Assembly (NCBI GenBank): GCA_903865895.1
Contig: CAIPLM010000310.1
Location: forward strand, 1 to 64,000
Length of the DNA: 64,000 bases
Reading direction: 5' to 3'
DNA from: an uncultured Rhodospirillales bacterium
GTDB taxonomy: Bacteria; Pseudomonadota; Alphaproteobacteria; Acetobacterales; Acetobacteraceae
The notes below the pieces were generated by a model that had not been told where the DNA came from, ran no database searches, and was given only the letters and a program-made list of their open reading frames with translations. Each line of letters begins with the position of its first letter. Within the stretch, counting starts at the first letter, position 1. A program made the translations under genes and the position numbers. This document shows positions 1 to 64,000 of this stretch, in pieces.

Positions 1-290
1 ATCGCGCCAAGATCCATTCGACCAACCCCCTCGAACGGCTCAACGGCGAGATCAAGCGACGCAGCGATGTCGTCGGCATCTTTCCCAACGAAGCAGCCGT
101 CATCCGCCTCATCGGCGCACTCCTCCTGGAGCAGAACGACGAATGGGCAGTCCAGAGGGCGCGATACATGACACTGGAAACAATCGCACCGATGAGCGAT
201 CATCCCATCGTCAGCTTGCCCAAATTGGCAGACTGACACAGCAGCCAACGCTCCTCACGAGCACGCTACTACACCACGCAGTGGGACACG
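1..290 (+). mobile_element. Right end of an IS256-family insertion sequence
   Basis: The window opens inside a transposase gene of the IS256 (mutator-like) family and the element ends shortly after its stop codon at 236. The AT-tolerant stretch at about 265-295 (ctactacaccacgcagtggg) looks like the terminal inverted repeat typical of this family; the exact last base cannot be fixed without the other end. Sequence related to a sugar-alcohol dehydrogenase resumes at about 300, so the element sits inside a former gene. The left part of the element lies outside the window. Confidence 0.7.
3..236 (+). CDS. IS256-family transposase, C-terminal fragment (5' end outside window)
   Basis: The open frame enters from the window edge and gives about 77 residues ending at the TGA at 234-236. 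It contains the family's C-terminal signature, with [15 protein letters not shown] followed by [19 protein letters not shown] and [14 protein letters not shown]. The Glu in the [13 protein letters not shown] helix region is where the last acidic residue of the DDE active site lies in this family. The protein would catalyse cut-and-paste or copy-out transposition of the element. Only the tail is visible, so whether the full gene is intact is unknown. Confidence 0.85.
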
Positions 291-299
291 ATCACGGTG

Positions 300-638
300 G
301 CCAAGCTGAGGTTCATAGCCGCGGTCGTCGGTGTTGGAGATGATCCAGCGTGCAGCGATGAAGCGCCGGCGCAGTTCCTCCCAGTCCTGATCGGTGTTGA
401 CGGCCGCACCAATGCTGCCGACGGCGACCGTACGATCCACCGGCGCCCCATCCTGCACTCCGCGCAAATGCACCGGGAATGGTCGCAAGGAGCCGAATCC
501 GGCGATACGGGCGATACTGTCTGGGGGATTTGTGATCTATACCATTTCGATCGGCCTGCCACCGGCCTCGGCGACGAACAAATCGACATGGGCCTGAAGG
601 AAGCCGCTGGTCCCGAATTGCAGGATATGGCAGTCCAT
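300..638 (-). pseudogene. Mannitol dehydrogenase-family gene remnant (N-terminal part) cut by the IS256 element
   Basis: Reading leftwards from an ATG at 638, the frame gives ILQFGTSGFLQAHVDLFVAEA, the characteristic N-terminus of the mannitol dehydrogenase / tagaturonate-fructuronate reductase family (the FGTSxFLQAH nucleotide-binding start). After an in-frame TAG at 537-539 the same frame continues with homologous residues (NPPDSIARIAGFGS, FPVHLRGVQDGAPVDRTV, then ISNTDDRGYE near 310), where the IS256 sequence begins. The gene is therefore dead twice: a nonsense codon and loss of everything after roughly residue 110. The intact family is about 480 residues long. The 170 bases between this remnant and mreB hold no other gene and presumably carry the mreB promoter. 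Confidence 0.7.
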
Positions 639-765
639 GAACGGTCCATTTGCGATGTTCGGCACAGCCTGCCCGGTCGCGCGAGGTGCGGCAATCCGAA
701 GGAGCCCCCCTGACCTGCATCCGTCGGAGCGCACGCCACTTGCTCCGTCGGCGCCGCGGGGCTAA

Positions 766-1851
<1,086 letters not shown>

Positions 1852-1923
1852 TTACGGCGGCTTGCTTGCTTCGGCGCGAACGTGTCCAATCTATAGGGCT
1901 TTGGTGAAAGGGCAGGCGATCGC

Positions 1924-2784
1924 GTGATCCGGCTGTCGATCCAGATGCGGCAGGCGCTGTCGAAGCTCACGCTTCCGGTGCTTATTGCCGCCGCCTTCGG
2001 ACTGATGCTGGTCGGCAAGGCCGATACGGTGCTGGCCGAGCGCGCCCGCATGGTGCTGGCCGACACGCTCTCGCCGATCTACGGGCTGCTGGCGGCACCG
2101 CTGGCGAGCGTGCGCTCGGCGATCGACAACGCCCAGCATTTGGTGACGGTGTTCGCCGATAACGTGCGGCTGCGCGAGGAGAATGAGCGGCTGCGCAAAT
2201 GGCAGGCGGTGGCGACCGCGCTCGATGCCGAGAACGCCATGCTGAAGGCCAATCTGCGCTGGGTGCCCGATCCGCTGCCGACCTACGTGACCGCCCGCGT
2301 GGTGGCCGATGCCGGCGGCATCTATGCCCGTGCCGTGCTCGTCTCGCTCGGCCCCAACCACGGCATCGCCAAGGGGCAGATCGCGCTCGATGATCGTGGG
2401 CTGGTCGGCCGGGTGACGGAGATCGGCGGCCGCAGTGCCCGTGTCCTGCTGCTGACCGACATCAACAGCCGCATTCCCGTGATCCTCGAGACCAGCCGGG
2501 CGCGCGCCATGCTGATCGGCACCAACGGCAACCGGCCGCGCCTGCTGCACTGGCCGGAGGGCACGCAGCCTGCCGAGGGCGAGCGCATCGTCACCTCCGC
2601 CGAGGCCAATGCCTTCCCCGCCGGGCTGCCGATCGGCGTGGTGCGCTATTCGCCCGGCAATATCCCGGAAGTGGAGCCCGCCGCCCGGCTTGACCGGCTG
2701 GAGGTGATCCGCCTGTTCGACTACGGGATGCGCGGTGCCGCGTCGCCCGACGCGCCCAACCGGTCCCTCGACCGGCGGCGCTAG
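1924..2784 (+). CDS. mreC: Rod-shape-determining protein MreC
   Basis: MreC is the periplasmic bitopic scaffold that activates PBP2 in the elongasome. The 286-residue product has one membrane anchor near residues 15-33, a predicted coiled coil at about 78-108 (RLREENERLRKWQ...LDAENAMLKANL), and the beta-barrel domain with the typical motifs NHGIAKGQIALDDRGLVGRV, LLLTDINSRIPV and GLPIGVV. It starts with GTG at 1924 and ends two bases before mreD, so the two are probably coupled. The last 20 residues, rich in Pro and Arg, are a poorly conserved tail. Confidence 0.95.
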   Translation: MIRLSIQMRQALSKLTLPVLIAAAFGLMLVGKADTVLAERARMVLADTLSPIYGLLAAPLASVRSAIDNAQHLVTVFADNVRLREENERLRKWQAVATALDAENAMLKANLRWVPDPLPTYVTARVVADAGGIYARAVLVSLGPNHGIAKGQIALDDRGLVGRVTEIGGRSARVLLLTDINSRIPVILETSRARAMLIGTNGNRPRLLHWPEGTQPAEGERIVTSAEANAFPAGLPIGVVRYSPGNIPEVEPAARLDRLEVIRLFDYGMRGAASPDAPNRSLDRRR

Positions 2785-2786
2785 CG

Positions 2787-3335
2787 ATGGATGAGCGCTT
2801 CCCCGGCATTCGGCCCCAGTCGAGCTTCTGGCAGCGGATCGACGCCTTCGCCCGCCAGAGCTTCGCCGGCGCCAGCACCGCCCTGCTGCTGCTGACGATT
2901 GCCGCCCCTTTGGGCCTCCCCGGACAGGCGCAACTGCTGCAGGCGATCGCGATTGCCTGCATCTTCTTCTGGTCACTGTTCCGCCCCGCCTGCATGGCGC
3001 CGCCGCTGGTGTTCCTGCTCGGCATCCTCGCCGACCTGCTCGGCTTCGCGCCGATCGGCATCAATGTGCTGCTGCTGCTGATCGCCCATGGCCTGGCGCT
3101 GCGCTGGCGGCGCTTCCTGACGCGGCAGGGGTTCCTGACCGTGTGGCTCGCCTTCGTGCTGGTCGCCCTCGGCGCCGCGGTGCTGCAATGGGCGCTGACC
3201 TGCGCGCTGATGCTGCGGCTGCTTTCGCCGGTGCCGGTGCTGTTCCAGGCCGCGCTGGCCGCCGGGATCTACCCGCCGCTCGCGGTGCTGCTGACCCGCG
3301 CGCATCAGGCGCTGGCGGAGCACGTAGACGAATGA
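2787..3335 (+). CDS. mreD: Rod-shape-determining protein MreD
   Basis: Small, very hydrophobic 182-residue protein between mreC and mrdA, in the invariant mreD position. Five to six membrane segments can be seen (for example LLLLTIAAPLGLPG, AIAIACIFFWSLF, LVFLLGILADLLGFAPIG, LTVWLAFVLVALGAAVLQW), including the FLLGILADLLGFAPIGINVLLLL stretch typical of the family. MreD sits in the inner membrane and modulates the MreC-PBP2 interaction. Its stop overlaps the start of the next gene in an ATGA arrangement. Confidence 0.92.
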   Translation: MDERFPGIRPQSSFWQRIDAFARQSFAGASTALLLLTIAAPLGLPGQAQLLQAIAIACIFFWSLFRPACMAPPLVFLLGILADLLGFAPIGINVLLLLIAHGLALRWRRFLTRQGFLTVWLAFVLVALGAAVLQWALTCALMLRLLSPVPVLFQAALAAGIYPPLAVLLTRAHQALAEHVDE

Positions 3336-5185
3336 AGCGCGAGAACAAACGCAGCGGCGTGTTCACCCGGCGCGCCCTGCTGGTGGCCGGCGGGCAACTC
3401 GCCGCGCTCGGCTTCCTCGGCGCGCGGCTCTACCAGGTGCAGGTGGAGGAAGGCGCGCGCTACTCCACCCTCGCCGAGGCCAACCGCATATCAAGCCGCC
3501 TCGTCGCGCCCCCCCGCGGCCGCCTGCTCGATCGCTTCGGCGTCGTCGTCGCCGGCAACCGGCAGAACTGGCGCGCCTTGCTGATCGCCGAGCAGACCAC
3601 CGACGTGCCGGCCACCATCGAGGCCTTCTCCCGCTACATCCCGCTGGCCGAGTCCGAGCGCGCCCGCATCGAGCGGGATCTGCGCCGCCATCGCCGCTTC
3701 ATCCCCATCGTGCTGCGCGAATTCCTCTCCTGGGAGGACATGGCGCGCATCGAGGTCAACGCGCCGGAATTGCCGGGCGTGCTGGTCGATGTCGGCACGA
3801 CGCGCGAATACACCTTCGGCCCCCACCTCGCCCATGTCGCCGGCTACGTCGCGCCGCCCAATGACGCCGACGTGGCGCAGGACACCATGCTCGCGCTGCC
3901 GGGCATGCGGGTCGGCCGCGCCGGGCTCGAACGCACGCATGACGCCACCCTGCGCGGCCGCGCCGGCGCGGTGCAGCTCGAGGTCAACGCCGTCGGCCGG
4001 GTGATCCGCGAACTCGATCGCCAGGAGGGCACCCCCGGACGGGACGTTACGCTGACCATCGACGCCGCCTTGCAGGAGCAGGTGCTTGGCCGCCTCGGCG
4101 AGGAGAGCGCCTCGGCGGTGGTGATGGATGCGCGCAATGGCGAAGTGCTCGCCATGGCGACCAACCCATCCTTCGACCCGAGCCTGTTCAACTCCGGCGT
4201 CTCCCAGGCGCAATGGGTGGAATGGACCTCCAATCGCCGCGCGCCGCTGATCAACAAGGCCGCCTCCGGCCTCTACGCCCCGGGCTCCACCTACAAGATG
4301 GTGGTGGCGCTCGCCGGGCTCGAGGCCAAGGCGATCACGATGAACGACAAGGTGAGCTGCCCCGGTTACCTCGATTATGGCGATCGCCGCTATCATTGCT
4401 GGAGCAAGGGCGGCCACGGGATGATGGATCTGCGCGGCGCGCTGAAAAACAGCTGCGACGTGTTTTTCTACGAGGTCGCGCGGCGCACCGGCATCGACAA
4501 GATCGCCGCCATGTCCAACCGCTTCGGCCTCGGCGTGAAGCTCGGGATCGACCTGCCGGGCACCCGCCAGGGCTTCGTGCCCACACGGGCGTGGCGGGCC
4601 GGCCAGGGCAAGCTGTGGAATATCGGCGATACCATCGTCTGCGGCATCGGCCAGGGCTACCTGCAGCTCTCCCCCCTCGCGCTCGCCACCATGACGGCGC
4701 GGCTCGCCACCGGCCGCGCGGTGGAACCCCACCTCACCCGCGCCATCGCCGGCGCCGCAGTGCCGGGCGGCAAGCCGGAGGACTGGCCCTCGCTCGGCCT
4801 GCCGGAGCGGATGCTTTCGGCGGTCCGCGAGGGGATGTGGTCCGTCATCAACGAGCAGGGCGGCACCGCGACCATCGCCAAGCTCGAAATTCCCGGCGTG
4901 CAGTTCGCCGGCAAGACCGGCTCCGTCCAGGTACGCAATGTCACCCGCGAGCAGCGCGAGAAGGGCTACAAGTCCGAGAACCTGCCATGGGAGCTGCGGC
5001 CGCATGCGCTGTTCGTCGGCTTCGCGCCCTATGACGCGCCGCGCTACGCGGTGGCGCTCGTCGTCGAGCACGGCAATGCCGGCTCCGCCGCCGCGGCCCC
5101 GATTGCGCGCGACATCATGGCCGACGTGCTGCAGCGCGATCCGGCGCGGCGCACCGAGCCGCCCCGTGTCGCCGTGCGGAGCTGA
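3332..5185 (+). CDS. mrdA: Penicillin-binding protein 2, elongasome transpeptidase
   Basis: Class B PBP that cross-links peptidoglycan during lateral wall growth with RodA as its glycosyltransferase partner. The 617-residue product has a single N-terminal membrane anchor (about 13-32), the dimerisation/pedestal domain starting with PPRGRLLDRFG, and a transpeptidase domain with the catalytic S319-T-Y-K, S374-C-D (SxN-type motif with Asp in place of Asn, as in other PBP2 proteins) and K528-T-G. The frame is open upstream of 3332, but the ATG at 3332 overlaps the mreD stop (ATGA) and gives the expected short cytoplasmic tail rich in Lys and Arg. Confidence 0.96.
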   Translation: MKRENKRSGVFTRRALLVAGGQLAALGFLGARLYQVQVEEGARYSTLAEANRISSRLVAPPRGRLLDRFGVVVAGNRQNWRALLIAEQTTDVPATIEAFSRYIPLAESERARIERDLRRHRRFIPIVLREFLSWEDMARIEVNAPELPGVLVDVGTTREYTFGPHLAHVAGYVAPPNDADVAQDTMLALPGMRVGRAGLERTHDATLRGRAGAVQLEVNAVGRVIRELDRQEGTPGRDVTLTIDAALQEQVLGRLGEESASAVVMDARNGEVLAMATNPSFDPSLFNSGVSQAQWVEWTSNRRAPLINKAASGLYAPGSTYKMVVALAGLEAKAITMNDKVSCPGYLDYGDRRYHCWSKGGHGMMDLRGALKNSCDVFFYEVARRTGIDKIAAMSNRFGLGVKLGIDLPGTRQGFVPTRAWRAGQGKLWNIGDTIVCGIGQGYLQLSPLALATMTARLATGRAVEPHLTRAIAGAAVPGGKPEDWPSLGLPERMLSAVREGMWSVINEQGGTATIAKLEIPGVQFAGKTGSVQVRNVTREQREKGYKSENLPWELRPHALFVGFAPYDAPRYAVALVVEHGNAGSAAAAPIARDIMADVLQRDPARRTEPPRVAVRS

Positions 5186-5188
5186 GCA

Positions 5189-6343
5189 ATGGCCCTGATG
5201 CAGCGCCGGCTGATCCGCGCTGAGGCCGATTTCGGGCTCACCAGCAAGCTATGGCGGGTGAACTGGCTGTTCGTGCTGCTGCTCTGCGCGCTGGCCGGCG
5301 TCGGCTATGTGGCGCTCTACACCGCCGCCGGCGGCTCGCCCGAGCCCTTCGCGACCAAGCACATCCTCCGCTTCGGGTTCGGCCTGGTGATCATGCTGAC
5401 CATCGCGCTGATCGACATCAGGCTGATTGCCCGGCTGTCATGGCTGGTCTATGGCGGCGGTGTGGCGCTGCTGGTGCTTGTGCTGCGCATGGGCCATGTC
5501 GGCAAAGGGGCGCAGCGCTGGATCGATCTCGGCGGCACGCTGTGGCAGCCCAGCGAGTTGATGAAGATCGGCCTGGTGCTGGCGCTGGCCCATTGGTTCC
5601 ACAAGGCCTCCTGGGAGCGGGTGGGCAATCCGCTGTTCCTGGTGGTGCCGATCGTCTCGGCGCTGGTGCCGGTGGTGCTGATCCTGAAGGAGCCCAATCT
5701 GGGCACCGCCGTCATCTGCGCGGTGATCTCCGGTGTGGTGTTCCTCGGCGCCGGGGTGCGCTGGTGGAAGGTCGCGCTGGTGGTGGCCGCCATCGCCATC
5801 GCCGCCCCCATCGCCTACGACCATCTGCACGACTATCAGCGCGCCCGCATCACCACCTTCCTCCACCCCGAGAGTGACCCGCTGGGCGCTGGCTACAACA
5901 TCATCCAGTCCCGCATCGCGCTGGGTTCCGGCGGCCTCTGGGGCAAGGGGTTCCTGCAGGGCACCCAGGGGCACCTCAACTTCCTGCCGGAAAAGCAGAC
6001 CGACTTCATCTTCACCATGCTCTCCGAGGAATTCGGCTTCGCCGGCGGCATCAGCCTGCTCGGGCTGCTGGCGGTGATCACCATGGGTGGCATGATGATC
6101 GGCCTGCGCTGCCGCCATCAGTACGGCCGGCTGGTGGCGATCGGCATCAGCACCAATTTCTTTATGTACGTCTTCGTAAACATCGCCATGGTCACCGGCT
6201 CCATCCCTGTCGGCGGCGTGCCGCTGCCGCTTGTCAGCCATGGCGGCTCGGCGATGATCATGGTGATGATCGGCATGGGGTTGCTGATGAGCGTGCACGT
6301 CCATCGGGACGTGGAGTTCGGCAACGAGGGCGAGGATCAGTAG
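5189..6343 (+). CDS. rodA: RodA, SEDS-family peptidoglycan glycosyltransferase
   Basis: Polymerises lipid II into glycan strands in the elongasome, in complex with PBP2. The 384-residue product has about ten membrane segments and SEDS landmarks: GAQRWIDLGG-type sequence near residue 107, QPSELMKIGLVLALA, ILKEPNLGTA with the family's P-D/N-LGT element, GKGFLQGTQ and PLPLVSHGGS near the C-terminus. The start lies four bases after the mrdA stop. This closes the elongasome operon; the next genes run on the opposite strand and no strong hairpin terminator was seen in the 29-base gap. Confidence 0.96.
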   Translation: MALMQRRLIRAEADFGLTSKLWRVNWLFVLLLCALAGVGYVALYTAAGGSPEPFATKHILRFGFGLVIMLTIALIDIRLIARLSWLVYGGGVALLVLVLRMGHVGKGAQRWIDLGGTLWQPSELMKIGLVLALAHWFHKASWERVGNPLFLVVPIVSALVPVVLILKEPNLGTAVICAVISGVVFLGAGVRWWKVALVVAAIAIAAPIAYDHLHDYQRARITTFLHPESDPLGAGYNIIQSRIALGSGGLWGKGFLQGTQGHLNFLPEKQTDFIFTMLSEEFGFAGGISLLGLLAVITMGGMMIGLRCRHQYGRLVAIGISTNFFMYVFVNIAMVTGSIPVGGVPLPLVSHGGSAMIMVMIGMGLLMSVHVHRDVEFGNEGEDQ

Positions 6344-6372
6344 GTCGGCGGGCCGTCGCGACCTCCATTCCC

Positions 6373-7950
6373 TCACACTCGCCGCACGTTCCACGGGTAA
6401 GGCGACGGGCCGGTCAACACCCCCGTCAGGTTTTTGCGGAAGGCGGTCTGCAGATAGAACTGCCCAAGCGGCACGCAGGAGACCTCCTCCATCGCCATGC
6501 GCCCCATCTCCAGCGCGATCCGCGCCTGGGCGGCGGGGTCGGCGGCTGCGAGCCACTCCTCGGCCAGGGTCTCGCTCGGCGGATTGCGCCACCAGCCGAA
6601 CCAGCCGGCCTCGCCCGGGCCGCGCACCAGGTAGTTCACGGCGGGGTTGGCATAGGCCTCGGCCGAGCCGGTGGTGTGGAAGATGCTCCACCCCCCCTTC
6701 TCCACCGGCTCGCGGCTGGCGCGCCGCTGCACCACGGTCCCCCAATCGGTTTCGCGGAAATCCACGTTCATGCCGAGCTTCACCAGCCACTCATTGGTGA
6801 TCTGGCCGAGCGGGCCGATATCGGGGAAATCGGTCGGGTTGATCAGCACCAGCTTCTCGCCGGCATAGCCGGAGGCATCGAGCAGCTTTCGCGCCGCCTT
6901 GAGGTCCCCGGGCATCAGCGCCGTGCCGGCATCGCGGTAGTAGGGCGTGCCCTTGGGGAAGACGCTGCGGCAATCCGTCCAGAGCGACGTATCGTCGCCG
7001 CGGGCGGCGCGCATATAGTCCTCCTGGTTGACCGCGGCCATCATCGCCCGGCGCAACTTCACGTTGTCGAACGGCTTCTGCGCCATGTTCATGCGCATCA
7101 GCGCCAGACGCCCGGCCGGATCGGCGACCCTCACGGTGACGGCCGGATTGCGTTGCAGGGTTGGCACCAGATCAACCAGCGGTCGCTCCCACCAATCCGC
7201 CTCGCCATTGCCAAGGGCCGCGGCGGCGGTGGCGTAGTCGGGGATGACGATCCACTCCACGCGATCGAAATGCGCCACCTTGCCGCCGGCCATCACGTCA
7301 GCCGCCTCCGGGCGGGGCATATAGCGCTCGAAGCGCGCATAGGCGGCGCGCGAGCCGGAGTTGTACTCGTCGGGCAGGAACCGGTATGGCCCGGAGCCGA
7401 CCATCTCGCTCACCGCCTTGTTGGGATCCGTGCGCGCCAACCGCTCGGGCATGATGAAGGCCGGGCCTTCGGACTTGCCGAGCGCGTCAGCCAGCATGGG
7501 GAAGGGCCGGGTGAGGCGGATCTCGATCGTGCGGTCATCCACCGCGCCGAAGCGCTCGGCCACCCGGTTGAGCAACTGGCCGAACGTGTCGCGCTTCGCC
7601 CACCGCGCGATCGAGGCGGCGCAGTCGCGCGCCAGCACCGGGGTGCCGTCATGAAACCACACATTCTCGCGCAGCTTGATCCGCCAAATCAGGCCATCCG
7701 CCGAGACCTCGTGCCCCTCGGCCATTTGCGGCCGCGGATTGAGCTTGCTGTCGCAGCCGTAGAGGGTGTCGAACACGTAGTTGCCGTGCCCGTTGGTGAC
7801 GGTCGCGGTGCCCCAGACCGGATCGACCACGGTGAGATTGGCCTGCGGGATGAAGCGCAGCGTGCGCGCCCGCGTATCCTGCGCGATGGCGGGGGCGGCC
7901 AGCAGGCCGGCGGCACCGGCGATCACGGCACGGCGGGTGGGTTTCGGCAT
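6373..7950 (-). CDS. ABC-type periplasmic binding protein, family 5 (peptide/nickel type), orphan
   Basis: Periplasmic solute-binding protein of the SBP_bac_5 family, which captures oligopeptides, opines, metals or similar ligands for ABC import. The 525-residue product starts at 7950, preceded by an AGGAGC ribosome site; its N-terminus TRRAVIAGAAGLLAAPAIAQ resembles a twin-arginine signal. Family landmarks are LNPRPQMAEGHEVS, NVWFHDGTPVLARD and the C-terminal SCVPLGQFYLQTAFRKNLTGV. It lies 13 bases behind a paralogue, so the two form one transcription unit, but no permease or ATPase gene is nearby. The ligand cannot be told from sequence. Confidence 0.92.
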   Translation of the reverse strand: MPKPTRRAVIAGAAGLLAAPAIAQDTRARTLRFIPQANLTVVDPVWGTATVTNGHGNYVFDTLYGCDSKLNPRPQMAEGHEVSADGLIWRIKLRENVWFHDGTPVLARDCAASIARWAKRDTFGQLLNRVAERFGAVDDRTIEIRLTRPFPMLADALGKSEGPAFIMPERLARTDPNKAVSEMVGSGPYRFLPDEYNSGSRAAYARFERYMPRPEAADVMAGGKVAHFDRVEWIVIPDYATAAAALGNGEADWWERPLVDLVPTLQRNPAVTVRVADPAGRLALMRMNMAQKPFDNVKLRRAMMAAVNQEDYMRAARGDDTSLWTDCRSVFPKGTPYYRDAGTALMPGDLKAARKLLDASGYAGEKLVLINPTDFPDIGPLGQITNEWLVKLGMNVDFRETDWGTVVQRRASREPVEKGGWSIFHTTGSAEAYANPAVNYLVRGPGEAGWFGWWRNPPSETLAEEWLAAADPAAQARIALEMGRMAMEEVSCVPLGQFYLQTAFRKNLTGVLTGPSPYPWNVRRV

Positions 7951-7963
7951 CGCTTGCTCCTGC

Positions 7964-9550
7964 TCAGACACGGCGGACGTTCCAGAATTTCGGCACGCCC
8001 GGCAACACCCCCTCAAGGTCCCGCCGCCAGGCGGATGGCTGGAGGGTAACACCGCAGGGCGCCAGCGGCACGGATTGCAGGCATTCCAGTTGCAAAAGCT
8101 CGGCATAACGCCGCCGCTCCGCCGGGTCGGTGGTGAGCAGCGAGGCGGTGCGTAGCTCCTCATAGCGCGGGCTGTCGTACCAGCCGGATTCCTCGGCGGC
8201 GACCCCGCGCAGGCGGGAATTGACCAGCGGCGAGGCGACGGACAGGCTCGGCACATTGAGGATGTGCAGATGGAAGCCACCGGATTCCGGCGGGTCCTTC
8301 TTGATCACCCGCTGGGTCATGGTCGCCCAGTCCATGTAGATATTGTCGAGGTTGACACCGATGCGCTTCAGCAGATCGGCGAGCACCTCGCTCGCGGCCT
8401 TCACATTGGGGTAATCGCCCGGCGAAATCTGGATGATCTTCTCGCCCTTGTAGCCGGCCGCCGCCAGCGCCGCGCGCGCCTGGGCGGCGGTGAAATGCGG
8501 ACGGATGGCGGCGAGCCCGGCCTCGGTCGCGTCCGGCATGCCCTGCGGATAGAACCCGGCGCCCGGGCGCTGCAACTCGGCCTCGCCACCGCCGACAGCG
8601 TTGACGAAATCCACCTGGTCGATCGCCCGCATGATCACCTGGCGCATCTCCGGCCGGTTGAACGGCGGCTGGAGATGGTTGAAGCGGACGAACATGTAGT
8701 TGCCCTCGGTCTCCAGCACCTCGCCGCGCAAATTGCGGTCCTTGCGGATGAGCGGCAGCAGGTCCTGGGCGGCGTATTCCCACCAATCCTGTTCGCCTTT
8801 CTGCAGGGCGGCGAAAGCGGTGCCCTGGTCGGGCATGGTGGACCACACCACCCGATCGACATGCACGATCTTCGGCCCCGCCCCGCGATCCGGCGTGCCG
8901 GAGGCGCGCGGCACGTAGCCCTCGAATTTGGCATAGACGTTGCGCACACCCTGCAACCGCTCATTGGCGACGTAGCGGAACGGCCCGCTGCCGATGATCT
9001 CGGGGATCTGCTTGAACGGATCGGTCATCGCCAGCCGCTCCGGCATCATCGCCGGCATATAGGCGCCGGGCTTGCCGAGCGCCTCGTGCAGGCGCGGGAA
9101 GCGGCGCTTGAGGCGGAACTGGATGGTGCGGTCATCGAGCGCCGAGATCTCGTCGCTGATCGCCAGCACCTCGCGGCCCAGCACATCCCGCCCGCCCCAG
9201 CGGCGGATACTGGCCACGCAGTCCCGCGCCAGCACCGGCGGCCCGTCATGCCAGCGCAGCCCCTCGCGCAGCGTGATCTTCCAGCGCTTGCCGTCATCCT
9301 CGACGACATGGCCCTCGGCCATCTGCGGATGGGCCACCGAGGCGCCGTCCGTGCCATAGAGCTGGTCGAACACCAGCCCGCCATGGTTGCGGCTGATATT
9401 GGTCATGCTGAAATGCGGATCGAGGAACACCAGGTCGATCTGCGGCATGAAGCGGATCTCGCGCGCCCGCTCCCCCACCGCGATCGCCGGCGCGGCCAAA
9501 GCCGCCCCCGCCATGCCGCCAAGCACTGCCCGCCGCCCGATCCGCGCCAT
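7964..9550 (-). CDS. ABC-type periplasmic binding protein, family 5 (peptide/nickel type), orphan paralogue
   Basis: A 528-residue SBP_bac_5 protein, clearly a paralogue of its downstream neighbour (both carry the WHDGPPVLARDC-type motif, GSGPFRY/GSGPYRF and a shared C-terminal pattern ending in NVRRV). The ATG at 9550 is preceded by an excellent GGAGGTGA ribosome site, which favours it over an ATG at 9574. The N-terminus GRRAVLGGMAGAALAAPAIA again looks like a Tat-type signal. It is the promoter-proximal gene of the pair. Tandem binding proteins sharing an unlinked transporter, or acting with a remote ABC module, would explain the arrangement. Confidence 0.92.
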   Translation of the reverse strand: MARIGRRAVLGGMAGAALAAPAIAVGERAREIRFMPQIDLVFLDPHFSMTNISRNHGGLVFDQLYGTDGASVAHPQMAEGHVVEDDGKRWKITLREGLRWHDGPPVLARDCVASIRRWGGRDVLGREVLAISDEISALDDRTIQFRLKRRFPRLHEALGKPGAYMPAMMPERLAMTDPFKQIPEIIGSGPFRYVANERLQGVRNVYAKFEGYVPRASGTPDRGAGPKIVHVDRVVWSTMPDQGTAFAALQKGEQDWWEYAAQDLLPLIRKDRNLRGEVLETEGNYMFVRFNHLQPPFNRPEMRQVIMRAIDQVDFVNAVGGGEAELQRPGAGFYPQGMPDATEAGLAAIRPHFTAAQARAALAAAGYKGEKIIQISPGDYPNVKAASEVLADLLKRIGVNLDNIYMDWATMTQRVIKKDPPESGGFHLHILNVPSLSVASPLVNSRLRGVAAEESGWYDSPRYEELRTASLLTTDPAERRRYAELLQLECLQSVPLAPCGVTLQPSAWRRDLEGVLPGVPKFWNVRRV

Positions 9551-9665
9551 CGTCACCTCCCGACTCATTGCCACGAGATTGCGCCAGTCGACCCGGGATT
9601 GTCGATGCTGACAGCTATTGGCGAAGGTCAGCCAGGCCCTCCCCCATCGCCGCCAGTTCGACGCG

Positions 9666-10475
9666 CTATACCGCCAGTTCCAACATCACCGGCACGTGGT
9701 CGCTGCCCTGCGGCCAGTCGCGGGCTTCGGTGTGGACGGTGAGGTTGCGCAGGCCTGGGGTAAGGTCGGGGGTGACCCAGATATGGTCGAGGCGGCGGCC
9801 GCGGTTGGCGGTTTTCCAGTCGCGGTTGCGGTAGGACCACCACGTATAGAGTTTCTGATCGTCCGGCACGAAGTGGCGCATGGCGTCGTGGAAGCCGGCT
9901 TCGCGCCAGGTGGTCAGCCCGGCGGTTTCGACCGGGGTATGGCTGACGACGTCCAGCAGTTGTTTGTGGCTCCAGACGTCGTGTTCGAGCGGGGCAATAT
10001 TGAGATCGCCGACTATAATGGCGCGCTTGAGATCTTGGCGACCGCGGAAATACTCGGTGGCTTCGGCGATGAAATCGAGCTTGTGGCCGAATTTGGGGTT
10101 GGCCTCGCGGTCCGCCACGTCCCCGCCTGCGGGGACGTAGAAGTCATGGAGTTCGATCGGCCCGCCGGGCGTGGCGACGCGCACGGCGAGGTGGCGGCAA
10201 TCGCCTTTGCCGCACCAGTCCGGCGTGTCCGGGAGCACTTCGAGGGGCAGGCGGGAGAAGATCGCCACCCCGTTGTAGCCTTTCATGCCGCGATAGGCGA
10301 CGTGCTCGTAGCCGAGTTCAGTGGTTGCATGGGGCGGAAACAGCTCGTCCGGCACCTTGGTTTCCTGAAGGCAGATGACGTCCGGCTTCAATTCCGCGGC
10401 GAGTTGGCCGAGGAGTTTCAGGCGCAGGCGAAGGGAATTGATGTTCCACGTCGCCACCCGCAGGGTATTGCCCAT
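9666..10475 (-). CDS. xth: Exodeoxyribonuclease III (AP endonuclease)
   Basis: Mg-dependent 3'-5' exonuclease and AP endonuclease acting in base-excision repair. The 269-residue product has the full set of exonuclease-endonuclease-phosphatase motifs: the ATWNINSLRLRL start, the catalytic Glu in CLQETKV, Asp and Asn in VGDLNIAPLEHDVW, the RRLDHIWV strand with Asp, and the terminal SDHVPVMLEL with the catalytic His. It starts at 10475, just four bases after the stop of the upstream FAH-family gene, so the two are probably cotranscribed although functionally unrelated. Confidence 0.95.
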   Translation of the reverse strand: MGNTLRVATWNINSLRLRLKLLGQLAAELKPDVICLQETKVPDELFPPHATTELGYEHVAYRGMKGYNGVAIFSRLPLEVLPDTPDWCGKGDCRHLAVRVATPGGPIELHDFYVPAGGDVADREANPKFGHKLDFIAEATEYFRGRQDLKRAIIVGDLNIAPLEHDVWSHKQLLDVVSHTPVETAGLTTWREAGFHDAMRHFVPDDQKLYTWWSYRNRDWKTANRGRRLDHIWVTPDLTPGLRNLTVHTEARDWPQGSDHVPVMLELAV

Positions 10476-10479
10476 CGGC

Positions 10480-11166
10480 TCAGATGATCCGCGCGGTTAC
10501 GGTGCCGACGCCTTCGACCACGCCTTCCAGCAGGTCCCCCTTCACCACCGCGGCGACGCCTTCGGGGGTGCCGGTGAAGATGAGGTCACCGGGCGCAAGG
10601 GCGACGAGCCTGGAGAGATAGGCGATCGTCTCGGCGACCGACCAGATGAGCTTCGAGAGATCGGAGACCTGGCGCACGGCGCCGTTCACCTTGAGCTCGA
10701 TCTTGCCCTTGGTCGGGTCGGGGAAGGCGCTGGCGGGGATCATCACGCCGATCGGGGCGGATTGGTCGAAGCCCTTGCCCATGTCCCAGGGCTTGCCTTC
10801 CTTCTTGGCGGCGTTCTGCAGGTCCCGCCGCGTCATATCGAGCCCGGCGGCATAGCCCCAGACATGGGCGAGCGCGTCGGCCTCGGCGATATCCTTGCCG
10901 CCGGTGCCGATGGCAACCACCAGCTCCATCTCGTGGTGCAGATTGGAGGTCATCGTCGGGTAGGGCATGTCGGCATCGCCGGTCACCAGCGCATCGGCCG
11001 GCTTGCAGAAGAAGAACGGCAGCTCGCGATCGGGGTCGGCGCCCATTTCGCGGGCGTGTTCGGCGTAGTTGCGGCCGACGCAGAATACCCGGCGGACCGG
11101 GAAGGCACCACCGCCGGCGACCGGGACGGAGCTGACGGGCGGAGGGGCGATGACGAAGCCGGACAT
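10480..11166 (-). CDS. Fumarylacetoacetate hydrolase-family protein
   Basis: A 228-residue single-domain FAH-family enzyme. Relatives act on beta-diketo or oxo acids: fumarylpyruvate or acylpyruvate hydrolase, 2-hydroxyhepta-2,4-diene-1,7-dioate isomerase, oxaloacetate decarboxylase. [16 protein letters not shown] at the N-terminus, the metal-binding [12 protein letters not shown] (HxE...E) and [16 protein letters not shown] near the C-terminus are the expected motifs; the [11 protein letters not shown] form is closest in feel to the FAHD1/fumarylpyruvate hydrolase branch. The start at 11166 is preceded by AAGGAA; open frame upstream of it is antisense to the neighbouring dctA and non-coding. 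The exact substrate is undetermined. Confidence 0.88.
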
Positions 11167-11319
11167 CGGGGCGTTCCTTCTGGCGCGGGGCAAGGCCGCG
11201 TTCATACAAGCGAGCTGGGCGGGCGCGCAACGTGGGCGGGATTTGCCTTGGCGCGGCCCGGCTTGTAAGGGCATTTCCGTATATGGCCGGCCAGTCAGCG
11301 TGCCGGCGGGGAGCAGCGG

Positions 11320-12576
11320 ATGAGCCAGGCCCAGCAGTCGAAGTCCCTCTACGTCCAGGTGCTGGTGGCGATCGCCATCGGCATTGTGCTCGGCCATTTC
11401 TGGCCCTCCATCGCGGTGGAGATGCAGCCCTTCGGCGATGGGTTCGTGAAGCTGGTGAAGATGATGATCGCGCCGATCATCTTCATCACCGTGGTGGTTG
11501 GCATCGGCAAGCTGACCGACACCAAGGAAATCGGGCGGATCGGGCTGAAGGCGATCATCTACTTCGAGATCCTCACCACGATCGCCATGCTGATCGGCCT
11601 GGTCGTCGGCCATTTTATCGCCCCTGGGGCCGGGCTGAACATCGATCCCGCGACGCTCGATAAGTCCCGCGTCGCCACCTACACCAATGCGCCGCATGTG
11701 GGGGTGGCGCAGTTCCTGTTGAACATCATCCCCGACACCATCGTCGGCGCCTTCGCCAAGGGCGATATTCTGCCGGTGCTGTTCTTCTCGTTGATGTTCG
11801 GCATCGGGCTGGCCGGCATGGGCGAGCGCGGGCGCAATGTGGTGCATTTCCTCGACGAGGCCGGTGCTGCGTTGTTCCGGGTGATCGGGATCATCATGAA
11901 GGTGGCGCCGCTCGGCGCTTTCGGGGCGATGAGCTTCACCATTGGCCGCTACGGGCTCGGCTCGCTGGTGCAGCTTGGCTACCTGATGGCGTGTTTCTAC
12001 ATCACCTGCGCGCTGTTCATTTTCGTCGGCATGAACATCGTCATGCGCATCACCGGGCTGCGGCTGTGGCCGGTGCTGAAGTTCATCCGCGAGGAGTTCT
12101 TCATCGTGCTCGGCACCTCCTCCTCCGAGGCGGCGCTGCCCTCGCTGATGGGTAAGCTGGAGCAGCTCGGCTGCAACCGCCCGCTGGTGGGCCTGGTGGT
12201 GCCGCTGGGCTACGCCTTCAACCTCGATGGCACCTCGATCTACTTCACCATGGCGATCACCTTCATCGCCCAGGCGCTCAACATTCCGCTCTCCTGGGGC
12301 GATTACGCGCTGATCCTGGCCGTGCTGCTGCTCACCTCCAAGGGCGCGGCGGCGATTACCGGCGGCGGGTTCATCACGCTGGCGGCCACGCTGGCCACGC
12401 TGAACGGCAAGGTGCCGGTGACCGGCATCGTGCTGGTGCTGGCGATCGATCGCTTCATGAGCGAGGCGCGCGCCATTACCAATCTGTTCGGCAACACGGT
12501 TGCGACGATCTTCGTCGCCTGGTGGGAAGGCCAGCTCGATATGGAGAAGGCGCGCAAGGCGCTGTCGGGCGCCTAG
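11320..12576 (+). CDS. dctA: Dicarboxylate/amino acid:cation symporter, DctA-type
   Basis: Inner-membrane secondary carrier of the DAACS family, importing C4-dicarboxylates (succinate, fumarate, malate) with protons or sodium. The 418-residue product shows the family's membrane topology and key motifs: [16 protein letters not shown], the serine-rich [10 protein letters not shown] hairpin, [28 protein letters not shown] and [18 protein letters not shown] (the Asp/Arg/Asn substrate and cation site). It is transcribed divergently from the FAH-family gene, with 153 bases between the two starts, and converges on an enoyl-CoA hydratase gene with which it shares the stop-codon bases CTAG at 12573-12576. 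Confidence 0.93.
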
Positions 12577-13376
12577 GTCTCCCGCGGCCCGGCGGGCACG
12601 TACCAGCCGGGCCGGCGTTTCTCGGCGAAGGCCGTGGTGCCTTCGTGCCCTTCGGCGGCGTTGCGCTGCATCCAGCTTTCATGGGCGAGGATTTCCATCG
12701 CGCGCTGATCGAGCTTGAGCCCATTGGCGGCGAGGAAGCTGTGCTTGGTGCCGGCAATGGCGCCGGGGGCGGAGAGGAACACGGCGTCCAGCACCTCCTC
12801 TACCCGCGCCTCGATGGCCTCCGCGGCGACGATCTCGTGCACCAGGCCGATCCGGCACGCCTCGGTGGCACCGAAGCGCTCGCCGGTGAGTGCGTAGCGG
12901 CGGGTCTGGCGCAGGCCGATGGCGTTGACCATGTGGGTCGAAATCGGCGTGGGGGAAACACCGACCCGCACTTCGGTGATGCCGAACTGCGCCTCGGGCG
13001 TGGCCAGCGCCACATCCACGCAGCAGGCGATGCCGACGCCGCCGCCGAAGCAGGCGCCCGTGATGACGGCGATGGTCGGGCGGGAGAACTCGTTCAGCAG
13101 CTGCATCGCCCGCGTGGTCGCCATCGAGGCGGCGAAGGCCTGTTCCGGCGGATAATCGGCGGCGCGGCGGAGCCATTTGATATCGGCGCCGGCCTGGAAG
13201 TGCTTGCCGGCGCCGCGGATTACCAGGGCACGAATTGAAGGATCGGCCTCGAGCTTGATCAAACCGTCGATCAGCGCCGCCAGCAGCGCCTCGTCATAGG
13301 CATTGCCCACCTCCGGCCGATTGAGGGTGACATGGGCGACGCCGCGCGGGTCGATTTCCAGCAGGACGGAGCTCAT
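12573..13376 (-). CDS. Enoyl-CoA hydratase/isomerase-family protein
   Basis: A 267-residue crotonase-fold protein. It shows the oxyanion-hole segments [14 protein letters not shown] and [21 protein letters not shown], and the position of the second catalytic acid in [14 protein letters not shown] is Glu. Crotonases hydrate enoyl-CoA or act on methylglutaconyl- or other branched acyl-CoAs, and the sequence alone does not decide which. The start at 13376 overlaps the stop of the dehydratase gene (ATGA), so it is translated after it; its own stop overlaps that of convergent dctA. Pairing with a PLP dehydratase suggests amino-acid or hydroxy-acid catabolism (inference). Confidence 0.9.
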
Positions 13377-14317
13377 GACACCACCAGCGCCGGATCGGTG
13401 TTGGAGCCACAGACCAGCACGCCGACCCGGGCACCCTCGGGCGGCACCCAGGCGCCGGAGAGCAGCGCGGCCAAAGCGGTGGCGCCGCCGGGTTCGGCGA
13501 CCAGGCGCATGCGGTCCCACAAGATCTTCTGTGCGGCGACGATGGCGGCATCGGTCACGAGGACGGCGGCGCTCACATTGGCCTGGGCGATCGGGAACAT
13601 CAGCGCGCCGACCTGCTTCGCACCCAGCGCGTCGGCCGCGATCCCGCCGACCGGAGATTCCACCGGACGCCCGGCGGCGAGGGCGTTGTGCAGCCCGGGG
13701 CAGCCTTCCGGCTCGACGCTGACGACGCTCACCCGCCCGGCGAGCCATGCCGCCATGCCGCCGATCAGCCCGCCGCCGCCGGTGGCGATCAGGATATGGG
13801 TGAGGTCCGGCGCATCGGCCTCGAATTCCATCGCCGTGGTGCCCTGGCCGGACAATACATCGGGATGGTCGAAGGCGTGCACCTCCATCGCGCCGGTTTC
13901 GGCCTGTCGCGCGCGGCTCGCCGCCAGCGCGTCGACATAGGCCTCGCCGCCACGTACCAGCCGCGCGCCGTAGCCCTCGATGCGCTTGCGCTTGGATTCC
14001 GGCGTATGCTGCGGAACGAATATCTCCGCCTTGAGGCCAAGCGCCTGGGCAGCGCAGGCCACCGCGGCCCCATGGTTGCCGCCCGAGGCGGCGATCACGC
14101 CAGCAGCTGGAAGTTCCCCAGCCTCACGCGCGCGCAAGATGCGATTGAACGCCCCGCGCGGCTTGAAGCTGCCGGCATGCTGCAGCAACTCGAGCTTCAG
14201 CGTGACCGGGAAGCGCAGCCCGAGATCGCCGGCTACGAGGCGGAATATGGGGGTGTGGCGCACGTACGGCGCAATGCGCGCCGCGGCGGCGGCGATACTG
14301 GAACGGTCGATGCTCAT
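13373..14317 (-). CDS. Threonine/serine dehydratase-like PLP enzyme (fold type II)
   Basis: A 314-residue PLP-dependent enzyme of the threonine dehydratase/serine racemase group, which deaminates hydroxy amino acids to 2-oxo acids or eliminates and racemises related substrates. The cofactor lysine is K52 in GSFKPRGAFN, the substrate loop ASGGNHG is at 77-83, and the PLP-phosphate loop is the glycine-rich ATGGGGLIGG. There is no C-terminal ACT regulatory domain, so this is the short catabolic type rather than biosynthetic IlvA. It forms an operon with the enoyl-CoA hydratase (4-base overlap); the flavoprotein gene upstream ends 12 bases before its start. Confidence 0.88.
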   Translation of the reverse strand: MSIDRSSIAAAAARIAPYVRHTPIFRLVAGDLGLRFPVTLKLELLQHAGSFKPRGAFNRILRAREAGELPAAGVIAASGGNHGAAVACAAQALGLKAEIFVPQHTPESKRKRIEGYGARLVRGGEAYVDALAASRARQAETGAMEVHAFDHPDVLSGQGTTAMEFEADAPDLTHILIATGGGGLIGGMAAWLAGRVSVVSVEPEGCPGLHNALAAGRPVESPVGGIAADALGAKQVGALMFPIAQANVSAAVLVTDAAIVAAQKILWDRMRLVAEPGGATALAALLSGAWVPPEGARVGVLVCGSNTDPALVVS

Positions 14318-14329
14318 CGGGATGGCCTG

Positions 14330-15616
14330 TCAGATATGGAGGTAATCACGCACCCGGCCGTACAGCACGCGCGCGGCGACGGCGGTTTTCCACAAAGCGT
14401 GGAAGGGAATTTCCTTGAGGTCGGTGATCGGCATGTCGATCTCGGCCTGGCTGCCGCCGAGCGTGCGCTTGGCGAGCTGCGGGCCCATCGCTGTCGCCAT
14501 CGCCACGCCGCGCCCATTATAGGCGACGCAGACCAGCACGCCCGGCGCCGGCTCGTGGATGTGCGGGTAGTGGTCCGGCGTGATGGCGAGCTGGCCGTTC
14601 CAGCCATGGGTCCATTTGAACGGCTTGATCTGCGGCCACAGGCGCTGGGCGTAGTCGACCATCCATTGCACGTCGCCTGGCGCACTGATCGGCGATTGCC
14701 GGCTGCGGCCGCCCATCAGGATGCGGTTGGACTTGTCGAGCCGGTAATAGGTGGTGACCTTGCCGAGCTCATAGATCGAGGCGCGATGCGGCATGATCTC
14801 CCGCGCGATCTCCTCGGGGATCGGCTCCGAGGCGGCGATGCCGGAATACACCGGCACCACGGATTTGCGCAGTTTGGGCCACAAATCGTCGGTATAGCCG
14901 TTGGTGCCGATCACCAGCCGGTCGGCGGTCACGGTGCCGGTGGGGGTCTGCACCTTCCAGGACGTGCCCTCGCGCCACACCTTTTCGGCCGGGCTGCCGC
15001 CATGCACGGTTACGCCGAGTTGTTGCGCCGCCTGGGCCATGCCGCGGGCATAGCCGAGCGGGTTCACGTGCCCGCCGCGATTGTCGAGCAGCGCACAGAG
15101 GTAGCGCTCGGCGCCGATTTTCTGCCGCATCGCCGCCTTGTCCAGCAGCTCGACCGGCATGCCGCGCCGCACTCCCTGCTCAAAGGCGCTCTCGATCTCG
15201 GCGACGTTGTTCTGCTGGAACACGGCCCGCATGGTGCCGGATTGCGAGGCCTCGCAGGTGATCTGGTGCTGGGCGATGAGGTTGAACACCACGTTCGGCG
15301 CGTCCCAGGACATCGCGACCATGCGGCGGCCGAGATCGGGGCCGAAATCCTTCTCCACCGTGTCCGGGTCCCATTTGAGGCCCGGGTTGACCTGCCCGCC
15401 ATTGCGGCCGGAGGCGCCCCAGCCGGGCTCGTTGCGCTCGAGCACGATCACATCCGTGCCCTGCTGCGCGAGGTGCAGCGCGGCGGAAAGCCCGGTGAAG
15501 CCGGCGCCGATCACGCAGACCGAGGCCCGCTTATCACCATCGAGCGGCGGTGTCATGGCGGGCGGGCGGGCGGTATCGGCATAGAGGCTGGGCGGCAGCG
15601 GGGCGGATGCGGGCAA
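14330..15616 (-). CDS. FAD-dependent amine oxidoreductase (PuuB/gamma-glutamylputrescine oxidase-like)
   Basis: DAO-family flavoenzyme. The N-terminal FAD-binding motif VCVIGAGFTGLSAALHLAQ is followed by EPGWGASGRNGGQVNPGL, the signature of gamma-glutamylputrescine oxidase and related amine oxidases; VAYNGRGVAMAT closes the FAD domain. The start is taken as TTG at 15616: a perfect AGGAGG (15622-15627) lies five bases upstream and gives 428 residues including the family's usual PPSLYADTA lead sequence. The only internal alternative, an ATG at 15556, has no such site and drops that lead. It is divergent from a polyamine-type ABC transporter, fitting a role in amine degradation. Confidence 0.88.
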   Translation of the reverse strand: MPASAPLPPSLYADTARPPAMTPPLDGDKRASVCVIGAGFTGLSAALHLAQQGTDVIVLERNEPGWGASGRNGGQVNPGLKWDPDTVEKDFGPDLGRRMVAMSWDAPNVVFNLIAQHQITCEASQSGTMRAVFQQNNVAEIESAFEQGVRRGMPVELLDKAAMRQKIGAERYLCALLDNRGGHVNPLGYARGMAQAAQQLGVTVHGGSPAEKVWREGTSWKVQTPTGTVTADRLVIGTNGYTDDLWPKLRKSVVPVYSGIAASEPIPEEIAREIMPHRASIYELGKVTTYYRLDKSNRILMGGRSRQSPISAPGDVQWMVDYAQRLWPQIKPFKWTHGWNGQLAITPDHYPHIHEPAPGVLVCVAYNGRGVAMATAMGPQLAKRTLGGSQAEIDMPITDLKEIPFHALWKTAVAARVLYGRVRDYLHI

Positions 15617-15756
15617 GCGGGCCTCCTGGCGACACGGGCAACAGACAAAACCTAGCCCGCGTTGCGCGGCGGACGCAATTTCCCCCTTGGCGGGTGAGCG
15701 ATTCCGGGCCGATGATGCCGCCGACGACGCATGACAAAAACAACGGGGGCTAGACG

Positions 15757-16788
15757 ATGCGCATGTTCTCCACTTTCCGGGCCGCTTTGCTGCTGAGCAT
15801 CGCCGCGGCATTACCGGCGGCTGCACAAACCACCATCACCTTCGCCTCCTTCGGCGGCGCCTATCAGGCGGCCCAGCGCAAGGCGCTGCTCGACCCGATC
15901 GAGAAGGCGCTCAACATCACCATCAAGGAAGACACCCTCACCGGCATCGCCGACGTGCGCGCCCAGGTCGGCGCCAAGGCGGTGAAGTGGGATGTGGCCG
16001 ATCTCGGCGGCGTCAGCTGCGCCCGTGGCGCTGCGGAAGGGCTGTTCGAGCCGCTCGACTACAGTGTGATCAAGACCGACGGCATCGACAAGGCGATGGC
16101 CTCCAAGGACTGGATCGGGGTGATCTACTACTCCACCGTCATTGCCTACAACACGCAGAAATACGGCAATAACGGGCCGCAGAGCTGGGCCGACTTCTGG
16201 GATACCAAGAAGTTCCCCGGCACGCGTTCGCTCGGCCGCGGTGCCGCCGAAACCTTCGAGATCGCGCTGATGGCCGATGGCGTCGATCCGCAGAAGCTCT
16301 ATCCGCTTGACGTCGACCGCGCGCTTAAGAGCCTTGAGAAGATCAAGAAGAACGTCGTCGCCTGGTGGGCCTCGGGCGCCCAGTCCGCCCAGTTGCTGAA
16401 GGACGGCGAGGCCGACATGGTCGCCATCTGGAACGGCCGCGCCGGCGCGGTGATCAAGGACGGCGCCAAGGCGACCATCAACTACAACCAGGGCATCTTC
16501 AACATCGACTGTCTGGTGATCCCCAAGGGCGCCAAGAACGCCGCGCTGGCCCAGAAAGTCATCGCGATGATGGTGTCCCCGGAGCTCCAGGCCAACATCC
16601 CGGCGTTGATCGACTACGGCCCGATCAACAGCAAGGCCTTCGACACCGGCAAGATCCCCGAAGCCGCCAAGGCCTCCATCAACTCCTCGCCGGTGAACGC
16701 CGCGAAGCAGACCAACATGAACTTCGACTACTGGCGCGAGAACCTCAACAAGCTGACGGAACGGATGGACGCGTTCCTGCAACAGTGA
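15757..16788 (+). CDS. ABC transporter periplasmic binding protein, polyamine/opine type
   Basis: A 343-residue family-1 extracellular binding protein resembling PotF/PotD and opine-binding proteins. The signal peptide ends near ALPAAA|QTTITF. The mature start ITFASFGGAYQAAQRKALLDPIEK and the later WADFWDTKKFPGTRSLGRGA are typical of the spermidine/putrescine-like subgroup found in alphaproteobacteria. It leads an operon of binding protein, ATPase and two permeases (spacing 22 bases to the ATPase) that ends in a penicillin-acylase-like gene. The ligand is probably a polyamine or an acylated amine (inference from neighbours). Confidence 0.9.
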   Translation: MRMFSTFRAALLLSIAAALPAAAQTTITFASFGGAYQAAQRKALLDPIEKALNITIKEDTLTGIADVRAQVGAKAVKWDVADLGGVSCARGAAEGLFEPLDYSVIKTDGIDKAMASKDWIGVIYYSTVIAYNTQKYGNNGPQSWADFWDTKKFPGTRSLGRGAAETFEIALMADGVDPQKLYPLDVDRALKSLEKIKKNVVAWWASGAQSAQLLKDGEADMVAIWNGRAGAVIKDGAKATINYNQGIFNIDCLVIPKGAKNAALAQKVIAMMVSPELQANIPALIDYGPINSKAFDTGKIPEAAKASINSSPVNAAKQTNMNFDYWRENLNKLTERMDAFLQQ

Positions 16789-16810
16789 GCGGTCGTAGGG
16801 GCAGCGCGGC

Positions 16811-17875
16811 ATGACCGCGGGACGGGCGCTGCCGATCACGGTGCGCGGGTTGGTGCGCCGTTACGGCAAAGTCGCGGCGCTTGACGGGGTCGATCTCGAT
16901 GTCGCGCAGGGTGAGTTCCTCACCCTGCTCGGCCCCTCCGGGTCGGGCAAGACGACGCTGCTGATGATCATGGCCGGGTTCACCCGGCCGGATGCGGGCA
17001 GTGTGAAGTTCGGCAATGTCGAGATGGTCCGCACGCCGCCGCATAAGCGGAACCTGGGCGTGGTGTTCCAGTCCTACGCGCTGTTTCCGCACATGGATGT
17101 CGCTGCAAACGTGGCGTTTCCGCTGACGTTGCGCGGGGTTGGCGGGGCAGAGCGGGAGCGGCGGGTGAAGCAGGCGCTTGAGCAGGTGCAACTCGGCGCG
17201 CTCGGGGGGCGCCGGGTGGATCAGCTCTCCGGCGGCCAGCGGCAGCGTGTGGCGCTGGCCCGCGCTATCGTGTTCGAGCCCGGCATTCTGCTGATGGATG
17301 AGCCGCTTTCGGCCCTCGACAAGAAGCTGCGCGAGCAGATGCAGATCGAGCTGCGGCATCTGCATCGCAGTCTCGGCACCACGGTGATCTACGTCACTCA
17401 TGATCAACGCGAGGCGCTCACGCTGTCCGACCGGATCGCGGTGATCGACCAGGGCCAGATTCAGCAGATCGATACGCCACAGCGTTTGTACGAGGAACCG
17501 GCCAGTCATTTCGTGGCGGATTTCATCGGCGATTCCACTTTCGTGCCGGTCACGGTGGCAGGAGGGGTGGCGCGGTGGCGCGACGTGCCGTTGCGGCTGC
17601 CCACGGCCCCACGCGACGGTGCCTATCTGCTGGTGCTCCGGCCGGAGAAACTTGTCCTGGGTGGCGCGCCAGACCTGAATGGCATCGACGCCGAGGTGGC
17701 GGAGATCGTCTACCAGGGGGATTCCGTGCGGGTGGATGTGCGGCTTGCAGGCGGCGACATCGTCACCCTGCGCGAGTTGGCGCGCGCCGGGCGGATCGCT
17801 GCGTTGCCGCCGCCGGGGAGCATTGTGCGGCTCGGGTTCGACCCGGCGGACACGCTGCTGGTGCCTGCGCCGTGA
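16811..17875 (+). CDS. ABC transporter ATP-binding protein, PotA-like
   Basis: The ATPase subunit of the import system encoded with its neighbours. The 354-residue product has Walker A GPSGSGKTTL at 41-50, the Q-loop VVFQSYALFPHM, signature LSGGQRQRVALARA, Walker B ILLMDEPLSALD and the switch His in YVTHDQ. The C-terminal third is a TOBE-like regulatory domain as in PotA/FbpC/UgpC. Its TGA overlaps the GTG start of the first permease (GTGA), so translation is coupled. Confidence 0.94.
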   Translation: MTAGRALPITVRGLVRRYGKVAALDGVDLDVAQGEFLTLLGPSGSGKTTLLMIMAGFTRPDAGSVKFGNVEMVRTPPHKRNLGVVFQSYALFPHMDVAANVAFPLTLRGVGGAERERRVKQALEQVQLGALGGRRVDQLSGGQRQRVALARAIVFEPGILLMDEPLSALDKKLREQMQIELRHLHRSLGTTVIYVTHDQREALTLSDRIAVIDQGQIQQIDTPQRLYEEPASHFVADFIGDSTFVPVTVAGGVARWRDVPLRLPTAPRDGAYLLVLRPEKLVLGGAPDLNGIDAEVAEIVYQGDSVRVDVRLAGGDIVTLRELARAGRIAALPPPGSIVRLGFDPADTLLVPAP

Positions 17876-18768
17876 CGGCGGAGGCCGTGGCAGATAGGCT
17901 GAACGCGGCCGGCATCCGTGCAGATGCGCGGCGGGAGAAGAGCGCGCTGGCGGCGCTCACCGCGCCGTCATTCGTTATTCTCGGGCTGATGCTGTTTATC
18001 CCGGTGGGCTGGCTGTTCTGGCTCTCCTTCATCGAAGACGGCGCATTTTCACTCGAAAACTACACGCGCATGGTGGTGGAGCCGGCTTATCGCTCGATTT
18101 TCCTCACCACGCTCGAACTCAGCGTGCTTGTGACGGTGCTGAGCGTGCTGCTTGGCTATCCCGTCGCCTACATGATCGCGATGCTGCCGCCGCGCGCCGC
18201 CTCCATCACGCTGACACTGGTGCTGGTGCCGTTCTGGACGGCGATTCTGGTGCGCACCTATGCCTGGCTCGTGCTGTTGCAGCGCCGCGGCGTGGTGAAC
18301 TCGGTGTTGATGAGCTGGGGCATCATCGATGAGCCCCTGCAGCTCGTGCACAATTTCACCGGTACGGCGATCGGCATGCTGCACATCATGATCCCGTTCC
18401 TGGTGCTGCCGCTCTACGCCAACATGCGCGCGATCGACCGCGATTACGTGCGCGCTGCCGCCAGTCTTGGCGCGAGCCCGGTCACTGCCTTCTTCAAGGT
18501 CTATCTCCCACTCTCCATCCCCGGCCTCGCGGCGGGAACGGTGATGGTGTTCATCATTTGCCTCGGCTTCTACATCACCCCGCAATTCCTCGGCGGAGGA
18601 CGGGTGACGACGATCTCGATGAAGATCCAGCAGAACGTCGCGACCTATTTCAACTGGGGCGCTGCGAGTTCGCTTGGGGTGGTGCTGTTCCTCTCGACCA
18701 TCCTGATATTCTGGGGATTCTCGCGGCTGTTCCCGCTGCGCCGGATCACCGAGGTGGGCGGCTCGTGA
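17872..18768 (+). CDS. ABC transporter permease, PotB-like
   Basis: Inner-membrane permease of the MetI-like (BPD_transp_1) fold, 298 residues with six membrane segments; the EAA loop that docks the ATPase reads YVRAAASLGASPVTAFFKVYLPLSIPG. The GTG at 17872 overlaps the stop of the ATPase gene and gives a short hydrophilic N-terminal tail before the first helix (APSFVILGLMLFIPVGWLFWL). It overlaps the second permease in the same GTGA fashion. Confidence 0.92.
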   Translation: MTAEAVADRLNAAGIRADARREKSALAALTAPSFVILGLMLFIPVGWLFWLSFIEDGAFSLENYTRMVVEPAYRSIFLTTLELSVLVTVLSVLLGYPVAYMIAMLPPRAASITLTLVLVPFWTAILVRTYAWLVLLQRRGVVNSVLMSWGIIDEPLQLVHNFTGTAIGMLHIMIPFLVLPLYANMRAIDRDYVRAAASLGASPVTAFFKVYLPLSIPGLAAGTVMVFIICLGFYITPQFLGGGRVTTISMKIQQNVATYFNWGAASSLGVVLFLSTILIFWGFSRLFPLRRITEVGGS

Positions 18769-19565
18769 ACGAGGATTTCGTCCCCCATCGCTCCCGGCTC
18801 TGGCTCTACGCGCTGGCCACTCTGGTGATCGGGTTCCTGGTGATCCCGGTGGTGATCGTGATCCCGCTGTCCTTCTCCGCCTCCTCGCTGCTGGAATTCC
18901 CGCCGCGCGCCTATTCGTTGCGCTGGTACGAGGCATTGCTGGGCTCAGTGGAGTGGCGTGACGCCGCCTGGATGAGCCTGCAGGTCTCGGTATTGACCAC
19001 CATTGTCGCCACCCCGCTCGGCACGGCTGCGGCGTACGGGCTGCATCTCGGCGGCTTCCGCGCCACGGGGGTGCTGCGCATGCTGGTGCTGGCGCCGCTG
19101 CTGGTGCCGGTGATCCTCACCGCGGTCGGCATCTTCTATGTGTTTGCCATGCTCGGGTTGAACAACACATTGTTCGGCTTGGTGATCGCCCACGCCATGC
19201 TGTCACTGCCCTTCGTGGTGGTGAGCGTCAGCGCCGGGCTGCGCAGCTACGATATGGCGCAGGAGTGCGTCGCCCGCAGCCTCGGCGCCTCCTGGCCGCG
19301 CGCTTTCTGGGCGATCACCCTGCCGCAGATCCGCCTGCCCGTGCTGTCCGGCGCGCTGCTCGCCTTCATCTCCTCGTTCGATGAGGTGATCGTCTCCTTC
19401 TTCATCTCCGGCGGCGAGTATTCCACCCTGCCGCGGCGGATGTTCAACGCGCTGCGTGACCAGATCGAGCCGACCATCGCGGCGATTTCCACCATCCTGG
19501 TGGTGCTGTCGGTCGGCACCGTCGTATTGCTCGAAATCTCCCGCCGCCCGGCGCGGCGGCCATGA
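18765..19565 (+). CDS. ABC transporter permease, PotC-like
   Basis: The second permease of the heterodimeric channel, 266 residues with six membrane segments and the EAA loop ECVARSLGASWPRAFWAITLPQIRLPV. The PotC-like SSFDEVIVSFFISG segment follows. Its GTG start at 18765 overlaps the stop of the first permease. The next gene, the acylase, starts 30 bases downstream on the same strand with no terminator visible between them. Confidence 0.92.
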   Translation: MNEDFVPHRSRLWLYALATLVIGFLVIPVVIVIPLSFSASSLLEFPPRAYSLRWYEALLGSVEWRDAAWMSLQVSVLTTIVATPLGTAAAYGLHLGGFRATGVLRMLVLAPLLVPVILTAVGIFYVFAMLGLNNTLFGLVIAHAMLSLPFVVVSVSAGLRSYDMAQECVARSLGASWPRAFWAITLPQIRLPVLSGALLAFISSFDEVIVSFFISGGEYSTLPRRMFNALRDQIEPTIAAISTILVVLSVGTVVLLEISRRPARRP

Positions 19566-19595
19566 AGAAACCGTCCAGAGACTGAAAGTCCTGCC

Positions 19596-21911
19596 ATGCT
19601 CGATGATGCCGCTATTCTCGCCACCCTGCGCGGTGAACGCGCGCCCGATGCCGATTTCCCGGCTGCCCGCGATGCGTGGCTCGCCCGCCGCGCCGCACCG
19701 CGTGATCGCACGCTTGCCGCCGCGGTCGACGGCAAGGTTGAGATCCTGCGCGACACGGCAGGGGTGCCGCATATCTATGGCGGGACCACGGCGGACGTGT
19801 ATTTCGGTCTTGGCTTTGCCATGGCGGAGGATCGGCTGTGGCAGATGGACCGGCTGCGCCGCCGCGCCCTCGGACGCCAGGCGGAAATCCTCGGCCCGTC
19901 CTATCTCGCTGCCGATATTGCGCACCGCACGGTCGGCATCCCCGAGATCTGCGATCGTGAAGACATCCTTATTGACCCCGCGACGCGCGCCGTCTGTAGC
20001 GCCTTCGTCGCTGGCATCAACGCCTGTATTGCTGCCATGGACGCGGATCTGCCGGTCGAGTTCCTCATCATCGGCTATCAGCCGGAGCCCTTCACGGTGC
20101 GCGACGTGATCGCCACCACGCGCGGCTTCTGGTGGTCGCTCAACGGCCGCATCGACCGCATCATTGCCGCCGAAGCCTCCACCCTGCTGCCGGACACGTT
20201 GCAGGCGCTCTACCTCACGCCCGAGGCTTCCGAAAACCTCGTCCTCCCCGGCGCTATCCCGCCCCATTACGCCAAGCCGGAAAACCCGATGGGCACGGAT
20301 GACGCCACCGGCTCCAACAACTGGGCGATCTCGGGCGCCAAATCGACAACCGGCTACCCCGTCATCGCCGGCGACCCGCACCAGCCGTTCTGGGTGCCGG
20401 CGAGTTGGTACGAATTCGCCCTGCACGGCCCGGAAGACAACGCCGCCGGCTGCGGCCATCCCGGCGTGCCCGGCTTCTGGTACGGCTGCAACGGCCAGTC
20501 CGCCTGGAGCCTCACCAACAACATGGCCTCCACCCGCGACCTCTACCGCGAGGAGGTCGACCCCGCCGATCCCAGCCGCTACCGCGACGGCGACACCTGG
20601 CGCAATTTCGAACTCCGCGACGTCACCATCAAGGTGCGCGGCGCCGCCGACCACACGCTGACCATCCGCTCCACCGTGCGCGGCCCGATCATCAATGCCA
20701 TCGTGCCCGCCATCGATCCGGCCGGCGACGCGCCGATGGCGCTGCGCTGGGTCGGCATGGAACACCTGGATGACCTGCGCGCGATCGTCGGCCTCGGCCG
20801 TGTGAAGTCCTGGTCCGATTTCCGTACTGTCCTGAAGGACTGGGCAGTGGCGGTGTTCAACTACATCTACGCCGATCGCGACGGCCATATCGGCTACCAG
20901 ATGTCGGGCCGCATCCCCATCCGCGGCCGCGCCTGGCCCGGCGTGCGCGATGCCAACAACCCCGAGGATCGCTGGATCGGCTATATCCCGTTCGACGGCC
21001 TGCCCAACCGGTATGATCCCGCGACCGGCGCGGTGGCCAGTGCAAACCAGCGCATCGTCGCCGCCGACTACCCATATCCGATCTACGGCTCCTACTCCCA
21101 GGGCCACCGAGGCGTGCGGCTGGACGAGATTTTCTCCGGGAGCCTGAAGATGGACGTCGCGGCCAATATCGCGCTGCAGAACGACGTGAAGAACGTCCGC
21201 GCCACCCGTACCATTCCGCATATCCTCAAGGCACTCGCCGACAACGCCGATGCGGATGTACGCGAGATCGCCGCCGCCTTCGCGGGCTGGGACCAGTTCT
21301 ACAGCCTCGACAGCGCCGCGCCGACCTTGTTCGAGACCTTCATGGCGCTGTGGAACCGCCGTGTGCAGTCCGTCCATCTCCCCGCTTATTTGCTGGACCT
21401 GACGGTGCAGCAGACCGGGCTGTGCACCAGTGTGATCGAAGGTGACGTCCCCAACTATTTCCCCGAGGGGCTCGCCTCCGTCATCGCCGAAACCGCCAAA
21501 CAATCCATCGTCACCCTCACCACCCGCCTCGGCGCCGACCGCGCCGCCTGGGCCTGGGGGAAAGTGCATATCGCGCACTGGAAACACCCGCTCTCGACGC
21601 CGGCCAATTCCGCTGCCTTCGATATCGGCCCCGCCGCGGTCAATGGCGGCTCGCACACCATCCGCAATACCGGCGGCGAACTCCCGCCGCACAACGCCGC
21701 CTCCGGCGCGGAATACCGCATCATCGTGGATTTCTCGGCGCCCGAGAGCTTCCGCGCGGTGCAGAACATCGGCAATTCCGGCGTGCCTGGCTCCCCGTTC
21801 TATCGGGATCGCTTTGGTCCATGGCTCGCCGGCGAGTACCATACCGTCCATCTCAGCCGCACCGGCGTGGAAAGTGCCGTCGTGGCGACGACCACAATCA
21901 AACCTAACTAA
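19596..21911 (+). CDS. Penicillin acylase-family N-terminal nucleophile hydrolase
   Basis: A 771-residue Ntn hydrolase of the penicillin/cephalosporin/AHL acylase family, which cleaves amide bonds of N-acylated amines or amino acids. The conserved autoprocessing site is visible as TGSNNWAISG with the nucleophile Ser240; self-cleavage there would leave an alpha chain of about 239 residues and a beta chain of about 530. GDPHQPFWVPASWYE follows as in the family. Unusually, no signal peptide or membrane anchor is seen, whereas most members are exported, so it is probably cytoplasmic. Being the last gene of an ABC import operon suggests that it deacylates the imported compound and the flavoprotein then oxidises the freed amine (inference). 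Confidence 0.85.
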   Translation: MLDDAAILATLRGERAPDADFPAARDAWLARRAAPRDRTLAAAVDGKVEILRDTAGVPHIYGGTTADVYFGLGFAMAEDRLWQMDRLRRRALGRQAEILGPSYLAADIAHRTVGIPEICDREDILIDPATRAVCSAFVAGINACIAAMDADLPVEFLIIGYQPEPFTVRDVIATTRGFWWSLNGRIDRIIAAEASTLLPDTLQALYLTPEASENLVLPGAIPPHYAKPENPMGTDDATGSNNWAISGAKSTTGYPVIAGDPHQPFWVPASWYEFALHGPEDNAAGCGHPGVPGFWYGCNGQSAWSLTNNMASTRDLYREEVDPADPSRYRDGDTWRNFELRDVTIKVRGAADHTLTIRSTVRGPIINAIVPAIDPAGDAPMALRWVGMEHLDDLRAIVGLGRVKSWSDFRTVLKDWAVAVFNYIYADRDGHIGYQMSGRIPIRGRAWPGVRDANNPEDRWIGYIPFDGLPNRYDPATGAVASANQRIVAADYPYPIYGSYSQGHRGVRLDEIFSGSLKMDVAANIALQNDVKNVRATRTIPHILKALADNADADVREIAAAFAGWDQFYSLDSAAPTLFETFMALWNRRVQSVHLPAYLLDLTVQQTGLCTSVIEGDVPNYFPEGLASVIAETAKQSIVTLTTRLGADRAAWAWGKVHIAHWKHPLSTPANSAAFDIGPAAVNGGSHTIRNTGGELPPHNAASGAEYRIIVDFSAPESFRAVQNIGNSGVPGSPFYRDRFGPWLAGEYHTVHLSRTGVESAVVATTTIKPN

Positions 21912-21914
21912 GAA

Positions 21915-22049
21915 AGGAAGGAAGCGCTCCTTTTTTGAAAAAAAGGAGCAAAAAATTGTTATCCGAAGGCTTTGCAGTCTCCCAGAGGGAGCAGTGAACC
22001 AAGTGGATAGAAAGTTTTTGCTTCTTTTTTCAAAAAGAAGCGCTTCCTT
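21915..22049. repeat. MITE-like paired-palindrome element, copy 1
   Basis: An intergenic element of about 135 bp filling the space between the acylase stop and the FAH-family start. Each end carries its own A/T-tract hairpin (21928-21949, CTCC-T6-GA-A7-GGAG type; 22020-22041, its CTTC/GAAG variant), and the two ends are inverted copies of one another over about 45 bases, starting with GGAAGCGCT on each side. The central part is not self-complementary. Two further copies lie at 26164-27436 (split) and 29091-29234. Either hairpin could also end transcription. Confidence 0.85.
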
Positions 22050-22060
22050 AAAACTCCACC

Positions 22061-22843
22061 ATGCTCTGGATCAATTTTACCGCCGCCGGCACCACTGCCT
22101 ACGGGATCGTCGAGGGCGACACCGTCATCGAAACCCGTGGCGACATCTTCTCTACCTGGGAGAAGACCGGGCGCACTCACCGCCTTGCCGACGTGAAGAT
22201 CGAAATTCCGGTGATGCCGCGCACCTTCTACTGCGCCGGCCTCAACTACGTGGCGCATGTGAAGGAGGCTGCCGAGAAGGCCGGCACCTCGCCCAATATC
22301 CCCGCCCGAGCCGAAATCGGCTACCGCGCGCAGAACGCGCTCATCGCCCATGGCGAGGACGTAGTAATCCCGCGCGATGCTACCGACAAGGTGCATTACG
22401 AGGGTGAACTCGTCGTCATCATCGGCAAGAAGGCCAAGAATCTCTCCGAGGCCGACGCCCTCTCCTGCGTGTTCGGCTACACCATCGGCAACGATGTGTC
22501 CGAGCGCACCTGGCAGAAGGCGGATCGCACCTTCTTCCGCTCGAAAAACACTGACACCTTCAAGCCCATGGGGCCATGGATCGAAACCGAGGTCGATCTC
22601 GCCAAGTTGCACACCAATGTGCGGCTCAACGGCGAAGTCCGCACCTCTTTCCCGACCAACGACATGCTGTTCTCCATCCAGCATTTCATCCACGTCACTA
22701 GCCAATACTGCACGCTCTATCCCGGCGACGTGATGTGGATGGGCACCGATGGTAGTTCGCCCGATCTCAAGCACGGCGATCTCGTCGAGGTGGAGATCTC
22801 CGGCATCGGCACCCTCACCAACCGCTTCGTGCGGGAGGCCTGA
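22061..22843 (+). CDS. Fumarylacetoacetate hydrolase-family protein (2-hydroxyhepta-2,4-dienedioate isomerase-like)
   Basis: A 260-residue FAH-family enzyme distinct from the one at 10480. It has an N-terminal small domain, then FYCAGLNYVAHVKEAAEKAG, the metal-binding YEGELVVIIGKKAK (HxxxE-type acids) and GYTIGNDVSERTWQ, and the C-terminal CTLYPGDVMWMGTDG where most relatives read GTP. Members isomerise, hydrolyse or decarboxylate oxo-acids formed in ring or uronate degradation. The gene begins just after the palindromic element and is followed one base after its stop by the Ldh-family gene, so the two are cotranscribed. Confidence 0.88.
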   Translation: MLWINFTAAGTTAYGIVEGDTVIETRGDIFSTWEKTGRTHRLADVKIEIPVMPRTFYCAGLNYVAHVKEAAEKAGTSPNIPARAEIGYRAQNALIAHGEDVVIPRDATDKVHYEGELVVIIGKKAKNLSEADALSCVFGYTIGNDVSERTWQKADRTFFRSKNTDTFKPMGPWIETEVDLAKLHTNVRLNGEVRTSFPTNDMLFSIQHFIHVTSQYCTLYPGDVMWMGTDGSSPDLKHGDLVEVEISGIGTLTNRFVREA

Positions 22844-22844
22844 G

Positions 22845-23909
22845 ATGTCCGCCCCCTACGAAGTGCATCGCCGGCAGATCGCCGCTTTCCTCACCGCCTT
22901 CGGCATGCCGGACGCCAACGCGGAAAGCACTGCCGAAATCATGGCCTGGGCCGACCTGCACGGCATCGACAGCCACGGCATCTCGATGATCCCGGCCTAC
23001 GCCGCCCGCGCCTTGGACGGCAAGATGCGCATGCTGGCCGAGCCGCGCATCGTCAAGGAAACCCCGGTCTCCGCCCTGGTCGATGGCGATGGCGGCCTCG
23101 GCCATGTCACCTCGCGCCTGGCCATGAACACCGCCATCGCCAAGGCGCGAACCATCGGCATCGGCGTCGCCGCCGTCCGCAACTCGTCGCATTTCGGCGC
23201 CTGCGGCTTCTACGCCAAAATGGCCGCCGACGCCGGCCTCATCGGCCTGGTCACCACGTCGGCCTCCGGCATCCAGGTGGCACCGACCGGTGGCGCGCAG
23301 GCCCGCCTCGGCACCGACCCCATCGCCTTCGCCGCCCCCGGGCGTGACGGAGAGCCCTTCCTGCTCGACATGGCGACCACCACCGTCGCGGCCGGGCGCA
23401 TTCGCAACAAAGCCAACGAGGGCGTGCAATGTCCGCCCGGCTGGGTGCAAACCAAGGACGGCCTGCCGAGCACTGACCCGCTGGAGGCCCGCGAGAAGGG
23501 CGGCTTCCTCACCTCGCTCGGTGGCACGCGTGAAAGCAGCAGCTACAAGGGCTACGGCCTCGCCAGTATGGTCAACATCCTTTCCTCGGCCCTTTCCGGC
23601 GCCAGCATGATCACCGACCCGATGCACACCAAGCACCCGGGCACCATGGGCATCGGCCACTTCTTCCTCGCCCTCAACCCCTCGCTCTTTCGCGAAACCG
23701 ACGACTTCCGTGCCGACGTGATCTCCTTCACCGATGCGCTCCGCGGCACCAAGCCGGTCGACCCCGCGGACCCCGTGATGGTCGCCGGTGATCCCGAACG
23801 CCGCAACGCCGCCCGCCGCCTGCAATCCGGTATCCCCGTCGGCCCGGGCCTCCTCATCCAACTCCGCACCCTCGCCCAAGACCGCGGCGCGCCCTGGCTG
23901 CTGGGGTGA
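22845..23909 (+). CDS. Malate/L-lactate dehydrogenase-family oxidoreductase
   Basis: A 354-residue NAD(P)-dependent dehydrogenase of the Ldh/MDH2 family (AllD, YiaK, ComC type), which interconverts 2-hydroxy and 2-oxo acids or reduces cyclic imines. Family motifs are DLHGIDSHGISMIPAY with the catalytic His, RNSSHFGACGFYA, and the NAD loop ending in LGTDPIAFAAPG. The ATG at 22845 is one base after the FAH-family stop and gives the usual family N-terminus. Together they look like two steps in degradation of a hydroxylated acid; the substrate cannot be named. Confidence 0.9.
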   Translation: MSAPYEVHRRQIAAFLTAFGMPDANAESTAEIMAWADLHGIDSHGISMIPAYAARALDGKMRMLAEPRIVKETPVSALVDGDGGLGHVTSRLAMNTAIAKARTIGIGVAAVRNSSHFGACGFYAKMAADAGLIGLVTTSASGIQVAPTGGAQARLGTDPIAFAAPGRDGEPFLLDMATTTVAAGRIRNKANEGVQCPPGWVQTKDGLPSTDPLEAREKGGFLTSLGGTRESSSYKGYGLASMVNILSSALSGASMITDPMHTKHPGTMGIGHFFLALNPSLFRETDDFRADVISFTDALRGTKPVDPADPVMVAGDPERRNAARRLQSGIPVGPGLLIQLRTLAQDRGAPWLLG

Positions 23910-23998
23910 TACTGCCGATCGCTGGCCGGCGCGGATTGGAGAGGTAGGCAAGGGGCCCTGCCCCTTGCCTTACATTCCCGCCAGCGCAGGTGCGGTGG

Positions 23999-26110
23999 TT
24001 ACTGGCCCGATTTGGCGTCGCGGAAGTTGGTGTCGGTCTCGGCGAGGTGGCGCAGTAGGGCGGAGGGGGACCAGCGTTCGCCGTATTGCTGATGCCAGGC
24101 GGCAACCTGGTTGTAGACATCGCGCACTCCGATCCCATCGGCCCAGTACATGAGGCCACCGCGATAGCGCGGGAAGCCGAAGCCATGCAGCCACATGATG
24201 TCAATGTCGGAGGAGCGGAAGGCGATGCCTTCCTCGAGGATCTTGCAGGCCTCGTTGACGGAGGCGAACAGTAGGCGGCGCAGGATTTCCTCGTTGGTGA
24301 AGCTGCGGGCGGGATTCCCGAGCTTGGCGGCTTCCTCGCGGATGATGTCGGCGACGATGGGGTCTGGGTACGGGGTGCGGTCGCCGTTCTCGTAGCGATA
24401 CCAGCCGGCACCGGTCTTTTGGCCGAAGCGGCCGAGTTCGCACAGCCGATCGGGAATTGGCTGCTTGCGGTAGTTGGGGCTAGCGGCGGCGCGGCGCTTG
24501 CGGCTGGCCCAGCCGATGTCGAGGCCGGCGAGGTCACCCACCGCGAAGGGGCCCATGGGGTAGCCGAAATCCACCATCACCTTGTCGATCTGCTCCGGCA
24601 GCGCGCCTTCCTCCAGCATGATGATGGTCTCGATGCTGAACGGCGCGCGGCTGCGATTGGCCAGGAAGCCGTCGCAATTGCCGCAGCCGACGCTGATCTT
24701 GCCGATCGCCCGGCCCATCTTCATTACCGAGGCGAAGGTGGAGGGCGCGGTCTTGGAACCGTTCACCACCTCCAGCAGCTTCATCACATTGGCAGGCGAG
24801 AAGAAATGCGCGCCGGCGACGTCCTCGGGGCGCTTGGTGACGGAGGCGATTTCGTCGATGTCGAGCGCGGATGTGTTGGAGAGCAGCAGCGCGCCGGGCT
24901 TCATCACCGCGTCGAGCTTGGTGAACACCTCCTTCTTCGGCCCCATTTCCTCGAAGATCGCCTCGATCACCGCGTCGGCGTCGGCGATCGCCTCGTAGGT
25001 GTCGACGGGGTGAATGCGGGCGAGGCGGGCGTCCATCTCGGCCTGGGAGAGGCTGCCGCGCTTGACCGAGGTTGCGTAGTTATTGCGGATCCGCTCCATG
25101 CCACGGGCCATCGCCTCAGGCGAGGCTTCGAGCACGCGCACGGGGATGCCGAAATCGGCGAAGGACATGGCGATGCCGCCGCCCATGGTGCCGGCACCCA
25201 CCACGGCGGCCGAGGCGATTTCGCGCACCGGCGTGCTCTCCGCCAGCCCCGGAATACGGGCGACCGCGCGCTCGGCGAAGAAGGCGTAGCGCAGCGACTT
25301 CGCTTCCTCGGCGTTCTCCAATTCCCCGAACAGCTCGGCCTCGCGCACGATGCCCTGATCGAACGGCAGGGTGCAGGCGGCCTCGACGGCGGCGATACAG
25401 TTATACGGGGCCTTCTGGTTGCGCGACTTGCGGGCGATCGACTTGCGCATGGCATCGAACATGCCGGGATCGGCCTGGTAGTCGGCAAGCTGGGTATCGC
25501 GGTCCCGCACGCGGGGCAGCGGGCGGATATCGGCCTTGGAGCGCGCGAAGGCCACGGCCTCGGCGCGCAGGTCGCCGTCCACCACCTTGTCAAGAATGCC
25601 GAAGCACAGCGCCTCCTCGGCCGGCACGTGGCGGCCGGTGACGATCATGTCGAGCGCGCGCTTGGCGCCGATCAGGCGGGGCAGGCGCTGGGTGCCGTTG
25701 CCGCCGGGCAGGATGCCGATCAGCACCTCAGGGAGCCCGACCTTGGCGCTGCGCACGGCGATGCGATAATGGCAGCCCATGGCGTTCTCGAGCCCGCCGC
25801 CGAGCGCATAGCCATGGATCGCGGCGACAATCGGCTTGGCGCTCTGGTCCATCACGTCATAGGTGCGCTCGCCGATCGGGGTGCGCGGGCGGGCCTTGCC
25901 GAACTGGCGGATATCGGCGCCGGCGATGAAGCTGCGCCCGGCGCCGATCAACACGATGGCCTTCACCGCGGGATCATCATTGGCGGCCTTGAGGCTAGCG
26001 ATGATGCCTTCCGGCACGCCCGGGCTCAGCGCGTTGACCGGCGGATTGTCCACCACGATCACCGCGACGTCCCCGTCTTTTTCCAGCCGAACCAGTGCCT
26101 TGTCGCTCAT
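23999..26110 (-). CDS. Bifunctional enoyl-CoA hydratase / 3-hydroxyacyl-CoA dehydrogenase (FadB/FadJ-like)
   Basis: Beta-oxidation fusion enzyme of 703 residues. The N-terminal crotonase domain (about 1-190) has AGRSFIAGADIRQF and GYALGGGLENAM oxyanion segments with Glu in GLPEVLIGILPG. The NAD-binding domain starts near 303 with VVGAGTMGGGIAMSFADFG and carries the catalytic His in GAHFFSPANVMKLLEVV. Two C-terminal 3HCDH domains follow (about 480-580 and 610-700). It is shorter than E. coli FadB and matches the alphaproteobacterial/peroxisomal type. It stands alone: no thiolase gene is adjacent. Downstream of its stop lies a short gap to the convergent Ldh-family gene. Confidence 0.93.
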   Translation of the reverse strand: MSDKALVRLEKDGDVAVIVVDNPPVNALSPGVPEGIIASLKAANDDPAVKAIVLIGAGRSFIAGADIRQFGKARPRTPIGERTYDVMDQSAKPIVAAIHGYALGGGLENAMGCHYRIAVRSAKVGLPEVLIGILPGGNGTQRLPRLIGAKRALDMIVTGRHVPAEEALCFGILDKVVDGDLRAEAVAFARSKADIRPLPRVRDRDTQLADYQADPGMFDAMRKSIARKSRNQKAPYNCIAAVEAACTLPFDQGIVREAELFGELENAEEAKSLRYAFFAERAVARIPGLAESTPVREIASAAVVGAGTMGGGIAMSFADFGIPVRVLEASPEAMARGMERIRNNYATSVKRGSLSQAEMDARLARIHPVDTYEAIADADAVIEAIFEEMGPKKEVFTKLDAVMKPGALLLSNTSALDIDEIASVTKRPEDVAGAHFFSPANVMKLLEVVNGSKTAPSTFASVMKMGRAIGKISVGCGNCDGFLANRSRAPFSIETIIMLEEGALPEQIDKVMVDFGYPMGPFAVGDLAGLDIGWASRKRRAAASPNYRKQPIPDRLCELGRFGQKTGAGWYRYENGDRTPYPDPIVADIIREEAAKLGNPARSFTNEEILRRLLFASVNEACKILEEGIAFRSSDIDIMWLHGFGFPRYRGGLMYWADGIGVRDVYNQVAAWHQQYGERWSPSALLRHLAETDTNFRDAKSGQ

Positions 26111-26163
26111 GGCGTTTCCTGTGTGTTTATTGCCCTGGTTGGAAGTTAGGCGCAGGTAAGGGG

Positions 26164-26198
26164 GGAAGGAAGGGGTTCTTCTTTGAAAAAAGAAGCAA
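26164..26198. repeat. MITE-like element copy 2, left part (interrupted)
   Basis: The left end of the same palindromic element: GGAAGG followed by the hairpin TTCTTCTTTGAAAAAAGAAG and CAA. The sequence then switches abruptly into IS630-family DNA and the rest of the repeat resumes about 1.14 kb later at 27337. Confidence 0.75.
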
Positions 26199-27336
26199 TC
26201 CTCCCTTTACTTGAGGATTCGGAAAAGTGCTGGGTCTCTGACTCTGAAGTTGTCTGTGATGGTGTCACAGAGCGTGGCCCAGTTTTGCTGGACGGTGTGG
26301 CGCAGGAAGGTGAGGACCTCGACGCGGAAGGCTGCGAAGGATCTGGAACACCGGTTATGGGTGATTGCCCTGTGCATCGCCCCCAAAGCCGCTCGATAGG
26401 GTTCAGATGGGGGCAATGGGGCGGCAGCAGATGCAACCTGATGCGGCAGCCCGTCCGGCTCAGCCAGTCCCAGATCGGCCGCGAACGGTGGCACGTCGCC
26501 CGGTCGGCGAAGACATGGATGCGCCGCTGGCGGGGAAAGCGACGCTCGATCGCGGTGAGCAGCGCGAGCGTGCTCTGCGTGTCGACGCGCTCGACCAGCA
26601 GCATCTGCGTCGCCCCAGTCTCCAGGTCGATCGCGCCGTGGATGTTCAGATGCTCGCACCCGGTCGTCTGCTCGACTGCCACCGCCGCACCGCGCGGCGC
26701 TCAGCACCCGACCGGCTCGGCACCATACACCGGATGCACCGCGTCGATGAACATTACCGTCTCATCGGGCGACAGATGGTTCAGCAGGGCGTTATAGTGG
26801 TCGATGAAGCGGCGCTGCTGGTGCGGGTCCATCTTGCAGGCCATTGCTTCAGGTTTGCGATGCTCGAACCCGAGCCGGTGCAGCAGCTTGATCAGCCCGG
26901 AGCGGCTCTCGAACATCACGCCGAACTGTGCCTCGATCCAGGTCCCCACCTCGCGGGTGCTGCGCGGCAACTGCGTGCCGACCCAGGCGTGCAGCCGCGC
27001 TTGCTGCTCCACTGACAGAAACGGCTGGCGGCCGCCGAAATGGAAGCCCGCCAGGCCGTCGACACCGTCGCGCGCGAACAGATCGCGCCAGCGGCGGATC
27101 GTGTCGTCGTCCAGCAGCAGCACCTGCGCGACCTCGGCGCAACTCATCCCGCGATCGAGCAGGATCAGCGCATTCGCCCGGCGCGCCAGACGGTGCTCAG
27201 CCAGGCCGTCACGCGCCAGCTCCAGCAACGTCTGTCGATCTTCCGAAGTCAGGAAACCAGCGCCCTTCATGACGACAGAATGCAGAAACATCCCCGAGCC
27301 GTACAAGAAGGATTCGCCGCAACCTCACAGAATCGG
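26199..27336 (-). mobile_element. IS630-family insertion sequence, inactive, inside a MITE-like element
   Basis: About 1.14 kb of DNA separates two halves of a palindromic repeat that is continuous elsewhere in the window, which defines the insertion by comparison. It carries one broken IS630-family transposase gene. The ends are approximate; terminal inverted repeats could not be matched convincingly by eye, and the expected TA target duplication was not resolved. Confidence 0.7.
26207..27306 (-). pseudogene. IS630-family transposase, broken by a nonsense codon and a frameshift
   Basis: The N-terminal part (to 26701) has the helix-turn-helix region (ARRANALILLDRGMSCAEVAQ, DDDTIRRWRDLF) and the first catalytic Asp in MFIDAVHP. 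At 26701-26703 a TGA stands where the family has Trp (PVGC-W-AP), and the same frame then continues with VEQTTGCEHLNIHGAIDLETG, VFADRATCH (second Asp) and HLNPIERLWG (catalytic Glu). Near 26377-26385, in a run of C, one base is missing; the next frame continues with MHRAITHNRC and CDTITDNFRVRDPALFRIL to a TAA at 26207. All three acidic residues are present, but the gene cannot make a full protein. Confidence 0.88.
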
Positions 27337-27436
27337 GGAAAAAAGCTATTATCCGGTTTGCTTCGCGCCCTCCCGGGGGAGTACGCGGCAATCGGATAGA
27401 AAGTGTTTGCTTCTTTTTCAAAAAGAAGCGCTTCCT
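27337..27436. repeat. MITE-like element copy 2, right part (interrupted)
   Basis: This is the interior and right end of the palindromic element. Its interior (TTATCCG...CCCTCCCGGGGGAG...GGATAGAAAG) aligns with that of copy 1 (TTATCCG...TCTCCCAGAGGGAG...GGATAGAAAG), and its right hairpin CTTCTTTTTCAAAAAGAAG with the GCGCTTCC end is the same as in copy 1. It abuts the stop codon of the binding-protein gene at 27440. Confidence 0.8.
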
Positions 27437-27439
27437 TCC

Positions 27440-29020
27440 TTAAGCCCGCTTCACCCCATACATCTGCGGGAAGCCATCGCGCACGTCCTTGATGGAATTG
27501 CGGTGGATGGTCGGCCCCGCGTAGTAGCCGAGCGGCACATAGGGCGCCTCGACGAACAGCAGCTTCTGCATTTCGAGCCCGATCGACTTCTGCGCCGCGA
27601 GATCCGGCGCATCGAGCCAGCTGTCGCGCAGCGCCTCCATCTTCGGCATGCTCGGCCAGCCGAACCACGCCGCCTGGCCGCTGCGGATCGCCGAGGCGGC
27701 CGCCGGCGACACGTTGCCGTTGCCACCGAGATTGGTCATGAAGATGTTCCAGCCGCCCTTGTCGATCGGCTCCTTGCTGGCGCGGCGCTGCACCACGGTG
27801 CCCCATTCGAGCGCCTGGTAGTCCACGTTCATGCCGATCCGCTTCAGCAGATCCGCGGCCACCTGCGAATAGGCGTGCAGCACCGGGATGGAGGTCGGCC
27901 CGAGCAGCACGATCTTCTCGCCATTATAGCCCGCGGCCGCGAGTTCCTTCTTCACATCGTCGTATTTGCCGCTGAGCCGGCCAACCGCCTCGGTGCCGGC
28001 AGTGCTGGCGAGCGGCGAGCCCGGGGAGAACAGGCCGCAGGGGTTCTTGATGATCGAGGGATCGGCGCCGGCGAAGGCGAGGATGAACTCGTCCTGGTTG
28101 CAGGCCGCCATCACCGCCCGGCGCACCGCGGGCTTATCGAAGGGCGGGTTCAGGTGGTTGAAGCGCAGGCAGCCGATCGAGCCATAGGGATCGATGGTCT
28201 TCACCACCATCGCCTTGTCGCGCTTGAGGGTCGGCAGCAGGTCGATCGCCGGGTTTTCCCACCACTCGATCTCGTTATTGGTCAGCGCCGCCGCGATGGT
28301 CGCCGGATCGGGGATCGAATGCCACTCCACGCGGTCGAAATAGGCGATCTTCGGCCCGGCGGAGAACGAGGCCACCCCGTCGGCGCGCGGCACATAGCCC
28401 TCGAAGCGGTCGAAAATCAGCTTGGCACCGACCACGCGCTCCTTGTTGTTGAGCTTGAAGGGGCCGGAGCCGATGAACTCGGTGATCTGGGTGTTGCCGT
28501 CGGTCTTGGCCACGCGCTCCGGCATGATGGAGGCCGGCGCCCCGGTCAGCGCGTCGCGCAGCAGCGGGAAGGGCTTCTTCAGCCGGATGGTGATGGTCTT
28601 GTCGTTGGTCGCGGTGATTTCCTCGGACCGCTCGATCACCAGATTCAGCAGCGGGTCCCGCTGGCCGCCGCGCTTGATGGAGGCCACGCAGTCGCGCGCC
28701 AGCACCGGCGTGCCGTCATGGAATTGCAGCCCGTCGCGCAGCGTCAGCGTCCACAGCTTGCCGTCATTCTCGACCTTCTCGCCGGCCAGCATCTGCAACC
28801 GCGGCTGCAACTGGGCATCGAGCCCGTAAAGCGTGTCGAACACCGCCAGCGAGTAGTTGCGGGTGATGTCGGCCGTCGTCCACACCGGGTCGAGCGAGGC
28901 GGGGTCGGCATGGGGGACGAATTTCAGCGTCTTTGCCGCTCCCTGGCCGAAGGCGAGGTTGGGTGCGGCCAGCGCGATGGAGGCGGCGGCGGTCGATTTC
29001 AGGACGTCTCTGCGACGCAT
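27440..29020 (-). CDS. ABC-type periplasmic binding protein, family 5, orphan (third copy in window)
   Basis: A 526-residue SBP_bac_5 protein related to those at 6373 and 7964: it shares FHDGTPVLARDCVASI, GSGPFKL and EWGTVVQRRAS, the last almost identical to the 6373 gene. The ATG at 29020, preceded by GGGAGA, gives a Tat-like N-terminus (RRRDVLKSTAAASIALAAPNLAFG). No permease or ATPase genes are near. The gene is bracketed by MITE-like element copies 2 and 3. Its peptide-, opine- or glycoside-type ligand is unknown. Confidence 0.92.
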   Translation of the reverse strand: MRRRDVLKSTAAASIALAAPNLAFGQGAAKTLKFVPHADPASLDPVWTTADITRNYSLAVFDTLYGLDAQLQPRLQMLAGEKVENDGKLWTLTLRDGLQFHDGTPVLARDCVASIKRGGQRDPLLNLVIERSEEITATNDKTITIRLKKPFPLLRDALTGAPASIMPERVAKTDGNTQITEFIGSGPFKLNNKERVVGAKLIFDRFEGYVPRADGVASFSAGPKIAYFDRVEWHSIPDPATIAAALTNNEIEWWENPAIDLLPTLKRDKAMVVKTIDPYGSIGCLRFNHLNPPFDKPAVRRAVMAACNQDEFILAFAGADPSIIKNPCGLFSPGSPLASTAGTEAVGRLSGKYDDVKKELAAAGYNGEKIVLLGPTSIPVLHAYSQVAADLLKRIGMNVDYQALEWGTVVQRRASKEPIDKGGWNIFMTNLGGNGNVSPAAASAIRSGQAAWFGWPSMPKMEALRDSWLDAPDLAAQKSIGLEMQKLLFVEAPYVPLGYYAGPTIHRNSIKDVRDGFPQMYGVKRA

Positions 29021-29090
29021 GGTCTGTCTCCCTGGGTGATCGTGCCGGCATCCTGGACTGGTATGCGGGCAACGATCAACAGGGAGGCAG

Positions 29091-29234
29091 GGAAGGGCTC
29101 CTTTTTTGAAAAAAAGGAGCAAAAAACTTTTCCCACTTTGGTTCCTACCGCTCCAAACCATCCCGCAAGGGCAAGCCAACGGCAACAAACGGGTAAAAAG
29201 TTTTTGCTTCTTTTTTCAAAAAGAAGCCCTTCCT
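29091..29234. repeat. MITE-like paired-palindrome element, copy 3
   Basis: About 144 bp lying between the start of the binding-protein gene and the stop of gloA. The left hairpin (29099-29119, CTCC-T6-GA-A7-GGAG) matches copy 1 base for base over most of its length, and the right hairpin with TTTTTGCTTC-T-tract-CAAAAAGAAGC closes it, ending CCTTCC opposite the starting GGAAGG. The interior differs from copies 1 and 2. Short open frames across it only translate the A/T tracts and are not genes. Confidence 0.85.
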
Positions 29235-29238
29235 ACTA

Positions 29239-29616
29239 TTACTTCCGCTCAATCAACTCAATCTTATACCCATCCGGATCCTCAACGAATGCAATCACCG
29301 TGGTGCCGAACTTCACCGGCCCGGGCTCGCGGGTGATCTTCGCCCCGGCGGCGCGCATCTTCTCGCAGGCGCCGTAGACGTCGGGCATGCCGAAGGCGAG
29401 ATGGCCGAAGCCGGTGCCGACGTCGTAGCTCTCGGTGCCGTAGTTATAAGTCAGCTCCAGCTCGGTGCCGCCATCCCCGAAGCCGAGGAAGGCGAGGGTG
29501 TACTTGCCCTCCGGCACGTCGCGCCGGCGCAGTTCCTTCATGCCGAAGATCTCGGTGTAGAACTTGACGCTGCGCTCGAGGTCGCCGACGCGCAGCATGG
29601 TGTGCAGATAGCTCAT
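29239..29616 (-). CDS. gloA: Lactoylglutathione lyase (glyoxalase I)
   Basis: Converts the methylglyoxal-glutathione hemithioacetal to S-lactoylglutathione. The 125-residue product is the short, nickel-type form and has the four metal ligands in the expected places: H5, E54, H72 and E120 (E. coli: H5, E56, H74, E122). Other landmarks are the [15 protein letters not shown] start and [13 protein letters not shown] end. It stands alone, with a MITE-like element immediately downstream. Confidence 0.95.
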
Positions 29617-29683
29617 GGGTCGCTTTCTCCGTGATAGGGCGATGGCGCAGCATGCCCCGAAAGGTCGCGACGTGCCAGAAGGC

Positions 29684-31021
29684 TCAGGCCAGCGACAGCA
29701 GCAGGCTCGCCGCGCTCCGCGCTTCGTTGGTCACCAACCCCGGCGTGGTACACAGCGCCTCAAGCTGCCGCAGCGTGACCCAGCGGAACGCGGCCGGCCG
29801 CGCGAGCGGCATGGCCGCGTCCAGTTCGACGATGCGGTAGGCATTGCCGTCCCGGTGGAAACGGCCACCCTCCTCGGATTGGTGGCAGGCGAGATGCACC
29901 TGTGCCCCGGCCGCGGCTTCGGTCAGCTCGGCCTCGAACCCGGCCTCGGGGGCGGAGCCTGGGGCGACCTGCACGGAGGCTGCGATCTCCACCCGGTTGC
30001 CAAGCCCCGGCTCCGCGCGGGCCCGCAGCAGCACGCGCAGCACGCCGCCGTGGCGCTGGCAGATCAGGGTGATCTGCCCCTCGCCTGCGCTATCCACCAG
30101 CGGCTGCTCCCAGTTCGGCACCTCACGGTCGCGCGCCTGCACACGGTAGCCGCGCACCGCGAAACTGCCGGGCACGATCGGGGCGAGCGCGCCATCCGCC
30201 ATCCGCCACCCCGGCAGATCGGTCAGCGCGAGGCGCTTATTCGTGATGGAGACCGCCGCGCGCCGCGTCAGCAGCCAGGCGGCCGCATCATCCTCCACCG
30301 CCTGCCGGTAAGAGTGCAGCAGCGCCGCGCCAAAACCATCCGTTCCGGCCCAGCGCGCGAAGGGCTCACCCCCCGCCCAGTAGCGCCAGGGTGTGCTGAC
30401 CAGCACGCTGCGGGCATCGGTATTGAGCACATTATCGGCCACCAGCAGCCCGCGCAGCGCCGCGGCATCGAGCCAGCGCCAGGCCGGGCCGGGTTCCTGC
30501 GGCGCCAGGGCGTCCGGCAATTCCACCACCATGTTGCGGTTGAACTTGCCGAGGAAGCGCGTGCCCTGCTCGCTCTGTCGCAAATCGCTGATCACGCCGC
30601 CCGGCGGCGGCTCGGCGAAATGCTCGAAGAACGGCGCCGGGGTGCCGCCATGCCGAGCGGTGTAGTTACTCGGCGTGCACTGGAAGCTCGGCGCCAGCTG
30701 CACCGCCCCCTCATTCCCAGGCTCGGTCTTAGCCTGCACCAGCAACTCCGGCCCGGCCGCGCCGCGGCGGGCGAGAAAGCCGAGAATGCCAATCTCCGGC
30801 TGCAGGATGAAGGGCTGCGCCTCGCCATCGATCCCCGTATCGCTGCTCGACGTGCGCACCGCGATGATGCGGAAGAAGCCGCCCGTGGCATGGGCGATCT
30901 CGCGCTCCGCCATGTTCCAGCGCCCGAGCGCCTCCAGCGGCATGCCCTCGCAGACGAAGGCACTGCGCACCCGCTGCTCCGCCCGCCACGCCGCGATCGC
31001 CGCCGCGAAGCCGCCGCTCAC
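29684..31021 (-). CDS. NDP-hexose 2,3-dehydratase-family protein
   Basis: A 445-residue protein built of two repeats, each with the family pattern: [52 protein letters not shown] and [14 protein letters not shown] in the first half; a degenerate counterpart ([25 protein letters not shown]...LRARAEPG) in the second. In actinomycete antibiotic clusters this family (TylX3, SpnO type) removes the 2-hydroxyl of NDP-4-keto-6-deoxyhexoses on the way to 2-deoxysugars. The GTG start at 31021 overlaps the stop of the upstream GT61 gene (GTGA), so the two are coupled. No other deoxysugar genes are present in the window. Confidence 0.8.
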
Positions 31022-32139
31022 GAGCCAGCCGCCATGGCGGCATCAACGCAGGCGAGCAGCTTGCCGGGGTCGATCCGGTAGGCCACCACCCCATCGGGCG
31101 AAACCTCCTCGATGTCACTGTCGAGATACATCATTCTATGCCCCCGCAAAGCGGCGATGCCGCTCTGCGTCATGTTGAGAAAATGCAGATTGATCACCGC
31201 GGTCCCCGCCGGGGCGAAAAGCAGGTTTTTCAGCGCCGAGCCATGCTCGCCCACCACCAGATCAGCACCGGCGAACAGCGCCACCTGGTCGGGCCAGGCC
31301 AGCCGCTCCGGATGCACGGTGACGAAGCCCAGCGCCTCCAGCATCCCCGCGATCTCCTCCCCGTTGACGACCCGCCGCATCGCCGCCGCGCCCGCCGCCC
31401 AGCCGGCGCGCGAAACGAAAATCCGCCGCGGCGATTGTGGCGCACGCACCGGGCAAAGCCGCGCCACCACCGTGTCGAAAAACCGGTTCGCGCCCGGGTG
31501 AAACCGATACTCCTCATGCGCCAGCGAAGGCAGCACCAGCATCTCCGCCTCCAGCAACTCCTGCGCCGGATCATATGGGATCAGCCGGTCGAGCGACACG
31601 CCGAGCGCGGCGAGCATGCCCCGGCCCCAAGCGGGAAGCCCGGCCGGCATTGCCAGCCGCATCGCCACGGCCTCGCGACCCAGGGTCTCCCGTAGTGTCC
31701 ACAGCCGCGGCAGAATGTCGAGCAGCCAATGGCCGAACGTGTCGTAGCCGGGCGTGGCGATCCCCGCCACCGTGCCCGCTACACGCCGCACCGTCCGGCC
31801 GGGCCGGTGCGGCGCGTCGGGCAGGGAGTCGCTGTCCAGCAGGCCGCGCACATAGGGCGGCGTGAGATCGCGCGCCACCAGGCTGCGCCCGCGGGCCCCG
31901 GCGATACCACCGCCGCCCAGCACGCCGCCGGGTAGCATCCAGCAGCCCAGCTCGCCGACTGGGCCATGCATCTCGCCATGTGCCTCGGCCAGCCATTCCG
32001 GATAGAAATCACAGGATGGTAACAGCAACGGCGGCGGCGCAGGCGCCATCGCGGCGGCCACACCGACGCGGCGCTGGCTGCCCGCCGCCGGCAGATCCAG
32101 AATATGCGCAGCGTCCGGCGTCTCGGTCACACAGTTCAT
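31018..32139 (-). CDS. Glycosyltransferase family 61 (DUF563) protein
   Basis: A 373-residue protein with GT61 landmarks: TPGYDTFGHWLLDILPRLW in the first half, PRRIFVSRAGW in the middle, and LVVGEHGSALKNLLFAPAGTAVINLHF near the C-terminus. Relatives transfer pentoses or other sugars onto glycans and often act in bacterial surface polysaccharide synthesis. Translation coupling to the NDP-hexose 2,3-dehydratase suggests that it transfers, or works on, the sugar which that enzyme makes (inference). The ATG at 32139 has no strong ribosome site; a GTG four codons further in is an alternative. Confidence 0.85.
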   Translation of the reverse strand: MNCVTETPDAAHILDLPAAGSQRRVGVAAAMAPAPPPLLLPSCDFYPEWLAEAHGEMHGPVGELGCWMLPGGVLGGGGIAGARGRSLVARDLTPPYVRGLLDSDSLPDAPHRPGRTVRRVAGTVAGIATPGYDTFGHWLLDILPRLWTLRETLGREAVAMRLAMPAGLPAWGRGMLAALGVSLDRLIPYDPAQELLEAEMLVLPSLAHEEYRFHPGANRFFDTVVARLCPVRAPQSPRRIFVSRAGWAAGAAAMRRVVNGEEIAGMLEALGFVTVHPERLAWPDQVALFAGADLVVGEHGSALKNLLFAPAGTAVINLHFLNMTQSGIAALRGHRMMYLDSDIEEVSPDGVVAYRIDPGKLLACVDAAMAAGS

Positions 32140-32238
32140 TCGGTACGCTATTCCAGCAAATAATAATGTTCCAACAGGCTTTGGTCGGCGGGGCTTGCCA
32201 GCCGCCGCCCTTGGCGCGACCCTGTCGCCAAGGAGTTC

Positions 32239-32850
32239 ATGATGACCCAAGCCGACCCGACGCCCAAGGTGATTCCCCGCCCCGCCGCGAGCCTCCTGGT
32301 GCTGCAGGGCGACGAGCCGCTGGTGCTGATGGGCATGCGCGGCGCCAAGCACAAATTCATGCCCAACCGCCTGGTCTTCCCTGGCGGCGCGGTCGACCCG
32401 GCGGACCATACCGCCGAGATCGCCAGCGCCATGCCCGACCACGCGTTGCGCCGACTGGAACGCGCCGCCGATCCCGCCCTCGCCCGCGCCCTCGGCGTCG
32501 CCGCGGCGCGCGAGTTGGAGGAGGAGACCGGCCTCACCCTCGGCACCCCCCCGATGCTGCACGGGCTCGACTATCTCTGCCGCGCCGTCACCCCCGAACC
32601 CTCCCCGGTGCGCTTCGATGCGCGCTTCCTCGTGGTCGACGCCAGCCACGTCAGCGGCGAACTCGCAGGGTCGGGCGAACTGGAGGACCTCCGCTGGTGG
32701 GGCGTCGAGGAGGCCCTCGCCATGGACCTCGCCGGCCCGCAGCGCCGCGTGCTGCAACGCCTGCGGGTCTGGCTCGGCATGAGCGCGGAAGAACGCGCCG
32801 TCGAAGCCCAGGTCGCCACGCTGTGGTGGCGTGACTGGGAGATGGAGTAG
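32239..32850 (+). CDS. NUDIX hydrolase with an insertion in the NUDIX box
   Basis: A 203-residue NUDIX-fold pyrophosphatase. The box is split: FPGGAVDPADH is separated by about 35 residues from RELEEETGLTLG, as in the human NUDT19 subgroup that acts on CoA or similar nucleotides; the canonical spacing is only about ten residues. The metal-binding Glu residues of RELxEE are intact. AAGGAG at 32230-32235 lies 3 bases from the ATG at 32239 and 6 bases from an ATG at 32242, so the second is an equally good or better start. The gene is divergent from the GT61 gene, with about 100 bases between. Confidence 0.87.
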   Translation: MMTQADPTPKVIPRPAASLLVLQGDEPLVLMGMRGAKHKFMPNRLVFPGGAVDPADHTAEIASAMPDHALRRLERAADPALARALGVAAARELEEETGLTLGTPPMLHGLDYLCRAVTPEPSPVRFDARFLVVDASHVSGELAGSGELEDLRWWGVEEALAMDLAGPQRRVLQRLRVWLGMSAEERAVEAQVATLWWRDWEME

Positions 32851-33040
32851 CCGCGCTAACGCCCGGGCACCGCGCGACAGCGGCGCTTGCCGGCGATGAC
32901 GTCGTGGCCCAGTCAGCATCGTTGCCGGCGCATCGCAATTCCGGCCGTGGAAACGTAACGCCGCAGATACACCGAAATCGTCTTGGCATTCCCATGGTTT
33001 GCGTTCACGATGCGTTAACAGAAGAATCGCGGAGTCCGAT

Positions 33041-36000
33041 ATGACGACCACAGTGACTTGGAAAGCGTCGGCCACCGGGGCTTTTAACAAGGCTAACAAC
33101 TGGTCGCCGGCGGGCATCCCCACTGCCAGCGTGGACGTGGTCGTCTCCACCAAGCCGGTGGTGAACGTCGGCACGATCGGCAGCAGCCAGACAGCCGATG
33201 TCAACAGCCTGCTGATCGGCGCGAACGGGGAAATCGACGTCAACGGCGGGGATTTCATCGTCGCGAATGGCGATTTCAGTTCCAGCGTTCAGGGCCTGCT
33301 GCTGGTGGCGGGCGGCAATTTGTTGATCGGCGCCGGGACGCTGACGGTGAATGGGCATCTGAATATCCAAGCCGGCGGCGAGATGCAGACCCTGGGCGTC
33401 ACCTCGACGACGAGCGCCACCCTGACGATGGATGGCACCGGCGACATTCAGTTGCTCGGCGGCAGCATCGGCGGACGGGTGCAGGGGGGCGGGGGCGGGC
33501 TTTCGCAGTACGACTCGCTGATCAGCACGCAGACGACCATTCATGGCGCGGGCTTTATCGGGCGCAACACCACTGCGTCGCTCGACCGGCTGCTGCTCAC
33601 GGAATCCGGGGATTCGACGGTGGTCGCCGACGTGCCGGGGACGTCCCTGGTCCTCGACGCGGTTGTCCTCAACCAGGGGCTCGGGCTGCGGGCGACCGGC
33701 GGAGGGATGCTGGACATCAACGGGTCGGTCGACCAATCGCCGGACCCGGTGTTTCACGTATCGAGCAGCATCATCGCCGATGCCGGGTCCACGGTGGTGC
33801 TGGACGCCGCCATTATCCATGGCGGCAATATCATCGCGCAGCCGGGCGGCACGCTCGACGTGGCGAATATCGTGACTTTGGACGGGGCGGCGCATCCGGT
33901 TTTCCTGAGCGGGACGCTGCCGGTCGATAACGTCGCGACGCTGACGCTGTCGGGCAGTATCGTGCCCTATGTGGGCAGCCCCGCCACCATCGACGCGAGC
34001 CGGGGAACCATGTTCCTGACCAGCGCGACCATTGATGGGATGCATATCGTCGGTGGGGTTTATAACGTCTTCCTGGGGGACAGTGCCAGTACGCTGATCG
34101 AGGGGACGACGCTCGATGGCGGGTTGACGGTCGGGCCGGACCAGACGTTGACGTTCGGCTCGGCGCAATCGCCGACCACCACAATCTTCAATTCCGGCAC
34201 CGTCAGTCTCGCCGGGACCTATGACTACATCCAGAGCGTCGACCGCGGGGCGACGTTGGCGATCGCGAACAACTTGTCGCTCGACGCCGGGGGCACCATC
34301 GCGCTGGGGGATGCGGCGGATGTAATCAATGGCGGCAGCAGCGCGACGCTGACGCTGGTGAAGCAGTCGATCGTCGGCCAGGGACTGATCGCGGGGTTCG
34401 CGACGCTCGCCCTGGGCGCCGGCAGCACCATCGAGGCCCAGAACGGGACGCTTGAGGTGCAGGCGAGCCAGATCGTCAATGCCGGATTGCTGAAGGCCGA
34501 TCCGGGCGCGGTGCTGGTGATCGACGGGACGGTGGACCCGGCGGGCGGGAAGATCGCCACCACGGGGCTGGTGCTGTTCGGCGCGGCGAGCGCGGCGGCG
34601 CTGGCGACCGGGACGGTGGCGGCGGGCAGCACGGTGCAGGTGGGCGGCGGGACGCTCAACGGGCTTCAAAACGATGGGGTGCTCAAGGTTGGCTTGGGCG
34701 GGCTGCTAACGCTGGGCACCCAGCCGGTCAACACCGGAACGATCTCTGTGGGTGGGGATGGAACACTGGCGCTGCTGGACGTGTTGCAGAACAGCGGGCT
34801 GGTGGTGTTGCAGGGCACGAACGACGGAACCGATCACTTCGCCATGCTGAGTGGGCTGGCGTTTAGCGCATTTTTGTTCCCGTCGGAGCTGCGCGGCGGC
34901 GGGACGATCCAGCTCGGGTTGGACGGGGTAATCGGCTCTGGCGCGATCAGCAATGTCGACAACACCATCGAGGGCACCGGGCGCATTGGCGGCGAGGGGG
35001 CGGTGTTCGAGAACAGCTTCGCCGGTTCGGCCTACGGCACGATCGATGCGAATGTCGCGCGTGGCACGATGGTGCTGGACGGCGGGATGACCGGAGTTAT
35101 CTACAATGCGAGCCTGATGCGGGCGAGCGGCGGGGGCACGCTCGAGATCAACAGCCTGGTGCAGAATTTCGTCACGCTGGATTTCGGCTTCGTCGACCGC
35201 AACGGTGCCGGCACGATCGAGGCCGACGGGGCGAATTCGGTGGTGCTGCTGAATGGCGGATCAATCGCCGAGGGGCTGCTGAACAGCGCGAATGGCGGGC
35301 AAATCGACGTTGCCGGCAATGCGTCCCTGTTGCTGGGCAGTCTGGTCATTCCGTTCGGCAACGAGCCGCCGCCGTATGCGCGCAATTCGGCGCTGACCAA
35401 CTACGCCGATCTGCGCGTGCTGGCTGGGCAGACGCTGACGCTGGCGTCGGATACGCTGGCTCCCTACGGGCCGCAGCCGCTGAATACGGTGGTGTTGAAC
35501 AACTACGGGTCGGTAACGCTACAGGGCGCCAGCGGCAATGGGGCGACGCTGCTGGTGGCCAATCTCAATGTCGAGCTGCTCGGCGGCGGCGTGGTGACGC
35601 TGAGCAACGCCGCCGACCGGATCGCCGCGAGCGTGCCGGGCAATTGGCTGATCAACCAGAACACCATCCAGGGCTTCGGGCAGCTTGGCGCGGGCAGCGC
35701 GCAAGTGGAGAACGATAGCCTGGTGGTGGCGACCAACCCGGCGGTGCCGCTGGTGCTCGATGCCGGCGGGGAGTTCTTGAACCGCGGCACGCTGGCGACC
35801 GGCGCGGCGGGCGGGCTGATGGTGCTGGAAGGCACCATCAACAATTCGGGCAATCTCAAGAGCCTGGGCAATGGCGGCACGTTCGTGCTGGGCGGGCTCG
35901 ACCATGCCGGCAACCCGCTTGCCGGCGACCTGGTCGGCGCGCAGATCTTCACCGGCGTGCGGCTGACGACGTCGCCGGCGGGCAGCACGCTGGATTCCGG

Positions 36001-37794
36001 CGGCGACGTGATGGGCAATTTCGGCACCATCGTGGCGCTGACGGGCCAGACACTGACACTCTCGGGCAATATCCTCAATTCGGAGGTGTTCTCGACGATC
36101 GATCATATGATTCACCTCGCCGGGGTGATTGAGGTGCAGGATGGCGGGACGCTGCGGCTGGGCGGCAGTGGCGCGCTGGTGGAGAGTTATGGCGGGCAGG
36201 TTCTGCTGGATGGGCCGAACGCCACGATCGATGGCGTGGCGGGGCAGACGCTGTCGAGCGACAACAACACCATCACCGGCAGCGGGCATATCGGCAGCGG
36301 CGCGATCGCGTTCAACAACAGCGACACCTATAGCATGGTGAGCGCGACGGGAACGATCACGCTGAACACCGGGTCCCATCCGGTGAACAATGCCGGCACG
36401 TTGCAGGCGACCGACGGCGGGCTGCTGGCTGTCACCGGTGACGTGGTCAACAACAAGGTTGTCTCGGCGTTCATCGGCAGCACGGCATTGATCGGTGGCA
36501 GCGTGAGCGGGACCGGGACCCTGGCGACCACAGGCGGCACGCTGGAGGTGGACGGCACGCTGGGCGCGGGGCAGACGGTGGCGTTCTCTGGCTTCCTCGG
36601 CGAGTCGCTGGTGCTTGGCATGCCGAGCGCGATGGCGGGGACGATCACGAATTTCAATTTCCAGGAAACCATCAATCTGAAGGGGGTGGTCGCGACCTCC
36701 GAGACCTTCTCTGGCGGTGTGCTGCACGTGATGAACGGCGCAAACCAGGTGGCGGGTCTGGCGATGACGGGCAGCCATGTCACCGCCGCCTTTGCCTTGC
36801 TGCCGGATGGCCATGGCGGGACGGATATCGTCTACAGGACCCCCTGCTACGTCGCGGGGTCGCGGATTCTGACGACGCGCGGGGAGGTGGCGGTCGAGGA
36901 TCTGCGCGAGGGGGATGTCGCGGTGACGGTGGGGCCGGCGCCGGGGCTGGCGGCGGTGCGATGGATCGGCCACAGCGAGGTTGAGCCGGCGCGGCACCGC
37001 GATGGCGCGAGCGTGGCGCCGGTGCGGGTGGTGGCGGGGGCGTTTGCGACGGGGGTGGCGCATCGCGATCTGCTGCTGTCGCCCGACCATGCGGTGTTCG
37101 TCGATGGCGTGCTGATGCAGGTGCAGTCGCTGGTCAACGGCATCAGCATCCGGCGGGAGGCGGCGACGGGGCTGGTGCGTATTTCCATGTCGAGCTGGAG
37201 CGCCATGCCATCCTGCTGGCGGAGGGGCTACCGGCGGAGAGCTATCTCGACACCGGCAACCGAGGCGCCTTCGCCAATGCCGGGGTGGTGCGCGACCTAC
37301 ACCCGAATTTCGCCGCCCGCGTTTGGGACGCACGGGCCTGTGCAGCGCTGCTGTTGGATGGCCCGGCGGTGGACGCCACCCATGCGCGGCTGGCGCGGCG
37401 GGCGGGCGAATGGTCCGCCGATCCGGCGATCGCGCTATTCGCAGATGGCGTGGAACTGGTGTCCGAGGCAGACGGTCCGGATGGCCTGATGGCCCACCTT
37501 CCGCCTGGCACGCACTGGCTGCGTCTGGCCAGCCACAGCGCGGTTCCCCGCGAGATCGATCGCCGGCAGGACCCCCGCCAATTGGGCGTCGCGGTGACGC
37601 ATCTGGCGCTGGACGGGCAGCCGGTTGCGCTCGACTCGCCGCGCCTTCGCGGAGGGTTCCATCCCGTCGAAACGGACCAGGCAGCGGCATGGCGCTGGAC
37701 GGATGGGGAGGCCGTTGTGGAGGTGTGCGGGGCTAGCCGGGTGGGGGTACGGTTCGCGGCGCAATGGCTGCGCTATCCGCGGGCTGCCGGTTAG
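33041..37794 (+). CDS. Large beta-repeat surface protein with C-terminal Hint domain, frameshifted near 37178
   Basis: About 1,270 residues of Gly/Thr/Asn-rich beta-strand repeats of the autotransporter-adhesin type (TLTLSGNI, GGTLEV, IVNAGLL, GSTIEAQNGTLEV and similar) are followed by a Hedgehog/intein-like (Hint_2) domain that starts at C1269 (CYVAGSRILTTRGEVAVEDLREGD) and continues through LLLSPDHAVFVDGV. Hint domains can self-cleave at the starting Cys. Near 37175-37180 one base is missing: the first frame degenerates and ends at 37489, while the next frame gives YFHVELERHAILLAEGLPAESYLDTGNRG and runs to 37794. Restoring one base gives 1,584 residues. The ATG at 33041 follows GGAG. There is no classical signal peptide; type I secretion is a common route for such proteins (inference). 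Confidence 0.82.
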
Positions 37795-37808
37795 CGGTGA
37801 TACGAAAA

Positions 37809-37832
37809 CCCCCGCGATGTGCATCGCGGGGG
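37809..37832. terminator. Bidirectional hairpin terminator between convergent genes
   Basis: A strong stem CCCCCGCGAT/ATCGCGGGGG (37809-37818 with 37823-37832) is followed rightwards by CCTTTGT and leftwards, on the other strand, by TTTTCG. It lies between the stop of the Hint-domain gene (37794) and the stop of the convergent aldolase gene (37866), as expected for a shared terminator. Confidence 0.8.
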
Positions 37833-37865
37833 CCTTTGTATCGCTGGGCGGAGACTGACCCGCTC

Positions 37866-38648
37866 CTACTTCTTCTTCGCCGCGCGCTTCGCCTTGCGCT
37901 CCCGCTCGATGCCGGTTAGCCCGTTCTGGATGCCGGCGCTCGCCCAGCCGGCCCAGGGCATGGTGAAGTAGCTGAACCCCCGTTGAACGAAGAAGTTGGG
38001 GTCCATCTCTGGCGGGATGAAATACATGCCAGCGGCGATGCCGTGCTTGGCCGCGGTGTTGGCGATCTTGTCGAGCCCGCGCAGATAGGTATCGCAGCCA
38101 TAGTCGAGCGGCACGCCAAGCTCGATCGACAGGTCGGACGGGCCGATCAGCAGTACGTCAACGCCGGGGACGGCGGCGATGGCGTCGAGGTTCTCAAGCG
38201 CCTGGTTGGTCTCGATCATCGGCGCGATGACGAGGCCCTCATTCACCGTGTCCATGTACTCGCGGTAGCTCTTGAACTCGCCCCACTCGCCGCGCATGCC
38301 GGCGTTGCTGCGGGTGCCCGCGGGGTAGTAGCGGCATGCGCTCACCACCGCTTCCGCCTGCGCGGCGGTATTCACCATCGGCACCACGATACCGCGCGCG
38401 CCGCCATCGAGGGCGAAGCAGATTTGGTCGGGCTGGTTGGCGCTAACGCGCACCATCGGCACCGCCTTCTTGCCGCGCATCGCCTGGATCGACGGGCCGA
38501 GCTGCTTCAGCTCCCAAGGCGAGTGCTGCGTATCGAACAGCAGGAAGTCAAAGCCGGAATCGGCCAGTAGCGCCGAGTCGACATTCGGTGCGCCGGCAGT
38601 GCCGACGACGGTTTTTCCAGCCTTGATGGCTTGCTTGAAGGCGTTCAT
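37866..38648 (-). CDS. HpcH/HpaI aldolase-family protein
   Basis: A class II, metal-dependent 2-oxo-acid aldolase of the HpcH/HpaI (2,4-dihydroxyhept-2-ene-1,7-dioate aldolase) family; relatives cleave 4-hydroxy-2-oxo acids to pyruvate and an aldehyde. The 260-residue product has [13 protein letters not shown], the arginine-containing [10 protein letters not shown], metal-ligand Glu in [16 protein letters not shown], and [16 protein letters not shown] with the second acid. The start at 38648 gives the usual [16 protein letters not shown]-terminus and is preceded by GGGAGGAA at a slightly long distance. The C-terminus is a Lys/Arg-rich tail. Confidence 0.9.
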
Positions 38649-38897
38649 TGGACTTCGATTCCTCCCACTATGGCGCCAGCACCCGCCTTGCTCACTTTGG
38701 CCTCGGGCGCGCTGGCGGGCGAGTGTGGCATATCGGCGAGAAGGCGGGTAGCGGCCGCGCGGCAATGCCGTACTGTTGCCGTTCCTGATCTGTTTGCTAT
38801 CGCTTGCCCGGCAATTTATAATCAATTTCCCTCACCGGGCGCGCACCGTCCACGGGCTGGGCCCGGAGGCCACCCCGATCTTCAGGAGGGCTACGCC

Positions 38898-41081
38898 ATG
38901 TCCGACGTTCTGCTGGGTCTGCCGCCGATGCTGTTCATGCCGCAGAAGCAACCCGCGCGCCCGGCGACGCGGCGGCTTGAGGTGGTCAGCGAGTATGAGC
39001 CGGCGGGCGATCAGCCGACCGCGATCCGCGAGCTGGTGGCCGGCGTGCAGGCGGGCGAGCGGGACCAGGTGCTGCTCGGCGTCACCGGTTCGGGCAAGAC
39101 CTTCACCATGGCCAAGGTGATCGAGGCGGTGCAGAAGCCGACGCTGGTGCTGGCGCCCAACAAGACGCTGGCGGCGCAGCTCTACGCGGAAATGAAGTCC
39201 TTCTTCCCCAACAACGCGGTGGAATACTTCGTCTCCTACTACGACTACTACCAGCCTGAGGCCTACGTTCCGCGCACCGACACCTATATCGAGAAAGACT
39301 CGCAGATCAACGAGCAGATCGACCGCATGCGCCATGCCGCCACGCAGGCGATGCTGGAGCGCAATGACGTCATCGTCGTCGCCTCGGTCTCGTGCATTTA
39401 CGGTATCGGCTCGGTCGAGACCTACTCGAAGATGGTGGTGAAGCTCGATGTCGGCGGGCGGATCGATCGCGACAAGCTGGCCAAGGGGCTGGTGGAGCTG
39501 CAGTACCGCCGCAATGACGCCGCCTTCCAGCGCGGCACCTTCCGGCTGCGCGGCGAGGTGGTGGACGTCTATCCCGCCCAGTACGAGGACCGCGCCTGGC
39601 GCGTCTCGCTGTTCGGCGACGAGATCGAGGCGATCAGCGAGTTCGATCCGCTGACCGGCGAGGTGACGGCCAAGCTCGACACCATCACCATCTACGCCAA
39701 CAGCCACTACGTGACGCCGCGCCCGACTCTGACCCAGGCGGTGCGGGACATCAAGGTGGAACTCAAGGACAGGCTCGACCACTTCGTCGCCACCGGCAAG
39801 CTGCTGGAGGCCGAGCGGCTGCAACAGAAGACGACGTTCGACATCGAGATGATGGAGACCACCGGGGCCTGCAAGTCGATCGAGAATTATTCGCGCTACC
39901 TCTCCGGCCGCAAGCCGGGTGAGCCGCCGCCGACGCTGTTCGAGTATCTGCCGGAGAACGCGCTGCTGGTGGTGGATGAGAGCCACGTGACCGTGCCGCA
40001 GCTGGGCGGCATGTTCCGCGGCGACTATGCGCGCAAGTCGATCCTCGCCGATTACGGCTTCCGCCTGCCCTCCTGCATCGACAACCGGCCGCTGAAATTC
40101 GAGGAGTGGGAGCGCTTCCGCCCGCAAACCGTGTTCGTCAGCGCGACGCCCGGCCCTTGGGAGATGGAGCGCACCCAGGGCGTGTTCGCCGAACAGGTGA
40201 TCCGCCCGACCGGGCTGATCGACCCGGTGACGGATATCCGCCCGGTTGAGCGCCAGGTAGATGATTTGCTGGCGGAAATCCGCATCGTGGCGGCCGCCGG
40301 CGGGCGGGTGCTGGTGACGGTGCTGACCAAGCGGATGGCCGAGGACCTCACCGAGTATCTCAATGAGCAGGGCGTGCGGGTGCGCTATCTGCACTCCGAC
40401 GTCGATACGCTGGAGCGCATCGAGATCATCCGCGACCTGCGGCTCGGCGTGTTCGACGTGCTGATCGGCATCAACCTGCTGCGCGAAGGGCTGGATATCC
40501 CGGAATGCGCGCTGGTGGCGATCCTGGATGCCGACAAGGAGGGCTTCCTGCGCAGCAAGACCAGCCTGATCCAGACGATCGGCCGCGCCGCGCGCAATAT
40601 TGACGGGCGGGTGATCCTCTATGCCGACGTGATGACCGCGAGTCTGCGCTACGCGATCGAGGAAACGGAGCGGCGGCGCAACAAGCAGCGCGCCTGGAAC
40701 GAGGCGCACGGCATCACCCCGCAGGGCATCCGCAAGCAGATCGGCAAGGTGCTGGAGAGCGTGTTCGAGCAGGACTACGTGACGGTGGCGCCGGTGAAGG
40801 GCACCACCGCCGAGTTCGTCGGCAAGGACCTCAAGGCGAGCATCGCCGAGTTGGAGAAGCGCATGCGCACAGCTGCGGGGAACCTCGAATTCGAGGAGGC
40901 GGCGCGGTTGCGCGACGAGATCCGCCGGCTCGAGGCGCTCGATCTTGGTCTCGCGCCGCCCCCGGTCGCCACCGCCGTCAGCCGCGCCAAGCGGGACTGG
41001 ATGCCGGAGCCGATGGGGCCGGGCGGCGGGGGCTGGGACCCGAAGAAGGCCAAGGGGGGTGGGCGGCGGCGGGGGCGATAA
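38898..41081 (+). CDS. uvrB: UvrABC system protein B
   Basis: Damage-verifying helicase-like subunit of nucleotide excision repair. The 727-residue product has Walker A GVTGSGKT at 61-68, the DNA-threading beta-hairpin [12 protein letters not shown], the DEAD-like motif [10 protein letters not shown], helicase motifs VSATPGPWE and QTIGRAARN, and the C-terminal UVR domain ([24 protein letters not shown]) that binds UvrC. A Gly/Pro/Arg-rich tail of about 40 residues follows, as in other alphaproteobacteria. The start at 38898 has AGGAGG at 38884-38889. Frame is open upstream but non-coding in character. Confidence 0.97.
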
Positions 41082-41107
41082 CGAAAGGACGCAAGACGTT
41101 CGGTCGA

Positions 41108-41875
41108 TCAGATGTCGAGTTTGAACCCGCCGACCCTGAGGGAATAGCCGGGCATGTGCAGCGGCTCCGGCTTGTAGCCGAAGCTTGCCATGGCGGCGGC
41201 GCAATCGGCCTCGATGGCGGCGGGCTGGCCGGGGGCGAGCATGCGGCGCCAGCGGCCGATTTCGCCATCGCGTCCAGCGTGGTGGCGGTGCCATTGGGTG
41301 GCGGGATCGTAGAAATCGCCGGAGCGCGGATCATGCCGCGCCGCCGGATCGTCCTTCATCGCGCCGATGAATTTCTCCACCACCTGGCGCTGGTGGGCGG
41401 CGAAAATGCCGAGGGCGACGGAGGGATCGAGTTCCACCCCCAAGGCCGCGGCGATACGCAGCACAGTCTCGGGGTCTTCCGAGAAACGGTCCTCGAAGCG
41501 GAGCACCAGCGGGTTGGCGCGCTCCATCAGCCGGGCGGTGAAATTGGCCGATTTGGTGACGGTCTGGCCGGCCTGCTCGAAGCCGAAATGCTGGTAGCGG
41601 ATCAACGAGGTGACGGCATCGCGCGGGTCGCGGATGGTGGCGATGATGGCCGGCGATTGCGCCAAAAGGGCGTCGGCGGCATTTCGCGGCAGGTCATGCG
41701 TCTTCACCACATGCAGCGAGGCGTCGTCCTCGATGCCGGCGAGATCGGCCACCGTGTTGGCGAAGCGGCTGGTGCGCCGCCGCGCCGGGTAGGTGGCGGC
41801 GGCGATGGCGCGGATGACGTTATAGGCCCAGGTGGAGCCCGAGGCGTACATGCCAGCGCACCAGAAAACGCTCAT
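41108..41875 (-). CDS. Sulfotransferase-like protein (tandem copy 1)
   Basis: A 255-residue P-loop protein of the PAPS-dependent sulfotransferase superfamily. The 5'-phosphosulfate-binding loop is CAGMYASGSTWAYN at about residues 6-19, and the 3'-phosphate-binding motif is ATIRDPRDAVTSLIRYQ. Such enzymes transfer sulfate from PAPS to hydroxyl groups on glycans, lipids or small molecules. It is a paralogue of the gene three bases upstream (residues around GSTW, RDPRDAV, YDPATQWHRHHAGRDGEIGRWRR match closely). The acceptor is unknown. Confidence 0.82.
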   Translation of the reverse strand: MSVFWCAGMYASGSTWAYNVIRAIAAATYPARRRTSRFANTVADLAGIEDDASLHVVKTHDLPRNAADALLAQSPAIIATIRDPRDAVTSLIRYQHFGFEQAGQTVTKSANFTARLMERANPLVLRFEDRFSEDPETVLRIAAALGVELDPSVALGIFAAHQRQVVEKFIGAMKDDPAARHDPRSGDFYDPATQWHRHHAGRDGEIGRWRRMLAPGQPAAIEADCAAAMASFGYKPEPLHMPGYSLRVGGFKLDI

Positions 41876-41878
41876 CGC

Positions 41879-42649
41879 TCAGTCGAACTTGAAGTCGACG
41901 CCGCCGAGCCGGGCCGTGCTGCTGGCCGCCTTGGCGGTGGCGGAGCGCTCGTAGCCCGCCTGGTCCATCCAGTCGCCGAGCATGACCTCGATTTCGCGGA
42001 TATGCATCTCCGGCATCGCCCGCCGCCAACGGCCGACCTCGCCGGTGCGGCCGCCATGGTGCTTGTGCCACTGGGTCTCGGGGTCATAGACGTCCCCGGT
42101 CACCTGGCCGCGTTGGGCGCGGGAGAGCGTGTCGAGGCTGCCGATCAGTCGCTCCACCGCCGCGCGGCTGTTCTCCGCGAAAATCCGCGCCGCCGCCGCC
42201 GCATCGACGCGGGCGCCGATCGCCTCGGCGATGCGGGCGATGCTCTCCGCGTTCTCGGTGAAGCCCGATTCATACCGCAGCACCAGCGCCCCAGCCCGCT
42301 GCGCGGTGGCGGCGACGAAGCGGGCCGAGCGGTTCACCGCGGCCAGCGCGAGGCCGAAGGGGAAGCCCTGATAGAGCATCAGCGACACCACGGCGTCCCG
42401 CGGGTCGCGAATGGTGGTCACCACACGCGGCTGCTGGCGATGCAGCAGCACCGCCGCGTCATCCGGCAGGTCATGCGACTTGATGACGTGAACGCTGCCT
42501 TCCTCGGTCACCCGCGCGAGATCCGCCATGGAGCTGGCGAACAGGGCGTGCACCGGGCGGGCCGAATCGATCGCCGCCAGGCCGCGCATGACGTTGAACA
42601 CCCAGGTCGACCCCGAGCCATACATGCCGGCACACCAGATCACGCTCAT
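41879..42649 (-). CDS. Sulfotransferase-like protein (tandem copy 2)
   Basis: A 256-residue paralogue of its downstream neighbour with the same landmarks: CAGMYGSGSTWVFN, VKSHD-like segment (VIKSHDLPDDA), TTIRDPRDAVVSLMLYQ and YDPETQWHKHHGGRTGEVGRWRR. The overall shape is the same but much of the middle is diverged, so the duplication is old. It starts three bases after the stop of the enoyl-CoA hydratase gene and so belongs to the same transcript as the CoA-linked catabolic genes upstream. Confidence 0.82.
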   Translation of the reverse strand: MSVIWCAGMYGSGSTWVFNVMRGLAAIDSARPVHALFASSMADLARVTEEGSVHVIKSHDLPDDAAVLLHRQQPRVVTTIRDPRDAVVSLMLYQGFPFGLALAAVNRSARFVAATAQRAGALVLRYESGFTENAESIARIAEAIGARVDAAAAARIFAENSRAAVERLIGSLDTLSRAQRGQVTGDVYDPETQWHKHHGGRTGEVGRWRRAMPEMHIREIEVMLGDWMDQAGYERSATAKAASSTARLGGVDFKFD

Positions 42650-42652
42650 GGT

Positions 42653-43450
42653 TCAGCGCCCCTTCCAGGCCGGCTTGCGCTTTTCCATGAAGGCGGTGCG
42701 GCCTTCGCGGTAATCCTCGCTGTCAAAGCAGGCGAGCACGGCGGCGTTGATGGCGGCGAGATCGCGCTCGGACTCCGCCTGGATGGTGCCGTTGACCGCC
42801 ATCTTCATCGCCTTCACCGAGAGCGGCGCGTTGTCGGCGATGGTGCGGGCGAGTTCGTAGACGGTGGTGTTGAGGTCCTCGTCCGCCACCACCTGGTTCA
42901 CCAGCCCGATCCGCCCGGCCTCGGCGGCATCGATGCGGTTGCCGGTGAACAGCAGCGTGCGGGCATGCGCCTGGCCGACCAGGGAGACCAGCTTGCGCAC
43001 CATGTCGAACCCATAGGCGATGCCGAGCTTGGCGGCGGGGATGCCGAATTCGCTGTCCACCGCGGCGATCCGCACATCGGCCTGCATGGCGATGCCGAGC
43101 CCGCCGCCGAGGCAGAAGCCGCGGATGCGGGCGATCACCGGCTTGGGAAAGCCAGCGAGGCGGGCGCGGCCGGCCGAGGTCAGACGGTCATATTCCAGCT
43201 GGGCATTTGCATTGGCGCGCTGCTGCTCGAACTGGCTGATATCGGCGCCGGAGACGAAGGCCTTATGGCCCGCGCCCGTCATCACCACCGCGCGCACGGC
43301 GTCGGATGCCTCGAAATCATCGAGGATCTCGGTCAGCCCGTGCCACATGTTGACCGACATGGCGTTGCGCTTTTCGGGCTGGTTGAAGGTGATGAGGCCG
43401 ATGCCCTCCTCCACCTCCGCCAGCATTTTTCCGTCTGCGTAGGACTTCAT
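42653..43450 (-). CDS. Enoyl-CoA hydratase/isomerase-family protein
   Basis: A 265-residue crotonase-fold protein with oxyanion segments AGHKAFVSGADISQF and RGFCLGGGLGIAMQADVRIA. At the positions of the two catalytic acids the segment reads GIPAAKLGIAYG: the first usual Glu is Ala, so hydration of a simple enoyl-CoA may not be its reaction; carnitinyl-CoA-type or racemase members also vary here. It overlaps the CoA-transferase stop/start by four bases (ATGA), which points to a shared acyl-CoA substrate. Confidence 0.87.
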   Translation of the reverse strand: MKSYADGKMLAEVEEGIGLITFNQPEKRNAMSVNMWHGLTEILDDFEASDAVRAVVMTGAGHKAFVSGADISQFEQQRANANAQLEYDRLTSAGRARLAGFPKPVIARIRGFCLGGGLGIAMQADVRIAAVDSEFGIPAAKLGIAYGFDMVRKLVSLVGQAHARTLLFTGNRIDAAEAGRIGLVNQVVADEDLNTTVYELARTIADNAPLSVKAMKMAVNGTIQAESERDLAAINAAVLACFDSEDYREGRTAFMEKRKPAWKGR

Positions 43451-44652
43451 ACGATGGCCTTCTTGCTGCGCAGGGTGGCGATGTCATCGGCGGAGAGGCC
43501 GGCCTCGGCGAGGATGGCATCCGTGTCGGCCGCAAGGTCCCGCGTGGCGATGCGAATGTCGCGGCGATGGCCGGAGATGTTGATCGCGGACGCGACGACA
43601 TCCTTGGTGCCGAGGCGGGGATGCGCCATCGGCACGGCCATGCCGAGATGCTTCACCTGCGGATCGGCGAACACCTTGTCGATGGTGTTGATCGGCCCGC
43701 ACGGCACGCCGGCATTCTCGAACAGCTCGATCCAATGATCGGAGGGCATGGTTTTGGTCACTTCCCCGATCGCCGCGTTGATCGCCTTGCGATCGGCGCT
43801 GCGGCCCTTCTGGGTCGACCATTCCGGCTTGGTGGTCCACTCCGGATGGCCGCTCACCTCGGCGAAGCGCTCCCACAGCCGGCCGGAGGAGGCGGCGATG
43901 TTGATGTAGCCGTCGGCGGTGGGGAACACGCCGGTGGGAATGCCGGTCGGGTGGTCGTTGCCGGCCTGGCCGGCGACCTCCTGATCCATCGTCCAGCGCG
44001 AGCCCTGGAAATCCAGCATGAAGATCTGCGCTTCGAGCAGGCTGGTGGTCACCCAGCGGCCGACCCCGGTGGTCTCGCGCTCATAGATCGCCATCATGGT
44101 GCCGAGCGCCAGCAGATTGCCGGCGGTCAGGTCGTCGATCGGGATGCCCACCCGCATCGGCCCGCGGCCAGGTTCACCGGTGATCGACATCAGGCCGCCC
44201 ATGCCCTGGGCGATCTGGTCCACGCCCGCGCGCTTGCCGTAGGGCCCGTCCTGGCCGAAGCCGGAGATCGAGGCGTAGACGATGCGCGGGTTGATGGCGC
44301 GGATGGTCTCGTAATCCACCTTGAGGCGGTGCTTCACGTTGGCCCGCATGTTCTCGACCACGATATCCGCGGTGGCCGCCAGCTTCATGAACACCGCATG
44401 GCCCTCGGGGGATTTGAGGTCGATGCACATGGTGCGCTTGTTGCGATGCAGGTTCTGGAAGTCCGAGCCGTCGCGGTTGCCGGTGATGCCCTCGCCATCG
44501 CCCGGCGGAGGCTCGATGCGGATCACGTTGGCGCCCCAGTCGGCGAGATGGCGCACGCAGGTGGGCCCGGCGCGGGCGAGGGTGAGGTCCAGCACCGTCA
44601 GGCGGGCGAGCGGCAGGGCGCTGCCGGCGGGGGGAGAGGTATCGTCGGGCAT
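43447..44652 (-). CDS. CaiB/BaiF class III CoA-transferase
   Basis: A 401-residue family III CoA-transferase, which moves CoA between carboxylic acids via an Asp-anhydride. The N-terminal half has LTVLDLTLARAGPTCVRHLADWGANVIRIEPP and KRTMCIDLKSPEG; the catalytic Asp is expected in PIDDLTAGNLLA. The remaining pattern (YERETTGVGRWVTTSLLEAQ) is that of formyl-CoA and carnitine CoA-transferases. With the enoyl-CoA hydratase downstream and an oxygenase upstream it seems to activate an unusual acid for degradation. Confidence 0.92.
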   Translation of the reverse strand: MPDDTSPPAGSALPLARLTVLDLTLARAGPTCVRHLADWGANVIRIEPPPGDGEGITGNRDGSDFQNLHRNKRTMCIDLKSPEGHAVFMKLAATADIVVENMRANVKHRLKVDYETIRAINPRIVYASISGFGQDGPYGKRAGVDQIAQGMGGLMSITGEPGRGPMRVGIPIDDLTAGNLLALGTMMAIYERETTGVGRWVTTSLLEAQIFMLDFQGSRWTMDQEVAGQAGNDHPTGIPTGVFPTADGYINIAASSGRLWERFAEVSGHPEWTTKPEWSTQKGRSADRKAINAAIGEVTKTMPSDHWIELFENAGVPCGPINTIDKVFADPQVKHLGMAVPMAHPRLGTKDVVASAINISGHRRDIRIATRDLAADTDAILAEAGLSADDIATLRSKKAIV

Positions 44653-44669
44653 GAGGCGGGTCCTTGAGG

Positions 44670-45743
44670 TCAGGCGGGGATGCGAAGGCCGGTCGCCGGC
44701 TGGAGGACGCCGCCGCGCAGCGCGCCGGGGGCGATGCTGCCCCAGAGGGTGTCGAACCCCTCGGGCAATGCGCGGCTATTGGGCATGGCGAGCCAGAGGC
44801 GGAACAGCAGGCGCTCCTGGTGGCTGGCCGCATCGTCGGCATAGGCGGTGCGGCCGTGATAGATCACGTGGTTATTGAGCAGCTGGATGTCGCCCGGCAC
44901 GAAGGCGGAGAGGGCGCAGATCTCCTCGGCCACCGCGGCCAGCAGATCGAGCGCCTCGTTCTGCGCCGCCGTGAGGCGGGGCACCCAGGCGACTTCCTGC
45001 GCCTGCTCGACATAGGTGCGCGAATACTGGCTGGTGATCTTGCCGTCGCGGAAGCCGAAGACGGGCTGGGCGAAGACGTTGTCCTTCGACACCCCATCCT
45101 CATCGCGCGGGCGCATGCGCCAGTAGTCGTGGCACAGGACCTCCAGCAAATCCGGCCGGCGGCGCAGGATTTCGTTGTGGATGGCGGGGATGGAGGCGAG
45201 CTTGGAGATGCCGCCCTCCCGCGCATTGCGGGCGCACAGCAGGGCGATGACGTCGCAGCGGTCGGTATGCCAGCGCAGCGGGCCGGTAGAGCGCGAGCGG
45301 GCGCGGGCGGAGGCGACGGCGCCCTCGGCGGTTTCATCGAAGGTCTTGGTGGCGAGCTTGGTCTCGTCGCGCACCTCGCCCATGATTTCGCCCGAGGCAT
45401 TCTGGTAGATGGCGGTGCCGAGATGGCGGCCAATGCCCCAGAAGATCTGGCGCAGATCGTCATCCCCATAGCGCGTGGGGTCGATCCCGCGCAGGCGCAC
45501 GGCGCCGCGACCGTTTTCGAGCTCGTCGGAGATATCCTCCAGCAGCTCGGCGGTCTGCGGCAGCGGGAAATCCTCGGCGCCGAAGCCGAACAGCTTGGTG
45601 CCGCGGCGTTTCAGCGCCTGCAGCGCCGCATCGATCTCGGCGAGATGGGCGGGGGAGAAGCTGCGGATCCAGTCGCCGGCGCGGTCGAGTTCAGCGCCGG
45701 TCCAGACGGCGCGGCCGGTCAGCATCTGACGGGGAGCGGTCAT
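44670..45743 (-). CDS. TauD/TfdA-family Fe(II)/2-oxoglutarate oxygenase
   Basis: A 357-residue member of the TauD/TfdA superfamily (non-haem iron hydroxylase). The iron-binding HxD is in LRWHTDRCDV and the distal His is in LNNHVIYHGRTAY; LFRLWLAMPNSR supplies the Arg that binds 2-oxoglutarate. The ATG at 45743 follows GGAGGA; another ATG four codons upstream lacks one. It lies 17 bases upstream of the CoA-transferase in the same direction, so it may hydroxylate the acid, or free it from an N- or S-linked precursor, before CoA transfer (inference). Confidence 0.87.
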   Translation of the reverse strand: MTAPRQMLTGRAVWTGAELDRAGDWIRSFSPAHLAEIDAALQALKRRGTKLFGFGAEDFPLPQTAELLEDISDELENGRGAVRLRGIDPTRYGDDDLRQIFWGIGRHLGTAIYQNASGEIMGEVRDETKLATKTFDETAEGAVASARARSRSTGPLRWHTDRCDVIALLCARNAREGGISKLASIPAIHNEILRRRPDLLEVLCHDYWRMRPRDEDGVSKDNVFAQPVFGFRDGKITSQYSRTYVEQAQEVAWVPRLTAAQNEALDLLAAVAEEICALSAFVPGDIQLLNNHVIYHGRTAYADDAASHQERLLFRLWLAMPNSRALPEGFDTLWGSIAPGALRGGVLQPATGLRIPA

Positions 45744-45791
45744 GGTGTCCTCCAAGAGTTGACGGGAGGTTTCGCCGATGGGGCGGGGAAG

Positions 45792-47009
45792 TCAACCGGC
45801 ATCGCGGGAGACCAGCAGGCGGTAGACCACGAAGCTCGCGATTCCTCCGGCACCCATGAACAGGGCCATCGGGAGTACCGTCTGGTTCAAAAGGGCACCC
45901 GCAATTGCGCCAAATGCCGCCCCGCTGCCGAACTGGATGACGCCGAGCAGCGAGGAGGCGGTGCCGGCCATGTGCGGGTAGCGCTGCAGGGCGCAGGCGG
46001 TGGCGTTGGGGGCGACGAAGCTCATCCCCCCGATCAGCCCGGTGGCCAGCAGCACGAAGGGGAACCAGCCGAGCGCCCCGGTGGTGGATTCGATGATGCC
46101 GCAGACGATCAGCCCGCAGCCGGCGATCAGCGGCGCCCAGGTGGCCCGGCGCAGCATCACTTCCGCCCCCACGCGGCGGGTCAGCCGGCTGTTGATCGAG
46201 GCGCCGATGGTCATGGTGATGACGGTGGCGCCGAACACGAAGGAGTAGGTCGCCGGCGCCAGGCCGTAGATGCCGATCAGCACGAAAGAGGACAGCGAGA
46301 TGAAGGAGAACATCGCGCCGAACAGAAAGCCGGTGGTGAGCGCATAGCCGAGGAAGGTGCCCGAGCGCAGCAATTCGGCGAAGCGCGCGATGATGCCGCC
46401 AAAGGCGAGCGGGCCGCGATGCTCCGGCCGTAGGGTCTCCCGCGTCACCATCAGCGCCATGCACAGCGACAGGGCGCCGAACACCGCCAGCGTGGTGAAG
46501 ATTGCCCGCCAGCCGAAGAAATACATCACCTGGCTGCCGATCAACGGCGCCAGCATCGGCGCCATCGAGGAGGAGGCCATGAGGATCGACATCACCTGCG
46601 CCGCCTGGTCACGCTCCGCGAGGTCGCGCACCATGGTGCGCGCCATCACCGGCGGCGCGCAGGCGGCGAGGCCCTGGATGAAGCGCAACAGGATGAGCTG
46701 CGGCGCCGATTGGGCCAGCAGGCACAGCACCGAGACGGCGATGTAGAGCACGATCCCGGCGATCAGCACCGGGCGGCGGCCGAAATAGTCGCCGAGCGGG
46801 CCGTAGACGATCTGCCCGAAGCCGAAGGCCACCATGAAGGCGGAAAGGCTGAGCTGCACCTGGGAGGCGGAACTGCCGAACTCCGACCGGATGGTCGGGA
46901 AGGCCGGCAAATACATGTCGATCGACATCGGCGCGAAAGCCGTCAGCATCGCCAGCGAGGCGATGAGGAGGGGGGTAATAGGTTGTCGGGGCGCCCGGAT
47001 GCTGTTCAT
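45792..47009 (-). CDS. Bcr/CflA-family multidrug efflux MFS transporter
   Basis: A 405-residue major facilitator with twelve membrane segments. The N-terminal motif AFAPMSIDMYLPAFP is the hallmark of the Bcr/CflA (DHA1) drug-exporter group; the loop 2-3 motif GPLGDYFGRRPVL is standard for MFS proteins. It lies 48 bases upstream of the oxygenase gene on the same strand, but whether it exports something related to that pathway is unclear. The start at 47009 gives a short cytoplasmic tail; an upstream ATG at 47048 would lengthen it by 13 residues. Confidence 0.9.
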   Translation of the reverse strand: MNSIRAPRQPITPLLIASLAMLTAFAPMSIDMYLPAFPTIRSEFGSSASQVQLSLSAFMVAFGFGQIVYGPLGDYFGRRPVLIAGIVLYIAVSVLCLLAQSAPQLILLRFIQGLAACAPPVMARTMVRDLAERDQAAQVMSILMASSSMAPMLAPLIGSQVMYFFGWRAIFTTLAVFGALSLCMALMVTRETLRPEHRGPLAFGGIIARFAELLRSGTFLGYALTTGFLFGAMFSFISLSSFVLIGIYGLAPATYSFVFGATVITMTIGASINSRLTRRVGAEVMLRRATWAPLIAGCGLIVCGIIESTTGALGWFPFVLLATGLIGGMSFVAPNATACALQRYPHMAGTASSLLGVIQFGSGAAFGAIAGALLNQTVLPMALFMGAGGIASFVVYRLLVSRDAG

Positions 47010-47013
47010 CGCC

Positions 47014-47244
47014 TCACGCCGCCGCGGCAGGTGTACGGGCGACGACAAGCAGATAGTCCCCGGTACCGCCCATCTCTATCGCCGCCGAGCGCATGGAGGG
47101 AATGAGCGTTGGATGATCGCAGGGATCACCGGTGCCGGGATCGATCATGCCCATCGCCGCGATCATCGGCCATGGCCAGAGCCGCGCGCGGCCGCACAGG
47201 CCGGTCACGCATTCCTTGTCGTGGCTCGGAATGAGGTTATGCAT
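47014..47244 (-). CDS. Small hypothetical protein (76 residues)
   Basis: An open frame from ATG at 47244, overlapping the end of the glycosyltransferase gene by eight bases and ending five bases before the MFS start. GGTGAG at a plausible distance could serve as a ribosome site, and third codon positions are strongly G/C, as in real genes here. The product has four Cys and a short hydrophobic run (WPWPMIAAMGM); no family was recognised. It is supported only by position and codon use. Confidence 0.4.
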   Translation of the reverse strand: MHNLIPSHDKECVTGLCGRARLWPWPMIAAMGMIDPGTGDPCDHPTLIPSMRSAAIEMGGTGDYLLVVARTPAAAA

Positions 47245-48301
47245 CGGCCAACTCACCGCGTTCGATGATCGCAGAAACGACGCCGCGCAGAACAGCGTCT
47301 GTGCTATGCCGTTCCAGGAATGTTCGGGCCCCGTGGGCGGAGAGTGCTTCGCCACATGCGGGATCGCCGAGAATCCGGAGAATGGCGGCGCGCAGGGCTG
47401 CGGGATCGCGGGGGGAAACGAGAATTGCGTCTTCGCCATCGGTTGCATATTCGCGGATCGTCAATGTGTCGGTCACAATCACGGGCCGGTTGAGCGCCCA
47501 GGCCTGCAGCATCACCATTTGGCCCGCTGAGATATCGTCCGCGGCGAGCGGAACGACGACGATGTCAGCGGCGGCGACTTGGCGGAGGTATCCCGTGCCA
47601 TAGCAGCGATCGAGGATGACGACGTAGCCGTCTTCCGGCAGCGGAGGGATTGCGGCACGAACGTCACAAATGACCCGTAGTTCGACATCGAGCCCCGCGA
47701 TGGCCGCGAACAAGGTCGGGTAATCACGCGCCGAGCGGCCCGCCGTTACTATGACCGGGCGGATATGCGCGGCCCGTTCCGTGATGGAATCGGCTATGAG
47801 CGTCGATGCCGCATCGACCGATAATCCGTAGGGGACGAAGACGAAATGTGTGCTCGGAAAAAGCACCGCGTAGCGGGTTACCTCGGTGCGTGAATGGACG
47901 ATCGCGAGATCCACAAAACTAAGGACGGCGGAATAATAGGCTCTGCGCATGGCATTGAGGATCAGCGAGCGCCGCGGCGTGAGGATGAACGTATTCACGA
48001 CGATCCGGGTCGCGCGGTGACCACTGAGAAATCGAATAAGCGCGAACACAAAAACTTCGATGTCGTAATTGAGTACGACCGTGTCCGGCGGCGGCGAGCT
48101 TCGGTAGAAAGCCAGGCGGGCGTTATCCAGGGCGACGCGAACCATGCCCGGAAGGCATCGAAACAAGTAGCCGGCCAATGTGCGGTACGAGAGGTCAACA
48201 TATGCGGCGTGAATACGGTGAGGAACGCCGATCGCACGGAGGGCTTGGCCAAACGGCGATTCAGCCGCGTTTCGGGAAAACAGGGGGAAGAAATCGATCA
48301 T
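47237..48301 (-). CDS. GT-B-type glycosyltransferase (group 1-like)
   Basis: A 354-residue protein with a glycosyltransferase GT-B shape. The C-terminal half has a Rossmann-type nucleotide-sugar domain: VIVTAGRSARDYPTLFAAI, VVPLAADDISAGQMVMLQAWALNRPVIVTDT and DAILVSPRDPAALRAAI, the usual GT4 donor-site pattern. The frame is open to an ATG at 48406, but the residues there look non-coding, so ATG 48301 (MIDFFPLFSRN) is preferred, without a clear ribosome site. Base composition is more AT-rich than its neighbours, suggesting transfer. Acceptor and sugar are unknown. Confidence 0.72.
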   Translation of the reverse strand: MIDFFPLFSRNAAESPFGQALRAIGVPHRIHAAYVDLSYRTLAGYLFRCLPGMVRVALDNARLAFYRSSPPPDTVVLNYDIEVFVFALIRFLSGHRATRIVVNTFILTPRRSLILNAMRRAYYSAVLSFVDLAIVHSRTEVTRYAVLFPSTHFVFVPYGLSVDAASTLIADSITERAAHIRPVIVTAGRSARDYPTLFAAIAGLDVELRVICDVRAAIPPLPEDGYVVILDRCYGTGYLRQVAAADIVVVPLAADDISAGQMVMLQAWALNRPVIVTDTLTIREYATDGEDAILVSPRDPAALRAAILRILGDPACGEALSAHGARTFLERHSTDAVLRGVVSAIIERGELADA

Positions 48302-48628
48302 GTCAACATTGTCCCAAAATCGCTTCCTCGTGCCGCATCTGCGCCGGTCCGCGCATGTGTCAAAATGCCGATATAGCAATAATTGAACGGGAGCAAAGCG
48401 CCTCACACGTGGAGCCGAAGCGGCCGATATTTCGGCACGTCGTGATCAGCACCTCGTTCATTGTGATCTCAGCGCAGACGCGCCCGAGACAAACTTGGGT
48501 ATGATCCTGCCGATCGATCGGGGATCAGCACACATCGAATTTCCGCCACGCTCTGATTCCGGTCCGCGGTCAGGCAAACGCCGGCCACGGAAAACCAACA
48601 CGCGGAACACGCGAGCCGCCCGATACGG
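48302..48628. other. Gene-free stretch, 327 bases
   Basis: Between the start of the glycosyltransferase gene and the stop of the binding-protein gene. It is visibly more AT-rich than the surrounding DNA, like the glycosyltransferase itself. I see no convincing gene, repeat or strong hairpin here; it presumably contains the glycosyltransferase promoter. Confidence 0.5.
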
Positions 48629-49786
48629 CTACTTCACGACCTTCCAGACGCCATTCTGCACGGTGCTCAACACCAATGAGCGTTCGTCGGCGCCGTTGTG
48701 GTTGGTGGGCGAGAGCGCATATACGGCAGCGGCGCCCTTGAGGTTTGTCATCTGTTCCATGGCATCGCGGAGCGCCTTGCGGAACTCGGGCGTGCCGGGT
48801 TGAGCGGCTTTGAGTGCCTCCGGCAATCCTGCCGCGAACAGTAGGTAGCTGTCCCACGCCAGAGCCCCGAAAAGCGAGCGGGAAGCGGCACCGTGCTTCG
48901 CCTCATACCTGCGCACGAAATCCATCGAGGACTTGGTGAGATCGCCGTTGTCAGGCAGTTGCTCGGCCACCATCACCGGATTGAGCGCCACCAGCATGCC
49001 GTCGGCCGACTTGCCGGCGACGCGCAGGAAGTCGGGATTGGCGATGCCCTGGTTATGCAGGATGGCACCCTTGTAGCCTCGGGCGCGCAGTTCAATCACC
49101 GGCAGGGCGCCGGGCGTGCCGGAGGCGGCGATGAAGATGGCATCGGGCTGCTTCGTGAGCAGCTTGAGCACCTGCGGGGTGACGGACGTGTCGGCCGGGT
49201 TGAACTTCTCCTCGCCCTGCCATGTGAGGCCAAGCTTCGCCGCCTCGCCCTTGGCGGCACCAATGAAGGCATCGCCGAAGGCGGTCGCCATGGCGATGCC
49301 GGCCACACTGCTGCCGCCATGCGCCTTCAGCCACGTGAGCGGCGGCCGCACCATCACGGACTCGGTGACCACCAGCTTAAAGGCCCAGCGACGATTGCCT
49401 TCCTGCGGCGAGATGATGCCCTCGGAGCCGGCATGGCTGATGAAGGGCGTCGCGGTGGAGCCGGCGACATCGAGCACCGCCAGCGAGGTCGGAGTCACCG
49501 AGGGGCCGAAGACGAGGTCAACCTTCTCTTCGCTGACCAGCTTCTGGAACGCCTTCACCGCATTGGTGCTGTCGCTGCCGTCATCGAGGATGATGTAGCG
49601 GATCTTCTGCCCAGACGCCTCGCGCGGCAGCAGGTCGATGACGTTGCGGCCGGGAATGCCGATCGAGGCCGCGGGCCCAGTCAGCGAGAGTACCGCGCCA
49701 ATCGTCACGTCGGCCCGCGCGGCAAGCGGTGCGAGGGCAAGAGCCGGGGCCAGGAGGGCGGCGAGGAGTTTGGAATGCACGCGCAT
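48629..49786 (-). CDS. ABC-type branched-chain amino acid-type periplasmic binding protein
   Basis: A 385-residue Leu/Ile/Val-binding-protein-like (Peripla_BP_6) protein. The signal peptide ends near LAARA|DVTIGAV and the mature protein begins with the typical VTIGAVLSLTGPAASIGIPGRN; DDGSDSTNAVKAFQKLVSEEKVDLVFGP follows. This family binds amino acids, amides, aromatic acids or urea. No LivHMGF genes are adjacent, so it is an orphan component. It is separated from secA by a 68-base gap and probably has its own promoter there. Confidence 0.9.
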   Translation of the reverse strand: MRVHSKLLAALLAPALALAPLAARADVTIGAVLSLTGPAASIGIPGRNVIDLLPREASGQKIRYIILDDGSDSTNAVKAFQKLVSEEKVDLVFGPSVTPTSLAVLDVAGSTATPFISHAGSEGIISPQEGNRRWAFKLVVTESVMVRPPLTWLKAHGGSSVAGIAMATAFGDAFIGAAKGEAAKLGLTWQGEEKFNPADTSVTPQVLKLLTKQPDAIFIAASGTPGALPVIELRARGYKGAILHNQGIANPDFLRVAGKSADGMLVALNPVMVAEQLPDNGDLTKSSMDFVRRYEAKHGAASRSLFGALAWDSYLLFAAGLPEALKAAQPGTPEFRKALRDAMEQMTNLKGAAAVYALSPTNHNGADERSLVLSTVQNGVWKVVK

Positions 49787-49854
49787 GATGGTCTCCTGTC
49801 GATTGCAGCAACATTACGCGATAGACTTGTGATGAACCAAGTCCCCACGGCGCC

Positions 49855-52566
<2,712 letters not shown>

Positions 52567-52758
52567 ATCAAGCCTTCCGGGAAGCAGGCAAAGTGGCGCA
52601 AGCCGGGCGCGGCGCGCGTCGATCTCAGGCTGTCAGATAGGACCCGCACCGGCCCGGGTCAACGCGAGAGGCGAAATTCCCGCTCTGCTGCCCGATTGCG
52701 CTGCTTGTCCAGGGCGCGGCGGCCGGCCTATACGGGCGGACTTCTGTAAGGAAATCCC

Positions 52759-53634
52759 ATGCGGCCGTCCCGCCCCAGCCTCGCGCTCGCCCTGGCCCTG
52801 CTCGCGGCCACCGCCCTCTCGCCCGCTGCCCGCGCCCAACCCGCCGCCGCTACCGATCCCGTGGTTGCACGTGTCAACGGCACCGAGATCCATGTCAGCG
52901 ATATCACCGAGGCGGCGCAGGGCCTGCCGCAGGAATATCGCGGCATGCCGCAGAACATGCTGATGCCGATGCTGGCCGACCAGCTGATCGACCGCGCCGC
53001 CGTCGCCGCCATGGCGCGCAAGGATGGGCTGGAGAAGGATCCGACGGTGGTGCGCGCCGTCGCCCGCGCCACCGAGGAGGCGCTCGAGAACGCCATCCTG
53101 CAGCGCAATGTCGGCCCGACCATCACCGAGGACAAGCTGCGCGCCCGCTACGCCACGGATATCGCGGGCAAGGAGGGCGAGCCCGAAGTGCATGCCCGCC
53201 ACATCCTGGTCGCCAATGAGGCCGATGCGGTGAAGGTGATCGCCGAGCTCAAGAAGGGCGGCGATTTCGCGGCCCTCGCCAAGGCCCGCAGCAGTGACCC
53301 CGGCGCCGGCCAGGGCGGCGATCTCGGCTTTTTCAAGCGCGCCGACATGGTGCCGGAATTCGCCGAGGCCGCCTTCGCGCTGAAGCCTGGCCAGGTCTCG
53401 GACAAGCCGATCAAGACCCAGTTCGGCTGGCACGTCATCAAGGTGGAGGAGCGCCGCGCCGCCCCCGCCCCGAGCTTCGAGCAGGCGCAGGACGATCTGC
53501 GCCAGAAGGTGATCCAGGAGGGCGTGCAGAAAGTGCTCGCCGCCGCCCGCGCCGCCGTCACCATTGAGCGCTTCAACCCCGATGGCTCCCCCCGGCGTGC
53601 CACCGATGATGCGGCCCCCCCGCCCAAGCCCTGA
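52759..53634 (+). CDS. Periplasmic parvulin-type peptidyl-prolyl cis-trans isomerase
   Basis: A 291-residue exported foldase. The signal peptide (LALALALLAATALSPAARA) is followed by a SurA/PrsA-like N-domain (VVARVNGTEIHVSDI...AQGLPQEY), and a rotamase domain of about 135-235 with EVHARHILV, DFAALAKARSSDPGAGQGGDLGFF and FGWHVIKVEERR. A Pro-rich tail ends the protein. Such proteins help outer-membrane or secreted proteins fold after Sec export, which fits its place opposite secA. argJ follows 30 bases downstream on the same strand. Confidence 0.92.
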   Translation: MRPSRPSLALALALLAATALSPAARAQPAAATDPVVARVNGTEIHVSDITEAAQGLPQEYRGMPQNMLMPMLADQLIDRAAVAAMARKDGLEKDPTVVRAVARATEEALENAILQRNVGPTITEDKLRARYATDIAGKEGEPEVHARHILVANEADAVKVIAELKKGGDFAALAKARSSDPGAGQGGDLGFFKRADMVPEFAEAAFALKPGQVSDKPIKTQFGWHVIKVEERRAAPAPSFEQAQDDLRQKVIQEGVQKVLAAARAAVTIERFNPDGSPRRATDDAAPPPKP

Positions 53635-53664
53635 TCCAACATAAGAAAGAAGAGGAACCGACCC

Positions 53665-54894
53665 ATGGCCATGGCCGTCTCCCCGCTCGCCGTCCCGCTC
53701 CCCGAACTGCCGCCGCTCGCCGGCGTGAAGCTCGGCGCCACCGCCGCCGGCATCCGCTACAAGGGCCGCAATGACGTGGTGATGGCGGAGCTCGCCTCCG
53801 GCACCACGGTGGCCGGCGTGTTCACCTCTTCCAAATGCCCCGGCGCCCCGATCGACTGGTGCCGCGAGATGCTGCCGGGCGGCAAGGCCCGCGCGGTGGT
53901 GATCAATGCGGGCAATGCCAACGTGTTTACCGGCAAGGCCGGCGCCGATGCCTGCAAGGCCACCGCCGCCGCCGCCGCCAAGATCGCCGGCGTGCCGGTG
54001 AAGCAGGTGTTCCTCTCCTCCACCGGCGTGATCGGCGAGGTTCTGCCGCACGAGAAGCTGACCGCCGCCCTGCCGGAACTCCACGCCAACCTCTCCGAAG
54101 ACGGCTGGGAAGCCGCAGCCCGCGGCATCATGACCACCGACACCTTTCCCAAGGGCGTCACCCGCACGGCGAGCATCGGCGGCAAGGAAGTGCGCATCAA
54201 CGGCATCGCCAAGGGCAGCGGCATGATCGCGCCGGATATGGCGACCATGCTGTGCTTCATCTTCACCGACGCGAAGATCCCGGCCCCGGCGCTGCAGGCG
54301 ATGCTCTCCAAGGGCGTCAACACCACCTTCAACTGCACAACTGTCGACAGCGACACCTCGACGTCCGACACCGTGATGCTGTTCGCCACCGGCCAGGCCA
54401 AGCATCCGAAAATCTCCGACGAAGGCGGCAAGGAACTGGCCGACTTCGCCCGCGCCCTGAACGAGGTGCTGCTCGATCTCGCCCTCCAGGTCACCCGTGA
54501 CGGCGAGGGGGCCCAGAAGCTGATCCGCATCGACGTCACCGGCGCCACCACGGCGAAATCGGCCAAGCGCATCGGCATGGCGATCGCCAACTCGCCGCTG
54601 GTGAAAACCGCCATCGCCGGCGAGGACGCCAATTGGGGCCGCATCGTCATGGCCGTCGGCAAGGCCGGCGAACCGGCCGATCGCGACAAGATCTCGGTCG
54701 GCGTCGGCGGCGTCTGGATGGCCAAGGACGGTGGCGTGGTGCCGGGCTACGACGAGACCCCGGTGGTCGCCCACATGAAGGGGCAAGAGGTCAACATCGC
54801 CGTCGATATCGGCCTCGGCAAGGGCAAGGCGACGGTGTGGACCTGCGACCTGACGCACGGCTACATCGACATCAACGGCAGCTACCGCAGCTGA
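53665..54894 (+). CDS. argJ: Bifunctional ornithine acetyltransferase / N-acetylglutamate synthase
   Basis: Arginine biosynthesis enzyme that recycles the acetyl group from N-acetylornithine to glutamate. The 409-residue precursor self-cleaves at the conserved KGSGMIAPDMATML, making Thr194 the N-terminal nucleophile of the beta chain. Other landmarks are TSSKCPGAPIDWC, VINAGNANVFTGKAG and the C-terminal WTCDLTHGYIDINGSYRS, which ends in the canonical residues. An inverted repeat follows six bases after the stop. Confidence 0.96.
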   Translation: MAMAVSPLAVPLPELPPLAGVKLGATAAGIRYKGRNDVVMAELASGTTVAGVFTSSKCPGAPIDWCREMLPGGKARAVVINAGNANVFTGKAGADACKATAAAAAKIAGVPVKQVFLSSTGVIGEVLPHEKLTAALPELHANLSEDGWEAAARGIMTTDTFPKGVTRTASIGGKEVRINGIAKGSGMIAPDMATMLCFIFTDAKIPAPALQAMLSKGVNTTFNCTTVDSDTSTSDTVMLFATGQAKHPKISDEGGKELADFARALNEVLLDLALQVTRDGEGAQKLIRIDVTGATTAKSAKRIGMAIANSPLVKTAIAGEDANWGRIVMAVGKAGEPADRDKISVGVGGVWMAKDGGVVPGYDETPVVAHMKGQEVNIAVDIGLGKGKATVWTCDLTHGYIDINGSYRS

Positions 54895-54900
54895 GCCGCT

Positions 54901-54929
54901 CCGGTGGCGGGCTTGCATCCCGCCACCGG
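54901..54929. terminator. Perfect stem-loop directly after argJ
   Basis: The 11-base arm CCGGTGGCGGG (54901-54911) pairs perfectly with 54919-54929 around a 7-base loop. No T-run follows, so it may be a 3'-end stabiliser or attenuating structure rather than a true intrinsic terminator. It rules against a GTG at 54904 as the start of the next gene. Confidence 0.6.
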
Positions 54930-54948
54930 ATTGGGCACTCCAGCCGCC

Positions 54949-55944
54949 ATGGCCGACGCCCCCATCCTCGACTTCCCCCCCATCGCCACCGAGCGCCTGG
55001 TGCTGCGCCCCTTCGTCGCCGCGGACGCGACCGAGTTGCACAACCTGATGAACCACTGGGAAGTCTGCCGCGATCTCGCCGAGGTCCCCTTCCCCTACCC
55101 CCCCGACATCGCCGAAAACTGGGTCGGCTACACCCGCGAAGCGATCGCCGAGAAACGCGCCTGGCACCTCGCCATCACCGGCCGCGAGGGCGAGCGCGAA
55201 ATCCTGGTCGGCGGCGTCGGGCTACGGCTCGATGAAGACGGCAAGAGCGCCAAGCTCGGCTACTGGGTCGGCCTCAAATTCTGGGGCCACGGCGTCGCCA
55301 GCGAAGCCGCCGGCCGCATGGCCCGCTGGGCGCTCGCCAATCTCGACATCACCCGCGTCCACGCCTCCGTCGCCACCGCCAACGGCGCCAGCCAGGCCGT
55401 CCTCCGCCGCATCGGCTTCCGCCACGTCGGCGAGGGCGAGGAGCACTTCCTCGCCCGCGGCGGGGACGTGAAGGTCCTCCGCTTCGAGGCCAACCGCACC
55501 GACCTCTTCGGCGCCCCCGAAGTCGAAACCCGCGCCGACGGCGCCAAGCCCCTCGTTCTCGTCGCCGCCTGCGCCTTGGTCGATCGCGACGGCCGCATCC
55601 TCCTCGCCCGCCGACCCGAGGGCAAGAAAATGGCCGGCCTCTGGGAGTTCCCCGGCGGCAAGCTCAACCCCGGCGAAACCCCCGAAGCCGCCCTCATCCG
55701 CGAACTGAAGGAGGAGCTTGGCATCGACGTCGCCTCCAACTGCCTCGCCGCCTTTACCTTCGCCTCCCACGAATACGACACCTTCCACCTCCTCATGCCG
55801 CTCTATCTCTGCCGCCGCTGGAAAGGCACCCCCACCGGCCGCGAGAACCAGGCCCTCGCCTGGGTCCGCCCCGACAAACTCGCCGAATACCCCATGCCCG
55901 AAGCCGACCGCCCCCTGGTGCCCCTCCTACGCGATTTCCTGTAG
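54949..55944 (+). CDS. GNAT acetyltransferase - MutT/NUDIX fusion protein
   Basis: A 331-residue two-domain protein. The N-terminal domain (about 1-185) is a GNAT acetyltransferase of the RimJ/RimL type: TERLVLRPFVAADATELHNLM, LGYWVGLKFWGHGVASEA (acetyl-CoA loop) and NGASQAVLRRIGF. The C-terminal domain (about 195-331) is a MutT-like NUDIX hydrolase with a complete box GGKLNPGETPEAALIRELKEELGI, following VDRDGRILLARRPEGKKMAGLWEFPGG; it probably sanitises 8-oxo-dGTP. The ATG at 54949 is used because an earlier GTG start sits inside a hairpin. Confidence 0.85.
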   Translation: MADAPILDFPPIATERLVLRPFVAADATELHNLMNHWEVCRDLAEVPFPYPPDIAENWVGYTREAIAEKRAWHLAITGREGEREILVGGVGLRLDEDGKSAKLGYWVGLKFWGHGVASEAAGRMARWALANLDITRVHASVATANGASQAVLRRIGFRHVGEGEEHFLARGGDVKVLRFEANRTDLFGAPEVETRADGAKPLVLVAACALVDRDGRILLARRPEGKKMAGLWEFPGGKLNPGETPEAALIRELKEELGIDVASNCLAAFTFASHEYDTFHLLMPLYLCRRWKGTPTGRENQALAWVRPDKLAEYPMPEADRPLVPLLRDFL

Positions 55945-55971
55945 GCTCGTCCCAGCATCGAGGAGTCGCCC

Positions 55972-56730
55972 ATGAGCCAGAACCCCACCGCCTGCCTGCT
56001 TGTCATCGGCAACGAGGTGCTCTCCGGCCGCACCCAGGATGCCAACATCAAGTTCATCGCCGTCGGCCTCGGCGAAATCGGCATCCCCCTCCGCGAAGTC
56101 CGCGTCATCCCCGACATCCCCGAAACCATCATCGCCACCGTCAACGAGGCCCGCGCCAAGTTCGACCATGTCTTCACCACCGGCGGCATCGGCCCGACGC
56201 ATGATGACATCACCAGCGAATGCGTCGCCGCCGCCTTCGGCGTCCCCTGGGAGCCCCACCCCGAAGCCTGGGCCCGGCTTGACGCCCGCTACGCCCCCGG
56301 CGAATTCAACGCCGCCCGCCAGCGCATGGCCACCATGCCCCGCGGCGCCACCCTGATCGACAACGAAATCTCCACCGCCCCCGGCTTCACCATCGGCAAC
56401 GTCCACGTCATGGCCGGCGTGCCCCGCATCATGCAGGCGATGTTCCGCAACCTCGCCCCCACCCTCACCGGCGGCCCGCCCATCCGCATGGGCGCCGTCC
56501 ACGCCAAAGGCCTCGCCGAAGGCCGCATCGCCGACGGCCTGGCCGCCATCCAATCCCGCTTCCCCGCGCTCGACATCGGCAGCTACCCCTACTACCGCCC
56601 CGACGCCAACGGCGTCGCCCTCATCGCCAAAGGCAACGACCCCGACGCCATCGCCGCCGCCTGCGCCGAAATCACCACTCTCATCGCAAGCTGCGGCGCC
56701 ACCCCCATCCAAGGCGAACCCCTAGCCTGA
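55972..56730 (+). CDS. CinA-type molybdopterin-binding (MoCF) domain protein
   Basis: A 252-residue protein with only the MoCF_biosynth half of CinA. It starts with the usual ACLLVIGNEVLSGRTQDAN, then VFTTGGIGPTHDDITSECVAAAFG and VHVMAGVPRIMQAMF. Full CinA would add a C-terminal nicotinamide-nucleotide deamidase domain, which is absent here. The gene follows the GNAT-NUDIX fusion after 27 bases and could belong to the same unit devoted to nucleotide housekeeping. The molecular activity of the single-domain form is uncertain. Confidence 0.88.
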   Translation: MSQNPTACLLVIGNEVLSGRTQDANIKFIAVGLGEIGIPLREVRVIPDIPETIIATVNEARAKFDHVFTTGGIGPTHDDITSECVAAAFGVPWEPHPEAWARLDARYAPGEFNAARQRMATMPRGATLIDNEISTAPGFTIGNVHVMAGVPRIMQAMFRNLAPTLTGGPPIRMGAVHAKGLAEGRIADGLAAIQSRFPALDIGSYPYYRPDANGVALIAKGNDPDAIAAACAEITTLIASCGATPIQGEPLA

Positions 56731-56793
56731 GACCTGAGTGGCAAAAAGCCGCTATAGTTAAACAATCGAAACAATATTACCGCACCTTCCCCC

Positions 56794-57642
56794 TCAATCC
56801 CGCGGCAATTTTTTCGGCAACAACTTCATCGGCTTCCCCTCCAAATTCGGATACCAAAGAATCGCCTTCCGCTCCTTGCGGGTCAGCCATCGCCGCTCCC
56901 CTTCTCCCTCTCCCCGGTTTCGGGGAGAGGGCCGGGGTGAGGGTGTCTCCACCGCGCGATCCCCCACCGCCCGCTCCCCTTCTCCCGCGTTCGCAGGCTT
57001 GGGCTGCGAAGCAGACCAAGGGCGGGATGAGGATAGTTCCCCAGCCTTGACTCTCTCCAGCTTACGCTCGACTCCCTCTCCCGCACTCGCGGGCTTGGGC
57101 TGCGAAGCAGACCAAGGGCGGGGTGAGGGTCGCGCAACCGGTACACTCTTCGCGCGCCTCCCCCTTACCACCCGCCCCACACACGGCGCATCAATCGCCA
57201 ACACCCAACACATCCGCCGCAACACCCGCTGCGCCTGCGGACACCCCGCCACCATCGCGGCCACCTCCGGCGTATTGAGATGATGCGCAATCATCGCCGC
57301 CGACATCCGCACCTCCTCCCCCAACCGCACCACCCACCCAAACCCGCCCGGCAGCCGCACCCGCGGTGTCGTCCGCTCCCCGCGAACATCCCCCGCCCGC
57401 GATTTCCGCGTCCGAAACACCCCACCCGCCGCCAACCGTGTCATCACAGCGGCAAACCGCCGCCCACCCCCCCGCAAATACCGGTGTATCGCCATCGCCA
57501 CATCCTGCCGCGGATCGCGCAGCATCCGGTTGAACATCTGCTGCACCAACCGATCGACAAACCACAGCACCGCCCCCACCATTTCGGCGGTTCGGTCCGG
57601 CGAGAGGCCGGAAGGCGCAGGGGATGTCGTCACATCATTCAT
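56794..57642 (-). CDS. Hypothetical protein with three in-frame copies of a palindromic repeat
   Basis: A 282-residue product of unknown function. Residues 1-165 look like a helical domain (TAEMVGAVLWFVDRLVQQMFNRML, RQDVAMAIHRYLRGG, MSAAMIAHHLNTPEVAAMVAG); residues 250-282 (RRWLTRKERKAILWYPNLEGK) look like a conserved end. Between them (about 170-250) the DNA consists mainly of copies A-C of an intergenic palindrome read in frame, giving the repeated peptide RPWSASQPKPASAGEG. ATG 57642 is preferred to starts further upstream in repeat-rich sequence. The repeats kept the frame open, which argues that the gene is real, but no family was recognised. Confidence 0.65.
   Translation of the reverse strand: MNDVTTSPAPSGLSPDRTAEMVGAVLWFVDRLVQQMFNRMLRDPRQDVAMAIHRYLRGGGRRFAAVMTRLAAGGVFRTRKSRAGDVRGERTTPRVRLPGGFGWVVRLGEEVRMSAAMIAHHLNTPEVAAMVAGCPQAQRVLRRMCWVLAIDAPCVGRVVRGRRAKSVPVARPSPRPWSASQPKPASAGEGVERKLERVKAGELSSSRPWSASQPKPANAGEGERAVGDRAVETPSPRPSPRNRGEGEGERRWLTRKERKAILWYPNLEGKPMKLLPKKLPRD
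56898..57128. repeat. Three copies of a REP-like palindrome within a gene
   Basis: Copies at about 56898-56943, 56974-57032 and 57072-57128. Consensus features are CCCTCTCCCGC, a small inverted repeat GCG(n)CGGGCTTGGGCTGCG, then CAGACCAAGGGCGGGGTGAGGG. The first copy is a shorter variant with a perfect CTCTCCCCG/CGGGGAGAG stem. Two more copies lie in the gene-free stretch at 57905-58036. All point the same way. Confidence 0.8.
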
Positions 57643-58127
57643 GACGTTTTTGATAGCTTGTAAGTTATTTATGGTCAAGGAAAAAATAGCCCGTCGCCGT
57701 GGATTTTTTGCCTTCGCCCACCTAACCCACCCGTCATCGCGAGGCAAAGCCGAAGCGATCCACGCCACCCGCGCGAACGAAGGGCCAAGCCCCCACCCAA
57801 GCATCCGTCGGTCACCGCCCCAAGCAAGCGGAACAACGAGACAGCGAGAAGGAAATTTCACCACAGAGGCACAGAGATCACAGAGCCGCGCCCCGCGCGA
57901 CGTCCCCCTCTCCTGCGTTCGCGGGTTTGCGCCGCAGAGCGGATCAAGGGAGGCGTGAAGCCGGCAACGCTCGATCTGACTCCCTCTCCCGCTCAGCGGG
58001 CTTGAGCCACAGGGCGGATCAAGGCCGGGGTGAGGGGGGCCGTGCGCCGCCCGCCCAAAATCAAAGCCACACCACCATCCAAACGAAGTCTCACCCCAGA
58101 GCCGCAGAGATCAGTGCCCCCCCAGAG
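57643..58127. repeat. Gene-free, repeat-rich stretch of about 485 bases
   Basis: I see no gene here. It holds two more copies of the same palindrome (57905-57958 and 57980-58036), a different interspersed repeat at 57731-57763 (CCGTCATCGCGAGGCAAAGC..., of the CATTGCGAG-type widespread in proteobacteria), and two stretches resembling the CACCACAGAGGCACAGAG repeat found in many environmental genomes (57858-57886, and a degenerate one at 58090-58111). At least three repeat families are nested within 1.3 kb if the copies inside the neighbouring gene are included. Confidence 0.75.
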
Positions 58128-58505
58128 TCAGTCCCCCCGATACCAAGAAGGCCGCTTACAGCCCTCAGACAGGCGAAGATCGAGAATGGGATGCCGCAAC
58201 ATGGAAGCATCCCTCACCTGCGTGCCATCGAGCCTGAGTTCTTGCATTTTCCCGAGCCCTGCGATGGGCGCGAGGTCCCGCACCTTTGCCTTGTCGAGAT
58301 TGAGGCGTTGCAGGTTGGCGAGCCCGGCGGTGCCGAGACTTCCCTCCCGAAACCTACGGGTCGCTGTTGCCTGTATCACCTCATCCAACTGCGATATTGA
58401 AATGCCGAGACGAAAGAGCTCAGCAAGGACCTGTCCGGTGAAGTAAAAATTTCCGAGGAAATCTTCTTGCGCTGGAAACTCGGGCCGATCATTCCTCGAG
58501 CCCCC
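58128..58505 (-). pseudogene. Leucine-rich-repeat remnant in the +1 frame behind the STAND gene
   Basis: An open frame of 125 codons with no ATG or GTG start before a TTG at 58388. The translated sequence has clear LRR character: LANLQRLNLDKAKVRDLAPIAGLG, KMQELRLDGTQVRDASML, preceded by a helical stretch (GQVLAELFRLGISISQLDEVIQ). The frame opens at 58505, just inside the 3' end of the STAND NTPase gene, offset by one base. It therefore looks like the 3' part of a gene that lost its start, either the original C-terminal sensor of the STAND protein cut off by a frameshift, or a separate truncated gene. Confidence 0.55.
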
Positions 58506-60129
58506 TCACTCGTTGCAACTTGTCGCGGCAGTCATCCCCGGCCGCTGCGAGGTCAATGATGAATGTGGCTAACTCGGCATCATCGCGCAACAGACTTGGC
58601 GGCACCGGCTGAGGCTGGCACTGAAGCAGCGCCGCTGGCACCTGTCGCCGGACCGCTACCAGCACCGGAGGACTAGTGAAGTGGTTCCCGCCGATCACTC
58701 CACCACCCAGGACGATGCCGATCAGCAGAACCAGCGGCGCGGCGTAGGAGGCGAGGGTGCGCAGCGCCACCGCGCGACGGCGGCCGAGATAGGTCGCGAC
58801 GGCGCGGGCGACGAAGTCGTGCGAGAGTTCCCACACGCTCTGCGTCGCCTCCAGCGGGCGCGCCAGCCCGGCCTCAGCGAGCGCGATCAGCACCGCGCGC
58901 ACCTCCGCCGGGCGCAGCTTCGCCTCCTTCGCCAGTTCCGCCTCCGGCCTGGCCCGCTTGGTGCCCTCCTCGGTCAGCAGCCCGGCCAGCACGCGCGGCG
59001 CCCAGGCACGAATGGCGGGATTGTCGACCGCCTGCGCGACATAGTCCCGCACCAGACGGTTGGCCTCCAGCGAGGTGACGACGCTGCCGCCCCGCGTGGT
59101 CAGCACATGACCGAGCACGTTCAGCGTGATCGGGCGCACCCGGCCCGGCGAATCATCGTATTCGGCGGCGCTTTTGACCAGACGATCCAGCGCCTCGTCC
59201 TTCAGGCCGAGTTTCGAGCCTTTGACGAAGCCGCGCGCCGCGACTTCATTGAAGCGGCCGACCTGGAAGAAGTTGATGCCCTGCATCAGCTTCGGCAGCC
59301 CGATGTCATCCATCCCGGTCTGGTAGTCGCTGCGTAGCACCAGCAGCAGCTTCAACCCGGCGAGCGGGCGCTGTCCGAGGTCGTTCACCAGCGTGGCGAA
59401 CCCTGCGTGACGCTCGGGGCTGCCGAGGATGATGAACTCCTCGAACTGGTCGAGCACAAGCAGCAGTTTGCCGCTGGCGTGTGCGACGGCGGCTTGCAGG
59501 GTTTCGCGAAGCGGGACCGATCCATCGGTTGCGCCCAATACTGTGCGCAGCGCCGCATCGGCATCCGCACCGGCACGCACCGGGGAGATGACCCAGCCCT
59601 TTGCCAGCATGGCGGGGAGGACGAAGGCGTTGAGCAGCGAGCTTTTACCGGCGCCGGAATCGCCTGTCAGATAAAGCGGTGTGGCGTCGGCGTGGGTCAG
59701 CCAGCCGAGGGCGCGGACATGCGCCTGATCGGCGCGCGCGAAGGCTTTGCGATCCGCGTCCGTGGCGAGGTAGGGGGTGATGCGAAAATACCCTGTCGGA
59801 ACGGCGGCCGGCTTAATCGCGAGGTCCATCGCCGCCTTGCGGTTACGCGCCGCTCTCCATTCGTTGGCAAGCTGCAGCGCGATGACCAGCGCGGGCAGGC
59901 CGAACAGCAGGGTGTTGTGCAACCAGGGCCAAGGGAGCCCGAGACCAAAATATTGGAGTGCCAGATCGGCACCCCTGGTCGAGGCAAGAACCAGCATGAT
60001 GCTGGCGAGCAACACCGCCCACCGCCCGAGCAGCTTGCCGACGAAAGAACCGCGCACCGCCTTGACCGCCGCGGGGTCCATCCCCGGCATCCTCGGCAGC
60101 CCTCCACCCAGGGCGGTCTCGACGGCCAT
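58489..60129 (-). CDS. Membrane-anchored STAND-type NTPase with a spanin-like periplasmic tail
   Basis: A 546-residue protein of unknown function. Two membrane helices near the N-terminus (about 36-52 and 70-88) precede a cytoplasmic STAND-type NTPase: Walker A GDSGAGKS at 156-163, Walker B LLLVLDQFEE at 222-231, LLVLRSDY at 262-269 and the closing WELSHDFVARAV at 433-444. A third helix at about 458-480 would put residues 485-546 in the periplasm. That tail (VPAALLQCQPQPVPPSLL...LAAAGDDCRDKLQRVRG) resembles phage Rz1/o-spanin-like proteins in its Cys, Pro and DCRxKL pattern. STAND proteins act as sensors or switches, including in phage defence; a defence role here is inference. An LRR remnant follows in the next frame. 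Confidence 0.75.
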   Translation of the reverse strand: MAVETALGGGLPRMPGMDPAAVKAVRGSFVGKLLGRWAVLLASIMLVLASTRGADLALQYFGLGLPWPWLHNTLLFGLPALVIALQLANEWRAARNRKAAMDLAIKPAAVPTGYFRITPYLATDADRKAFARADQAHVRALGWLTHADATPLYLTGDSGAGKSSLLNAFVLPAMLAKGWVISPVRAGADADAALRTVLGATDGSVPLRETLQAAVAHASGKLLLVLDQFEEFIILGSPERHAGFATLVNDLGQRPLAGLKLLLVLRSDYQTGMDDIGLPKLMQGINFFQVGRFNEVAARGFVKGSKLGLKDEALDRLVKSAAEYDDSPGRVRPITLNVLGHVLTTRGGSVVTSLEANRLVRDYVAQAVDNPAIRAWAPRVLAGLLTEEGTKRARPEAELAKEAKLRPAEVRAVLIALAEAGLARPLEATQSVWELSHDFVARAVATYLGRRRAVALRTLASYAAPLVLLIGIVLGGGVIGGNHFTSPPVLVAVRRQVPAALLQCQPQPVPPSLLRDDAELATFIIDLAAAGDDCRDKLQRVRGLEE

Positions 60130-60259
60130 GCGTGCCCCCGCATCTATTTCGATGCCGCATACTATGCGGTGCTACGTGCGACGCAAGCCGGGCCGTTGTT
60201 GCTTGTATGCCACCCCTCCCACTGTCGGCCGCGTCGCTCCACAATCGCCTCCCCCCAAC

Positions 60260-61285
60260 TCAATCCACCACCACCGGCTTCCAAACCGCCGTCGCCAGCC
60301 GCAAAAAATTGCCGCCGACGATCCCGGCGATCGCTGCGTCGTCATAGCCCCGCGCCAGCAGCCCCTCCACGATCGCCGGCAACGCCTCTGGCGGCAGGAT
60401 CCCGATCCCCGCCCCCGTCGCATACTGCGCCTCCGGCCAGTAGAACCGCTCCCGCGCCCCCGCCCCCCCGATCATGTCATCGAGCGCGCCATGCTTCTCC
60501 AGCACGCTGTCGATCCCGAGCCCCACATGCCCGGCCCCCACCAGCCCGACCACATGGTCGATATGCTCCACCACATGCTCCGCCACCGCCCCACGGCGCC
60601 CCAGGAACGGCCCCACCCCGGTAATGCCGACCACCCCGCCCCCCGCCGCGCATTGCCGGATCAGTTCGTCGCTCACGTTGCGCTCATGGTCCCACACCGC
60701 CCGCGCGTTCGAATGCGAGAAAATCACCGGCGTCGCTGACCGCTCCATCAGCTCCCGCGCCGTCCGGGCCCCGCAATGCGACGCATCGACCACCATCCCC
60801 ACCCGGTTCATCTCCGCCAGCACCTCGCGCCCGAAGCCCGTCAGCCCCGTATCCGCGTCGTGGCACCCGCCCCCCGCCAGGTTGTTGCGATTATAGGCGA
60901 ACAGCATCTGCCGCACGCCGAGCTTGTAGAACACGTCGACCATCCCCGCATCGCCATTCAGCGCATTCGCCCCTTCGATGTCGAACCCGATCGCGATCTT
61001 CCCCTCGCTGCGCGCCCGCGCAATGTCCCCCACCCCGATCGCCGGCACCACCAACGCCCGATGCGCGCGCATCCAATGCCGATACGCCGACGCCGCCTCC
61101 AACGCCGTCGTCCACGGCTGGTAGTCGTAGCCGATATTCACCGACACATAGTCGATCCCCGCCGCCCGCCACCGCCCCAGCTCCTCCAGGTCCCCCGCCC
61201 GCTCGAACGGAAACCCCGCATGCGCATCCCACACCACCACGCGCGCCAGAATCTCCCGCGCCCGCGCCCCGAATTCCCCCGACAT
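60260..61285 (-). CDS. Membrane dipeptidase-family (M19) protein lacking one canonical metal ligand
   Basis: A 341-residue renal-dipeptidase-like amidohydrolase. Metal-site elements are the N-terminal WDAHAGFP (H22), Glu in IGFDIEGANAL, His in VVDASHCG and His in VIFSHSNARAVWDHERNVSDE. The second ligand of the canonical HxD is Gly24 here instead of Asp, so the dinuclear zinc site must differ. No signal peptide is visible. Members hydrolyse dipeptides, including D-amino-acid-containing ones. The gene runs toward the STAND gene, 131 bases away. Confidence 0.86.
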   Translation of the reverse strand: MSGEFGARAREILARVVVWDAHAGFPFERAGDLEELGRWRAAGIDYVSVNIGYDYQPWTTALEAASAYRHWMRAHRALVVPAIGVGDIARARSEGKIAIGFDIEGANALNGDAGMVDVFYKLGVRQMLFAYNRNNLAGGGCHDADTGLTGFGREVLAEMNRVGMVVDASHCGARTARELMERSATPVIFSHSNARAVWDHERNVSDELIRQCAAGGGVVGITGVGPFLGRRGAVAEHVVEHIDHVVGLVGAGHVGLGIDSVLEKHGALDDMIGGAGARERFYWPEAQYATGAGIGILPPEALPAIVEGLLARGYDDAAIAGIVGGNFLRLATAVWKPVVVD

Positions 61286-61417
61286 CCCAGCCCCCTTGCC
61301 AATCCCGCCACCAACCCTTCGCCGGCGGTTGAGCGCAGTCTTGTTTCATAGCGGAACGAGGTTCTTCGGTCGACGGACCCTGCGTTGCAGGGCCCGCCCG
61401 GGGCATTTGGCGATCAT

Positions 61418-61709
61418 CGACCTCTCTTGCTCCCGTGTCCTCCGCGACCGGTCCCGATGTTGCCGCGGGATTGCCGTGCGGCCGCATGTGTCCATGCATG
61501 CCTTCGATCGCCCGGTGCTCGTCGGCGTGCCTCTTGCGACGGTTGCTGATGCGCTGTGCACGCCGGTCTGGGTCTATGGCGGCACCATGCGGGCGCGGCT
61601 CAGAGGGTCTCAAGCTGTGCCAGCCGGGCGCGATCCGCGGGGGCATTATGTGTTGAGGGGGAATGATCATCGCGCCGTACTCAGCATCTTCGCCAATGGC
61701 AGCGCCTGA
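61418..61709 (+). pseudogene. Decayed partial duplicate of the 5' part of lysA
   Basis: The stretch aligns base for base over long runs with codons 1 to about 95 of intact lysA at 62566 (for example TGTCCTCCGCGACC, CATGCATGCCTTCGAT, GGCACCATGCGGGCGCGGCT in both). The start codon is lost, at least one single-base deletion near 61470 breaks the frame, and the PLP-binding lysine codon of GTG-AAG-GCG has become AGG. It ends in a TGA. Nothing after codon 95 is present. Confidence 0.88.
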
Positions 61710-61899
61710 GTGCGCTCGGCCGTAGTAAATAGAAAATACGCAGAAATACGTATGCGATGAGATTTTCCGAACAGGTTCCGACCGGAAATATTATATTTGA
61801 TGAAAATTTTTGGTGATTGTCTTGTTTCGCCGGAAGAGGTTGTGGAAAATGCCGATAGTTCGCTGATCCAAGCGAGCGCAATCATGAGGAAGGGGCTAA
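61710..61899. other. AT-rich gap of 190 bases upstream of the small secreted protein gene
   Basis: This stretch (for example AATATTATATTTGATG near 61788 and repeated A/T runs) is by far the most AT-rich in the window outside the palindromic elements. It probably holds the promoter of the small secreted protein gene and looks foreign to the surrounding GC-rich DNA. I see no gene in it. Confidence 0.5.
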
Positions 61900-62307
61900 A
61901 TGAAACACGTAACACGCATCCTGGGAGCCGCGGCTGTGATTCTCGCTAGCCTGCCGGGGCTTGCCCTCGCCGGCGAGAAGCAGATCTGCAACCAGTCTTC
62001 GTTGCCTATCACGGTCCAGTTGACCCCTCGCCTGGGCTCCAATCCCGGTGACGGCGACCTCGCGATCGTCGGTGCTTCGCTGGCAGCGAACTCCTGCACC
62101 TCCGTTATCTATAGCGGGTCCACCGATCCCTATCTGAATGATTTCAAGGTTCTCGTGCGCGTCGGCAAAAGTTTCGTCGCGCACGGCATGAGTGTCGGCA
62201 AGAACGATCGTTCGGGGCTCGTCGATCAGGCGCTCAACCTGAACAGCAAGGTCGACATCAACGTCAACACGAACGGTTATAGCATCGCTATGGCGTGGCA
62301 TAACTGA
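61900..62307 (+). CDS. Small secreted protein of unknown function (135 residues)
   Basis: The product has a clear signal peptide (HVTRILGAAAVILASLPG) with a likely cleavage site after ALA, leaving about 110 residues. The mature part has two Cys (QICN and NSCTS), is rich in Asn, Ser and Val, and looks like an all-beta domain. AGGAAGGG upstream of ATG 61900 is a good ribosome site. No family was recognised. It lies alone in an AT-rich island between the lysA fragment and lysA, which suggests arrival by transfer. Confidence 0.75.
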   Translation: MKHVTRILGAAAVILASLPGLALAGEKQICNQSSLPITVQLTPRLGSNPGDGDLAIVGASLAANSCTSVIYSGSTDPYLNDFKVLVRVGKSFVAHGMSVGKNDRSGLVDQALNLNSKVDINVNTNGYSIAMAWHN

Positions 62308-62565
62308 TACTCTGCGTGGCTCGGCGGGAGGTTTTCCGAAACTTTCTCGCCGTTACACGCAGTACAGTACGGCGTTTTTTGACGTCGTCCTCCCCCACCC
62401 GCAAAGTTGGGCGCGGCACACGGCATCTGGCGGGGTCGCTGCGTCCCATCCCAAGCCAGCGCCTCTGCCGTTCTGCCGGCCGCCGGAGGGGGGGGTCGTG
62501 TTTGCAGGTGTGGGCCACGCGGCAAATTGCTTGGCGCCGGGCCGGGGCGTGGCTACTCTCCCCCT

Positions 62566-63888
62566 ATGGCCTCCCTCGCTCCCCTGTCCTCCGCGACCGA
62601 TCCCGACGTTGCCGCGCTGATTGCCGCGCGGCCGCATCTGTCCATGCATGCCTTCGATGGCCTGGTGCTCGAGGGCGTGCCGCTCGCGGCGATTGCCGAT
62701 GCTCTGGGCACCCCCGTCTGGGTCTACGGCGCCGGCACCATGCGGGCGCGGCTGAAGGAACTGCAAGCGGCGCTCGCCGGTCTCGATGCGCATGTGCATT
62801 ACGCGGTGAAGGCGAATGACCATCTCGCCGTCCTCAGCGTTTTCGCGCGCGGTGGCGCCGGGGCCGATGTGGTGAGCGGCGGCGAGTTGCTGCGCGCCCG
62901 CAAGGCCGGCGTGGCGGCGGACCACATCGTCTTTTCCGGCGTGGGCAAGACCGAGGCCGAGATCCGGCTCGCGCTGGGGGAAGGCATCTTCCAGATCAAC
63001 GTCGAAAGCGCGGCCGAACTCGCGATGATTTCGCAGATCGCCACCGCCATGGGCCGCATGGCGCAGGTCGCGCTGCGGGTGAACCCCGATGTCGATGCCG
63101 GCACCCACGCCAAGATCACCACCGGCAAGGCCGAAAACAAGTTCGGCATTCCCTATGACGACGCGGCAGCGCTCTACGCCCACGCGGCCACCCTCCCCGG
63201 CGTGCAGCCGGTCGGCATCGCGCTGCACATCGGCAGCCAGATCCTCTCCACCGCGCCCTACCGCGCCGCCTTCGCCCGCGCCGCCGAGCTGATCCGTACG
63301 CTCCGCGCCAACGGCCAAACGGTCAGCCGGATGGATTGCGGCGGCGGCATCGGCATCGGCTACCAGGATGAGCCGGGCGCCTCCCCCGCCGCGCTGGCCG
63401 GCGCCATGCGCGCGGCATTCGGCGAAATGGGCCTGCAATTGATGGTGGAACCCGGCCGCTGGCTGGTCGGCCCGGCCGGCCTGCTGCTCGCCTCGGTGAT
63501 CCTCACCAAGGGCGACGAGCGCTTCGTGGTGATCGATGCCGCGATGAATGATCTCGTCCGCCCCGCGATGTATGAGGCCTGGCACGGCATCGTCCCGCTG
63601 GCCGCCGGCAACGCGGTGGGGGCCACCTCCCTGGTCGACGTCGTCGGCCCGATCTGCGAATCGAGCGACACCTTCGCCACCTCCCGCGCGCTGCCGCGCC
63701 TCCCCGCCGGGTCGCGCGTCGCGATCCTCGATGCCGGGGCCTATGGCGCGGTGATGAGCTCCACCTACAACGCCCGCGGCCTGCCGCCGATCGCCATGGT
63801 CGATGGCGATCGCTGGTCGGTGATCCGCCCGCGCCAGGATGTCGAGGCGATGTGGGCCAACGAGACCATCCCGGATTTCCTGCCGTGA
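62566..63888 (+). CDS. lysA: Diaminopimelate decarboxylase
   Basis: Last step of lysine synthesis: PLP-dependent decarboxylation of meso-diaminopimelate. The 440-residue product has the cofactor lysine K82 in VHYAVKANDH, ARGGAGADVVSGGEL, the phosphate-binding region with SRMDCGGGIGIGY, EPGRWLVGPAG, and the substrate-site GPICESSDTFA, with the Cys contributed across the dimer. ATG 62566 gives the normal family N-terminus; the frame is open upstream but the sequence is non-coding. Its TGA overlaps the GTG of the next gene. Confidence 0.96.
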   Translation: MASLAPLSSATDPDVAALIAARPHLSMHAFDGLVLEGVPLAAIADALGTPVWVYGAGTMRARLKELQAALAGLDAHVHYAVKANDHLAVLSVFARGGAGADVVSGGELLRARKAGVAADHIVFSGVGKTEAEIRLALGEGIFQINVESAAELAMISQIATAMGRMAQVALRVNPDVDAGTHAKITTGKAENKFGIPYDDAAALYAHAATLPGVQPVGIALHIGSQILSTAPYRAAFARAAELIRTLRANGQTVSRMDCGGGIGIGYQDEPGASPAALAGAMRAAFGEMGLQLMVEPGRWLVGPAGLLLASVILTKGDERFVVIDAAMNDLVRPAMYEAWHGIVPLAAGNAVGATSLVDVVGPICESSDTFATSRALPRLPAGSRVAILDAGAYGAVMSSTYNARGLPPIAMVDGDRWSVIRPRQDVEAMWANETIPDFLP

Positions 63889-64000
63889 CCAACAAGCCGC
63901 AGGCGCCGGACGAGACCGATGTCTTGTTCTACGTCCTGCGGCGCAAGCGCGCCCAGGCGCGACTGGCGATGCTGTACGAGCGGATATGGCCCGCACTCTG
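63885..64000 (+). CDS. TIGR02302/DUF4175-like membrane protein, N-terminal fragment (cut by window end)
   Basis: A frame starting at GTG 63885, overlapping the lysA stop (GTGA), with about 38 residues visible. RKRAQARLAMLYERIWPAL matches the start of the large TIGR02302-family proteins that follow lysA in many alphaproteobacteria, which begin with such an Arg-rich stretch before membrane helices. Identification rests on this short motif and on position. Confidence 0.6.
   Translation, partial: MTNKPQAPDETDVLFYVLRRKRAQARLAMLYERIWPAL

Follow-up and report, generated by a model that had tools for sequence, protein, structure and literature searches.

The open reading frame (ORF) at positions 58489–60129 of the window, the 64,000-nucleotide stretch of contig CAIPLM010000310.1 from an uncultured Rhodospirillales bacterium that was analyzed here, joins a STAND-type NTPase to a tail resembling a phage outer-membrane spanin, and it raises the question of whether this joint was built for a purpose. 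A preliminary description had proposed a cytoplasmic sensor wired through the membrane to a spanin-like effector, or a decoy for phage lysis proteins. The comparisons reported below lead to a different answer: the ORF is very probably an insertion scar and no purpose-built weapon, left when a phage fragment was captured within, and truncated, a gene of the nSTAND1 NTPase-TM-LRR type. The parts of the ORF are as follows.

58489..60129, minus strand: chimeric ORF of 546 residues, with two TM helices, an nSTAND1 NTPase, a third TM helix and a spanin-derived tail.
58804..59682, minus strand: nSTAND1 NTPase domain, residues 150–442, with Walker A GDSGAGKS and Walker B LLLVLDQFEEF (PF20703 profile; AF2 model and Foldseek).
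58687..58743, minus strand: third hydrophobic helix, residues 463–481, the last portion in common with the sister copies (hydropathy; alignment with L002 and L005).
58492..58677, minus strand: Rz1-like o-spanin mature-domain codons, residues 485–546, without a lipobox, followed by the stop TGA at 58489–58491 (PHROG_456; shuffles; alignment A2).

The layout given in the preliminary description, of two N-terminal helices, a complete P-loop NTPase and a third helix, was borne out. The Pfam profile PF20703 (nSTAND1) matches residues 150–442 with an E-value of 8e-17 and a score of 62.3 bits, as compared with a curated cut-off of 27.1; the closing motif ELSHDFVARAV follows the Walker A and B motifs, both of which are conserved across alignment A3. 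The N-terminal hydrophobic helices lie at about residues 33–51 and 70–88 and, like the third at 463–481, are placed by hydropathy only. From the basic residues that flank them, again by hydropathy, the NTPase is predicted to be cytoplasmic and the tail periplasmic, which agrees with the periplasmic rather than cytoplasmic tail assumed earlier. An AlphaFold (AF2) model of the chimera, built from five sequences, has a good NTPase core (pLDDT mostly 70–94) and a disordered tail with a pLDDT of about 30, so that no meaningful fold comparison can be made for the tail. With the NTPase model, Foldseek returned Cdc6/ORC, Apaf-1 and NLRs among its first matches, with E-values of about 1e-6 to 1e-3; a sequence search of solved structures gave no match, and no NTPase relatives were found on plasmids. 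The NTPase part has a dN/dS of 0.19 relative to the sister copy, which is indicative of purifying selection. The gene was therefore under selection before the insertion, and this signal mostly reflects pre-insertion time.

The tail is Pro-rich and has Cys residues at its positions 20 and 50, the second in GDDCRDKL, as the preliminary description had noted, and the resemblance to an o-spanin that it had proposed is upheld by profile comparison. The last 62 residues alone match PHROG_456 ("Rz-like spanin") with an E-value of 2.7e-5 over positions 30–85 of 102, the region C-terminal to the lipobox. Against a spanin profile made from eight o-spanins of other genomes, with the tail itself left out, the tail scores 74.4 bits, and the best of 2000 shuffles scores 12.4. 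This likeness to Rz1 is far beyond chance, and the tail is truly spanin-derived. Because 46% of random 62-codon frames in the window are open, the open frame of the tail is uninformative by itself; its sequence is informative. The o-spanin mature domain runs complete to its natural stop and retains the conserved Cys and the Pro-rich part, but in alignment A2 it starts just past the lipobox region, and the signal peptide and lipobox Cys of an o-spanin are absent; the o-spanin features applied here are those set out in PMC6139136. GC3 is 0.68 in the tail as compared with 0.83 in the NTPase, and the insert that contains the tail is lower than the NTPase part in both GC and GC3.

This insert, which is absent from L002, L005, L006 and other relatives, has definite boundaries and lies next to the remainder of the interrupted gene.

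58676..58682, minus strand: first copy of the direct repeat ACTTCAC, at the upstream insert edge.
58445..58682, minus strand: 238-bp insert of phage lysis-gene DNA, comprising 231 bp and one 7-bp repeat copy.
58438..58444, minus strand: second copy of the direct repeat ACTTCAC, at the downstream insert edge.
58580..58672, minus strand: last 30 codons and stop of an Rz-like i-spanin frame that overlaps the Rz1 frame and is +2 relative to it (Rz frame in homologous prophages).
58445..58492, minus strand: 16 codons that may open the following phage gene, with an ATG that shares bases with the Rz1 stop in ATGA (sequence reading).
58128..58444, minus strand: detached LRR end of the interrupted gene, in a different frame from the NTPase (LRR_4; alignment to the LRR start of L002 and L005).

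In the DNA alignment, the window tracks L002 and L005 to position 58683, after which come ACTTCAC, 231 bp of foreign sequence, a second ACTTCAC and then the sister gene again. When the flanks are joined without the insert, they form a single in-frame NTPase-TM-LRR ORF of 587 residues. The probability that a 7-bp match would occur by chance at a given pair of points this far apart is about 1.6e-4. An insertion sequence or MITE was considered and rejected, since what lies at the two edges is a 7-bp direct repeat, and such inverted repeats as were found are located away from the insert ends. The host genome has no second copy of the insert that could be found, and the search for an intact related spanin elsewhere in it gave only weak PHROG_456 matches (E-values of 0.04 or more). 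The intact frames on either side of the insert suggest that the insertion is recent.

Read in the +2 frame with respect to the tail, the insert stays open between codon 2 and a stop at codon 32. In homologous prophages Rz occupies the same frame, with the stop at codon 31 (L012), 29 (L013), 28 (L014), 31 (L015), 28 (L010) or 22 (L020); in four other loci the Rz stop lies earlier. The ATG and 16 codons that extend to the repeat are perhaps the start of the next phage gene, for which no relative was found. The insert is built like part of a phage Rz/Rz1 pair, consisting of the end of the Rz frame, the mature Rz1 domain with its stop and a possible start of the following gene. The 30-codon end of the Rz frame is all that was found of an i-spanin partner gene near the tail, and no holin or endolysin gene is present among the neighbors examined. 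Matches were obtained in 14 of the 299 family-level genomes, the window's own included. Those inspected are mostly short ORFs with a lipoprotein signal start and an overlapping Rz-like ORF, located after endolysin- and holin-like genes; L003 is one such o-spanin relative of the tail, and the weakest match, L024, does not look spanin-like. For the most part, the relatives of the tail are o-spanin genes from prophages of the same bacterial family, where they lie in lysis cassettes made up of endolysin, holin, Rz and Rz1. Related cassettes are also present on viral contigs, with three distant viral contigs among the matches. Protein matches of the tail in phages are weak only, and no DNA match to a source phage was found among 50,697 phage records. 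In a class-wide search of 385 genomes with the spanin alignment, the other spanins detected were confined to open frames no longer than 284 codons, and no further NTPase-TM-spanin fusion was seen either there or in the 299 family-level genomes.

The partners of the NTPase in its relatives are of other kinds. The sister-species copies L002 and L005, which are probably from one and the same genome, are 89–90% identical to the chimera up to residue 484, after which their third TM helix leads directly into an LRR; the same direct transition is present in L006. L026 and L027 combine nSTAND1 with an LRR, L008 ends in an LRR-like repeat, and L007 and L009, from gammaproteobacterial MAGs, have by sequence reading an FGE-sulfatase-like domain in place of the LRR. 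None of these relatives ends in a spanin, contrary to the expectation that homologues would share the domain order of the chimera. In L026 (907–3579, minus strand) a DUF4062 domain lies N-terminal to the NTPase, and the reading frame of L009 appears to be broken. In the window, the LRR is no longer in the same frame as the NTPase, which ends at the stop at 58489; the remnant gives a weak LRR_4 match (E-value of 0.015), and the first start codon in its frame is a TTG at 58388. Synonymous divergence between the window (58682–60129) and L002 takes values of 0.45, 0.32 and 0.17 along the NTPase gene and of about 1.4 in the LRR part, a drop and subsequent jump that suggest recombination or fast evolution of the sensor.

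Some further features were observed around the gene. Downstream of the LRR remnant, between 56978 and 58035, there are four copies of a 55-nt intergenic repeat that are 60–91% alike to the reference copy. On the other side, the plus-strand ORF at 61296–61709 looks by eye like the opening ~90 codons of the gene at 62407–63888 for a PLP decarboxylase, as if it were a partial, decayed duplicate, and a small plus-strand ORF at 61900–62307 likely encodes a signal peptide and matches no Pfam family.

These results can be arranged into the following sequence of events. The ancestral gene would have encoded an ordinary inner-membrane nSTAND1 NTPase-TM-LRR protein, which presumably sensed through its LRR. 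A 231-bp phage or prophage fragment, extending from within an overlapping Rz/Rz1 pair to beyond the Rz1 stop, would have entered at the junction of the third TM helix with the LRR, either creating or exploiting the 7-bp direct repeat, and its o-spanin frame would by chance have been in register with that of the NTPase. The product now consists of the NTPase and TM helices with 62 residues of a periplasmic o-spanin domain, its translation ending ahead of the LRR. Of all this, the comparisons show directly the homology, the insert and where it begins and ends, the frame of the empty site and the absence of the LRR from the ORF. The probable effect would be loss of the LRR sensing part and hence a sensor that is inactivated or deregulated; truncation probably inactivated sensing, and we infer that the chimera is inactive. 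Since it lacks both a lipobox and a nearby i-spanin partner, the chimera cannot act as a normal o-spanin.

The fragment may have entered by illegitimate recombination, or it may be what is left of a prophage that decayed after integration at a 7-bp att core. No Ku gene was detected in the genome, which makes canonical end joining unlikely; another illegitimate route or a prophage remnant is probable. The latter departs from the preferred reading in the route alone: with ACTTCAC as its 7-bp overlap, a tyrosine integrase would have inserted a prophage, of which nearly everything except the end of the lysis genes was then lost. The phage origin of the insert and the direct repeat at both edges are what this route would produce, but no integrase is present, the putative att site does not extend past 7 bp, and what remains has the look of an unbroken run of lysis-gene sequence reaching both repeats. 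We regard this variant as possible but doubtful. An artefact of assembly would be compatible with a draft genome of 392 contigs and an insert that occurs in one genome only; however, the two flanks are parts of one gene, share its orientation and give an intact frame when joined, and misassembly does not usually produce an internal chimera of 231 bp flanked by a short direct repeat, which makes this very unlikely.

Against the reading of the ORF as an insertion scar stand its open chimeric frame and the purifying selection on the NTPase, as well as the failure to find a source phage or a homologue of the presumed next gene in the searches above; the insert is found in one genome only. A function for the chimera as a decoy or an effector is nevertheless judged highly improbable overall. 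As a decoy, the o-spanin domain, tethered to the inner membrane, would bind, on the periplasmic side, the Rz that an infecting phage makes, block spanin assembly and delay lysis, a role for which a mature domain complete to its natural stop, with its conserved Cys and Pro-rich part, and a predicted periplasmic location would be suitable. The chimera was seen in a single genome only, however, the bounded insert also carries phage-like sequence beyond the stop, and, according to PMC5295617, the lysis-defective lambda Rz1 alleles tested for dominance left lysis unblocked and were not dominant negative; a decoy role is very unlikely. Still less credible is the fusion of sensor and effector, in which the NTPase would release or arrange the tail so as to disrupt the envelope and kill the infected cell. 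The domain order and topology permit it, but the chimera is missing a signal peptide, a lipobox and any anchor in the outer membrane, it has no partner gene for an i-spanin, and PMC5295617 describes the lipoylated Cys20 of lambda Rz1 as essential. Moreover, the architecture is not conserved, the normal partner in the family being an LRR, and the tail is a bounded 238-bp insert whose flanks rejoin to the LRR frame.

As an insertion scar, the locus preserves a short phage lysis-gene fragment caught within the gene of an NLR-like NTPase; the fragment is clearly bounded, and close relatives retain the empty site. The case illustrates that a seemingly new domain architecture can be such a scar, which calls for caution when defense systems are sought by domain order. 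A functional chimera would instead show how a host gene can take on a phage lysis part in one step and, were it a decoy, how a single insertion can give a domain a new use.

No credible match to a known anti-phage system was found with the models of PADLOC-DB, the best having an E-value of 0.007 over 22 residues around the P-loop, and no description of a STAND-spanin fusion was found in the open-licence literature searched. Published work shows that a link between NLR-like systems and lysis is possible; it contains no spanin fusion and does not amount to homologous evidence. The predicted fold of the NTPase is similar to Apaf-1/NLR/Cdc6-type STAND and AAA folds at the Foldseek E-values given above, but the overall TM-score is low, and the chimera is membrane anchored with different flanking domains. 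With the Rz1-like o-spanins of PHROG_456 (L003, L004, L010, and L012–L015) the tail shares the VPxxLLxCQ...P.PP and AGDDCRDKL sequences, the natural stop and the overlapping Rz frame, whereas the chimera lacks their signal peptide, lipobox Cys and lysis cassette and carries the domain fused in frame after a TM helix. The closest counterparts are the nSTAND1 NTPase-TM-LRR proteins encoded by Acetobacteraceae and related bacteria (L002, L005, L006, and L026), which have a similar N-terminal TM pair, NTPase motifs and third TM helix; they run on into the LRR, which in the chimera is cut off by the phage insert and its stop.

What the first reader, a model, noticed from the sequence alone, without database searches (positions are those of the whole stretch)
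61418..62568. Decayed 5' copy of lysA with a small secreted gene between it and intact lysA
The fragment matches codons 1-95 of lysA but has lost its start, frame and cofactor lysine. Between the two copies lies an AT-rich island with one secreted-protein gene. This could be an insertion that duplicated the 5' end of its target, like elements that rebuild the gene they enter, followed by decay of the displaced copy.
Basis: partly seen in the sequence, partly recalled or inferred. Interest (0 to 1): 0.5.

Follow-up and report, generated by a model that had tools for sequence, protein, structure and literature searches.

The report
Decayed partial lysA copy, orphan gene
A dead, old copy of the first part of a lysine-making gene sits just upstream of the working gene, with one small orphan secreted-protein gene between them; this looks like ordinary gene debris at a rearranged spot, with no sign of a mobile element.

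Summary
Window 61421-61693 matches the intact lysA (62570-62846) at 82% identity (E about 1e-69), with one net frameshift, an in-frame 3-base loss, no start codon and the cofactor lysine replaced by arginine. Between the copies lies an AT-rich stretch with a 135-aa ORF of native-like codon usage and a signal-peptide-like start. Using the closest congener's lysA as a third sequence, changes private to the fragment fall on codon positions 13/17/8 (1st/2nd/3rd), while those private to the intact gene fall 1/0/13. So the fragment decayed without constraint while lysA stayed under purifying selection. The copy is about as old as the split from that congener, with branching order unresolved. The 'element that rebuilds its target' idea gets no support: no integrase, tRNA or target-site repeat was found, the first 95 codons of intact lysA are no more diverged from the congener than the rest, and clear homology stops at the lysA start. 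Upstream of lysA, none of the four other genus members held is collinear with the window, so this is a rearrangement-prone junction. Best reading: a partial lysA duplication made during local rearrangement, plus a lineage-specific orphan gene. Low interest.

The parts
61421..61707 (+). Decayed copy of about the first 95 codons of lysA (pseudogene fragment): no start, one net frameshift, 3-base loss, cofactor lysine codon changed
61708..61899 (.). AT-rich (44% GC) spacer upstream of the small ORF
61900..62307 (+). 135-aa orphan ORF with signal-peptide-like N-terminus; native-like codon usage; no clear homologue found
62308..62565 (.). Spacer before intact lysA; only the last 36 bases align with the congener G001
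62566..63888 (+). Intact lysA, diaminopimelate decarboxylase
   Evidence: TIGR01048, 423.8 bits, cut-off 297.9
60260..61285 (-). Peptidase M19 (membrane dipeptidase) gene, left neighbour; homology with G001 stops at window 61302

Best explanation
The fragment is a non-functional partial duplicate of lysA, made when DNA upstream of lysA was rearranged, and it has decayed neutrally since. It does nothing now. The small secreted-protein gene between the copies is a separate, lineage-restricted orphan gene whose arrival may or may not have been the same event. Shown: homology, neutral decay of the fragment, constraint on lysA, lack of the island in the relatives searched, non-collinear DNA upstream of lysA in the congeners. 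Inferred: that duplication and rearrangement were one event, and the mechanism (illegitimate recombination or breakpoint repair leaving a duplicated stretch).
For: Fragment-private changes 13/17/8 by codon position against 1/0/13 for lysA (Fisher P = 4e-6). Best match of the fragment is the genome's own lysA among 299 family genomes. In a 5-kb comparison G001-G004 match the window only from about 62530, 62608, 62566 and 62554 onward (lysA and the next gene), apart from the fragment's own match to their lysA, and M19 is not near their lysA. The M19 orthologue in G001 lies on another contig behind a TRAP-transporter-like gene, with homology ending at window 61302. The neighbour 58489-60129 also loses homology with G001 at 60188. 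The island DNA occurs in 1 of 24 genomes, own only.
Against: The left edge of the fragment lies within a few bases of the lysA start codon, which random breakage does not predict. Upstream identity at the fixed offset is 17 of 38 against a background of 10.6 (P 0.03), so a short, heavily decayed extension cannot be excluded. Branching order among fragment, lysA and G001 lysA is unresolved: the best tree puts the fragment with G001 at 69% support, and the AU test rejects none of the three. Arrival from a close relative is therefore not excluded. G001's contigs are short, so its junctions are known only in part.
Confidence: 0.75

Rival explanations
1. A small element carrying the secreted gene and its own lysA 5' end entered lysA and rebuilt it; the fragment is the displaced native 5' end.
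For: Arrangement fragment - gene - intact lysA; lineage-restricted, AT-rich insert; duplicate starts close to the start codon; the best tree puts the fragment with G001, as a native 5' end would be, though with 69% support only.
Against: No integrase or tRNA in the stretch, and only one gene. Third-position divergence of lysA from G001 is even along the gene: 36/95 in the first block against 42, 44, 36 of 95 and 20/60, so no foreign 5' end is visible. No repeat other than the lysA copies and short chance matches flanks the insert.
Confidence: 0.08
2. Tandem duplication of a unit reaching from the small gene's left side into lysA, followed by deletion of the left part of the first copy.
For: Direct orientation and short distance (offset 1149-1153).
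Against: No second copy of the small gene or of the lysA upstream stretch left of the fragment; needs an extra deletion ending near the start codon.
Confidence: 0.1
3. The fragment came by transfer from a close relative's lysA and never worked here.
For: The tree does not exclude a branch with G001 (69% support; 5 shared derived sites against 1 with own lysA).
Against: No excess of third-position differences, which a functional donor lineage would have gathered; the best similarity is to its own lysA.
Confidence: 0.07

Closest known systems
Truncated, disabled pseudogene copies in prokaryote genomes (survey PMC522871; start of abstract seen in search listing only)
   Same: Disabled, truncated, frameshifted copy of a gene still present intact.
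   Different: Nothing essential; that survey's abstract stresses failed horizontal transfer, while here the closest match is the genome's own gene.
Integrative elements that replace an end of their target gene (recalled, no paper read)
   Same: Two copies of one gene end flanking a foreign-looking stretch.
   Different: No integrase, no attachment-site repeat, no evidence of a replaced end.

Membership tests
Pseudogene fragment (partial duplicate) | Significant similarity to an intact gene with disabling changes | tested here: met
   82% identity, frameshift, no start codon, truncated
Pseudogene fragment (partial duplicate) | No purifying selection on the copy | tested here: met
   Private changes 13/17/8 by codon position
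Integrative element that rebuilds its target gene | Integrase or its remnant | tested here: not met
   One ORF with a coding signal in the stretch, no family match to it
Integrative element that rebuilds its target gene | Intact 5' end is the imported one | tested here: not met
   Even third-position divergence from G001 along lysA
Integrative element that rebuilds its target gene | Direct repeats (attachment sites) at both ends | tested here: not met
   Only the lysA copies and short chance repeats
Diaminopimelate decarboxylase (lysA) | Match over the curated cut-off of TIGR01048 | tested here: met
   423.8 bits against 297.9, for 62566-63885

The most novel reading that the evidence does not exclude
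A minimal, integrase-less cassette carrying one secreted-protein gene inserts at the 5' end of lysA by way of a carried lysA 5' copy, keeping lysA intact while leaving the old 5' end behind.
Probability: 0.04. Interest if true: 0.5.

Novelty: new member of a known kind. Interest (0 to 1): 0.12.

Why it matters
It matters little beyond annotation: the fragment should be marked as a lysA pseudogene, and the 135-aa ORF as an orphan secreted protein. It is a tidy case where neutral decay next to a constrained parent can be read from one genome and one relative.

Tried and rejected
Element that rebuilds its target: no integrase, tRNA or attachment repeat, and no foreign 5' end on lysA. RNA feature: no Rfam match in 60000-64000. 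Promoter or terminator: 0 promoter-like and 1 terminator-like site, as shuffles give. Orphan ORF: no Pfam, NCBIfam or PHROGs family; no convincing PDB sequence (one match at E 0.9); no plasmid or phage record. None of the 63 pattern matches in genome contigs and none of the 23 in viral contigs was confirmed as a relative. Own genome only in 100 relatives and in 397 family genomes. In 385 class genomes, own plus four weak matches at E 0.002-0.009, two of them interrupted by stops. The locus of one uninterrupted match was looked at and showed no ORF that looked like a small secreted protein; the other (L049) was not looked at. Structure: single-sequence model with mean pLDDT 38.7, useless, so no fold search was made. 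(argH, the G001 TRAP region, the G001 lysA upstream region) gave no intact ancestral junction. Papers: searches gave nothing specific to this arrangement; only listings and starts of abstracts were seen.

Full report
Observation. The fragment is real. BLAST aligns 61421-61693 to 62570-62846 at 82% identity, E 4e-69 in a self-comparison of the window, and the whole genome holds just these two matches. Ungapped stretches run at offsets 1149, 1150 and 1153, so there is one net 1-base loss and one 3-base loss. The position of the start codon reads TCG, and the lysine codon of YAVKAND reads AGG. Identity fades after about 61709. Left of the start codon there is no clear homology: 17 of 38 positions at the fixed offset, background mean 10.6, P 0.03. 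Intact lysA is over the curated cut-off of TIGR01048.

Decay test. G001, the closest of the four other genus members held, gives a third sequence. Over 287 aligned sites, changes private to the fragment number 13, 17 and 8 at codon positions 1, 2 and 3. Those private to intact lysA number 1, 0 and 13, and those private to G001 lysA 5, 0 and 19. Six sites differ in all three. Fragment against lysA, positions 1+2 against 3: Fisher P = 4e-6. The fragment thus evolved without coding constraint and lysA with it. There is no excess of third-position change in the fragment, as would be expected had it diverged as a working gene elsewhere.

Age and origin. Trees of fragment, lysA and four congeners do not settle the order. 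The best tree puts the fragment with G001 lysA (69% support), but the AU test keeps all three arrangements under two models. By outgroup polarity five sites are shared derived between fragment and G001 and one between fragment and own lysA; third positions of the outgroups are strongly diverged, so I give this little weight. The duplication is therefore about as old as the split of the two species. Among 299 family genomes, 71 with a match, the best match apart from the fragment itself is own lysA, then G001.

Surroundings. In a comparison of window 59001-64000, G001-G004 align only from window 62530, 62608, 62566 and 62554 onward, that is from lysA or up to 36 bases before it, into the next gene, apart from the fragment's own match to their lysA; M19 is not found near their lysA, and their upstream ORFs differ. 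In G001 the M19 orthologue is at a contig end behind a gene that looks like a TRAP transporter solute-binding protein (named by eye), and homology stops at window 61302. The gene 58489-60129 has a G001 relative at about 90% identity whose homology stops at 60188. So several junctions around lysA are breakpoints between congeners; a duplicated gene stub at such a place is ordinary.

The island. DNA 61700-62560 was found in 1 of 24 genomes, own only. The 135-aa ORF has a codon-usage score (0.113) above the other five frames (best -0.214) and all 500 shuffles (maximum -0.321), with GC3 0.76 against 0.67-0.92 in 12 nearby genes. It is probably a real gene. No clear relative was found: own genome only in 100 relatives and in 397 family genomes; own plus four weak matches, E 0.002-0.009, in 385 class genomes; none in plasmids, phages, Pfam, NCBIfam or PHROGs. 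Its function is unknown; the signal-peptide call is by eye, and the structure model was of no use.

Against the element reading. There is no integrase and no tRNA, and no repeat other than the lysA copies and short chance matches. If the intact 5' end had been brought in, the first 95 codons should stand out. Third-position differences from G001 are 36/95 there and 42/95, 44/95, 36/95 and 20/60 in later blocks. The first block is more diverged than later ones against G002-G004, but the same tendency is seen between G002, G003 and G004 themselves.

Verdict. An old, neutrally decayed lysA stub next to an orphan secreted-protein gene at a rearranged junction. It is ordinary, and of low interest.

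Noticed in passing
window 21912-22049, 27389-27437, 29087-29234: Dispersed repeat of about 45-145 bases, also found just upstream of lysA in congener G001 (L045:10754-10812) and elsewhere on its contigs; looks like a multi-copy hairpin-type repeat.
   Followed up: partly
L045:9944-10560 (G001): Roughly 600-base dispersed coding-like repeat upstream of G001 lysA with several 77-78% copies in the window's own genome, and a shorter roughly 58-base repeat in all five genus genomes.
   Followed up: no
window 56978-57128: Two direct copies of a 55-base unit at 91% identity upstream of the gene-poor stretch near 57000.
   Followed up: no
window 6679-9328 and 27740-28843: Three stretches 63-66% identical to each other, probably paralogous genes.
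   Followed up: no
window 47237-48406: Glycosyltransferase-like ORF (by eye) with GC3 0.67 against 0.82-0.92 for the other 11 nearby genes measured, possibly acquired.
   Followed up: no
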